32,782 nucleotides of DNA, from NCBI GenBank assembly GCA_018817915.1, contig JAHISX010000075.1:1-32782 (forward strand), in the 5' to 3' direction. Made by a program: the position numbers and the translations under genes. The notes beneath the pieces are model-generated. The model had not been told where the DNA came from, searched no databases, and saw nothing but the letters and a program-made list of their open reading frames with translations. The DNA is from Bacillota bacterium (GTDB taxonomy: Bacteria > Bacillota_I > Bacilli_A > Acholeplasmatales > Acholeplasmataceae). Positions 1 through 32,782 of the stretch are shown one piece after another; positions within the stretch are counted from its first letter, which is position 1; every line of letters starts with the position of its first letter.

Positions 1-1
1 A

Positions 2-286
2 GCAGCTTACTTTTCTACATTACCCATAAAGAACATTAATATGCATCTCTTAGAAAAGGGAATTTCTTCTTCTATCTCTAATACGGCTGGAACTTTTGTA
101 TGTAACCACTTGATGTATCATATTCTTCATTATTTAGAAACAAATAAGATAAAATCATTAGCAGGTTTCATCCATGTCCCTTATATTCACGAGCAAGTCA
201 TAGAAAAACCTAGTGTCTTTTCAATGAATCTAGATGAAATAACTGAAGCTATTAAAATCGTATTGAGAACAATAAAAGAGGTGTAA
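2..286 (+). CDS. pcp: Pyroglutamyl peptidase I (pyrrolidone-carboxylate peptidase), 3' part only
   Basis: The frame is open from base 2, so the 5' part lies outside the window; about 94 C-terminal residues are visible. The family (peptidase C15) removes N-terminal pyroglutamate from peptides in the cytoplasm. The catalytic Cys sits in NTAGTFVCNH (codon at 101-103) and the catalytic His in GFIHVPY, 24 residues later, the same spacing as Cys144/His168 of characterised enzymes; the catalytic Glu would be upstream of the window. An internal ATG at 41 is not the start, because the residues before it (AYFSTLPIKN) also match the family. The stop is one base before the amidase start, so the two genes are probably one operon for peptide or amide use. 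The visible part looks intact. Confidence 0.93.
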   Translation, partial: AAYFSTLPIKNINMHLLEKGISSSISNTAGTFVCNHLMYHILHYLETNKIKSLAGFIHVPYIHEQVIEKPSVFSMNLDEITEAIKIVLRTIKEV

Positions 287-287
287 G

Positions 288-1697
288 ATGAAAGAATTCA
301 CTCTAATAGAATTAATTGAAGGATTAAGACAAAATAAATGGACTTCTGTTGATCTTGTTCATATGTATTTAGGTCAAATTGAAAAATATGATGGCTACCT
401 AAATAGTGTTGCCGAATTAAATCCTGATGCTTTGCAGATTGCAAAAGAACTCGATGAAGAAAGATTAGCAAAAGGACCAAGAAGTCATCTTCATGGCATT
501 CCTATCTTGATTAAAGATAATATTAATACAAAAGATAAAATGCATACAACAGCAAATTCTTTATCTTTAGCAGATTTAATTGCTCCTTATGAAGCTACAA
601 TCGTTCGTAAGCTTAAAGATGCTGGTGTAATTATTTTAGGTAAAGCAAATCTATCTGAATTCGCATATTTCATGAGTTATGATCAAATGCCTTCAGGATA
701 TGGCTCTAGAAATGGACAAGTTAAGAGCCCTTATCATGAATCCATTGATCCTTTAGGATCATCAACTGGTTCAGCAGTTGCTGTTGCAGCAAATTTAATA
801 TGTGTCGCGATTGGAACTGAAACCAATGGTTCTCTGATGGCCCCTGCATATCAAAATTCGATTGTAGCAATTAAACCAACATTTGGAATGGTTTCAAGAT
901 ATGGTATCATACCAATTTCTGAGACCCAAGATACTGCTGGTCCTATAGCAAAAAATGTAGCTGACTGCGCTTTATTATTAGAAGTTATCGCAGGTTTTGA
1001 TGACCTAGATCCGTATACCAAAGATTATAAAAATCATCTACAAGATATAAAGAATGCTTTTCTAAAACCAATCATAAATGGCAAAATCGGTATCATATAT
1101 TATTCAGATCACACATACTCTGCTGAGGAAAAAGAAATTTTAGAACAAACAAGAGCTAAATTTATTAGCTTGGGTTATACGGTTAAAATCATTGACTTTG
1201 AACCAAGAAAAGGTGATTGGAAAGAATCACTTCTCTCCTTATTCTATGAATTTAAAAATGGTATCAATGCTTACTTAAAATCTGTTTCTGGTTATACAAA
1301 AATGACCTCTCTTAAAGACATCATTGAGTTCAATCTTAGAGATCCAGAAAAAAGAATGAAATATGGACAAAGTATATTAGTTGATTCACAAAAAACAACT
1401 GGAAACTTTAACGATGAAGAGTATATTGAATTTCGGAAAAATCTATTGATTGAAGCTAATCGATTAGAAAATATGATGCAAGAAGAAAATCTTGATGCAC
1501 TCCTATCAACAACTTGGGCTTCCTATGCTCCAGTTGCTGGTAATCCTTCTATTTGTGTCCCAGCAAAGCCCTTGACTGATTTAAAACCAATCTCTATCAT
1601 TTTTGTCGGTAAAAAATGGGATGATGCTAAGCTCATCTCTATTGCTCACGAATATGAACAAGCAACAAAACATCGCATTCCACCGCAATTAGCATAA
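288..1697 (+). CDS. Amidase signature family protein
   Basis: This is a 469-residue amidase of the amidase-signature family (GatA-like fold), which hydrolyses C-N amide bonds with a Ser-cisSer-Lys triad. All three residues can be placed: Lys76 in GIPILIKDNIN, the cis-Ser at 158 in GSSTGSAVAVAA, and the nucleophile Ser182 in GTETNGSL. The 24-residue distance between the two serines matches GatA. The GSSTGSA variant of the GGSSGGSA motif is typical of the stand-alone amidases of Bacillus and relatives rather than of GatA, and no gatB or gatC is nearby, so a tRNA amidotransferase role is unlikely. The start is supported by GAGGTG five bases upstream, inside the end of pcp, which suggests translational coupling. 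The substrate cannot be read from sequence. Confidence 0.9.
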   Translation: MKEFTLIELIEGLRQNKWTSVDLVHMYLGQIEKYDGYLNSVAELNPDALQIAKELDEERLAKGPRSHLHGIPILIKDNINTKDKMHTTANSLSLADLIAPYEATIVRKLKDAGVIILGKANLSEFAYFMSYDQMPSGYGSRNGQVKSPYHESIDPLGSSTGSAVAVAANLICVAIGTETNGSLMAPAYQNSIVAIKPTFGMVSRYGIIPISETQDTAGPIAKNVADCALLLEVIAGFDDLDPYTKDYKNHLQDIKNAFLKPIINGKIGIIYYSDHTYSAEEKEILEQTRAKFISLGYTVKIIDFEPRKGDWKESLLSLFYEFKNGINAYLKSVSGYTKMTSLKDIIEFNLRDPEKRMKYGQSILVDSQKTTGNFNDEEYIEFRKNLLIEANRLENMMQEENLDALLSTTWASYAPVAGNPSICVPAKPLTDLKPISIIFVGKKWDDAKLISIAHEYEQATKHRIPPQLA

Positions 1698-1712
1698 ATT
1701 GTTCATTAAATT

Positions 1713-1765
1713 GGTAAGTCTTTATGTGTTTTCTAACACAGTTAAGAGATTTACCTTTTTTATTT
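1713..1765 (+). terminator. Intrinsic terminator after the amidase gene
   Basis: A long imperfect stem begins with GGTAAGTCTT, turns at about 1731-1734 between GTGTT and AACAC, and returns through AAGAGATTTACC, followed by six T at 1756-1761. It lies 16 bases after the amidase stop and separates this unit from the next gene. Confidence 0.6.
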
Positions 1766-1792
1766 GAATTTCTCTTAATTAAGGTATATTTT
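1764..1792 (+). promoter_or_regulatory. Weak candidate promoter for the SDR gene
   Basis: TTGAAT (1764-1769) and TATTTT (1787-1792) are 17 bases apart, just after the preceding terminator and just before the ribosome site AAGGTGGTG at 1801-1809. An overlapping TATATT at 1785-1790 would give a shorter spacer. The match is weak and rests partly on position. Confidence 0.35.
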
Positions 1793-1814
1793 AAAGATAT
1801 AAGGTGGTGATTAT

Positions 1815-2882
1815 ATGCCGAAGCTTTTTATAGTGACAGGTGCCAATGGACATCTTGGAAATTCAATTGTTAGAATATTAAGAAATCAAAATCATTTAGT
1901 CCGTGGTTTAATTCTATCCTCGGATTCTGATAAAATGCTCAAAAAATTAGGTGCTGAAGCTTATAAGGGTGATGTTAGAAAAAAAGAAACATTAGAGCCA
2001 CTATTTGATTATACAAATCTTAATCAAATTCCAGAAGAAATCATTGTGATACATTCTGCTGGTATTGTTTCTATATCCGCCAAAAAAAATCCACTTTTAG
2101 AAGACGTGAACATTAAGGGGACAAAAAATGTTGCTGATTTATCTTTAGAACATCATGTGAACAAGTTTATTTACATCAGTTCTGTTCATGCCATTCCTGA
2201 AAGAGAAAACAGTGAAGTTATTTCTGAAATTGAATCTTTTGATCCTAGTCTTGTACAAGGTGCCTATGCTAAAACCAAAGCAATCGCTACACAATATGTG
2301 CTAGATCAGGTTAAGAATGGACTCAATGCAATTATTGTTCACCCTTCAGGTATCATTGGACCTTATGATTTTGGTAAAGCACATATGACCATGATGTTTG
2401 AAGACTACTTAAATGGATACTTAACTTCCCGAATTAATGGTGCTTATGATTTTGTTGATGTCAGAGATGTAGCAAGTGGCGTTGCCCAAGCAATTGTGTC
2501 AGGAAAAATTGGTACATGTTATATTCTTTCTGGTCATAGAACGACACTAAAAGATCTATTTGATAGACTGCGTCTATTAAGTGGAAAGAAATTGCGGATT
2601 AATGTTTTACCCATGTGGTTTGCGAGATTCACCGCACCACTGGCTGAACTATACTATAAAATAAGAAAACTTCCCCCAATTTATACTGCATATTCATTAT
2701 ATACACTTGAAAGTAATTCCTATTTCTCATATGAAAGAGCACATATAGATCTAAATTATGTGCCAAGACCTTTCGATGAAACACTTTGTGATACGATGAA
2801 ATGGCTCGTATCAGAAAATAGAATTAGACCTCAAAAAGTCATTCATTTTATCCAAGCATTAAAACCATTTCAAAAATTATAA
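1815..2882 (+). CDS. Extended SDR family NAD(P)-dependent epimerase/reductase
   Basis: This 355-residue protein belongs to the extended short-chain dehydrogenase/reductase family, a cytoplasmic Rossmann-fold group covering nucleotide-sugar epimerases and dihydroflavonol-4-reductase-like enzymes. The dinucleotide motif VTGANGHLGNSIV is at residues 7-19, Asp53 sits in the GDVR loop, the active-site serines are in YISSVH (120-125), and Tyr151 and Lys155 form the YxxxK pair in YAKTK. The HPSGIIGPYD segment at about 176-185 and the VDVRDVA segment at about 215-221 are typical of the dihydroflavonol reductase-like branch. The start follows AAGGTGGTG by five bases. It stands alone between a terminator on each side. 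The substrate is unknown; the tail after about residue 300 is basic and amphipathic. Confidence 0.88.
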   Translation: MPKLFIVTGANGHLGNSIVRILRNQNHLVRGLILSSDSDKMLKKLGAEAYKGDVRKKETLEPLFDYTNLNQIPEEIIVIHSAGIVSISAKKNPLLEDVNIKGTKNVADLSLEHHVNKFIYISSVHAIPERENSEVISEIESFDPSLVQGAYAKTKAIATQYVLDQVKNGLNAIIVHPSGIIGPYDFGKAHMTMMFEDYLNGYLTSRINGAYDFVDVRDVASGVAQAIVSGKIGTCYILSGHRTTLKDLFDRLRLLSGKKLRINVLPMWFARFTAPLAELYYKIRKLPPIYTAYSLYTLESNSYFSYERAHIDLNYVPRPFDETLCDTMKWLVSENRIRPQKVIHFIQALKPFQKL

Positions 2883-2883
2883 A

Positions 2884-2906
2884 AAAAAGAAGCCACGCTT
2901 CTTTTT
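2884..2906. terminator. Bidirectional terminator between convergent genes
   Basis: The short hairpin GAAGC-CAC-GCTTC has an A-run before it and a T-run after it, so it works on both strands. It directly follows the SDR stop and ends three bases from the stop of the minus-strand DUF2087 gene. Confidence 0.8.
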
Positions 2907-2909
2907 CAT

Positions 2910-3221
2910 TTATTTGTAGTCTTGAAATTGAGTTTGATCTGCTATCAACCAATATGAACTACCATTTGTCGTCCGAGCAAGAAATTCATAAATGATTAGA
3001 TATCTTCTAATGGTTACGAAATCATCATAAACATCTCTTAATATTTCGTTGACTTCTGGTTCAGTATATTTCTTATCTTTTTCAAATAATAAACAGATCA
3101 TGCCTAAAAGAATATATTTTCGCTTCTCTTTTGCGGGAAACAACTTAATTTTTAACGGATCCCTTGAAATAAGCAACGTTTCTTTTACTCTTTTTATATC
3201 TAATACATTAATGTCAAACAT
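2910..3221 (-). CDS. DUF2087 family small protein
   Basis: This protein of 103 residues matches the DUF2087 family, small cytoplasmic proteins often found alone or at the end of putative transcription regulators. The conserved core is clear: FPAKEKRKYILL, then KYTEPEVNEILRDVYDDF, then RRYLI and GSSYWLI near the C-terminus, which reads like a compact helical DNA-binding-type domain. The start is the ATG at 3221, with AAGGAG six bases upstream; an ATG at 3245 lacks such a site. The start overlaps the end of the upstream hydrolase gene by 8 bases, so the two are one operon and probably translationally coupled. The molecular function is not established. Confidence 0.8.
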   Translation of the reverse strand: MFDINVLDIKRVKETLLISRDPLKIKLFPAKEKRKYILLGMICLLFEKDKKYTEPEVNEILRDVYDDFVTIRRYLIIYEFLARTTNGSSYWLIADQTQFQDYK

Positions 3222-3846
3222 TGATTTCTCCTTCAAAAATATCATCTTGTATTTTACCTTCGTACCATGATTTTGCAGCTACAATCTCTTCTCTACTCAA
3301 TTGATGACCATAATCTGTCCAAAAAACTTCTACATTTGCATTGGCACTTTGAAGCATTTGAGTAAGTTCTTCAACTTCATGATTAGGCATCATCTTATCA
3401 TTTCTTCCTGCACCAATAAATACTTTAGTTCCCTTGAGATTAGGTAAATCGATATCTCGAATTGGAACCATAGGATGGAATAAAATAGCTTTTAGAAAAG
3501 CAGAATCATAATGGAATAGAACACTGATAGCGATATTTGCTCCATTGGCATAGCCAATAGCAACGACTTTTTTACAATCAAATTTATAATTAAAACTAAT
3601 CTTTCTAACGAAATCACATAGATGATGAGTTTCATCAACAAGACTATCCATATCAAAAACATCAATAGCTTTGCGTTTATAAAACCTTGGTAATCCGTAT
3701 TCTAATATATTACCTCTAACGCTTAATATATTTGCTTTAGGATCAATTTGCTTAGCAACAGGGATAAGATCATTTTCATTTCCACCTGTTCCATGAAGCA
3801 TCAATAAAGTTATTCCATTCGTTCCCTTGATAAAAATATGTTCCAT
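3214..3846 (-). CDS. Alpha/beta hydrolase of the carboxylesterase/MhqD type with an Ala at the nucleophile position
   Basis: This 210-residue protein has the phospholipase/carboxylesterase-type alpha/beta hydrolase fold (MhqD/YodD-like). The oxyanion strand LMLHGTGGNENDL is at residues 15-27, the charge-relay Asp150 is in GAGRND, and His181 is in DYGHQLS. The nucleophile elbow, normally GYSNGAN, reads GYANGAN: residue 100 is Ala, encoded by GCC. The rest of the family pattern is intact, so the protein is folded but probably not a classical serine esterase. It may bind a ligand, use another residue, or be a recent loss of function. The start is backed by GGAGAG seven bases upstream. It is co-transcribed with the DUF2087 gene, which overlaps its stop. 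Confidence 0.85.
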   Translation of the reverse strand: MEHIFIKGTNGITLLMLHGTGGNENDLIPVAKQIDPKANILSVRGNILEYGLPRFYKRKAIDVFDMDSLVDETHHLCDFVRKISFNYKFDCKKVVAIGYANGANIAISVLFHYDSAFLKAILFHPMVPIRDIDLPNLKGTKVFIGAGRNDKMMPNHEVEELTQMLQSANANVEVFWTDYGHQLSREEIVAAKSWYEGKIQDDIFEGEINV

Positions 3847-4075
3847 TAGGTCTCTCCATTCATACTCAGCTGTGCTGTATTGTTCATGAATCAGAAGGTG
3901 CCTTAATTAGATTGCCTCTATAACATGATTTTACCACGATGTACTATTTAAAAGCCATAGAATACATGATTGGATAAAATAAAGCTTTATTTGTTTGATA
4001 TTGAAGTACAGATTACTACAGAATTCATATTTATTTTAAATAAAATATAATCTTGAAATTTTTTTCGAAGTATGG

Positions 4076-4104
4076 TTTTAATAAGCATCAAAAAAGTGTA
4101 TAAT
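4076..4104 (+). promoter_or_regulatory. Candidate promoter for the acyltransferase-DUF6320 operon
   Basis: A perfect -10 TATAAT at 4099-4104 lies 17 bases after TTTTAA, a poor -35. It is 46 bases before the proposed TTG start. The divergent region 3847-4150 (304 bases) holds no other gene I can support. It contains a 16-base AT-rich palindrome centred on AAGCTT at 3977-3992, of unknown role. Confidence 0.45.
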
Positions 4105-4150
4105 TACTATATACATAAACTTAAACAACAATGTGAGATGGTGTATTCAA

Positions 4151-5431
4151 TTGAAAAAGAAAAAATATTGGTATAAATTAGATAATGCAGGTAAAATTTT
4201 TCCCGCGGTTTCCAAAGACGATCGAAGCAATGTTTTCCGTCTTTCTTTTTATCTTGATGAAATGGTTGATCCTATAATTCTTGAAGAAGCCGTCAATAAA
4301 ATACTTCCAAGATTTGAAACTTTTGCTGTTCAATTAAAGAATGGACTTTTCTGGAATTACTTTGCAGCAAATCCTCATGAATTTAAGATAAATATTGAAC
4401 CTGCTCAACTATGTAAATATTTTAAACCTATGAACAATCGTGGTTATCTATTTAAGGTTTATTATCTTAATAATAAAATAACTCTTGAAACATTCCATGC
4501 TATTACAGATGGCGCTGGTGCACTTCACTTCTTTAAATCAATCGTTTATCACTACTTTAAACTCAGAGGCTTCAATATTGATCATGAAGGGAAGATTTTA
4601 AGTGAAAAACCTTATTCAAGAAAAGAAAGTGAAGATAATTTTGTATCAAATTATGACAAAGATAAACGAAGAAATTTAAAAGAAGAAAAAGCTTATCATA
4701 TTGAGGGTGAGCATTTTAGCCACCATTGGTTTTTATTTGTTAAAGCTAGAGTAAATACAAAAGCACTCATAGAATTAGTTAAGAATAAATATCATGCTTC
4801 AATTACGCAATTTATCACAGCACTTCTTGCATATAGTATCTTTAAGGAAACCAATGATTTCATCGGCAATAAGAAACCACTTAAAATCTTTGTTCCAGTC
4901 AATTTACGTCCTTATTTTGATTCGATCACTTTAAGAAACTTCTCTTTATATATCAAAGGTACCTATGATAGCAATCGCACGGATTGGACTTTTGAAAATA
5001 TGCTAGAGCTTACGAAGGAACAATACGTTGATCAATTAGATAAAGATAAGCTTCAATCACGTATTAGCTCACTCGTTGGTTTTGAGAAAAATGCCTTACT
5101 TAGAATCATGCCATTGTTCATTAAAACAATAGCTTTTAAAATTGGCTATAATATTTTAGGAGAAAGTATAAGTAGTTGTTCAATTTCCAATCTTGGAATT
5201 GTTGATTTACCAACTGGATTTAAAGATAAAATCACAGATGTTGATTTTGTAAATGCTGCTTATGGTTTATCCATGACACTCATATCTCTTGAAGAACATA
5301 CCAACATTATTTTCAGTACACCAGTCAAGGAAATGGCAATCATCAATCATGTTATCTCATTCTTAGTCAAAGAAGGTTTAGATATCACCATAGATACCAA
5401 TTTTAAGGAGGGTTATGATGAAATATTGTAA
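4151..5431 (+). CDS. Condensation-fold acyltransferase (alcohol acetyltransferase family)
   Basis: This 426-residue protein resembles the alcohol acetyltransferase/PapA-like branch of the CoA-dependent acyltransferase superfamily (the fold of chloramphenicol acetyltransferase and NRPS condensation domains). The catalytic HxxxDG motif is ETFHAITDGAG, with His116 and Asp120. A conserved VPVNLRPYF-type segment follows near residue 255, as in this superfamily. I chose the TTG at 4151: GAGATGGTG lies about seven bases before it, whereas the GTG at 4133 has no ribosome site, and the same layout is seen at glgA. It overlaps the next gene, a zinc-ribbon membrane protein, so the two probably act together. 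Donor and acceptor are unknown; volatile ester formation is only a family association. Confidence 0.78.
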   Translation: MKKKKYWYKLDNAGKIFPAVSKDDRSNVFRLSFYLDEMVDPIILEEAVNKILPRFETFAVQLKNGLFWNYFAANPHEFKINIEPAQLCKYFKPMNNRGYLFKVYYLNNKITLETFHAITDGAGALHFFKSIVYHYFKLRGFNIDHEGKILSEKPYSRKESEDNFVSNYDKDKRRNLKEEKAYHIEGEHFSHHWFLFVKARVNTKALIELVKNKYHASITQFITALLAYSIFKETNDFIGNKKPLKIFVPVNLRPYFDSITLRNFSLYIKGTYDSNRTDWTFENMLELTKEQYVDQLDKDKLQSRISSLVGFEKNALLRIMPLFIKTIAFKIGYNILGESISSCSISNLGIVDLPTGFKDKITDVDFVNAAYGLSMTLISLEEHTNIIFSTPVKEMAIINHVISFLVKEGLDITIDTNFKEGYDEIL

Positions 5432-6080
5432 ATCATGCCATGTTCATTATGATACTGACCTTGAACATTGTATTTTATGTAATGGTGAGCTTGAACAAGA
5501 AGGCGATCAAATCTCCGTTTATAAATTCAGTGACATTACCAAACGATCCGCTTCAAGATTCTTTAATCGCTTTTTCATCTTCATTAATGTTATAAGTGCC
5601 CTGATTTGTTTATATTTAGATTTAATCAGTGGATTACCATTAACTTGGTCACTGGTTGTAACAATCACTAATATATATGTTATTGTTATGTTCACTGTCC
5701 TTGCTGTTCCTACACTCTGGACTTCAAAAATGACAAAAAGCATTATAGTAACTGTTATGGCCATCATTTTGATTGGTTTAGCTATCAGAGATTATTCATG
5801 GGCAATCGATTTTGTTTTCCCAATTGCAGTAGGTACCAATATCTTTTTAATTTCACTGCTCATCATAACCAATAAAAAGAAATGGTATGATTATTTCGCT
5901 GGACTAACGATTATAACCTTAATTGGTTTGATTCCAGGACTGTTTAATTTGATTCATTTGACAACACAAAGAGTTCCTAGTTTTATCTGCTTCTCATATG
6001 CTCTGATTACATTGCTTGGCATCATCTTCTTACCTTCAAAATCAAGTCGAGAAGAATTCAAACGAAGATTTCATGTTTAA
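5418..6080 (+). CDS. DUF6320 zinc-ribbon membrane protein
   Basis: This 220-residue protein starts with a four-cysteine zinc-ribbon-like motif (Cys4, Cys7, Cys18, Cys21 in YCKSCHVHY and CILCNGEL). After a short linker there are about six hydrophobic segments, for example FFIFINVISALICLYLDL, SLVVTITNIYVIVMFTVLAV, SIIVTVMAIILIGLAI and FICFSYALITLLGIIFL. It fits the DUF6320 family, commonly met next to alcohol-acetyltransferase-like genes. AAGGAGG at 5405-5411 places the start better at 5418 than at the adjacent ATG 5415. The overlap of 14 bases with the preceding acyltransferase points to a two-gene unit. I infer a membrane partner or anchor role; no enzyme motif is seen. Confidence 0.75.
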   Translation: MKYCKSCHVHYDTDLEHCILCNGELEQEGDQISVYKFSDITKRSASRFFNRFFIFINVISALICLYLDLISGLPLTWSLVVTITNIYVIVMFTVLAVPTLWTSKMTKSIIVTVMAIILIGLAIRDYSWAIDFVFPIAVGTNIFLISLLIITNKKKWYDYFAGLTIITLIGLIPGLFNLIHLTTQRVPSFICFSYALITLLGIIFLPSKSSREEFKRRFHV

Positions 6081-6103
6081 GGCGATCAAATCGCCTTTTT
6101 TTT
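6081..6103 (+). terminator. Intrinsic terminator of the acyltransferase-DUF6320 operon
   Basis: GGCGAT-CAA-ATCGCC followed by eight T, starting at the base after the DUF6320 stop codon. Confidence 0.92.
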
Positions 6104-6130
6104 ATAAAAAAACCACAAGTTATTGTGGTT
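6104..6130 (-). terminator. Intrinsic terminator of the CBS-domain gene
   Basis: On the minus strand AACCACAA-TAAC-TTGTGGTT runs into a T-rich stretch. The stem overlaps the last codons and stop of the CBS gene and abuts the terminator of the opposite operon, giving back-to-back termination. Confidence 0.85.
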
Positions 6131-6578
6131 TAATGTCTTGATTGAGTTCGTGGTTTTGATGATTGATTACATCAGTTTTATTGATCATTTGTTGAACCAT
6201 ATAACTAAAGATATCTTTTCTAGTAATTAAGCCAATGAATGTTCCAAAGTCATCTAAGACTGGAACAAAGTTTTGTCTGGTTGCTACGTCAATAATATCT
6301 TCCATATTGGTATAAATTGGTACAGATACATTATCTTTATTTCTTGGTACTTTTGAAACTGGTATTGTTTCCGTTTTTGAAAAATTTAATTGTCTATCTT
6401 TGATGAACCATAATAAATCGCCTTCGCTCAATGTGCCTACATATGCACCTTTTCTGTCTAGAATAGGAATAGAGTTATATCTATAAATCTGCATTTTCTC
6501 TAAAGCTTGTCGGATGGTATAATCATCATACAAATATGCCACCTTTTCTTTGGGTGTCAATCTAAATAAGACGTTCAT
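6120..6578 (-). CDS. CBS-pair domain protein
   Basis: This 152-residue protein is made almost only of two CBS domains. The first spans about residues 10-65, with YRYNSIPILDRKGAYVGTLS and the EGDLLWFIKD turn. The second spans about 75-135, with QNFVPVLDDFGTFIGLITR and the KDIFSYMV helix. CBS pairs bind adenine nucleotides or related ligands and act as energy or second-messenger sensors; stand-alone pairs of this size occur widely in Clostridia and Bacilli. There is no membrane, kinase or IMPDH part. It is not a close match to the c-di-AMP-binding DarB/CbpB sequence as I recall it, so I give no symbol. AAGGAG lies six bases before the start. The tail after residue 138 is polar and probably disordered. 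Confidence 0.85.
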   Translation of the reverse strand: MNVLFRLTPKEKVAYLYDDYTIRQALEKMQIYRYNSIPILDRKGAYVGTLSEGDLLWFIKDRQLNFSKTETIPVSKVPRNKDNVSVPIYTNMEDIIDVATRQNFVPVLDDFGTFIGLITRKDIFSYMVQQMINKTDVINHQNHELNQDIKPQ

Positions 6579-6654
6579 AGTTACTCCTTATATTGAATTT
6601 TTTAATCGTAGAACTTGATCCAATTTTGAACTGATTTTTAGTTTTTTACACAAA

Positions 6655-6688
6655 TAAAAAACGAACATACTGACCTTTAGGTCAATAT
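6655..6688 (-). terminator. Probable terminator after the small membrane peptide gene
   Basis: On the minus strand TGACC-TAAA-GGTCA, extended by outer ATA/TAT pairs, is followed after a few bases by a T-rich stretch (A-run at 6656-6661 on the plus strand). The stop codon of the small gene lies in its loop. Confidence 0.6.
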
Positions 6689-6793
6689 ACTGTCACCTGG
6701 TCCGTGAATATAAAATCCAAATTTAGATCCAAAACTTGCTGCCACAAGCGTACATATAAGAGTCTTTACGAAAAAATAAATCGTCGTTTTCAT
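6677..6793 (-). CDS. Small membrane or exported peptide of 38 residues
   Basis: This small gene lies in the 337-base gap between the CBS gene and pheA. It starts at ATG 6793 with GAGAGG five bases upstream, codes for 38 residues and stops inside a terminator stem. The product begins MKTTIYFFVKTLICTLVAAS, a lysine followed by one hydrophobic segment, then FGSKFGFYIHGPGDS. That could be a single-pass membrane peptide or a signal peptide with almost no mature part; there is no lipobox. An extended -10 promoter lies 33-61 bases upstream. A promoter, ribosome site and terminator around such a short frame make a real gene likely, but I do not recognise a family and infer no function. Confidence 0.55.
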   Translation of the reverse strand: MKTTIYFFVKTLICTLVAASFGSKFGFYIHGPGDSILT

Positions 6794-6825
6794 ATTGAAC
6801 CTCTCGAATTGTTATCTACATAAAT

Positions 6826-6854
6826 ATTATAACACAGTTATAATGAAATTACAG
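6826..6854 (-). promoter_or_regulatory. Extended -10 promoter for the small membrane peptide gene
   Basis: On the minus strand TGTTATAAT (extended -10, hexamer 6826-6831) with a poor -35 CTGTAA 17 bases before. It sits divergently next to the pheA promoter. Confidence 0.45.
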
Positions 6855-6862
6855 AATAATAC

Positions 6863-6891
6863 TTCTAAACTTTGCTATGTTATGCTACAAT
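6863..6891 (+). promoter_or_regulatory. Extended -10 promoter for pheA
   Basis: TGCTACAAT (hexamer 6886-6891) is an extended -10; the -35 candidate TTCTAA at 6863-6868 is weak. The -10 lies downstream of an upstream in-frame ATG at 6877, which supports the later start at 6916. Confidence 0.5.
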
Positions 6892-6915
6892 ACTTTCATA
6901 CTAGGAGTTGATACA

Positions 6916-7728
6916 ATGAAAAAAGTTGCAGTTCTAGGTCCTAAAGGAACTTTTAGTGATTTAGCAAGTCAAAAATATTTAAATGGTACTGAATATGAAA
7001 CCATATATTTTCCTTCTATTGATGCGACTGTTGAGGGCCTTAAACATGCAGATTTAGCAGTTGTACCAATAGAAAATACCTTAGACGGTTATGTTCAACA
7101 AACACTAGATTTAATCCTAGAGCATAAATTCTATGTTGTTGATGAAATCTATGTGCCTGTTCAGTTTTCTTTAATTGCTCAAGTTCTCAAACTCAGTGAG
7201 ATTAAACGCGTTTATACGCAATTTGTCACAAAAGGACAATGTCAGCAATTTTTGAAGAAAATACCTTATGAAAAATTGATAATAACAGATAGTAATATGG
7301 AATCATATCAAATGGTTTTACATGGTCATCAAGGAGATGCGGCAATCGTTCCTTTTCATATGGTAGATACTTATAATGGTTTTAAAATCCAAAATGTTAC
7401 TGACTCAAGTGAGAACTTTACGCGTTTCTTCATTCTTGCAAAAAAAGAAGGCACTAAAATAGAAAAAGAAATGAAGGTATCCATTGTTGTTGTTCCAATC
7501 AACGATAGACCTGGTCTTCTTTTTGATATATTAGGTATTTTTAAGAAATATGATATTAATTTAGTATCGATTATGTCTAGACCAACAAAAAAGTCTATGG
7601 GCAATTATAATTTCTTTATTGAAATGAAAGCAAAGCTCAATGATCAAGAAAAGATCAATCAAGCATTATTAGAAATTAAAAAAGATTTTTTCATTCAAAT
7701 CTTAGGTATTTATCCAACCAGTAAATAA
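6916..7728 (+). CDS. pheA: Prephenate dehydratase
   Basis: This 270-residue enzyme converts prephenate to phenylpyruvate, the committed step to phenylalanine, in the cytoplasm. The N-terminal catalytic domain opens with VAVLGPKGTFSD and holds VVPIENTLDGYV (49-60) and the diagnostic TRF (169-171). A C-terminal ACT domain from about residue 188 has DRPGLL and SIMSRP, the Phe-binding feedback site. Length agrees with the monofunctional Bacillus enzyme (about 285). AGGAG eight bases upstream fixes the start at 6916; the ATG at 6877 precedes the likely promoter -10. It is a single-gene unit with its own terminator and no other aromatic pathway gene in the window, so whether the organism makes phenylalanine cannot be judged here. 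Confidence 0.93.
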   Translation: MKKVAVLGPKGTFSDLASQKYLNGTEYETIYFPSIDATVEGLKHADLAVVPIENTLDGYVQQTLDLILEHKFYVVDEIYVPVQFSLIAQVLKLSEIKRVYTQFVTKGQCQQFLKKIPYEKLIITDSNMESYQMVLHGHQGDAAIVPFHMVDTYNGFKIQNVTDSSENFTRFFILAKKEGTKIEKEMKVSIVVVPINDRPGLLFDILGIFKKYDINLVSIMSRPTKKSMGNYNFFIEMKAKLNDQEKINQALLEIKKDFFIQILGIYPTSK

Positions 7729-7730
7729 TA

Positions 7731-7765
7731 AAAAGTGGAAGATCATTTGATCTCCCACATTTTTT
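7731..7765. terminator. Bidirectional terminator between pheA and the symporter gene
   Basis: The stem GTGG-A-AGATCA pairs with TGATCT-C-CCAC around a two-base turn, with an A-run before and a T-run after (7760-7765). It lies between two convergent stops. Confidence 0.88.
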
Positions 7766-9131
7766 ATACGTTAACGCCTCGTCTACCACGAATAAGCAAG
7801 ATGACTGTGAATGTTAAAGTGTATAAGACACAACCTAACAATGCTATCCAACTCCATAAGGTCTCATTTGGAGAACCATATGCTAATGATGGAATGAACA
7901 GAATACCAAACAATGGTAATGCCATACTGATTGCTGTTCCTGAACCAAGTACCATTTCTTCAGCAACTGGAGATTCCAAATTTGGATCAATACCTTTTAA
8001 TAAGGCTAACCCTGTAGAAGCAACGCCTGTAAGCATTCCAAATAATCCAATGAAATATTCATCATTGTAATTACCATAAATACGTTTTGTCATATATTTT
8101 AAATAGAATAGAGTAGCAATACCAGCTATAGCCGATGTGATAACTAACTGAACCCCATATGATGCTAAGAAATCAAGAGTGATTGTTAACACAGATCCAG
8201 CAATCATGATATTGAATGCAAATGAGGCAATATTTGATAATACATAGTTATTCGTCATAAAACGAATATTTTTACCTTTTTTCTCAAATGCTTTTAAGCC
8301 TTGTTTATAGATTAAGGCAATCAATATACCTATAATGAAGTTAAAACCCTTTAGAAGGCCATAAACTGTGCCACCGATACCATCTGATGGCAGTAAAGCA
8401 TGAGCAGCTAATAGAATAAGATAGACCACACCATAAATGATTGATATAATAATGGCTTGTGTAGTCAAACCATCAAGTAAGCTAATTTCTTTAACGGTAT
8501 CAATTTCAACAGTTGCAGTTCCTGATGATGTTTCATCATATCTCCTTAAATTAGCGAATCCTCGTTTTCTACTAATGATATTGATTAAAATAACCCCAAT
8601 GGTTCCACCAAAAACAAATCCTAAGAATGCATAAGAAACACCGAGTGTTGCACCATTGCCTTCTAACATATCAGTCCACATATTACCAATGGATAAAGCT
8701 AATCCTGGCCCTTGACCAAAGCCTAATGCAACTAACATACCAGAACCTAGAAATTTATCACTAAATAAAACAAAGACTAAGATGATACCAATAATTGCTT
8801 GTAAAGAGTAAGTACTTGTAATCAACATACCAGTCGACCAAATCTTTTTCTTAATCTTGCTGGTATCACGCTTCAATGCTAAAGCAATAAAGCCAATTGC
8901 TAATGCATGATAAACAATATATCCCATTTGGTCAACATCAATAAATGTATCTTGACCTGGCACAAATAATGGTGTAAAAACTAATGAAATAACCAATCCA
9001 ATAAAACCACCTAATAAAGCTGTAGGAATAACAACCTTATTTAAACCTGGAACCCAAGTTTTTAAAGCCTTTGCGATAAACATTAAAACTCCGATAAGTA
9101 GAAAATAGACGATAATATCCCATTCTTGCAT
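7764..9131 (-). CDS. ESS-type sodium:glutamate symporter-like membrane transporter
   Basis: This 455-residue integral membrane protein has about ten to twelve hydrophobic segments and resembles the ESS (GltS) family of sodium-coupled glutamate carriers. It shows the internal two-fold layout of the family: a first half with GFGQGPGLALSIGNMW near residues 147-162 and a second half with YFIGLFGMLTGVASTGLALL near 366-385, both glycine-rich re-entrant-like stretches. A long polar loop (about 195-220) separates the halves. It is longer than E. coli GltS (401), so the substrate may be another anion or amino acid. AAAGGAG eight bases upstream supports the start; this site overlaps the end of the PlsC-like gene four bases away, so the two form an operon. 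Confidence 0.8.
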   Translation of the reverse strand: MQEWDIIVYFLLIGVLMFIAKALKTWVPGLNKVVIPTALLGGFIGLVISLVFTPLFVPGQDTFIDVDQMGYIVYHALAIGFIALALKRDTSKIKKKIWSTGMLITSTYSLQAIIGIILVFVLFSDKFLGSGMLVALGFGQGPGLALSIGNMWTDMLEGNGATLGVSYAFLGFVFGGTIGVILINIISRKRGFANLRRYDETSSGTATVEIDTVKEISLLDGLTTQAIIISIIYGVVYLILLAAHALLPSDGIGGTVYGLLKGFNFIIGILIALIYKQGLKAFEKKGKNIRFMTNNYVLSNIASFAFNIMIAGSVLTITLDFLASYGVQLVITSAIAGIATLFYLKYMTKRIYGNYNDEYFIGLFGMLTGVASTGLALLKGIDPNLESPVAEEMVLGSGTAISMALPLFGILFIPSLAYGSPNETLWSWIALLGCVLYTLTFTVILLIRGRRGVNV

Positions 9132-9135
9132 GTTT

Positions 9136-10263
9136 TTATTCTCCTTTTAGATAATTGATTGAATCCATAAATAACATTGGGTCGTTGATTCTGATGAGGA
9201 ATGTTTGATCACCATAATCAAAGGAAAGAAAATTCTTTTGAGTTAGGACAAGCCCTTCTATTTGATCAACATGAAATTCATGCTGGTATTTTTTGTTTTT
9301 TAGTGATAACAAACGATTACTTATTGTAATCTCCATATCACCAATAACAATTCTTTTCTTATGTTCAAAATCTATTTCAATTAATCTTCCACTTGTGTGA
9401 AGCTCATTTTTAACAATTGAGGTAAGTTTGGTTTTTTGAAATTTATCCCAATCAATCATATTATCGAATGGTAAACCCTCCAATAATTCGTATGAATTGA
9501 TATGTCCAATTTTACCACAATGCTTACAGTAAATATCATTGCCTTTTGGTTCAAGAGTCTGTACATCATCACATTTTGGACAGACATACATATATGTTTC
9601 TAATCCCAAAGCTTTTTGTTTCGAGTGATAGATAATCTTCTCTTTTCGGTTCCATTCGTAATCGTTGAATGCAATCGCTTCTTTTAATTTACTTTCAATG
9701 GCTTCAGTTGAAAGCTGTTTAATTTCATCAGGCATTAATAAAGGTTCATAATGAATATGAAAATCTCCTTTATTTCTTCTAACACCCCATCTAGGTGCTG
9801 CAAGATATCCTCCATTAATTTTTGCTACAACAACCTCATGTTCAATCTTTTTGATTAATTTTGCTGTTGTGTATAAGGGAATATCACTTTGTTCACCAAA
9901 ATAAGATGAATTACCTTCTGGAAAAAGCATGATACCTCGATGTTTCTTATGAATTGTATCAAGAATAGCTCTGATGGTTTGAACATCACTTTGACCTTTT
10001 CTTTTCGCAATCGATTGAATGATTTTTGTCAACAAAAAATTGTAAATAGGATTTGTATATAATAAATTACCGGTTACAGGGTAAGGATAGGTCATCAAAT
10101 TAAGACTCACAAATAATGGATCATGGAGTGATGGATGATTTGATATCAAAATATAGGGATCTTTTCTTTTAGGATCAAATTTTTCATATGTAAATTGAAA
10201 GTTATATTTTGGATAAAATATTATTTTCAGTACTAATCTTCCTGTCTCTTCTAAAAATCTCAT
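9136..10263 (-). CDS. PlsC-like lysophospholipid acyltransferase with a C-terminal zinc ribbon
   Basis: This 375-residue protein has a PlsC/LPLAT acyltransferase domain, the family that acylates lysophosphatidate in phospholipid synthesis at the membrane. Motif I is SNHPSLHDP (His43, Asp48) and motif III is FPEGN (114-118). Unusually, the protein continues after about residue 220 with a four-cysteine zinc ribbon (Cys228, 231, 246, 249) and a beta-rich tail of about 125 residues. Simple PlsC is only about 200-250 residues. The start is 10263: AAAGGGTGA precedes it, and the promoter -10 lies between this ATG and an upstream ATG at 10293, so the longer form would not be in the transcript. It is co-transcribed with the symporter gene. 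The acyl acceptor is uncertain. Confidence 0.82.
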   Translation of the reverse strand: MRFLEETGRLVLKIIFYPKYNFQFTYEKFDPKRKDPYILISNHPSLHDPLFVSLNLMTYPYPVTGNLLYTNPIYNFLLTKIIQSIAKRKGQSDVQTIRAILDTIHKKHRGIMLFPEGNSSYFGEQSDIPLYTTAKLIKKIEHEVVVAKINGGYLAAPRWGVRRNKGDFHIHYEPLLMPDEIKQLSTEAIESKLKEAIAFNDYEWNRKEKIIYHSKQKALGLETYMYVCPKCDDVQTLEPKGNDIYCKHCGKIGHINSYELLEGLPFDNMIDWDKFQKTKLTSIVKNELHTSGRLIEIDFEHKKRIVIGDMEITISNRLLSLKNKKYQHEFHVDQIEGLVLTQKNFLSFDYGDQTFLIRINDPMLFMDSINYLKGE

Positions 10264-10282
10264 ATTTTCACCCTTTCCTCTC

Positions 10283-10311
10283 ATTATACTCAAAATACTT
10301 TGAAATACAAA
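10283..10311 (-). promoter_or_regulatory. Promoter for the PlsC-like/symporter operon
   Basis: On the minus strand TTTGTA, a 17-base spacer and TATAAT (10283-10288). It places transcription start about 10277, which excludes the ATG at 10293. Confidence 0.55.
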
Positions 10312-10341
10312 CCATTATTAAATTTTTTGAAAAAAACTCAA

Positions 10342-10370
10342 TAAAAAAAGGGTTAAAGAAACTTTAACCC
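10342..10370 (-). terminator. Intrinsic terminator of the alanine dehydrogenase gene
   Basis: On the minus strand the stem GGGTTAAAG/CTTTAACCC has a three-base loop and is followed by seven T. It lies 15 bases after the ald stop. Confidence 0.92.
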
Positions 10371-10384
10371 CCAATTATTTATTT

Positions 10385-11485
10385 TTATAATTCGAGTAAT
10401 GGTAAATCAAATGCCTCACAAACACCTTGACATGAGCATTGTCCGTCATAGATGTTCACACCTTTTCTAAGTGGAATAGAATTACTCATTGCTGCATATA
10501 ATCCTAAGTCAGCAATCATTAAACCATATTTTAAGGTTGCGTTATTTAATGCAATTGTAGATGTTCTAGGAACAGCTCCTGGCATATTTGCTACTGAATA
10601 ATGAATGATGCCATCAACAACATATGTTGGATGATCATGATAAGTTGCTTTGCTTACTTCTGTTGATCCACCTTGGTCGATTGCAACGTCTACAATCACA
10701 CTACCAGGACGCATATCTTTATAATAAGCTCTCTTAATCAATTTTGGTGCTTTAGCTCCTGGTAATAATACTGCACCAATGACCAAGTCAGAATCTTTCA
10801 CGGCTCTTTCAATATTATCGCTTGAACTATATAATGTTTGAATGCGATTTCCATATATATCATCGAGATATGTTAATTTCTTTAAATTAATATCTAGAAT
10901 CGTAACTTTCGCACCTAAACCAACTAACATCTTTAACGCATTTTCACCAACAACACCAGCACCAATGATTGTAGCTTTTGCTTGATCAACACCAGGAACA
11001 CCTGAAATGAGAACACCACTACCACCAAAAGGCTTTTCTAAGTACTTAGCCCCTTCAATTGCTCCAAGACGTCCAGCAACTTCACTCATCGGTTTTAAAC
11101 AAGGTAATGAACCATCCTCAAGTTCTATTGTTTCATATGCAATAGATTGAGTCTTTGATAAAATCAATGCTTGAGTCAAAGCTTCATTTGCTGCTAAATG
11201 TAAATAAGTGTAAAGGAGTAATCCTTCTCTTAAATAACCGAACTCAGATTCTAAAGGCTCTTTAACCTTAACAATCATATCTGAAGAATCCCAAACTTCT
11301 TTTGCTTTAGATATAATCGTTGCTCCTGCCAGAACATAATCTTCATCGCTAAAACCAGAATTGATTCCAGCATTCTTTTCCACCAAGACACTGTGACCAT
11401 GGTGAATATACTCTTTAACACTGCTTGGTGTTAACCCGACACGAAACTCGTTGTTCTTTACTTCCTTAACCGTTCCAATAATCAT
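10385..11485 (-). CDS. ald: Alanine dehydrogenase
   Basis: This 366-residue enzyme catalyses NAD-dependent interconversion of L-alanine with pyruvate and ammonia in the cytoplasm. All catalytic positions agree with the numbering of the M. tuberculosis enzyme: Lys75 in VKVKEP, His96 in YLHLA and Asp270 in VDVAIDQGG. The Rossmann motif ATIIGAGVVGENA is at 171-183. The length is typical (about 370). Near the C-terminus there is a GQCSCQGVCEAFDL segment with three cysteines, a clustering I do not recall from this family. AGGAG six bases upstream supports the start. It is a single-gene unit with its own terminator and an inverted repeat in the promoter region (11537-11554), so it is probably regulated. 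Confidence 0.95.
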   Translation of the reverse strand: MIIGTVKEVKNNEFRVGLTPSSVKEYIHHGHSVLVEKNAGINSGFSDEDYVLAGATIISKAKEVWDSSDMIVKVKEPLESEFGYLREGLLLYTYLHLAANEALTQALILSKTQSIAYETIELEDGSLPCLKPMSEVAGRLGAIEGAKYLEKPFGGSGVLISGVPGVDQAKATIIGAGVVGENALKMLVGLGAKVTILDINLKKLTYLDDIYGNRIQTLYSSSDNIERAVKDSDLVIGAVLLPGAKAPKLIKRAYYKDMRPGSVIVDVAIDQGGSTEVSKATYHDHPTYVVDGIIHYSVANMPGAVPRTSTIALNNATLKYGLMIADLGLYAAMSNSIPLRKGVNIYDGQCSCQGVCEAFDLPLLEL

Positions 11486-11523
11486 GTTTTTCTCCTATTA
11501 AATTAATCGTATTCTATAAAATT

Positions 11524-11552
11524 ATTGTAACATATATTATCATTAAAATGAT
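11524..11552 (-). promoter_or_regulatory. Candidate extended -10 promoter for ald with an overlapping inverted repeat
   Basis: On the minus strand TGTTACAAT (hexamer 11524-11529) forms an extended -10. A perfect 8-base inverted repeat, TTATCATT-AA-AATGATAA at 11537-11554, covers the spacer and -35 position, as an operator would. Confidence 0.4.
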
Positions 11553-11559
11553 AACAAAT

Positions 11560-12186
11560 TTAAAGATTTATTTTTATATTTTGATAATGTGCCTTAATGA
11601 TTGATAAAAGTTTGTCTGGTTCTAAAATTAATGCATGTAATTTATTCAATCCATCTTGATTTTTTTTGGTTTTCAACCATAATTTTAGATACCCGTCGGG
11701 TCCATATTTTTCTTTAATGTGATTGACTGAACGTTGAAGATGCTCCTCTTCAGATAGATTTGGATAGTGCTTAAACCCAAACTGTACAGTTCTTAAGATA
11801 ATAATATCAGGATTAATATCACGATCAGCTTCTGCGATTATTTTTCCATAAATGGTTCTTGGAGGTTCTTCCTTAGATGCGCGATGATCTTCAATCGCTT
11901 CTCTCATTATTTTTCTATCTCCCTCATTAAACCAATGTTTCAATTCATCATCTTCATACAAAAATAGACCACCAGTTAAATGATGGTCACTTCTTCCGAA
12001 TTTCATACCTATATCATGATAGCATGCTATAACATAAACCATGTCTAGATTGACATCATAGTCTTGAGCTATTTCTAAAGATTGTTCAATCACTTTTCTA
12101 ACGTGGTTTTCTTGATGTGCCATATCAAATTCTTGATACATACTGATGATATTTTGATCTAAATATATTTTAAGTTCTGCCTTCAT
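11560..12186 (-). CDS. HD-domain phosphohydrolase-like protein
   Basis: This 208-residue protein contains an HD metal-dependent phosphohydrolase domain. The metal ligands can be assigned to His24 or His28 in AHQENH, His57 and Asp58 in CYHDIG, and a later Asp in AEADRD. Family members cleave phosphate from nucleotides or other phosphorylated molecules, but this one has no added domain to show the substrate. The start is the ATG at 12186, with GAGG five bases upstream. The gene begins seven bases after the NUDIX stop, so the two probably form an operon and may share a housecleaning role for nucleotides; that link is an inference from position. The C-terminal third (YLKLWLKTKKNQDGLNKLHA) is charged and helical. 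Confidence 0.82.
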   Translation of the reverse strand: MKAELKIYLDQNIISMYQEFDMAHQENHVRKVIEQSLEIAQDYDVNLDMVYVIACYHDIGMKFGRSDHHLTGGLFLYEDDELKHWFNEGDRKIMREAIEDHRASKEEPPRTIYGKIIAEADRDINPDIIILRTVQFGFKHYPNLSEEEHLQRSVNHIKEKYGPDGYLKLWLKTKKNQDGLNKLHALILEPDKLLSIIKAHYQNIKINL

Positions 12187-12193
12187 GTTAACC

Positions 12194-12607
12194 TCAATTG
12201 CCAAATTTTATTTTGTCTGTAATCATTTTAAATAATTTTTTATCAGTTGTATAACTGAGTTTATTTAGAACATCGGATTCATCTACCCAAATCGCATCAG
12301 CGATTTCTTCTTCTTGTTTACTTAATATGGTTGATTTTGCTTGAGCTAAAAAGTAAACGACATCTTTAATGACACCGGGACGAGGTGAATAACTTGTCTG
12401 TTCTCTGATATGATCATAAATTTCTATATCCAGACCAGTTTCTTCCTTAACCTCTCTACATGCAGTCATGACTTCACTCTCATCTTTTTCGACATGACCT
12501 TTTGGAAAGCCAAAATGTAATCCGAACCTCTGTTGAACAAGTACATATTGATATTTGTTTTGATGTTTTCTAAAGATGACTGCCCCACATGATTTTTCTT
12601 TCATCAT
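12194..12607 (-). CDS. NUDIX hydrolase, Ap4A-hydrolase-like
   Basis: This 137-residue protein is a single NUDIX domain, which hydrolyses nucleoside diphosphates linked to another group. The NUDIX box fits GX5EX7REVXEEXGL exactly: Gly37 of GHVEKDE, Glu43, then REVKEETGL at 51-59. The N-terminus CGAVIFRK and the GFPKGHVE segment resemble the diadenosine-tetraphosphatase branch of short Bacillus and Mollicute enzymes. The best start is ATG 12607, with GAAGG eight bases upstream; an adjacent ATG at 12604 and a GTG at 12616 are also in frame. It is first in an operon with the HD-domain gene and divergent from glgA. The exact substrate cannot be told. Confidence 0.88.
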   Translation of the reverse strand: MMKEKSCGAVIFRKHQNKYQYVLVQQRFGLHFGFPKGHVEKDESEVMTACREVKEETGLDIEIYDHIREQTSYSPRPGVIKDVVYFLAQAKSTILSKQEEEIADAIWVDESDVLNKLSYTTDKKLFKMITDKIKFGN

Positions 12608-12634
12608 ATATTTCACCTTCTTTATCTTATTTAA

Positions 12635-12663
12635 AGTATATCATACGATTTAGAATATGATAA
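12635..12663 (-). promoter_or_regulatory. Promoter for the NUDIX-HD operon
   Basis: On the minus strand TTATCA, a 17-base spacer and TATACT. It lies about 15 bases before the ribosome site of the NUDIX gene. Confidence 0.5.
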
Positions 12664-12703
12664 ATTAAATGATTTATGTTTTATTATATTAAAGTAAAGT
12701 GAG

Positions 12704-12732
12704 TTGCTAAAACCGGTTCCATCATGTATAAT
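12704..12732 (+). promoter_or_regulatory. Promoter for glgA-glgC
   Basis: TTGCTA, a 17-base spacer and TATAAT (12727-12732). The 8-base palindrome AACCGGTT (12711-12718) lies inside the spacer, a position where a repressor could act. Confidence 0.8.
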
Positions 12733-12779
12733 TAAACTAACAAAGAAGAATTTAAATCTGTGATATAGAGGTGGTGTTT

Positions 12780-14207
12780 TTGAAAGTTTTATTTTGCAGT
12801 TCTGAAGCATTTCCTTTCAGTAAAACTGGCGGTCTTGCTGATATGGCTCTTTTTCTACCTAAATCACTTAGACAGATTGGTCATGACGTTAGAATCATCA
12901 CACCTTATTATGCTAATATAGGTAAATATCATAAAGATATGAAATTTCTTGGAGAAGCTCACATATCTTTAGGTGGTCTCGAAACCATCGTCAATTATTA
13001 TGAATTATTTTATCAAAATATACCTTATATATTTGTTCAAAACATGCATTACTTTGAAAGAGATCAACTTTATGGGTACAGCGATGATGCTGAAAGATTT
13101 GCATGCTTCAGTTATGCAATTCTAGAAGGATTAAAAATATTTGATTTTTATCCTGATATCTTACATTTAAATGATTGGCAAACCGGTATGGTCCCTTTCT
13201 TACTTGATGAACATTATCGATTTAAAAATGATGATTACTTCAGTATTCATACATTACTTACGATTCATAATTTAGAATATCAAGGTTCATTTGACCCATT
13301 TGTAAGTAGATTCTTCAATTCTGATTTCAATTATACTTATATGCATTTTGATCGTGTTAATTTTTTAAAAGCAGGTATTGAAAGAGCAACTAAAATCAAC
13401 ACTGTAAGCCCAACATATCGTAATGAAGTGCTCACAGGTGAATATGGATTCACTCTAGATGGTGCACTTGATAGAAGAGTAAATGACTTTATTGGAATCT
13501 TAAATGGCATAGACTATCAAGTTTTCGATCCAAAGACAGATCATTTCTTAGCTGCTGATTTTGATGCAATCAATTCAAAACAAGGTAAAAAGATAAATAA
13601 GGAAAGTATGCTTCATCATTTTGATTTAGATGTTGATTTGAAAGCACCTTTAGTTGTCTATATTGGCAGATTAGCAACTCAAAAAGGTATCAATTTAATG
13701 ACTAAAATACTTGAAGAAGTTGTAGAGTATAGTAATGCAAGGTTTATTCTTATGGGATCGGGCAATGATTCTTATCAGGATTTCTTTAGATATTTATCAT
13801 ATAAGTATCCTAAAAGAGTTGCAAACTACATAGGGTTTAATGAGGAAATTGCTCATCAGCTTTATGCAGCAAGTGATATTTTCATGATGCCAAGTAGATT
13901 TGAACCATGTGGATTGGGTCAAATGATTGCAATGCGTTATGGGTCTTTACCTTTGGTAAGAGAAACTGGTGGACTAAAAGATACAGTTGCTCCATATAAT
14001 CAATATACTGGTGAAGGTACAGGATTTAGTTTTTCAAATTATGATGCTTATGATTTTAAAGAAAAATTATTTGAAAGTATTAATCTTTTTACAAGTAATC
14101 AGAAAGCATGGCAAAAAATGGTTAAAGCAGCTATGAGTCAAAACAACAGTCTTGATCAAATGGCTTTGGAATATGAAAAGATTTACCAAATCATTCTAGG
14201 AGTGTGA
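12780..14207 (+). CDS. glgA: Glycogen synthase (ADP-glucose type)
   Basis: This 475-residue GT5 glycosyltransferase extends alpha-1,4-glucan chains from ADP-glucose. The N-terminus MKVLFCSSEAFPFSKTGGLA carries the KTGGL sugar-nucleotide loop (15-19); ILNGIDYQVFDP lies mid-protein; and PSRFEPCGLGQ (371-381), with the acceptor-site Glu375, is followed by RETGGLKDTV. Length matches the usual 475-480. The start is TTG 12780: the family begins MKVL, and GAGGTG ends six bases upstream, while the GTGs at 12771 and 12774 are part of the ribosome site. glgC begins four bases after the stop, so substrate and polymer synthesis are coupled in one operon. No branching enzyme, GlgD or phosphorylase gene is in the window. 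Confidence 0.96.
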   Translation: MKVLFCSSEAFPFSKTGGLADMALFLPKSLRQIGHDVRIITPYYANIGKYHKDMKFLGEAHISLGGLETIVNYYELFYQNIPYIFVQNMHYFERDQLYGYSDDAERFACFSYAILEGLKIFDFYPDILHLNDWQTGMVPFLLDEHYRFKNDDYFSIHTLLTIHNLEYQGSFDPFVSRFFNSDFNYTYMHFDRVNFLKAGIERATKINTVSPTYRNEVLTGEYGFTLDGALDRRVNDFIGILNGIDYQVFDPKTDHFLAADFDAINSKQGKKINKESMLHHFDLDVDLKAPLVVYIGRLATQKGINLMTKILEEVVEYSNARFILMGSGNDSYQDFFRYLSYKYPKRVANYIGFNEEIAHQLYAASDIFMMPSRFEPCGLGQMIAMRYGSLPLVRETGGLKDTVAPYNQYTGEGTGFSFSNYDAYDFKEKLFESINLFTSNQKAWQKMVKAAMSQNNSLDQMALEYEKIYQIILGV

Positions 14208-14211
14208 GTTT

Positions 14212-15438
14212 ATGGAAACATTGGCATTAATTTTAGCAGGTGGAAAAGGTAGCAGACTTGATATTTTATCTCAAAGACGTAGTAAACCAGCAATGCCTTT
14301 TGCTGGTAAATTTAGAATCATAGATTTTACATTGAGTAACTGTACGCAATCAGGACTTTATGATATCGGTATTTTAACCCAATATCTGCCCTTATCACTC
14401 AATGAGCATATCGGAAGTGGTAAACCATGGGATCTTGACAGACGCGATTCAAGCATTACTCTACTTCAACCTCATAATTATTGGTACCTAGGAACTGCTG
14501 ACGCTGTCTTAAAGAATTTGGAGTTTATTCAAAGAAGATCACCAAAATATGTTCTTATTCTTTCAGGTGATCATATCTATAAAATGGATTACCGCAAAAT
14601 GATTGCATTGCATAAAGAAAAGAATGCATCATTAACTATAGCAACCCAACCAGTTGCTCCTGAAGAAGTTTCAAGATTTGGTATCATGTCAGTTAATAAG
14701 GACGATGAAATCATTGAATTTGAAGAAAAACCAAAGAAATCTAAGTCTAATCTAGCATCGATGGGTATCTACTTATTCAATATGGATCTTCTTAAGGATG
14801 TTTTAACTGGTATTAAACAAGAAGATTTAGATTTTGGAAAACATATTATTCCTCATTTAATTAAAACGACTTCTAAAGAAGTTTATGCTTATCAATTTAA
14901 GGATTATTGGATGGATGTAGGTACTTATGATTCCTATCTAGATACTAACATCGCAATGACAAAAGATTTTACTGATTTGGATCTTTATGATCCAACCTGG
15001 AAAGTATTTACTAAGAGTGAAGATCTTCCACCGGTTAAAGTAGGTAGTGAAGCAGTTGTTCATAACAGTCTTGTCTCAAATGGTTCTGTGATTGAAGGTT
15101 CTGTCATCAATTCTGTTTTGTCACCTGGTGTGCGCGTTGGTAAAGGTGCTGTCATTAAAGACAGTGTCATTTTAAATAATGTCATCATTGGAGAAAATGT
15201 AACTGTTCAAAGATGTATCATCGATAAAAAGGTCATTATAGGTCATAATGCATATGTTGGTTATGGTAATGATTTTACAGCAAATTTAGAAAAACCAGAT
15301 TTATTGGTCAGTGGAATCACAGTCATTGAAAAAAATACTGTTGTTCCAAGTGATGTTCAAATTGGTAGAAACTGTCGCATCTTTAAGAGTGCGAAATTCG
15401 AAAATTTACACATTCCAAGTGGTTCGACTGAAAGATAA
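14212..15438 (+). CDS. glgC: Glucose-1-phosphate adenylyltransferase
   Basis: This 408-residue enzyme makes ADP-glucose from ATP and glucose-1-phosphate, the regulated first step of glycogen synthesis. The nucleotidyltransferase motif LILAGGKGSRLDILSQRRSK is at 6-25, SGDHIYKMDY lies near residue 119, and the glucose-1-phosphate Lys is in FEEKPKKSKS. The GIYLF strand follows. After about residue 275 a left-handed beta-helix shows the hexapeptide rhythm (GSVIEGSVINSVLSPGVRVG, then VIIGENVTV). It is GlgC, not GlgD, because the catalytic residues are intact. It is slightly longer than Bacillus GlgC (about 380). It is second in the operon behind glgA, with AGGAG nine bases upstream of the start. 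Confidence 0.95.
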   Translation: METLALILAGGKGSRLDILSQRRSKPAMPFAGKFRIIDFTLSNCTQSGLYDIGILTQYLPLSLNEHIGSGKPWDLDRRDSSITLLQPHNYWYLGTADAVLKNLEFIQRRSPKYVLILSGDHIYKMDYRKMIALHKEKNASLTIATQPVAPEEVSRFGIMSVNKDDEIIEFEEKPKKSKSNLASMGIYLFNMDLLKDVLTGIKQEDLDFGKHIIPHLIKTTSKEVYAYQFKDYWMDVGTYDSYLDTNIAMTKDFTDLDLYDPTWKVFTKSEDLPPVKVGSEAVVHNSLVSNGSVIEGSVINSVLSPGVRVGKGAVIKDSVILNNVIIGENVTVQRCIIDKKVIIGHNAYVGYGNDFTANLEKPDLLVSGITVIEKNTVVPSDVQIGRNCRIFKSAKFENLHIPSGSTER

Positions 15439-15454
15439 TTTTCTTATAAATCAT

Positions 15455-15492
15455 AAAAGAGCAAAATCGGTGATCGATTCTGCTCTTTTTTA
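15455..15492. terminator. Bidirectional terminator between glgC and the YwaF-like gene
   Basis: The outer stem AAGAGCA/TGCTCTT and inner stem AATCG/CGATT form a long hairpin with an A-run before and a T-run after. It serves the convergent stops at 15438 and 15510. Confidence 0.88.
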
Positions 15493-15509
15493 ATATCTAA
15501 ATTTATTTT

Positions 15510-16334
15510 TTATGATTCTTGGCTATAACTTGAACTATATTCTTTGACACGTTGAACCCGCTTAACAAATATACCAACAAGAAGCACTATATATGCAACA
15601 AATGTAAATCCAAATGTATAAACTAGTAAATAAATAAAATATGGAACAACTGGTTGAATCATATTCAATATGGGTAAATCATTATTATGGATTGAATTGA
15701 TAAAAAACATATTGAATGTACCATCTTGAATCCAAGTATTATGGACCAGATTGAGTATCAAGGCAATAAAGACTAAAGTGATGAAAACTGGTGCAGCTTT
15801 TATAATCGTCTTCGATTCCAATTTGATTTGAGTTGCTAAGAGTGCAAATCCTATTGCTGCCATACTTCCATGATGTACCATGGTTTGAATATTGATTCCA
15901 ATTGTTGTAACATAGACACTTACTGGATACAGCATAACAGCTAATCCTGCAAATAGACCAAAGGTCCCTAGAAAAGCAATCATCATTTCTCTAAGCTTTT
16001 TGTTTTTGGTTAAACTAGCATATAAAGCTACATACATCGGCGTAGAACAAAATTGAAATGGGAATGCATACCATTGATAATTCCAACCACCTTGATATGT
16101 AAAGATTATTTGCTTGTAAATTTCAAAGGTAATTAAGATTATTGAAAATATGAAAAGATATTTTCTAACTTTGACTACTGATGCGCCTTTTAGATGCTTT
16201 ACTAATATAACTGTTAAAATAATCATCAATAAAAGCGATAGATACTGGAACCAACTTTGTGAAAAATCTTGATATAAAATAGGTTTATTCATTTCACTTG
16301 CTAAAAATTGTAATACTTGCTCTATGATTGTCAT
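15510..16334 (-). CDS. YwaF/TIGR02206-type membrane protein (TMEM164-like)
   Basis: This 274-residue protein has about seven hydrophobic segments, for example SLLLMIILTVILV, YLFIFSIILITFEIY, MMIAFLGTFGLFAGLAVMLY, AAPVFITLVFIALILNLV and FIYLLVYTFGFTFVAYIVLL. It matches the TIGR02206/YwaF family of Bacillota membrane proteins, which belongs with eukaryotic TMEM164. The conserved features are YAFPFQFCSTPMY (Cys96) and QTMVHHGSM (His154, His155). Human TMEM164 has been reported as a cysteine-dependent acyltransferase of ether phospholipids; carrying that activity over to this protein is an inference. The start is supported by GGGGA eight bases upstream. It is a single-gene unit between recD2 and glgC. 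Confidence 0.8.
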   Translation of the reverse strand: MTIIEQVLQFLASEMNKPILYQDFSQSWFQYLSLLLMIILTVILVKHLKGASVVKVRKYLFIFSIILITFEIYKQIIFTYQGGWNYQWYAFPFQFCSTPMYVALYASLTKNKKLREMMIAFLGTFGLFAGLAVMLYPVSVYVTTIGINIQTMVHHGSMAAIGFALLATQIKLESKTIIKAAPVFITLVFIALILNLVHNTWIQDGTFNMFFINSIHNNDLPILNMIQPVVPYFIYLLVYTFGFTFVAYIVLLVGIFVKRVQRVKEYSSSYSQES

Positions 16335-16367
16335 AAAAAATTTCCCCTAAACAGTCTTATACATTAA

Positions 16368-16396
16368 ATTATATCACAAAATATTTTGACAATATA
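16368..16396 (-). promoter_or_regulatory. Extended -10 promoter for the YwaF-like gene
   Basis: On the minus strand TGATATAAT (hexamer 16368-16373). The -35 position (TATATT) is poor, so recognition would rest on the extended -10. Confidence 0.45.
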
Positions 16397-16441
16397 CTTA
16401 ATTTTATTCGAGTAAAATGAGACCGGTTTTCTTATTCATTA

Positions 16442-18658
16442 TCACATGAAGTCATAAGGTGATAATTCTTCTACTTCATCCTCAAGATCTGGTGAATCAA
16501 TTTGATGATTCAAGCGATTAGCTAATGTCGTCTGTCTTTTTTCTGATAAATGATTAGCTGCATAGACAAGCAAGTTCATATCACCTAATAAAATAAGATA
16601 TCTCTTTGCTCTTGTGATTGCAGTATAGATCAATTCTTTTTTTAGCATGTGCATATAATTTCTAATCATTGGAATCATTACAATCTTATATTCGCTACCT
16701 TGAGATTTATGAATACTAATTGCATAAGCTAAATTGAGTTCATCAAGATCAGCCTTTTCATACATGACATCATTATCATCAAATGTAACAATCATATATT
16801 GATCGTTTTGAGAATTGTATTTAATTGATTTGACAACACCTATATCTCCATTCATAATAAGCCGCTCCGGATCATTGACAAGTTGAATAACCTTATCTCC
16901 AACAAAATACGTCTTATCTCCAAATGTCATACCGTCCTTTTGATTCCGATTAAATTGCTCTTGAAGCATCTTATTGAAACTATCAATACCTAGCTCACCT
17001 TTATACATTGGTGCTAAAACTTGAATATCGTCAATCATACTATAACCTTCTTTGAGGGCCCCTTTGATTTGATTGATAATCACTTCTTTAATTTTTTCAG
17101 AGGATGCTTTGTATAAGTAAACATCATTGTCACTGATTAAATCATCAGTCGTGAGATTTTGTTGATTGACAGAACTTGCAAGTTTAATAATTCTAGAATC
17201 TTTAGCTTGACGATGGATTTCATTGAGCCTAACTACTGGTAATATACCCGAATCAATCATATCTGCTAAGACTTGTCCTGGACCAACACTTGGGAGCTGA
17301 TCAACATCACCAACAATGATCACTTGTGCTTGATCTTTTATTGCCGAAAATAATTTGTGCGCTAAGAAGATGTCTATCATTGAGGCTTCATCAACGATGA
17401 TTAAATCTTGTGGCATCTGGTGATGTTCATCATAGGTGAATAGACCATCATAACTATAACCAAGATGTCTATGGATCGTTTTTGCATCCATATTGAGTAA
17501 TTCTTTCATTCGTTTAGCAGCTCTTCCAGTCGGTGCCATCAAAGCTATCTTATCGTAGATAGCTGGATTTTTATAATTGAGATGATGATAGATTCGGTAA
17601 ACTTCAAGGAGTCCATCAATGATGGTAGTTTTCCCAGTACCTGGTCCGCCAGTAATAATTGTAATAGGGCTTGATAAAGCCGTTATAATGGCTTTCTTTT
17701 GTTCGGCAGTATATTGCATCCCCTTTTGTATTTCAACAGCATCCAAGAGTGTTTCCAAATATTTTATATCAAATGATTTACCCTCAACATTAGAAAGTTC
17801 ATTCAGTTTATTAGCTAACGATATTTCAGTGAAATATGATAAAGTTAGATAATATCTATCATCTTCAATAATTATTCTCGATTCATCAATCAATTGATCA
17901 ATTGCTGGTTCAAGTTGAGTTTCACTACCTAATACTTGTAGTGCATATGTTCGTAATTGCTCAGAAGTTAGGTATAGATCACCATTCTGATAAGCAATAT
18001 ATTGCATGGCATAAATAATGGCAGCTTTAATTCTTCTTAAATCATCTTTCTCAATACCCAGCTTATTTGCTATTTCATCAGCCTTAATAAAGCCTATCCC
18101 CTCAATATCATCTATGAGACGATAAGGGTTATCTTCTAATTTTTCTAGAGTAAGCATGTGATACTTATTTAACAACTTCATAGCGAGTTTACCAGATAAA
18201 TTATATCCATAAAGTGATACCAATATATGTTCATTCGTTTGATTTTCGATGAGTTGTTGATAAAACTTTTCAATTCTAATTGCACTTAATCCAATCGGTT
18301 TTAAAACTTTTTTATCCTTCATAATTTTTTTAATAGCATCAGCACCAAGTAAATCGACTATCTTTTCGGCTGTCTTCAATCCAATGCCATGGAAAAATGA
18401 ACTGGAAAGATAACTCGTCAATCCTGCTACACTTTGTTCTTCGCATTTCTTAAAAGATTCCACTTTAAGTTGATCCCCATAACTTTGATGTTTAACCCAA
18501 GTTCCAGAGAACTCATAATCAATATCTTCGCTAACTATAGGAAAATACCCGACAATGGTAACAATCTCTTCTGTTTCAGTAATGATGCGTGCAATAGAAT
18601 AACTATTTTCATCATTATGAAAAACATAATTTTTGATCTTGCCCTTGATTGTTTCCAT
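16442..18658 (-). CDS. recD2: RecD2-type 5'-3' DNA helicase
   Basis: This 738-residue SF1B helicase belongs to the RecD2/YrrC group, which works without RecBC in DNA repair and replication-fork upkeep. The N-terminal OB-like region (1-70) is followed by helix-hairpin-helix repeats (GIGLKTAEKIVDLLG at 91-105 and IEGIGFIKADEIANKLG at 185-201). The helicase core has GGPGTGKTT (337-345), DEASMID (423-429), GDVDQLPSVGPG, and the SIHKSQGSEY motif near the C-terminus. Length is near that of Bacillus YrrC (about 800). The start is 18658, with AAAGGAG six bases upstream; a longer frame from 18676 lacks a site. It has its own extended -10 promoter just after the mnmA terminator. Confidence 0.95.
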   Translation of the reverse strand: METIKGKIKNYVFHNDENSYSIARIITETEEIVTIVGYFPIVSEDIDYEFSGTWVKHQSYGDQLKVESFKKCEEQSVAGLTSYLSSSFFHGIGLKTAEKIVDLLGADAIKKIMKDKKVLKPIGLSAIRIEKFYQQLIENQTNEHILVSLYGYNLSGKLAMKLLNKYHMLTLEKLEDNPYRLIDDIEGIGFIKADEIANKLGIEKDDLRRIKAAIIYAMQYIAYQNGDLYLTSEQLRTYALQVLGSETQLEPAIDQLIDESRIIIEDDRYYLTLSYFTEISLANKLNELSNVEGKSFDIKYLETLLDAVEIQKGMQYTAEQKKAIITALSSPITIITGGPGTGKTTIIDGLLEVYRIYHHLNYKNPAIYDKIALMAPTGRAAKRMKELLNMDAKTIHRHLGYSYDGLFTYDEHHQMPQDLIIVDEASMIDIFLAHKLFSAIKDQAQVIIVGDVDQLPSVGPGQVLADMIDSGILPVVRLNEIHRQAKDSRIIKLASSVNQQNLTTDDLISDNDVYLYKASSEKIKEVIINQIKGALKEGYSMIDDIQVLAPMYKGELGIDSFNKMLQEQFNRNQKDGMTFGDKTYFVGDKVIQLVNDPERLIMNGDIGVVKSIKYNSQNDQYMIVTFDDNDVMYEKADLDELNLAYAISIHKSQGSEYKIVMIPMIRNYMHMLKKELIYTAITRAKRYLILLGDMNLLVYAANHLSEKRQTTLANRLNHQIDSPDLEDEVEELSPYDFM

Positions 18659-18686
18659 AGATTCTCCTTTTGCCATGATTAAACAA

Positions 18687-18715
18687 ATTATACCATTTTA
18701 ACCCATAAAAAAAAA
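18687..18715 (-). promoter_or_regulatory. Extended -10 promoter for recD2
   Basis: On the minus strand TGGTATAAT (hexamer 18687-18692) lies 22 bases before the recD2 ribosome site. The -35 position falls in the T-run of the mnmA terminator and is not informative. Confidence 0.5.
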
Positions 18716-18733
18716 GGAACTCAAGTTCCTTTT
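18707..18733 (-). terminator. Intrinsic terminator of the nadD-nadE-mnmA operon
   Basis: On the minus strand GGAACT-TG-AGTTCC, with flanking A/T pairs, runs into nine T. It overlaps the mnmA stop codon. Confidence 0.9.
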
Positions 18734-19859
18734 AGCTATATTGTCGTATTTTTTTATCCATATATGCTTCTTGAATAAAACCAGCACCTAAACAGATCTC
18801 ATCTTGATAAAAAGCACACACTTGACCGGGTGTTACTGAAAGAATTTTTTGAGGATAGGATACTAAAATAGAATGGTCATCCATCCATTTTACTGATACA
18901 GCATGGTCTTTTTGGCGATATCTAAATTTAGCTGTCATATGCCCTTCTATTTTTGGTCCTCGCCAAACCACATCAGTAATTAAGGCTGAATCACTATATA
19001 AATGTGGGTCTTCCTCATTAGGCTCAACATATAAAGTATTCGTTAATAAATCTTTCCCTACAACATACCAAGCGCCATGGTCTTCTTTAGAACCGCCAAT
19101 ACCTAAACCTTTTCTTTGCCCAATTGTATAATTCATCAAACCACGATGCTCTTTAATGACAGTACCATCCATTTTTTTCATTAAACCAGGTTGAGCTGGA
19201 AGATAATTGCTTAAAAAGTCATTAAAGTGTCTTTCGCCAATGAAACAAATACCTGTTGAATCTTTTTTAGTTGCTGTTGCTAAATCTTGCTCTATTGCAA
19301 TTTTTCTAACTTCTTTTTTATCTAAATGACCAATAGGAAATAAGACATTATTTAGCTGGTCTTCTTTTAGTTGGGATAGAAAATAAGTTTGATCTTTATT
19401 CATGTCAAATGCTCTTTTTAACTTAGGATGCTCTCCAGAATGATCAATTTGCGCATAGTGTCCCATCGCAATATAATCAGGATTGAATATTTTAGCATAG
19501 TCAACAAATGCCTTAAACTTAATTTCATTATTGCATAAGACATCAGGATTAGGTGTTCTATTTTTTTTATACTCGTCTAGAAAGTAAGTGAATACACGAT
19601 CCCAATAATCTTCTATAAAATCTATTTTATGTAATTTGATTCCTAATTTATTTGCTACTAAAAGAGCATCTTGGTAATCCTTTTCTTGTTCGCAAATCTC
19701 ATCATCAGCTGTTGGATTTCCTAATAAATCATGGTTCGTAGCGCTATCCCAATTACGCATAAAAACGGCTTCAACATCAAAGCCATCTTTTAATAATAAA
19801 TATGCAGCAACACTGCTATCTACACCACCACTTAGCCCTATAATTACTTTTTTCTTCAT
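18732..19859 (-). CDS. mnmA: tRNA-specific 2-thiouridylase MnmA
   Basis: This 375-residue enzyme adds sulfur to U34 of Lys, Glu and Gln tRNAs using ATP and a persulfide relay. The PP-loop GLSGGVDSS is at 8-16, the first catalytic Cys109 is in DVLCNNEIKF and the second, Cys205, is in STGICFIGER; GHYAQID and the MNKDQTYFLSQL segment lie between. Length is typical. The start is 19859, giving the usual MKKKVIIGLSGG opening. In-frame GTG/ATG codons at 19880-19883 lie inside nadE and have no ribosome site; the site for 19859 (AAAGAAAG) is itself modest, so translation may depend on coupling, as the nadE stop is only four bases upstream. It is the last gene of the nadD operon. Confidence 0.95.
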   Translation of the reverse strand: MKKKVIIGLSGGVDSSVAAYLLLKDGFDVEAVFMRNWDSATNHDLLGNPTADDEICEQEKDYQDALLVANKLGIKLHKIDFIEDYWDRVFTYFLDEYKKNRTPNPDVLCNNEIKFKAFVDYAKIFNPDYIAMGHYAQIDHSGEHPKLKRAFDMNKDQTYFLSQLKEDQLNNVLFPIGHLDKKEVRKIAIEQDLATATKKDSTGICFIGERHFNDFLSNYLPAQPGLMKKMDGTVIKEHRGLMNYTIGQRKGLGIGGSKEDHGAWYVVGKDLLTNTLYVEPNEEDPHLYSDSALITDVVWRGPKIEGHMTAKFRYRQKDHAVSVKWMDDHSILVSYPQKILSVTPGQVCAFYQDEICLGAGFIQEAYMDKKIRQYS

Positions 19860-19863
19860 TGCA

Positions 19864-21720
19864 TCACTTTCTTTTAACATCACTTGGCATTCTATATTGT
19901 CCTCTTGGTGATAAACTTATCCCAAGTATTTTTGGTCCTTCTGGTAATGTTTGTCTTTTGAATTGTTGGGTGTAAAAACGCTTAAAGAAGCGATCTACAT
20001 AAAGTTTAGCTTCTTTATAGTCAAATGCAAATGCATGTTCAACAAGCCATATAATTTTTTCTTCATCTGCACCTTGTTCCAAATGATAATACAAAATAAA
20101 GTCATTGACATCATAACGCCCTATTGTCTTTTCTGTATCTTGGTTTTCAAGTAATTCAGGTGATATTGGAGCACTTAATATTTTATTTAAAACAACACTC
20201 AAATGTTTATAATCATTTTCCGCATGATAACTGATCAAACGTTGAACCCATGTTTTAGGTAACCCTGAATTGACACCATACATACTCATTTGATCACCAT
20301 TATATGTCATCCACCCCATTGCAATTTCAGATAAATCTCCAGTGCCTAAAACAAATCCACCATGTTTATTTGATAAATCCATCAATATCAATGTTCTCAT
20401 ACGTGCTTGTGCATTTTCATATGTCACATCTTTTTCTTCATGTGCAATAGATTTAAGATGTAGGTCAACGGACTTGCTAATTGGTATTTCCATGAGCGTT
20501 ACACCTAAACCTTCCATCAGTTTAATTGCAGCTGATTTACTACCTTTTGAAGTGACGTTTGCTGGCATAGTAACAGCAATGATATCTTTTGGATCACGTC
20601 CAATTTTAATCATTGCTTGATGACTTACTAGTAAAGCTAATGCTGAATCCAATCCACCTGAGATACCTATGATAATTTTATTTGAATTTTTAGGTAGTGA
20701 CTCTAATCTTTTAATTAAACCGAAGACTTGAAGGTTATTAGCAAGTTTGACATCTTCTAAGTTATCCCAATCTGTAATAAATGGTTTTTGGTTAATTGGA
20801 GTTTCGAACGTGAAATCATCTGTTGTTTCAAATGTTAGTGGTATAAATTGATATTCATTTTGAATCAACATGTGCATATCTCGATACGTACTATCTTGAC
20901 GTTTTTGGTAGTTAATTGCACTGATATCAATATCGGCTGTCAAAACTGATGAATTCATATCAAAAGATGAACTTTCAGCAACAAGCATGCCTTGATTTGC
21001 TATTATTTTTTGGCTAGAATAAACAACCTCGGAACTTGATTCAAAATGTCCTGAACTTGTATATATATATGCAGCCATTTGTTTTCTTGAATGATCTAAT
21101 ACCAATGTCTTTCTAACAATTGGTTTTCCTACGCGCTCTGTAGATGCAGAAAGATTGAAAAAGAGATTTGCACCGGCAAGACTCATGTCATCACTTGGAC
21201 TATATGCTGCCCATAAATCTTGACAAATTTCTACTCCAAAGCGAATACCATTTTCGGCATCTTCAAAAATAAGATATCCAAATGGAACTTGCTCACCAAA
21301 CAACTTGATGCTTTTCATTGTTGTTTTAAATCCCGAATGAAACCATCTTTTTTCATAGAACTCTTGATAATTAGGCAAATAATGTTTAGGTATGATACCC
21401 AAGATTTTCTTTTGCTTAATGATGACAGCACAATTATATAAAATGCCATATAAGTCTAAAGGAACGCCTATAATAAAAACACCATCATAAGTCGTTTCAT
21501 CCATAATTTCTTTTAAAGCAATTTTAGCTTCGGAAATAAACGCTTCTTGGTAGAACAAATCACTTGATGTATAACCAGTGATTGTAAGTTCAGGAAAAAC
21601 AATAATAGAAGCCTTTGATTGAGATAGAATACTCAAGATTTCTTTTTTGTTATGTTTGATATCACCTACACTTATTTGTGGAGTTGCAGCTGATACTTTG
21701 ATATATCCATATTTATACAT
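19864..21720 (-). CDS. nadE: Glutamine-dependent NAD synthetase
   Basis: This 618-residue two-domain enzyme makes NAD from deamido-NAD, taking ammonia from glutamine. The N-terminal nitrilase domain has the catalytic set Glu44 (FPELTITGY), Lys112 (PKHYLPNYQEFYEKR) and Cys166 (VEICQDLW). The C-terminal synthetase domain has the ATP loop GISGGLDSAL (352-361) and GTGDLSEIAMGW. So it can use glutamine itself, unlike the short ammonia-only NadE. Length lies within the usual range for this type. The start is 21720, with AGGAG eight bases upstream; the longer frame to 21762 lies inside nadD. It overlaps the nadD stop by 8 bases, so the last two steps of NAD synthesis are coupled. Confidence 0.96.
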   Translation of the reverse strand: MYKYGYIKVSAATPQISVGDIKHNKKEILSILSQSKASIIVFPELTITGYTSSDLFYQEAFISEAKIALKEIMDETTYDGVFIIGVPLDLYGILYNCAVIIKQKKILGIIPKHYLPNYQEFYEKRWFHSGFKTTMKSIKLFGEQVPFGYLIFEDAENGIRFGVEICQDLWAAYSPSDDMSLAGANLFFNLSASTERVGKPIVRKTLVLDHSRKQMAAYIYTSSGHFESSSEVVYSSQKIIANQGMLVAESSSFDMNSSVLTADIDISAINYQKRQDSTYRDMHMLIQNEYQFIPLTFETTDDFTFETPINQKPFITDWDNLEDVKLANNLQVFGLIKRLESLPKNSNKIIIGISGGLDSALALLVSHQAMIKIGRDPKDIIAVTMPANVTSKGSKSAAIKLMEGLGVTLMEIPISKSVDLHLKSIAHEEKDVTYENAQARMRTLILMDLSNKHGGFVLGTGDLSEIAMGWMTYNGDQMSMYGVNSGLPKTWVQRLISYHAENDYKHLSVVLNKILSAPISPELLENQDTEKTIGRYDVNDFILYYHLEQGADEEKIIWLVEHAFAFDYKEAKLYVDRFFKRFYTQQFKRQTLPEGPKILGISLSPRGQYRMPSDVKRK

Positions 21721-22288
21721 ATAATAACTCCTCATATAAATGATTATTTGAAATATAGTCAATAACTTCTTTGGTTAATATCTCATTTCTTTTTTCTGGG
21801 TTCATTCGTGCTTGAGTTGAAGACATCACTTCATCAAAATCAATGAATGTAAAATGATGTTTCATATCTTTAAAAGCTTCCTGAACTTCTTCTTGGCTTA
21901 ACGAACCTTTCCTATTCATAATAATGAATGGAAAATCGTTAAGGAGTTCTTCAGCTTTAATCCATCTTTTAACACGAAGTAGATTATCTAAACCTATCAC
22001 AAATCTAACATCTTTATCCTTTTTACTGAGTTCCCTTAAACTAACCAAAGTTCCTTGGTATTTACGGTTAGCTTCTAAATCCGATATCTCAACATCATCT
22101 AAATGATCAAGTAGTAAATGAAGCATTGTGATGCGATGCTTGATATCAATAAGTTCTGGTTTTGAATAGTCATTACCTACGGGTAATAGTAAAACATGTG
22201 AACCTGGATAGGTTGACAATAATTTATTAACAATCTTCAAATGTGCAAGCGTAGGTGGATTAAATGAGCCACCAAACACAATCAACAT
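21713..22288 (-). CDS. nadD: Nicotinate-nucleotide adenylyltransferase
   Basis: This 191-residue enzyme joins ATP and nicotinate mononucleotide to give deamido-NAD, the substrate of the next gene. The nucleotidyltransferase motif is GGSFNPPTLAH near the N-terminus, where Thr takes the place of the first His and Ala of the Gly in the common HxGH; Thr is accepted in this superfamily. The GLDNLLRVKRWIKAEELL segment and the C-terminal SSTQAR (the ISSTxIR motif) also fit. Length is normal (about 190-215). The ribosome site GGTGAT lies four bases before the start. It is the first gene of the nadD-nadE-mnmA operon and has an extended -10 promoter. Confidence 0.93.
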   Translation of the reverse strand: MLIVFGGSFNPPTLAHLKIVNKLLSTYPGSHVLLLPVGNDYSKPELIDIKHRITMLHLLLDHLDDVEISDLEANRKYQGTLVSLRELSKKDKDVRFVIGLDNLLRVKRWIKAEELLNDFPFIIMNRKGSLSQEEVQEAFKDMKHHFTFIDFDEVMSSTQARMNPEKRNEILTKEVIDYISNNHLYEELLYV

Positions 22289-22303
22289 ATAATCACCATC
22301 TAT

Positions 22304-22332
22304 ATTATATCATTTATTTGTAACAAATTGCA
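22304..22332 (-). promoter_or_regulatory. Extended -10 promoter for nadD-nadE-mnmA
   Basis: On the minus strand TGATATAAT (hexamer 22304-22309), about eight bases upstream of the nadD ribosome site, giving a very short leader. The -35 is poor. Confidence 0.45.
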
Positions 22333-22425
22333 TCCTGGAACCTCTAGATATTAATGTAATTGTCTTCATTCACCTCATACGATTTAATATAATTAATAAG
22401 ATTTTTTTATAATTAAGCGTTTCAC

Positions 22426-22454
22426 TTTAAATCATTTCTAAATATTGATATAAT
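22426..22454 (+). promoter_or_regulatory. Promoter for the Fur-family gene
   Basis: TTTAAA, a 17-base spacer and the extended -10 TGATATAAT (hexamer 22449-22454). Confidence 0.6.
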
Positions 22455-22470
22455 GAACGTGTATATAAGG

Positions 22471-22484
22471 AATGATATATCATT
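22471..22484 (+). promoter_or_regulatory. Palindromic operator-like site in the fur leader
   Basis: AATGATATATCATT is a perfect 14-base palindrome between the fur -10 and its ribosome site (AAAGGAG at 22489-22495). Its half-sites AATGAT/ATCATT are those of the Fur consensus, but with two bases between them instead of one. A bound protein here would block the gene, so self-regulation is a reasonable inference. Confidence 0.5.
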
Positions 22485-22505
22485 TCTAAAAGGAGTTTGA
22501 TTACA

Positions 22506-22928
22506 TTGGACATTAAAGAAAGATATTACCAAAAAATTAGAACAGACAACATGCGTTTGACGAAAAGTCGAAAAGCAATGATTGAAATACTAGAAAACCA
22601 ACACTTAACATTTAAAGAAATTCAAAAAGCTTTAGCAAGTAGAGGTTTCTACAATATTTCCACAATATACAATAATCTTGAGTTTTTAATTGATCAAAAA
22701 ATTATTGTAGAAATTTATATCAATGATACGAAATATTATGATCTTGCAATGGGTAATCCTATGCACAGCGCAGACAGTCATATTCATATCATGAATAAGG
22801 ATACAAATGAAATTACTGAAGTTAATAGTCCTGATATCTTCGAATATTTGACTAAACATCCATCGTTCAAAGATTTAGATCTTGAATACATTAGAATCAT
22901 TATATCCGCACATAATAAGAAAAAATAA
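22506..22928 (+). CDS. Fur-family transcription regulator without zinc cysteines
   Basis: This 140-residue protein has the Fur/PerR/Zur layout: an N-terminal winged helix (LTKSRKAMIEILENQHLTFK, then the recognition helix ISTIYNNLEFLIDQKIIVEI) and a C-terminal dimer domain from about residue 85. The metal region reads MHSADSHIHIMNKDTNEITEV where common members have HHH and CxxC. No Cys occurs anywhere in the protein, so the structural zinc site is absent, although His residues of the regulatory site (HSADSHIH) remain. The specific metal or signal cannot be told. The start is most likely TTG 22506, ten bases after AAAGGAG; the TTG at 22497 is one base from that site and is too close. It is a single-gene unit. 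Confidence 0.82.
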   Translation: MDIKERYYQKIRTDNMRLTKSRKAMIEILENQHLTFKEIQKALASRGFYNISTIYNNLEFLIDQKIIVEIYINDTKYYDLAMGNPMHSADSHIHIMNKDTNEITEVNSPDIFEYLTKHPSFKDLDLEYIRIIISAHNKKK

Positions 22929-22951
22929 GCACTTAAAAAGTGCTTTTTTTT
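22927..22951. terminator. Bidirectional terminator between fur and rsmH
   Basis: AGCACTT and AAGTGCT form the stem, followed by eight T on the plus strand; an A-rich run precedes it for the minus strand. It starts at the last base of the fur stop and lies seven bases from the rsmH stop. Confidence 0.9.
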
Positions 22952-22957
22952 ATGAAA

Positions 22958-23854
22958 CTATTTTTTTCTTGCAACTCTTAATTTAGCTGATTTGCTTCTA
23001 GGATTTCTTAAGTATTCATCTTCAGAGGGATAAATAGGTTTTCTGGTGATTATTTCCATTTTAGATGTATCTTCTCTTAAGATTGGCATATTTTTAGGAG
23101 TGAATGTTTCACTTTCTTCTTTGAAGAAATGTTTAACGATTCTATCTTCTAGTGAATGGAAGCTAATGACTACCAGTCTACCATCCGAATTCAATAAATC
23201 AACAGCATCTTTCAATACATCTTCCAAAACAGTAAGCTCATCATTAACTGCAATTCTTAATGCTTGAAAGACTCGCTTCGCACTATGTCCTTTATCTTTA
23301 TAATTCACTTGATCTGTTATTTTGACTAAATCCATTGTTGTTAATAACGGTCTTCTATCAATAATTTTATGAGCAATCTTGAAACTATTTTTTTCTTCAC
23401 CATAGACAAAAAATATGCGTGCCAATTCTTCTAAAGAATACGTATTTAAAATCATTTGAGCAGTAAGCTCCTGATCTTGATTCATTCTCATATCTAATGT
23501 TGTATCTTTAAGATAAGTAAATCCGCGTGTTTCATCATCAATTTGGAATGAGGAAAGCCCTAAATCAAAAAGAATACCATCGATGCCAAATACATTTTCT
23601 TCAGCTAACTTCTCTTTCAAGTATTTAAAATTGCTTTTTATAATTTTAAAGTTTGAAAAGCCCTTTAATACATCTTTTGCATATTGTATGGCATACTCAT
23701 CTTGATCGAAACAAAAAAGTTGACCTTCTTTAAGATACTTTAAAATAAGTTTTGAATGACCAGCACCACCCAAAGTACCATCCACATAAATACCATTTGG
23801 TTTTATATTCAAATATTGAATTGCTTCTTCTAATAATACAGTCTCATGTTTCAT
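22958..23854 (-). CDS. rsmH: 16S rRNA (cytosine-1402-N4)-methyltransferase
   Basis: This 298-residue SAM-dependent enzyme (MraW) methylates N4 of C1402 in the decoding centre of 16S rRNA. The start MKHETVLLEEAI, the SAM loop VDGTLGGAGHS (24-34), GILFDLGLSSFQID with the DxGxSS motif, VISFHSLEDRIVK, and the basic tail RNPRSKSAKLRVARK are all family signatures. Length is near the usual 310. In walled bacteria it sits with mraZ and ftsL in the dcw cluster; here it stands alone between a Fur gene and rpmF, with a strong promoter of its own, which fits a lineage without a cell wall. GGAG eight bases upstream supports the start. Confidence 0.96.
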   Translation of the reverse strand: MKHETVLLEEAIQYLNIKPNGIYVDGTLGGAGHSKLILKYLKEGQLFCFDQDEYAIQYAKDVLKGFSNFKIIKSNFKYLKEKLAEENVFGIDGILFDLGLSSFQIDDETRGFTYLKDTTLDMRMNQDQELTAQMILNTYSLEELARIFFVYGEEKNSFKIAHKIIDRRPLLTTMDLVKITDQVNYKDKGHSAKRVFQALRIAVNDELTVLEDVLKDAVDLLNSDGRLVVISFHSLEDRIVKHFFKEESETFTPKNMPILREDTSKMEIITRKPIYPSEDEYLRNPRSKSAKLRVARKK

Positions 23855-23882
23855 TTTTCATTCTCCAATATATATCATATAC

Positions 23883-23911
23883 ACTATATATGAAATCAAA
23901 TACTTTGTCAA
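23883..23911 (-). promoter_or_regulatory. Promoter for rsmH
   Basis: On the minus strand TTGACA (perfect -35), a 17-base spacer and TATAGT. It lies just after the rpmF terminator, so rsmH is transcribed on its own. Confidence 0.8.
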
Positions 23912-23920
23912 TTTATTAAA

Positions 23921-23945
23921 AAGAAAAAGGTGCCTGTAGGCACCC
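23921..23945 (-). terminator. Intrinsic terminator of yceD-rpmF
   Basis: On the minus strand GGTGCC-TACA-GGCACC is followed by a T-rich run. It is five bases after the rpmF stop. Confidence 0.9.
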
Positions 23946-23949
23946 TTCC

Positions 23950-24141
23950 TTAATCCTGTTTGGATTCTTTTTTGGTTAGTACTTGTTGTCCTTTGTAATA
24001 ACCACTGTTTGGTGTTACACGATGTGGTAGTGTAAATTCACCGGTTTGTGGGCAAACAACTAAAGCAGGAGCGGTCAATTTAAAATGCGTGCGACGTTTT
24101 CTCTTAGCGGTTTTGCTCGTTCTACGAAATGGAACAGCCAT
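23950..24141 (-). CDS. rpmF: Ribosomal protein L32, cysteine-depleted form
   Basis: This 63-residue large-subunit protein begins [19 protein letters not shown], as L32 does, and has the TLPHRV and SGYYKG blocks. The usual zinc ribbon is CPNCGE...CPNCGYY; here the four positions read Cys30, Thr33, Thr43, Ser46 (CPQTGE, TPNSGYY). Three of the four zinc ligands are gone, so it should fold without zinc. This is like the C-minus forms of ribosomal proteins known from zinc-limited bacteria, where they are often Zur-controlled second copies. Here it is in the standard yceD-rpmF operon with a consensus promoter, so it may be the only L32. A strong site, AGGAGGTGA, lies five bases before the start, 11 bases after the yceD stop. 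Confidence 0.95.
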
Positions 24142-24152
24142 CTGTTCACCTC

Positions 24153-24584
24153 CTATTTTTTCACAATCTTATCTAAATCAGCAAATGCAGGATGTGGACT
24201 CTTCTCTTTTTCAAAAAGAATTTCATTAGCATCTGGATGGTAGATGGTATACGGTTTTTCAGAAATAATATATCCAAAGACAATGTCAGTAAGTTCTAGT
24301 GGATCTGTTAGAGGATAATCTGACTCTAAAGAACTGCCAAATAGAATATCATCTTCGAAATCCATTGAATAAGGAACAGCTTTAAGTGTTTTTGAACATG
24401 CCATCTCCATATCCACATGAACGGATATTTTCATAAATAGCTCACCAGAAATAAATTCGAATTCACAATTGATTTTTGCGGGTTCAATTGTAAGTATATC
24501 TAATGTGTTTTCTATTTCTTTTGAATAATCATAAGTAAGCTCTATCGAGGTTTTTTCTTTGAGTTCATGCAATGCAATTTTCAT
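24153..24584 (-). CDS. yceD: YceD (DUF177) family protein
   Basis: This 143-residue protein matches DUF177/YceD, found directly upstream of rpmF in most bacteria. Plant members are needed for 23S rRNA accumulation, so a part in large-subunit assembly is likely, though the bacterial activity is not settled. Conserved parts are the central [22 protein letters not shown] strand pair (split here at 44-55 and 56-65), the acidic [15 protein letters not shown], and the C-terminal [13 protein letters not shown] block. The usual CxRC motif is reduced to CSKT, parallel to the loss of cysteines in the L32 gene beside it. GAGGTGAT five bases upstream sets the start. It leads the yceD-rpmF operon. Confidence 0.88.
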
Positions 24585-24604
24585 AATATCACCTCAACGA
24601 AAGT

Positions 24605-24633
24605 ATTATACATAATAAAGGTCTAAATGTCAA
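24605..24633 (-). promoter_or_regulatory. Consensus sigma-A promoter for yceD-rpmF
   Basis: On the minus strand TTGACA, exactly 17 bases, then TATAAT. Every base fits the consensus, as expected for a ribosomal protein operon. Confidence 0.93.
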
Positions 24634-24670
24634 TGAATTCAATACATTTTAAATCGATATCAATAAGGAT

Positions 24671-25417
24671 TTAAATGTTGCGACTTTCACGAACTTTTTT
24701 CTTTAAAATACCTAAAATCAGTTGTTCTTGTTGTGTGAGTAAACTTGGCAAATCATAGTCTTGATGAACACGATGATTACGTAAGTGGAATGGGACTATT
24801 GTTCCATCTACTAAACCAATTTCAAGGTCTAAAGTAATATATTTAGGTCGATCAATATGATCGTATTTTAATTCGGTTTCCATATGAACTACATCAGCGT
24901 AATTGAATTCACCTGCTATATCAGAAGCAATTTGACCATTGATATGATTCATATTTGCTTGATAATAGAATAGGGAGTTTTTACCAAAGAAAAGAACATA
25001 AACTAGTGCTTGGTCATACATCAAAGTAAATGTATCATCTGGCTTTTTATCCAAACGATAATTGACCTTCCCACCATAATGAAAAGCATCAGGTACAGTT
25101 ATTAATATAGGTGAACTATATTCACTCTTTTCGATACTCGAGAGTTGTTGAGCTCTTTCAATCGCTTTCGCATAATCAGCTTGAACCATTTCATTAAAAG
25201 AGTCGATTGATTTACCAGAAACTTTTTTGAAATATTTAGCTGTCAATTTTTCGCGATTTTTTGGGCGTTTTGCCTTTTTTTCTTTAGGAACTTTGACTTT
25301 TGCTTCTTCTACAGGTTCAGAATCGACATCAATAATCTTATCTTTACCCATTTTTTCTTCTACCTTATTTTCTTTAGGTTGTTTTGGTTCCTTGACTTTT
25401 TTTTCTTTCATGGACAT
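24671..25417 (-). CDS. Hypothetical protein with a charged N-terminal tail
   Basis: I do not recognise this 248-residue protein. Residues 1-60 are a low-complexity tail of Lys, Glu and Pro (KVKEPKQPKENKVEEK, then VPKEKKAKRPKNREK), probably disordered. From about 60 to 235 there is a globular, mostly beta-looking domain: TLMYDQALVYVLFFGKNSLF, then an IASDIAGEFNYADVVHMETE stretch and PKYITLDLEIGLVDGTIVPF. The C-terminus is basic (ILKKKVRE). There is no signal peptide or membrane segment, so it is cytoplasmic. The pattern of strands with a reporter-like FGKNSL loop loosely recalls PH-like domains, but this is a weak impression. GAAAGGCGG lies two to eight bases before ATG 25417; an ATG at 25411 is an alternative. 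It has its own promoter. Confidence 0.72.
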   Translation of the reverse strand: MSMKEKKVKEPKQPKENKVEEKMGKDKIIDVDSEPVEEAKVKVPKEKKAKRPKNREKLTAKYFKKVSGKSIDSFNEMVQADYAKAIERAQQLSSIEKSEYSSPILITVPDAFHYGGKVNYRLDKKPDDTFTLMYDQALVYVLFFGKNSLFYYQANMNHINGQIASDIAGEFNYADVVHMETELKYDHIDRPKYITLDLEIGLVDGTIVPFHLRNHRVHQDYDLPSLLTQQEQLILGILKKKVRESRNI

Positions 25418-25440
25418 TACCGCCTTTCGCTTTCTATTCT

Positions 25441-25469
25441 ATTTTAACAAAAAATATGAAACCTAGCAA
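25441..25469 (-). promoter_or_regulatory. Promoter for the charged hypothetical gene
   Basis: On the minus strand TTGCTA, a 17-base spacer and TAAAAT. The same TTGCTA -35 with 17-base spacing is used at glgA. Confidence 0.6.
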
Positions 25470-25519
25470 ACATTGATTGATTTTTCTTTACAAAAGTTGC
25501 ATGAAAATGAATCAATTTG

Positions 25520-26509
25520 TCACTCTCCAAGAATACCTTCAAATAAAAGCAGCTTAAATTCCTCTGTTTTTGAATCTAATATATAGGACTCAATATGATG
25601 ATGGTCTAAAATATTTTCAATTTGCTTCTTTTCGTAGGTAACATCTTTAAATGCTTTTTCAAAAGAATCAAGAGGCGTTTTATCGAAAAAATCTCCTTGA
25701 ATCTTTAAGTTCTTAATGACACCTTCTTCAAGATCAAGTTTAACTTCAAATAAACCACCAGAAATTCTTTTTTTAAGAATCTTTGTGTATGCTGGTTGTT
25801 TTTTATAAATCCATTCTCTAGATTGATATTTTTCAGCCATTTCTTCTATCTTTTTAACTTCATCCTGACTCAATTCATATGTCTTATTTGTTAATGTGTT
25901 TTCAAAATGCTTAATGAGTTGTTCTTGAGTTAAACCACCCAAATATGGTTTTAAATTAGTAACTCTTGATCTCACACTATCGATACCCTTTGAAACAAGT
26001 TTTTCATCACTTGGTGAGATTGCTCTAACCATTGTTTCAAGGTCACAATCATATAAGAATGTTCCATGCATGAGCATGCCATACTTATTTTGAAGAAATG
26101 CATTGCCTGATATTTTTTTTCCTTCAAATAAAAGATCATTTCTACCACTGAATTCTATGTTAAGATTAAGTAATCTCATTGAGTCAATAATCTTGGATAA
26201 ATAAGTCTTGAAAGTGAACTCTTTATTTGTCTTTTTAGTGATAATTGAAAACATTGTATTCCTGTGATCGGCATAAACGCAACCACCGCCAGTTGGCCTA
26301 CGGTAAACATCAATGTTACTTTGTCTTAAGAATTCTAAGTTAACTTCATTTTCAATTACTTGGTTTTTCCCAATAACAACGCCATGTATCTCCCAAGTGA
26401 AAAAATAATTTTCATCATCTTTAAGTAATTCCTTAAGAATATACTCCTCAAGTGCAAAATAAAAATATGGTTTTAAGTTACCCTCATTGTGGTGTCTAAT
26501 TAGAATCAT
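25520..26509 (-). CDS. lplA: Lipoate-protein ligase
   Basis: This 329-residue enzyme attaches free lipoate to E2 and H proteins, using ATP. The lipoate-binding loop YRRPTGGGCVYAD is at 69-81 and the catalytic Lys132 is in GKKISGNAF; MHGTFLYD follows, as in the LplA/LplJ family. The C-terminal part from about residue 245 is the small accessory domain of bacterial LplA. The start is 26509, with AGGAGG six bases upstream; a frame reaching 26542 has no ribosome site. It indicates lipoate scavenging for a pyruvate dehydrogenase-type complex that is not in the window. The gene stands alone and has an extended -10 promoter divergent from the DUF2177 gene. Confidence 0.93.
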   Translation of the reverse strand: MILIRHHNEGNLKPYFYFALEEYILKELLKDDENYFFTWEIHGVVIGKNQVIENEVNLEFLRQSNIDVYRRPTGGGCVYADHRNTMFSIITKKTNKEFTFKTYLSKIIDSMRLLNLNIEFSGRNDLLFEGKKISGNAFLQNKYGMLMHGTFLYDCDLETMVRAISPSDEKLVSKGIDSVRSRVTNLKPYLGGLTQEQLIKHFENTLTNKTYELSQDEVKKIEEMAEKYQSREWIYKKQPAYTKILKKRISGGLFEVKLDLEEGVIKNLKIQGDFFDKTPLDSFEKAFKDVTYEKKQIENILDHHHIESYILDSKTEEFKLLLFEGILGE

Positions 26510-26543
26510 AAAATTCCTCCTAATGAACATGCTTGATAACAAA

Positions 26544-26572
26544 ATTATAGCATGTATTGAAGCTAAAATAAA
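26544..26572 (-). promoter_or_regulatory. Extended -10 promoter for lplA
   Basis: On the minus strand TGCTATAAT (hexamer 26544-26549), 17 bases from the weak -35 TTTATT. Confidence 0.55.
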
Positions 26573-26614
26573 ACTTTACGACTTAATTTATTAATCATAT
26601 AATAAGCGTCTTTA

Positions 26615-26643
26615 ATAGAATATTAATAATCAGATGCTATAAT
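26615..26643 (+). promoter_or_regulatory. Extended -10 promoter for the DUF2177 operon
   Basis: TGCTATAAT (hexamer 26638-26643), the same nine bases as at the divergent lplA promoter; the -35 ATAGAA is poor. Confidence 0.55.
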
Positions 26644-26665
26644 AGAGTTAATAGGAGGATCTATT

Positions 26666-27067
26666 ATGTTAACTTTCTTAAAACTTTACGCCGTCTCATT
26701 TGTAATTTTCTTTGCTATTGATTTGTTTTGGTTGGGTATAGTTGCTAAAAAACTGTATCAAACAGAAATTGGACATTTGCTAAAAACTGATGTGAATTGG
26801 GTTGCTGCAATGTTATTTTACTTATTATTTATTGGCGGTCTAGTTATTTTTGTTTTAATGCCTGCTGTTGAAGCTGGTAATATTTGGAAAGCTGTTTTAT
26901 TAGGAGCCCTATTTGGATTTATAACGTATGCTACTTATGATTTAACAAATCTAGCTACTTTAAAAGATTGGCCACTTAAAATCACAATTATCGATCTGTT
27001 TTGGGGTACTTTCCTTGGAACATCGACAAGTACTGTATCATATTTAGTTTATAATCTTCTATTTTGA
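26666..27067 (+). CDS. DUF2177 family membrane protein
   Basis: This 133-residue protein has four hydrophobic segments: LYAVSFVIFFAIDLFWLGIV, AAMLFYLLFIGGLVIFVL, AVLLGALFGFITYATYDL, and a C-terminal stretch around FWGTFLGTSTSTVSYLVY. Pattern and length fit DUF2177, small inner-membrane proteins of unknown role. The FFAIDLFWLG, GALFGFITYATYDLTNLAT and IIDLFWGT blocks are the conserved core, with acidic residues buried in two membrane segments. AGGAGG seven bases upstream supports the start. It heads an operon with the DAK2-DegV fusion (eight bases after it) and a DUF1295 protein, so the operon has two membrane proteins and one probable fatty-acid enzyme. Confidence 0.85.
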   Translation: MLTFLKLYAVSFVIFFAIDLFWLGIVAKKLYQTEIGHLLKTDVNWVAAMLFYLLFIGGLVIFVLMPAVEAGNIWKAVLLGALFGFITYATYDLTNLATLKDWPLKITIIDLFWGTFLGTSTSTVSYLVYNLLF

Positions 27068-27075
27068 GGTGAGAC

Positions 27076-28851
27076 ATGTCTGAGTATTTATTAACAAATG
27101 AATTGATATATAAATCATTCATCTTTGGAGCTCAAAACGTTATCAAAGAAAAAAACAATTTAAATGCCATCAATGTATTTCCTGTACCAGATGGAGATAC
27201 TGGAAGTAATCTTGCTTCCATGATGACAAGCATCATCGAACGTTCTAAATTAGGAGCAACAAGTGAGGAAACCATTCAATCCATTGTTGATGCTGCAATC
27301 GTAGGTGCTAGAGGTAACTCTGGGATTATTTTTGCTGAATACATTTATGGATTCTCATTAGCTTTAAAAAATAATTTAATAGATGAAGATACATTTATTT
27401 CTCTTTCTGAGAATGCATCAAATTATGCTTATCAAGCAATTGCTGTACCTGTCGAAGGCACAATGATTACATTAATGAGATCTTGGGTTAGTGCTTTGAA
27501 GAAGTTTAAGAATGTCGCAACCACTTTTATTGAATTAATGAATAAAGCATATGAGTTTTTACTGTTAGAATTAGCTAAAACTACAGAAATGCTTGCTGTA
27601 TTAAAAGATAACAAGGTTGTTGATGCAGGAGCAAAAGGTTTTGTTCACTTCATTGATGGCTTTATTAGAGCCTTAAAAGGTGAAGAAATCACACTTGAGA
27701 TTGAACCTATTGAAGACATTGAACAATTACATGTTGATCATTTAGAAGATTCACAAAATCGTTATTGCACTGAAGCGCTTGTTAGAGGAACTGATCTTGA
27801 TCTTAATAAAATCAAAGCTGAACTCTCTTCTTTTGGTGATTCATTAGTTGTTGCAGGTAGTACAAGAACTCTGAGAGTTCATATTCACAGCAATCATCCA
27901 GATGAAGTCTTTGAATACCTTGATCAAATGGGTAGAATCGTTGAACAAAAAGTTGACGATATGAAAAGACAGTTTGAAACTGCAAATCATAAAAAATATC
28001 CAATTGCACTAGTGACTGATTCAATTGCAGATCTTCCTGAAGATCTTATCGATCAGTATCAAATTCATATGTTTCCTTTAAACCTTCTTGTCAATGATAC
28101 AAACTATTATGATAAGTTGACCATCCAAAGCTCACGATTCTATGAATTGATGGATAGTGCAAAAGTTTATCCATCATCGAGTCAACCGAATGCAAAAGCA
28201 TTAGAAAACTATTTCTCATTTTTAACGACTTATTATAAGGAAATTATCGTTGTTACTGTCTCACAAAATATGAGTGGTACCTATCAAGCATTTGTTGATG
28301 CAGCTTCAAAATTTGATCAAACAAAGATTACGGTCATCAACTCCAAACAAAATTCAGGTGCTGAAGGTTTAATCGTACTTAAAGCTGCTCAAATGGTCGA
28401 TCTAGGTTTGAACTATGATGATATTGTAGAAAATATTAGAAAATTAACAAATCATTCAAAAATTTTAGTCAGTGTTAAAACTTTAAAATATATGGTTCGA
28501 GCAGGTAGAGTAAGTAAAGTGACTGGGCTTATAGGAAAAATCATGAATTTAAAACCTGTCATTTCAATTGATGGTGAAGGAAATGGCATTATTTTTGATA
28601 AAGCACTCAGCTTAAAATCGAGTAATAAGAAAATTCAAGCTCATATTGAAAGTATTATGGAAGAAAGTGGAATTGAATCTTATGCTATTGTTCATGCAAA
28701 TGCAGATCAAAGAGCATCAGAATATGCACAACGATATGAGAAAATCATTGGTAAAAAACCTGAATATATTATGAACATATCAACAATTGTTGCGATGAAC
28801 GCAGGTATAGGAACTGTTGCTATCGCTTATATCAAAGGAGATAAATCATGA
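27076..28851 (+). CDS. DAK2-DegV fusion, a FakA/FakB-like fatty acid kinase candidate
   Basis: This 591-residue protein joins two parts normally made as separate proteins. Residues 1-200 are a DhaL/DAK2 kinase domain with [10 protein letters not shown] (37-45) and GARGNSG (78-84). Residues 225-300 match the middle domain of FakA, with the zinc ligands Cys231 (YCTE) and His269/His271 (VHIHSN). From about 308 to the end there is a DegV domain, the fatty acid-binding FakB type: [11 protein letters not shown] (Ser316), [23 protein letters not shown] and IVHANA. The C-terminal domain of FakA is absent, its place taken by DegV. By family, FakA phosphorylates a fatty acid held by FakB, feeding outside fatty acids into phospholipid; doing so in one chain is an inference. 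The start follows GAGGTGA. Confidence 0.88.
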
Positions 28852-29630
28852 ACTTTTTAGTTAATGCAATTGTATTATTCATCTTCTTTCTTATTTTCTT
28901 TGTGATTGCACAAATCAAAAAGAATAATGGATTAGCAGATATGGCTTGGGGATTAGGTTTTGTCGTAGTTGCACTTACAGGTTTAATTTATACAGGCATC
29001 TATACATTACCGGCTGTCGTAGTTACTGGTTTAGTCATGATATGGGGATTTAGATTGTTCTTCTTCATAGGGCTTAGAAATTGGAATAAACCTGAAGATT
29101 TCAGATATGTTGATATGCGTAAAAAATGGAAAACAAATATTCCATTGAAAGCATTCTTAAAGGTGTTTATGTTACAGGGCATTCTACTTTATATCATTTC
29201 ATTACCCATTCAACTCGTAAATCTGAATGCAACTCCTTTGAGTATGAATTCAAGCTATACAGTCTTAATTCTAGGTGTTATATTATGGCTCTTTGGATTT
29301 TATTTTGAAGCTGTTGGTGATTCACAATTAAAAGCATTCAAAAAAGATCCTCAAAATAAAGGGAAAATCTTACAAACTGGTTTATGGAAATTCACAAGAC
29401 ATCCAAATTATTTTGGTGAAGCAGTGATGTGGTGGGCAATCTTTGTAGTCTCTATTTCTGGATTTGAATTAATTAATCTAGCAGGTATTGTTGGACCTAT
29501 CCTAATTACTTATCTTTTACTCTTTGTATCTGGTGTTCCATTATTGGAAAAGAAATATAAAGATAATGCATTATTTCAAGAATATGCTAAAAAGACATCA
29601 ATCTTTATACCAATGCCACCTAAAAAATAA
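28848..29630 (+). CDS. DUF1295 membrane protein (steroid reductase/ICMT-like fold)
   Basis: This 260-residue membrane protein belongs to DUF1295, related to 3-oxo-5-alpha-steroid 4-dehydrogenases and isoprenylcysteine methyltransferases, whose C-terminal half binds a nucleotide cofactor. It has about six or seven hydrophobic segments. The conserved cofactor region is [19 protein letters not shown] at about 182-200, with the RHPNY motif, and [20 protein letters not shown] follows near the C-terminus. The [12 protein letters not shown] segment near the N-terminus is also characteristic. Its start overlaps the preceding stop in an ATGA, so it is translationally coupled to the DAK2-DegV gene, and a lipid-related substrate is a fair guess. 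The real reaction is unknown. Confidence 0.85.
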
Positions 29631-29633
29631 TTT

Positions 29634-29661
29634 AAAGATCTCAATTGAGATCTTTTTTTAT
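29634..29661 (+). terminator. Intrinsic terminator of the DUF2177 operon
   Basis: AAAGATCTCAA and its exact complement form an 11-base-arm palindrome (29634-29655) running into T. It lies three bases after the DUF1295 stop. Confidence 0.9.
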
Positions 29662-29671
29662 TTCAGTAAGT

Positions 29672-29694
29672 AAAAAAAGGCTGTAGACAGCCTT
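29672..29694 (-). terminator. Intrinsic terminator of grpE-dnaK-dnaJ
   Basis: On the minus strand AAGGCTGT-CT-ACAGCCTT is followed by seven T in all. It is five bases after the dnaJ stop and back-to-back with the plus-strand terminator. Confidence 0.9.
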
Positions 29695-29699
29695 CTTAA

Positions 29700-30821
29700 T
29701 TAATTTTTAAATAGATTTTTAAATTTAGCCCAACTCGATGCATTTTCTTTCTCTTCTAATTTGCCTAGTTGCTCATAAAGTTTCTTTTCTTGAGCGGATA
29801 AATTTTTAGGAACTTTGATTTGGATTACAACTTGTTGATCGCCCTTACGTTTAGATCGAACATTTTGTACACCTTTTTCCCGCATTCTTAGGATCGTACC
29901 ATGCTCTATACCTGCTGGGATCTTTAAATTAACATCCCCATAAATTGTAGGTATTTCAACGGTAGCACCCAATACAGATTGTGTGATTGTTATTGGAACT
30001 TCTAAAATAATATCATCTTCACGTCTTTGGAATACTTTATGTGATCTAACTCTAAATGTCAGATAAAGATCTCCTTGAGATCCACCTTTAGTTCCTCCAT
30101 TGCCGTAACCGGCAACTTTTAAAGACATATTGTTATCAACGCCTGCTGGTATGTTCACATCAACAGTCTTCGTTTGTTTAACATGTCCTTTACCATTGCA
30201 TGTAGGGCATCGTTTTTTAATGATTTTTCCTGCTCCGCCACATTTTGGACATGCTTGTTGTGTACGCATCGAACCAAACATTGTTCTTTGCTCAACATTA
30301 ATGACACCATCACCGTGACAGCGATCACAAATTTCAACATCCTTAGAAGATTCCGCACCAGTACCATGACAAACATGACATTCATCATCAACTTCAATAG
30401 TTATAGTCTTCTTCGTACCTAGTACTGCTTCCATAAAATCAATCGTGACCGATCGTTCAAGATCATCTCCACGTTGTGGTCCGCGCGTGCTTTGTTTTTG
30501 TGAACGTTGTCCACCACCAAAGAATTGACTGAAAATGTCGCCAAATCCACCCATATCACCGAAGCCACCAAAACCTTGCCCACCAGCACCTCCAAAGGGA
30601 CTGCCTGAATGTCCATATTGATCATAAGTCGCACGTTTTTGTGCATCTCCTATATGATCGTAAGCTTCCTGGACTTCTTTGAACTTAGCTTCTGCATCTT
30701 TTTCTGATGATACATCAGGATGGTATTTTTTAGCAAGTGTTCGATATGCTTTTTTAATTTCATCATCACTAGCATTTTTTGCGACACCTAGCACGTCGTA
30801 ATAATCTCTTTTATCTGCCAT
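29700..30821 (-). CDS. dnaJ: Chaperone protein DnaJ
   Basis: This 373-residue type I Hsp40 delivers unfolded proteins to DnaK and stimulates its ATPase. The J domain (1-68) carries HPD at 34-36; a Gly/Phe-rich stretch follows at about 71-105; the zinc region has four CxxCxGxG repeats with all eight cysteines (148, 151, 165, 168, 191, 194, 205, 208); the C-terminal substrate-binding domains fill the rest. Length is typical (about 375). GGAG lies eight bases upstream of the ATG. It is the last gene of the chaperone operon, 64 bases after dnaK, and the spacer contains an 8-base-stem hairpin just before its ribosome site. Confidence 0.98.
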   Translation of the reverse strand: MADKRDYYDVLGVAKNASDDEIKKAYRTLAKKYHPDVSSEKDAEAKFKEVQEAYDHIGDAQKRATYDQYGHSGSPFGGAGGQGFGGFGDMGGFGDIFSQFFGGGQRSQKQSTRGPQRGDDLERSVTIDFMEAVLGTKKTITIEVDDECHVCHGTGAESSKDVEICDRCHGDGVINVEQRTMFGSMRTQQACPKCGGAGKIIKKRCPTCNGKGHVKQTKTVDVNIPAGVDNNMSLKVAGYGNGGTKGGSQGDLYLTFRVRSHKVFQRREDDIILEVPITITQSVLGATVEIPTIYGDVNLKIPAGIEHGTILRMREKGVQNVRSKRKGDQQVVIQIKVPKNLSAQEKKLYEQLGKLEEKENASSWAKFKNLFKN

Positions 30822-30842
30822 AACATCAACTCCATAGTTTAA

Positions 30843-30862
30843 AGTAGGACAAAAGTCCTACT
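30843..30862. other. Perfect hairpin in the dnaK-dnaJ spacer
   Basis: AGTAGGAC and GTCCTACT form an 8-base stem with a four-base loop. In the direction of the operon (minus) no T-run follows, so it is not an ordinary terminator there; in the plus direction a T-run (30867-30875) follows, so it could end antisense transcripts. It may also stabilise or process the mRNA between dnaK and dnaJ. Confidence 0.6.
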
Positions 30863-30885
30863 CTATTTTTTTTTATTTAACAAAA

Positions 30886-32782
<1,897 letters not shown>

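What the first reader, a model, noticed from the sequence alone, without database searches (positions are those of the whole stretch)
6677..6793. Unannotated 38-residue membrane peptide with its own promoter and terminator
A gap of 337 bases holds a short frame with a good ribosome site, an extended -10 promoter divergent from pheA and a terminator whose loop contains the stop. The peptide is one hydrophobic segment plus a short FGSKFGFYIHGPGDS tail. Genes of this size are missed by normal annotation. It could be a small regulator of a membrane complex, a toxin-like peptide or a leader.
Basis: partly seen in the sequence, partly recalled or inferred. Interest (0 to 1): 0.5.

Follow-up and report, generated by a model that had tools for sequence, protein, structure and literature searches.

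The report
Small leader gene before CBS-domain gene
A short, probably real 38-residue membrane-peptide frame sits at the front of the transcript of a likely cyclic-di-AMP receptor gene in two sister bacteria of the Acholeplasma family, perhaps as the shrunken start of a lipoprotein gene; it looks like a leader gene of a known general kind, with its function untested.

Summary
The frame is there: 6677-6793 (-), with ribosome site, extended -10 and a hairpin whose loop holds the stop. It is not an orphan: sister species G009 keeps it in the same place, 63% identical, with promoter, ribosome site and hairpin core; of 160 order genomes only these two have it. Conservation covers promoter to hairpin, then drops to 54%. 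Codon-level evidence is modest (dN 0.24, dS 0.34); synonymous sites are also conserved.

'Its own promoter' belongs to the next gene. A palindromic extended -10 precedes the CbpB/DarB-like gene in 18 of 18 genus genomes with a close orthologue; only two carry this frame. In two others the slot holds a lipoprotein whose start resembles the peptide without gaps, so the frame may be its N-terminal remnant: suggestive, not proven.

Most likely: the translated leader cistron of cbpB, with a leaky terminator setting read-through. Toxin: no support. A stop inside the terminator is ordinary here; cbpB has it too.

The parts
6677..6793 (-). 38-codon ORF MKTTIYFFVKTLICTLVAASFGSKFGFYIHGPGDSILT: one hydrophobic segment (about residues 4-21) and a short polar tail
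   Evidence: orthologue of 35 codons in G009, 63% identity, no gaps over 105 nt
6800..6805 (-). ribosome-binding site GAGAGG
   Evidence: identical in G009
6826..6844 (-). palindromic extended -10 promoter ATTATAAC-TGT-GTTATAAT (8-3-8)
   Evidence: 19 of 19 bases identical in G009; one 0-mismatch site upstream of the cbpB-like gene in 18 of 20 genus genomes
6839..6844 (+). opposite arm of the palindrome, a TATAAT directed toward pheA (-35-like TCTACA at 6815, spacer 18)
   Evidence: consensus match only
6664..6691 (-). intrinsic-terminator-like hairpin; the ORF's stop (6677-6679) is in its loop
   Evidence: core GACC..GGTC kept in G009 with a weaker stem and T-run
6120..6578 (-). two-CBS-domain protein, CbpB/DarB-like (probable c-di-AMP receptor), downstream cistron
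   Evidence: PF00571 65.4 bits; NF041630 CbpB 68 bits, E 7.5e-19, below its cut-off of 125
6916..7728 (+). pheA (prephenate dehydratase with ACT domain), divergent neighbour; absent from this position in G009
   Evidence: PF00800 134.8 bits

Best explanation
The frame is the translated first cistron (leader ORF) of the transcript of the CbpB/DarB-like gene. RNA polymerase starts at the palindromic extended -10 promoter, transcribes the 38-codon ORF and meets a terminator hairpin at its stop codon. Part of the transcripts end there as a short RNA; the rest read through into cbpB, which has no detectable promoter of its own. Ribosomes reaching the end of the ORF would cover the hairpin's 5' arm and favour read-through, so cbpB expression would follow translation, and perhaps membrane insertion, of the peptide. 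The peptide may be the retained N-terminal remnant (signal segment plus first residues) of a lipoprotein gene that occupies this slot in two relatives. Shown by sequence: anatomy, synteny, conservation, shared promoter. Inferred: translation, membrane insertion, read-through, effect on cbpB, and the remnant origin.
For: The palindromic promoter goes with cbpB, not with the ORF: 18 of 18 genus genomes with a close cbpB orthologue have it upstream, 16 of them 114-247 nt before cbpB. No promoter-like site lies between the hairpin and cbpB. Promoter, ribosome site, start, frame and hairpin core are kept in G009 while the sequence after the hairpin falls to 40/74 identical. Synonymous sites of the ORF are also conserved, 1 of 11 four-fold sites changed against 142 of 268 in neighbours, as expected if the RNA matters in cis. 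Neutral simulation: 0 of 20,000 keep 22 of 35 residues. A terminator lies in the leader of the next relative G018 too. Remnant origin: same slot, gapless alignment better than regional shuffles at P 0.0026, 0.0008, 0.0006 and 0 of 5000, DNA P 0.002-0.028.
Against: Only two orthologues, so peptide and RNA constraint cannot be separated; amino-acid identity given the base changes is not better than random (P 0.17). G018 keeps promoter and terminator without the ORF, so the ORF is not needed for attenuation. The stop-in-hairpin geometry is not special: of 10 window genes with a 3' hairpin, 4 overlap it with their stop, cbpB entirely in the loop (hand count). G009's hairpin is weaker. Remnant origin: 1-2 of 34 unrelated signal-like N-termini score as high, and a seven-sequence profile gives only P 0.08 and 0.04. 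No expression data.
Confidence: 0.42

Rival explanations
1. A lineage-specific small membrane protein acting in trans, an ordinary gene with promoter and terminator; cbpB is merely the next gene of the operon.
For: Residues are kept at both ends (IYFFV.TL, LVAAS, HGPGD) and the replacements are conservative (P 0.010). Terminators hugging stop codons are the ordinary end of a gene in this window (hand count).
Against: Restricted to two sister species among 160 genomes; synonymous sites as conserved as the rest; dN/dS about 0.7.
Confidence: 0.27
2. A small regulatory RNA, with or without a coding function (SR1-like), processed or terminated at the hairpin.
For: Discrete promoter-to-terminator unit conserved base by base, including synonymous sites; G018 has promoter and terminator without an ORF.
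Against: No Rfam match in the window or in 17 cbpB loci; folding no better than shuffles (z -1.0); ribosome site, start and open frame are kept without gaps.
Confidence: 0.16
3. A decaying remnant of the lipoprotein gene with no present function.
For: The full-length gene sits in this slot in G002 and G015 and is absent from G000; the lipobox cysteine is replaced by serine.
Against: Kept over a neutral divergence of dS about 1: 0 of 20,000 neutral simulations keep 22 of 35 residues, and a neutral frame stays open in only 25%.
Confidence: 0.11
4. A toxin-like peptide (type I toxin or similar).
For: Short, with one hydrophobic segment.
Against: Single copy in the genome; no viral-contig, plasmid or phage relatives; no family match; the promoter-like site on the other strand points away from the ORF.
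Confidence: 0.02

Closest known systems
Nascent-chain leader cistrons: CutF upstream of cutO in Rhodobacter capsulatus; SecM, VemP, MifM
   Same: Small exported or membrane-inserted first cistron, stem-loop at or after its stop, downstream gene on the same transcript; conserved C-terminal residues with a proline (passages of PMC9973294).
   Different: Here the hairpin is terminator-like and does not obviously hide the downstream ribosome site; stalling is untested; there is one proline (GPGD), not a proline-rich stretch.
Dual-function RNA SR1 / peptide SR1P of Bacillus subtilis
   Same: Short transcript with its own promoter and a 39-residue frame (passages of PMC8501984).
   Different: [quoted passage not shown] here the peptide is hydrophobic, and there is no Rfam match, no known target and a downstream cistron.
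aBig_2 / CPWC lipoprotein found in the same slot in G002 and G015
   Same: Same place behind the same promoter; N-terminus aligns without gaps, including PGD at residues 32-34 of G002.
   Different: 276 and 272 residues with a lipobox cysteine; the peptide ends after 38 or 35 residues and has serine in place of that cysteine.

Membership tests
Translated leader cistron / attenuator | Short ORF with ribosome site between promoter and the regulated gene on one transcript | tested here: inconclusive
   Arrangement present and no cbpB promoter found; a common transcript was not measured.
Translated leader cistron / attenuator | Terminator or ribosome-site-blocking structure at the ORF's end | tested here: met
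   Hairpin plus T-run at the stop in G000 and, weaker, in G009.
Translated leader cistron / attenuator | Expression of the downstream gene depends on translation of the ORF | not testable with these tools
   Needs a reporter experiment.
Arrest peptide (SecM/MifM/CutF type) | Ribosome stalling by C-terminal residues | not testable with these tools
   HGPGD is conserved near the end in both peptides; stalling unknown.
Dual-function RNA SR1 | Homology to the SR1 RNA or SR1P peptide | tested here: inconclusive
   No Rfam match at gathering thresholds and no NCBIfam or Pfam match of the peptide; I did not check that these libraries hold SR1 or SR1P.
aBig_2 / CPWC lipoprotein (as truncated homologue) | Homologous N-terminus at the same locus | tested here: inconclusive
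   Regional shuffles P 0.0026 or better for four pairs; but 1-2 of 34 unrelated signal-like N-termini score as high and profile P 0.08/0.04.
aBig_2 / CPWC lipoprotein (as truncated homologue) | Lipobox cysteine and folded domains | tested here: not met
   Serine at the lipobox position and a stop after 38 or 35 residues.
CbpB/DarB (downstream gene) | NCBIfam NF041630 at its curated cut-off | tested here: not met
   68 bits against 125, yet by far the best of 19 families listed; c-di-AMP binding not testable here.
Type I toxin | Match to a known toxin family, or several copies on mobile elements | tested here: not met
   No Pfam or NCBIfam match; single copy; none in phages or plasmids.
Type I toxin | Antisense RNA over the toxin mRNA | not testable with these tools
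   Transcription was not measured; the nearest plus-strand promoter-like site fires away from the ORF.

The most novel reading that the evidence does not exclude
A lipoprotein gene at the head of a second-messenger-receptor operon was eroded to its signal segment, and the stump was kept as a nascent-chain sensor: export or membrane insertion of the 38-residue peptide governs how long the ribosome sits on the terminator, and so the level of a c-di-AMP receptor.
Probability: 0.1. Interest if true: 0.7.

Novelty: new member of a known kind. Interest (0 to 1): 0.3.

Why it matters
If the frame is translated, it is an unannotated small membrane peptide tied to a probable c-di-AMP receptor, a type of protein that in Bacillus subtilis links c-di-AMP to (p)ppGpp (PMC7900238, passages). 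The locus also offers a compact case in which one slot behind one promoter holds a lipoprotein, a 38-codon frame or nothing in related species, which makes the fate of a truncated gene directly testable.

Tried and rejected
DNA of the region in phages: none. DNA of the region in the genus: beyond G000 and G009 only the palindrome itself (G018, G015) and short AT-rich matches. A nucleotide profile of the two leaders found no further locus among those held.

CcpN as regulator: the right arm resembles the CcpN consensus as I recall it; a recalled CcpN N-terminus gave no match in the own genome (no positive control), so this stayed open and was dropped.

A wide palindrome regulon: in G000 the loose pattern TTATAACNNNGTTATAA with 2 mismatches is less frequent than its reversed control (35 against 63), so none is claimed there; the tighter pattern over the genus gives a few more promoter-placed sites.

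Stop codon in the terminator loop as special evidence for attenuation: rejected after the control on neighbouring genes.

Papers: I read passages of PMC8501984, PMC9973294 and PMC7900238; all other papers were seen as search listings only.

Full report
What is in the sequence. The frame lies at 6677-6793 on the minus strand and reads MKTTIYFFVKTLICTLVAASFGSKFGFYIHGPGDSILT. Upstream are GAGAGG (6800-6805) and the extended -10 TGTGTTATAAT (6826-6836). Downstream a 12-pair hairpin (6664-6691) with the stop in its loop is followed by a T-run. The next gene (6120-6578) encodes two CBS domains; its best NCBIfam model is c-di-AMP-binding CbpB, at 68 bits against a cut-off of 125. pheA lies divergently at 6916-7728. 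The window is contig C29 of an assembly whose sister genome is an Acholeplasmataceae MAG.

Is it more than chance? In a first-order random model of this 337-base region, 0.9% of 2000 trials have an ATG frame of at least 38 codons with a ribosome site. The stronger evidence is G009, a sister species (contig JAIPGC010000049.1 by its length of 11200). It has MKSVIYFFVETLLTVLVAASYRYNFGLYVHGPGDN in the same place, with the 454-residue membrane-protein gene instead of pheA beside it. Of 160 order genomes only G000 and G009 match. Identity between the two runs: palindrome 19/19, 5'UTR 28/33, frame 82/105 without gaps, region after the hairpin 40/74, cbpB ribosome site and ATG 15/15.

What kind of constraint? 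Between G000 and G009 the frame has dN 0.24 and dS 0.34, while neighbours have dS 0.93 (cbpB), 1.11 (membrane protein) and 4.2 (DUF6320, saturated). So both classes of site are slow. Four-fold sites changed in 1 of 11 against 142 of 268 in the neighbours (Fisher 0.004; against cbpB alone, 16 of 40, P 0.053). Given the observed base changes, amino-acid identity is not better than random (P 0.17), but the replacements are conservative (P 0.010). Under neutral change at half of the sites, 0 of 20,000 simulations kept 22 of 35 residues. The unit is kept; whether for peptide, RNA or both cannot be settled with two sequences.

Whose promoter? In the genus, 18 of 20 genomes have a close cbpB orthologue; G010 and G019 have only a distant paralogue. 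The same 18 each hold exactly one 0-mismatch site TTATAWCTRTGWTATAMT; G010 has none and G019 only a 1-mismatch site. In 16 the site is 114-247 nt before cbpB; in G002 and G015 it is 870 and 854 nt before. Three of three genomes of genus g10 have it, nine other family members examined do not. The two arms change together: AAC/GTT in 12 and ATC/GAT in 9 of these 21 sites, never mixed, although the pattern allowed mixing (hand count). These are related genomes, not independent events. The arms could be an operator, or a symmetric promoter: the plus-strand arm gives a -10 toward pheA, and bidirectional promoters are described for E. coli and Salmonella plasmids (PMC12825309, PMC10268837; search listing only). 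In G009 and other relatives read here the gene on that side converges instead of diverging, so an operator is at least as likely.

What sits between promoter and cbpB? In G000 and G009 the short frame; in G002 and G015 a lipoprotein of 276 and 272 residues with an aBig_2 domain and a CPWC motif seen by eye; in the other 14 of the 18 genomes a leader without an evident gene with a ribosome site. A terminator-like hairpin is in the leaders of G000, G009, G018 and, weakly, G001: 4 of 19 leaders tested against 0.41 expected from shuffles. In G018 it occurs without such an ORF.

Remnant of the lipoprotein? The peptide aligns without gaps to MKKWFLALTLLMILILVGACKQESPSFFLLSPGDTETS of G002, with LVAAS against the lipobox LVGAC and PGD at the same residues. 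Regional shuffles give P 0.0026, 0.0008, 0.0006 and 0 of 5000 for the four pairs; DNA-level P values are 0.002-0.028. Against: 1 or 2 of 34 unrelated signal-like N-termini score as high against G002 or G015, and a profile of seven lipoprotein N-termini gives P 0.08 and 0.04. A cbpB+DUF6320 tree puts G000 with G009 (0.976), then G018 (0.968); G002 and G015 sit on separate branches with weak backbone support of 0.46-0.72, which fits ancestral presence and repeated loss but does not prove it. The full-length protein was not found in G000, and G009 gave only short hits to the N-terminal domain stretch. I give the remnant origin about 0.5.

How it most likely works. The transcript starts at the palindromic promoter; the ORF is translated into a membrane-inserted peptide; the hairpin ends part of the transcripts; the rest express cbpB. 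No promoter-like site lies between hairpin and cbpB in the scan, though that scan misses weak promoters and missed this one too. I first took the stop in the hairpin loop as a sign of attenuation. The control removed that: of ten genes in this window with a 3' hairpin, four overlap it with the stop, and cbpB's own stop is in its loop (hand count). Coupling of translation to read-through is therefore inference.

Comparison. It works like small leader cistrons such as CutF, SecM or MifM (passages of PMC9973294), but stalling, their defining feature, is untested. As a dual-function RNA like SR1 (passages of PMC8501984) it has no supporting match and its fold is no better than shuffles (z -1.0). 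It is not filed as a member of any named family. I found no paper on this locus in the searches, which cover only the held open-access library.

Verdict. Ordinary in kind, with an interesting possible origin.

Noticed in passing
window 6826-6844; L090, L095, L091: The palindromic extended -10 also occurs with one mismatch before a Na/Pi-cotransporter-like gene (G003, G014) and a pyruvate-kinase-like gene (G016), each with an AACGTTTT-type, cre-like site upstream (gene names read by eye). Its two arms co-vary (AAC/GTT or ATC/GAT). Regulator unknown.
   Followed up: partly
L046, L048 (G002, G015): A 276/272-residue lipoprotein with an aBig_2 domain and a CPWC motif lies between the same promoter and cbpB in two species on separate branches.
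   Followed up: yes
window 6916-7728: pheA is found in only 5 of 20 genus genomes, yet a pheA-like start lies divergently next to cbpB in G022 and G035 of another genus (upstream sequence, read by eye): patchy loss or transfer.
   Followed up: no
L033 (G018), leader before cbpB: The leader has a terminator-like hairpin and a GAAAGCGCTTTAC cre-like palindrome at the start of the transcript, but no ORF with a ribosome site.
   Followed up: partly
window 6110-6131, 6079-6097, 18712-18733, 22927-22945: Terminator hairpins here often overlap the stop codon of the gene they end; that of cbpB holds its stop in the loop.
   Followed up: yes
window 7764-9131: A 455-residue membrane protein conserved next to cbpB in the genus has no Pfam or NCBIfam match at the limits used.
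   Followed up: no
L049-L060: Many genus genomes hold a second CBS-domain paralogue of the cbpB-like protein, 34-41% identical; G010 and G019 have only that one.
   Followed up: no

Follow-up and report, generated by a model that had tools for sequence, protein, structure and literature searches.

A DAK2-DegV fusion protein of Bacillota as a candidate single-chain acyl kinase in a DUF2177/DUF1295 gene cassette

The gene at positions 27076-28851 of the window (the whole stretch of DNA that was analysed, 32,782 nucleotides) encodes one protein in which a DAK2 kinase domain and the middle domain of the fatty acid kinase FakA are joined to a DegV/FakB-type domain. Our preferred reading, to which we give a probability of about 0.6, is that this fusion is a single-chain acyl kinase that works in a DUF2177/DUF1295 cassette beside ordinary FakA/FakB and probably processes or re-uses membrane fatty acids. 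The fusion is retained across many Bacillota, Listeria among them, next to the two membrane proteins and often a photolyase, and it is probably a second, self-contained route of fatty acid activation.

Domain architecture and conserved residues of the fusion

The gene is one open reading frame with an ATG start and no internal stops, and the strand opposite to it is stop-rich. The features of the gene and of its operon are as follows.

26575-26603, + strand: promoter-like site before the operon, TTTACG-17-TATAAT, 10/12 consensus matches
26666-27067, + strand: DUF2177 membrane protein of 133 aa, with which the cassette begins (Pfam PF09945, E 5e-46)
27076-28851, + strand: DAK2 - FakA middle - DegV fusion protein, 591 aa (open reading frame, Pfam, NCBIfam, homologues)
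27181-27663, + strand: DAK2 (DhaL-like) ATP-binding kinase domain, residues 36-196 (Pfam PF02734, E 4.8e-29)
27757-27978, + strand: FakA middle (zinc/dimer) domain, FakA-like_M, residues 228-301 (Pfam PF21645, E 3.6e-23)
28003-28836, + strand: DegV/FakB-type domain, residues 310-587 (Pfam PF02645, E 1.1e-64)
28848-29630, + strand: DUF1295 membrane protein (steroid 5-alpha-reductase-like), 260 aa (Pfam PF06966, 1.2e-79; Steroid_dh, 1e-9)
29634-29655, no strand assigned: bidirectional terminator-like hairpin closing the operon, with a 9-pair stem and, on each strand, a T-rich tail behind it

Pfam thus finds in a single frame all three domains that the original prediction had placed in one chain, and the C-terminal match covers profile positions 2-279 of 280. 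The NCBIfam scores of the protein are below the cut-offs of FakA (NF038248, 184 bits against 975) and YloV (TIGR03599, 262 bits against 396) and above that of the DegV domain (TIGR00762, 243.5 bits against 99.7). In comparison with solved structures, the first 300 residues resemble FakA of 7w7h and the FakA kinase-domain structures, and the last 280 residues resemble FakB1, FakB2 and DegV. An AlphaFold2 model of the whole chain, built on an alignment of only four close sequences, reached a mean pLDDT of 44.5 and a pTM of 0.38.

FakA, also known as YloV, is the kinase subunit of bacterial fatty acid kinase, and it shares with the fusion the DAK2 domain, the zinc-binding middle domain with its Cys-His-His set and a C-terminal domain of the DegV superfamily. 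The kinase residues D39, D41, T42, N45, N81, S82 and D183 and the middle-domain residues C231, E233, H269 and H271 do not vary in 57 of 57 fusion sequences; Cys231, His269 and His271 are those whose retention had been pointed out from this one sequence. By analogy with FakA, the middle domain probably dimerises the fusion. The two proteins differ in that the fusion occupies a separate tree branch, scores under both the FakA and YloV cut-offs and carries a complete FakB-type domain at a position where canonical FakA has a domain that is without tunnel segments and does not bind fatty acid (PMC9136124). FakA_NL, which consists of FakA_N and FakA_L and is without FakA_C, phosphorylates FakB-bound fatty acid with a KM for FakB that is about tenfold higher (PMC9136124).

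The original prediction had regarded the C-terminal domain of FakA as unrelated to DegV, which is wrong. The crystal structure of Staphylococcus aureus FakA_C has two subdomains related to FakB but lacks three segments, those that form the roof over the tunnel for the fatty acid (PMC9136124). The FakA-like_C profile PF13684 matches the DegV region of the fusion at 2.7e-9 and a Listeria homologue of the fusion at 1.4e-16, and HHalign relates FakA_C to free DegV with an E-value of 1.2e-7. The prediction was nevertheless right that FakB stands here in the place of FakA_C, as a full DegV domain with all three tunnel segments is found at that position. Mapped onto S. aureus FakB1 (a 27-62, b 164-185, c 264-273), the segments are residues 334-368, 469-490 and 569-578 of the fusion, and they are present in 57/57 fusions with lengths of 34-36, 22 and 10. 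By sequence, the C-terminal domain is FakB-like.

The fatty acid-binding motifs ascribed to this domain are kept only in part. The equivalents of FakB1 Ser95 (S400) and of Arg173 (R478), the latter required for the kinase reaction (PMC8892158), are invariant in all 57 fusions, and the position of Thr62 is Ser in 48 and Thr in nine. However, His270, a member of the carboxylate hydrogen-bond network of FakB1, is replaced by N575 here; across the 57 fusions the position is Asn in 41, Ser in 11 and His in five, against His in 25 of 26 free DegV sequences. As Asn or Ser stands there in 52/57, the substrate or its binding may differ, and this change together with the cassette points to a substrate acid that may be out of the ordinary. 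The position of Arg205, reported to be completely conserved in FakB and to dock both FakA and the membrane (PMC8892158), is L511 here and Leu, Phe, Ile or Met in 57/57 fusions, whereas Arg occupies it in 14 of the 26 free DegV proteins sampled. Arg205 is also the membrane-docking residue of FakB1, and its loss counts to some degree against the preferred reading as far as the loading of the domain with fatty acid is concerned. Compared with S. aureus FakB1 and FakB2, the fusion therefore has in common the DegV domain over 278 residues, the Ser95 and Arg173 equivalents and the tunnel segments, but it is joined to a kinase, is without Arg205, has mostly Asn or Ser for His270 and branches apart from the 26 free DegV proteins.

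Distribution of the fusion and coexistence with ordinary Fak

Searches for the fusion covered one phylum, plasmid records and, in one scan by peptide pattern, genome contigs. At the strict threshold, matches were found in 39/160 genomes of the order, 49/395 of the class sample and 25/392 of the phylum sample, the three samples overlapping. Of the 39 positive genomes in the order, most have a full-length fusion in a single frame, and a few have partial ones at contig ends or with a stop; single-frame homologues extend down to 33% identity. The full architecture is present in named records of Listeria monocytogenes, L. innocua, Enterococcus raffinosus and Acetoanaerobium noterae. The peptide-pattern scan found the fusion in three Acholeplasmataceae metagenome-assembled genomes, which are probably those of loci L011, L014 and L015, as the proteins agree in identity and coverage. 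In one genome (G016:C26:14733-17070, locus L025) the fusion is split into two overlapping frames and the adjoining DUF1295 gene is broken too, reflecting either sequencing errors or a decaying cassette.

The possibility that a frameshift or an assembly error had joined two genes, raised with the original prediction as a danger to it, has nothing in its favour beyond the unusual architecture. Full-length homologues in single frames from dozens of independent assemblies, including Listeria and Enterococcus raffinosus records described as complete, rule out such an artefact, and its probability is negligible. The same homologues answer the question, posed at the outset, of whether DAK2-DegV fusions exist in other genomes.

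In the tree of the kinase-plus-middle part, 36 of 36 sampled fusions lie on one side of a branch apart from FakA, and in the tree of the DegV part all 36 likewise lie apart from free DegV, each with an SH-aLRT of 100; both trees are quick and unrooted and have long branches. They fit a single, undated origin of the fusion. The dN/dS values of three pairs are 0.04-0.19 in both halves, at high dS, and both halves are, on these sequences, under purifying selection.

The search for separate genes of the pathway found fakA, plsX and plsY, all in the genome of the window: a canonical FakA on contig C32 (Pfam FakA-like_C, 1e-79), PlsX and PlsY, plus six free DegV proteins. A second middle-domain gene of FakA length is present in 22/24 fusion genomes; for the other two, none was found in G247 and the frame is short in G006. 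The fusion as a replacement of ordinary Fak was thus rejected. The original prediction had also held that a separate full FakA/FakB set could make the fusion redundant. Such a set is present, but redundancy does not follow from it: in the two domain trees the fusion branches separately, and these 22 genomes keep it beside FakA, which argues that it runs parallel to Fak and is not plainly redundant. Two genomes encode a FakA-type middle domain alone, in frames of 90 and 84 aa (G039:C1:649585-649815 and G427:C25:5906-6136), the former about 1.4 kb from a second DUF1295 gene.

The DUF2177-fusion-DUF1295 cassette and its neighbourhood

Open reading frames and Pfam bear out the DUF1295 and DUF2177 proteins that had been noticed in the operon, and these partners turned out to be more informative than the original prediction suggested. 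The DUF1295 gene overlaps the end of the fusion by 4 nt. In comparison with shuffled sequence, promoter-like sites are no more numerous in the region than expected by chance, and for the site before the operon the position alone is suggestive. At most homologous loci, with fusion identity down to 33%, DUF2177 is just upstream and DUF1295 just downstream, with stops and starts often overlapping. Of the 46 genomes of the order in which DUF2177 exceeds its cut-off, 38 have the fusion; DUF2177 is thereby present in 38/39 fusion genomes, the 39th (G092) having a truncated DUF2177 at a contig end, versus 8/121 genomes without the fusion. Seven of these eight have DUF1295 directly adjoining (G002:C37:61462-62617, G034:C1:727090-728231, G093:C34:680-1812 and the pairs in G094-G097), so the membrane pair can stand without the fusion, and its middle gene has been either lost or never inserted there. 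The cassette is looser in distant members, with no adjacent DUF2177 at three loci (L125, L129 and L132).

Further genes were observed around these loci. The window's genome has a second, more distant DUF1295 paralogue (G000:C38:12752-13438, a 302-aa frame), and two DUF1295 genes are also found in many relatives; in G482, a second DUF1295-like gene of 36% identity (L126:8827-9708) lies directly upstream of the DUF2177 gene of the cassette. A 143-aa gene at 24153-24584 of the window has no Pfam match at 0.001, looks YceD/DUF177-like by eye only and is retained by close relatives at the same position (cluster c6).

A cyclopropane synthase had been suspected near the Bacillota cassette, but no cfa was found among the ten neighbours scanned around it, and the recurrent extra neighbour is a photolyase instead. 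A gene of the DNA photolyase family lies within about 5 kb of the fusion in 7/24 genomes (G025, G033, G035, G046, G087, G181 and G247, the match in G247 being weak). Its arrangement varies: it may stand upstream or downstream, be divergent, or fall between genes of the cassette. Genomes of 1.2-2 Mb have about one photolyase each, and the adjacency is far above chance, with the reservation that related genomes are not independent. In G181, a run of genes for cobalamin adenosyltransferase, the photolyase family and a DUF1722/thiouracil-desulfurase-like protein is found downstream of the fusion (L131:8738-11488), with DUF2177 further on.

The Listeria locus, with photolyase, DUF2177, a "DegV family protein" and DUF1295, has the same fusion and gene order at 34% fusion identity; it differs in that the photolyase is directly upstream of DUF2177 in both Listeria, whereas in the genome of the window it is on another contig, C40. 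The photolyase of L. monocytogenes is lmo0588 (PMC9087598), and the gene order suggests that lmo0589-0591 are the cassette. In the literature, lmo0591 belongs to the unit LMRG_00271-LMRG_00273 (PMC6737072) and appears among the predicted membrane proteins of a study of the sigmaB regulon (PMC2248587); none of the open-access papers found for lmo0588-lmo0591 mentions lmo0589 or lmo0590.

In Proteobacteria, the neighbours of DUF2177 and DUF1295 include cyclopropane synthase, DUF1365, an FAD oxidoreductase and rpoE-chrR. The ChrR-sigmaE singlet-oxygen lipid operons (cfa, DUF1365/UfaO, FAD oxidoreductase, DUF1295, DUF2177, photolyase) have DUF1295 and DUF2177 in common with the cassette, and in Legionella lytica a photolyase is also found in the DUF2177/DUF1295 neighbourhood. 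They differ from the cassette in being without the kinase fusion and in having a Cfa-type methyltransferase and further genes that were not seen near the fusion. DUF1365 is a domain of the furan fatty acid enzyme UfaO (PMC7380195), the singlet-oxygen regulon of Rhodobacter sphaeroides RpoE includes phrA and cfa (PMC7074977), and in Chlamydomonas the CFA1, CFA2, DUF1365, DUF2177 and DUF1295 genes are co-induced under singlet oxygen (PMC4067076). The Chlamydomonas paper was the only one found in the open-access literature in which DUF1295 and DUF2177 occur together, and none was found there that joins DAK2, DegV and fusion. It is possible, and we suggest it tentatively, that the cassette is the Bacillota counterpart of the ChrR-sigmaE lipid operons, modifying or repairing membrane acyl chains damaged by light or oxygen. 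In that case the fusion would re-activate the freed acids in place, would have a function separate from ordinary Fak and would also be a natural covalent FakA-FakB complex.

Function of the fusion and competing explanations

The function is most likely that of a self-contained acyl kinase, because the kinase and zinc residues are complete and the three tunnel segments are kept. Moreover, with FakB tethered, FakA_C and the Arg205 wedge would no longer be needed, and both are absent here. The self-contained fatty acid kinase of the original prediction is accordingly retained as a predicted function, and the fixed one-to-one stoichiometry it proposed is true of the chain.

The analysis shows the domain content, the conservation of residues, the distribution, the cassette and the coexistence with FakA; for the working of the fusion we infer kinase activity, transfer within the chain, a dimer, a substrate and a role under stress. 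The DAK2 domain would bind ATP-Mg, and the zinc-bearing middle domain would complete the active site and probably dimerise the chain. The C-terminal FakB-type domain would hold a fatty acid or a similar lipid carboxylate, the carboxyl group of which would be phosphorylated within the same dimer, in cis or across it. The tethered carrier would no longer need the Arg205 wedge by which free FakB docks on FakA_C, and the acyl phosphate product would feed PlsY or PlsX, both present in this genome. From the neighbouring genes we infer the role of DUF1295 and DUF2177 and a response to light or oxygen stress: the cassette probably processes membrane fatty acids in need of modification or repair, or brings them back into use, and light or oxidative stress may be one occasion for this.

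Three other explanations start from the same domains. The one we take most seriously, although it is unlikely, is a one-chain kinase for a different lipid, such as an acid that has been modified or oxidised, or a lipid made by the DUF1295 and DUF2177 proteins, rather than for common fatty acids. The systematic change of His270 to Asn or Ser, the loss of Arg205, the fixed partnership with a reductase-like DUF1295 protein and the position of DUF1295 and DUF2177 beside cyclopropane and furan fatty-acid genes in Proteobacteria all speak for it, but the Arg173 and Ser95 equivalents and the tunnel segments are those of fatty-acid carriers. It is less probable still that the protein is a second FakA, with the DegV domain as a docking platform like FakA_C and a kinase serving the free FakB proteins of the cell. 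The DegV domain does lie exactly at the position of FakA_C, itself a tunnel-less relative of FakB (PMC9136124), and six free DegV proteins would be at hand in the window's genome. Against this, a docking platform would need neither the tunnel segments nor the equivalents of Arg173 and Ser95, which are kept here, and the free FakBs are already served by ordinary FakA.

That the fusion is in practice no enzyme but a fatty-acid sink or sensor appears very improbable. The idea draws on FakB4 of Streptococcus pyogenes, for which a role in binding acyl groups that do not go into phospholipid synthesis was proposed (PMC10138225). Against it, no ATP-, metal- or zinc-binding residue of the kinase part varies among 57 divergent sequences, and the kinase half also has low dN/dS.

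There is dispute over how FakA and FakB meet while phosphate is transferred, and an active complex has yet to be solved (PMC11617999). A natural one-chain FakA plus FakB that is without the docking Arg205 would offer a direct handle on this question. It would also tie DUF2177 and DUF1295, two families of unknown function, to acyl activation, a connection that would be testable in culturable species such as Listeria innocua.
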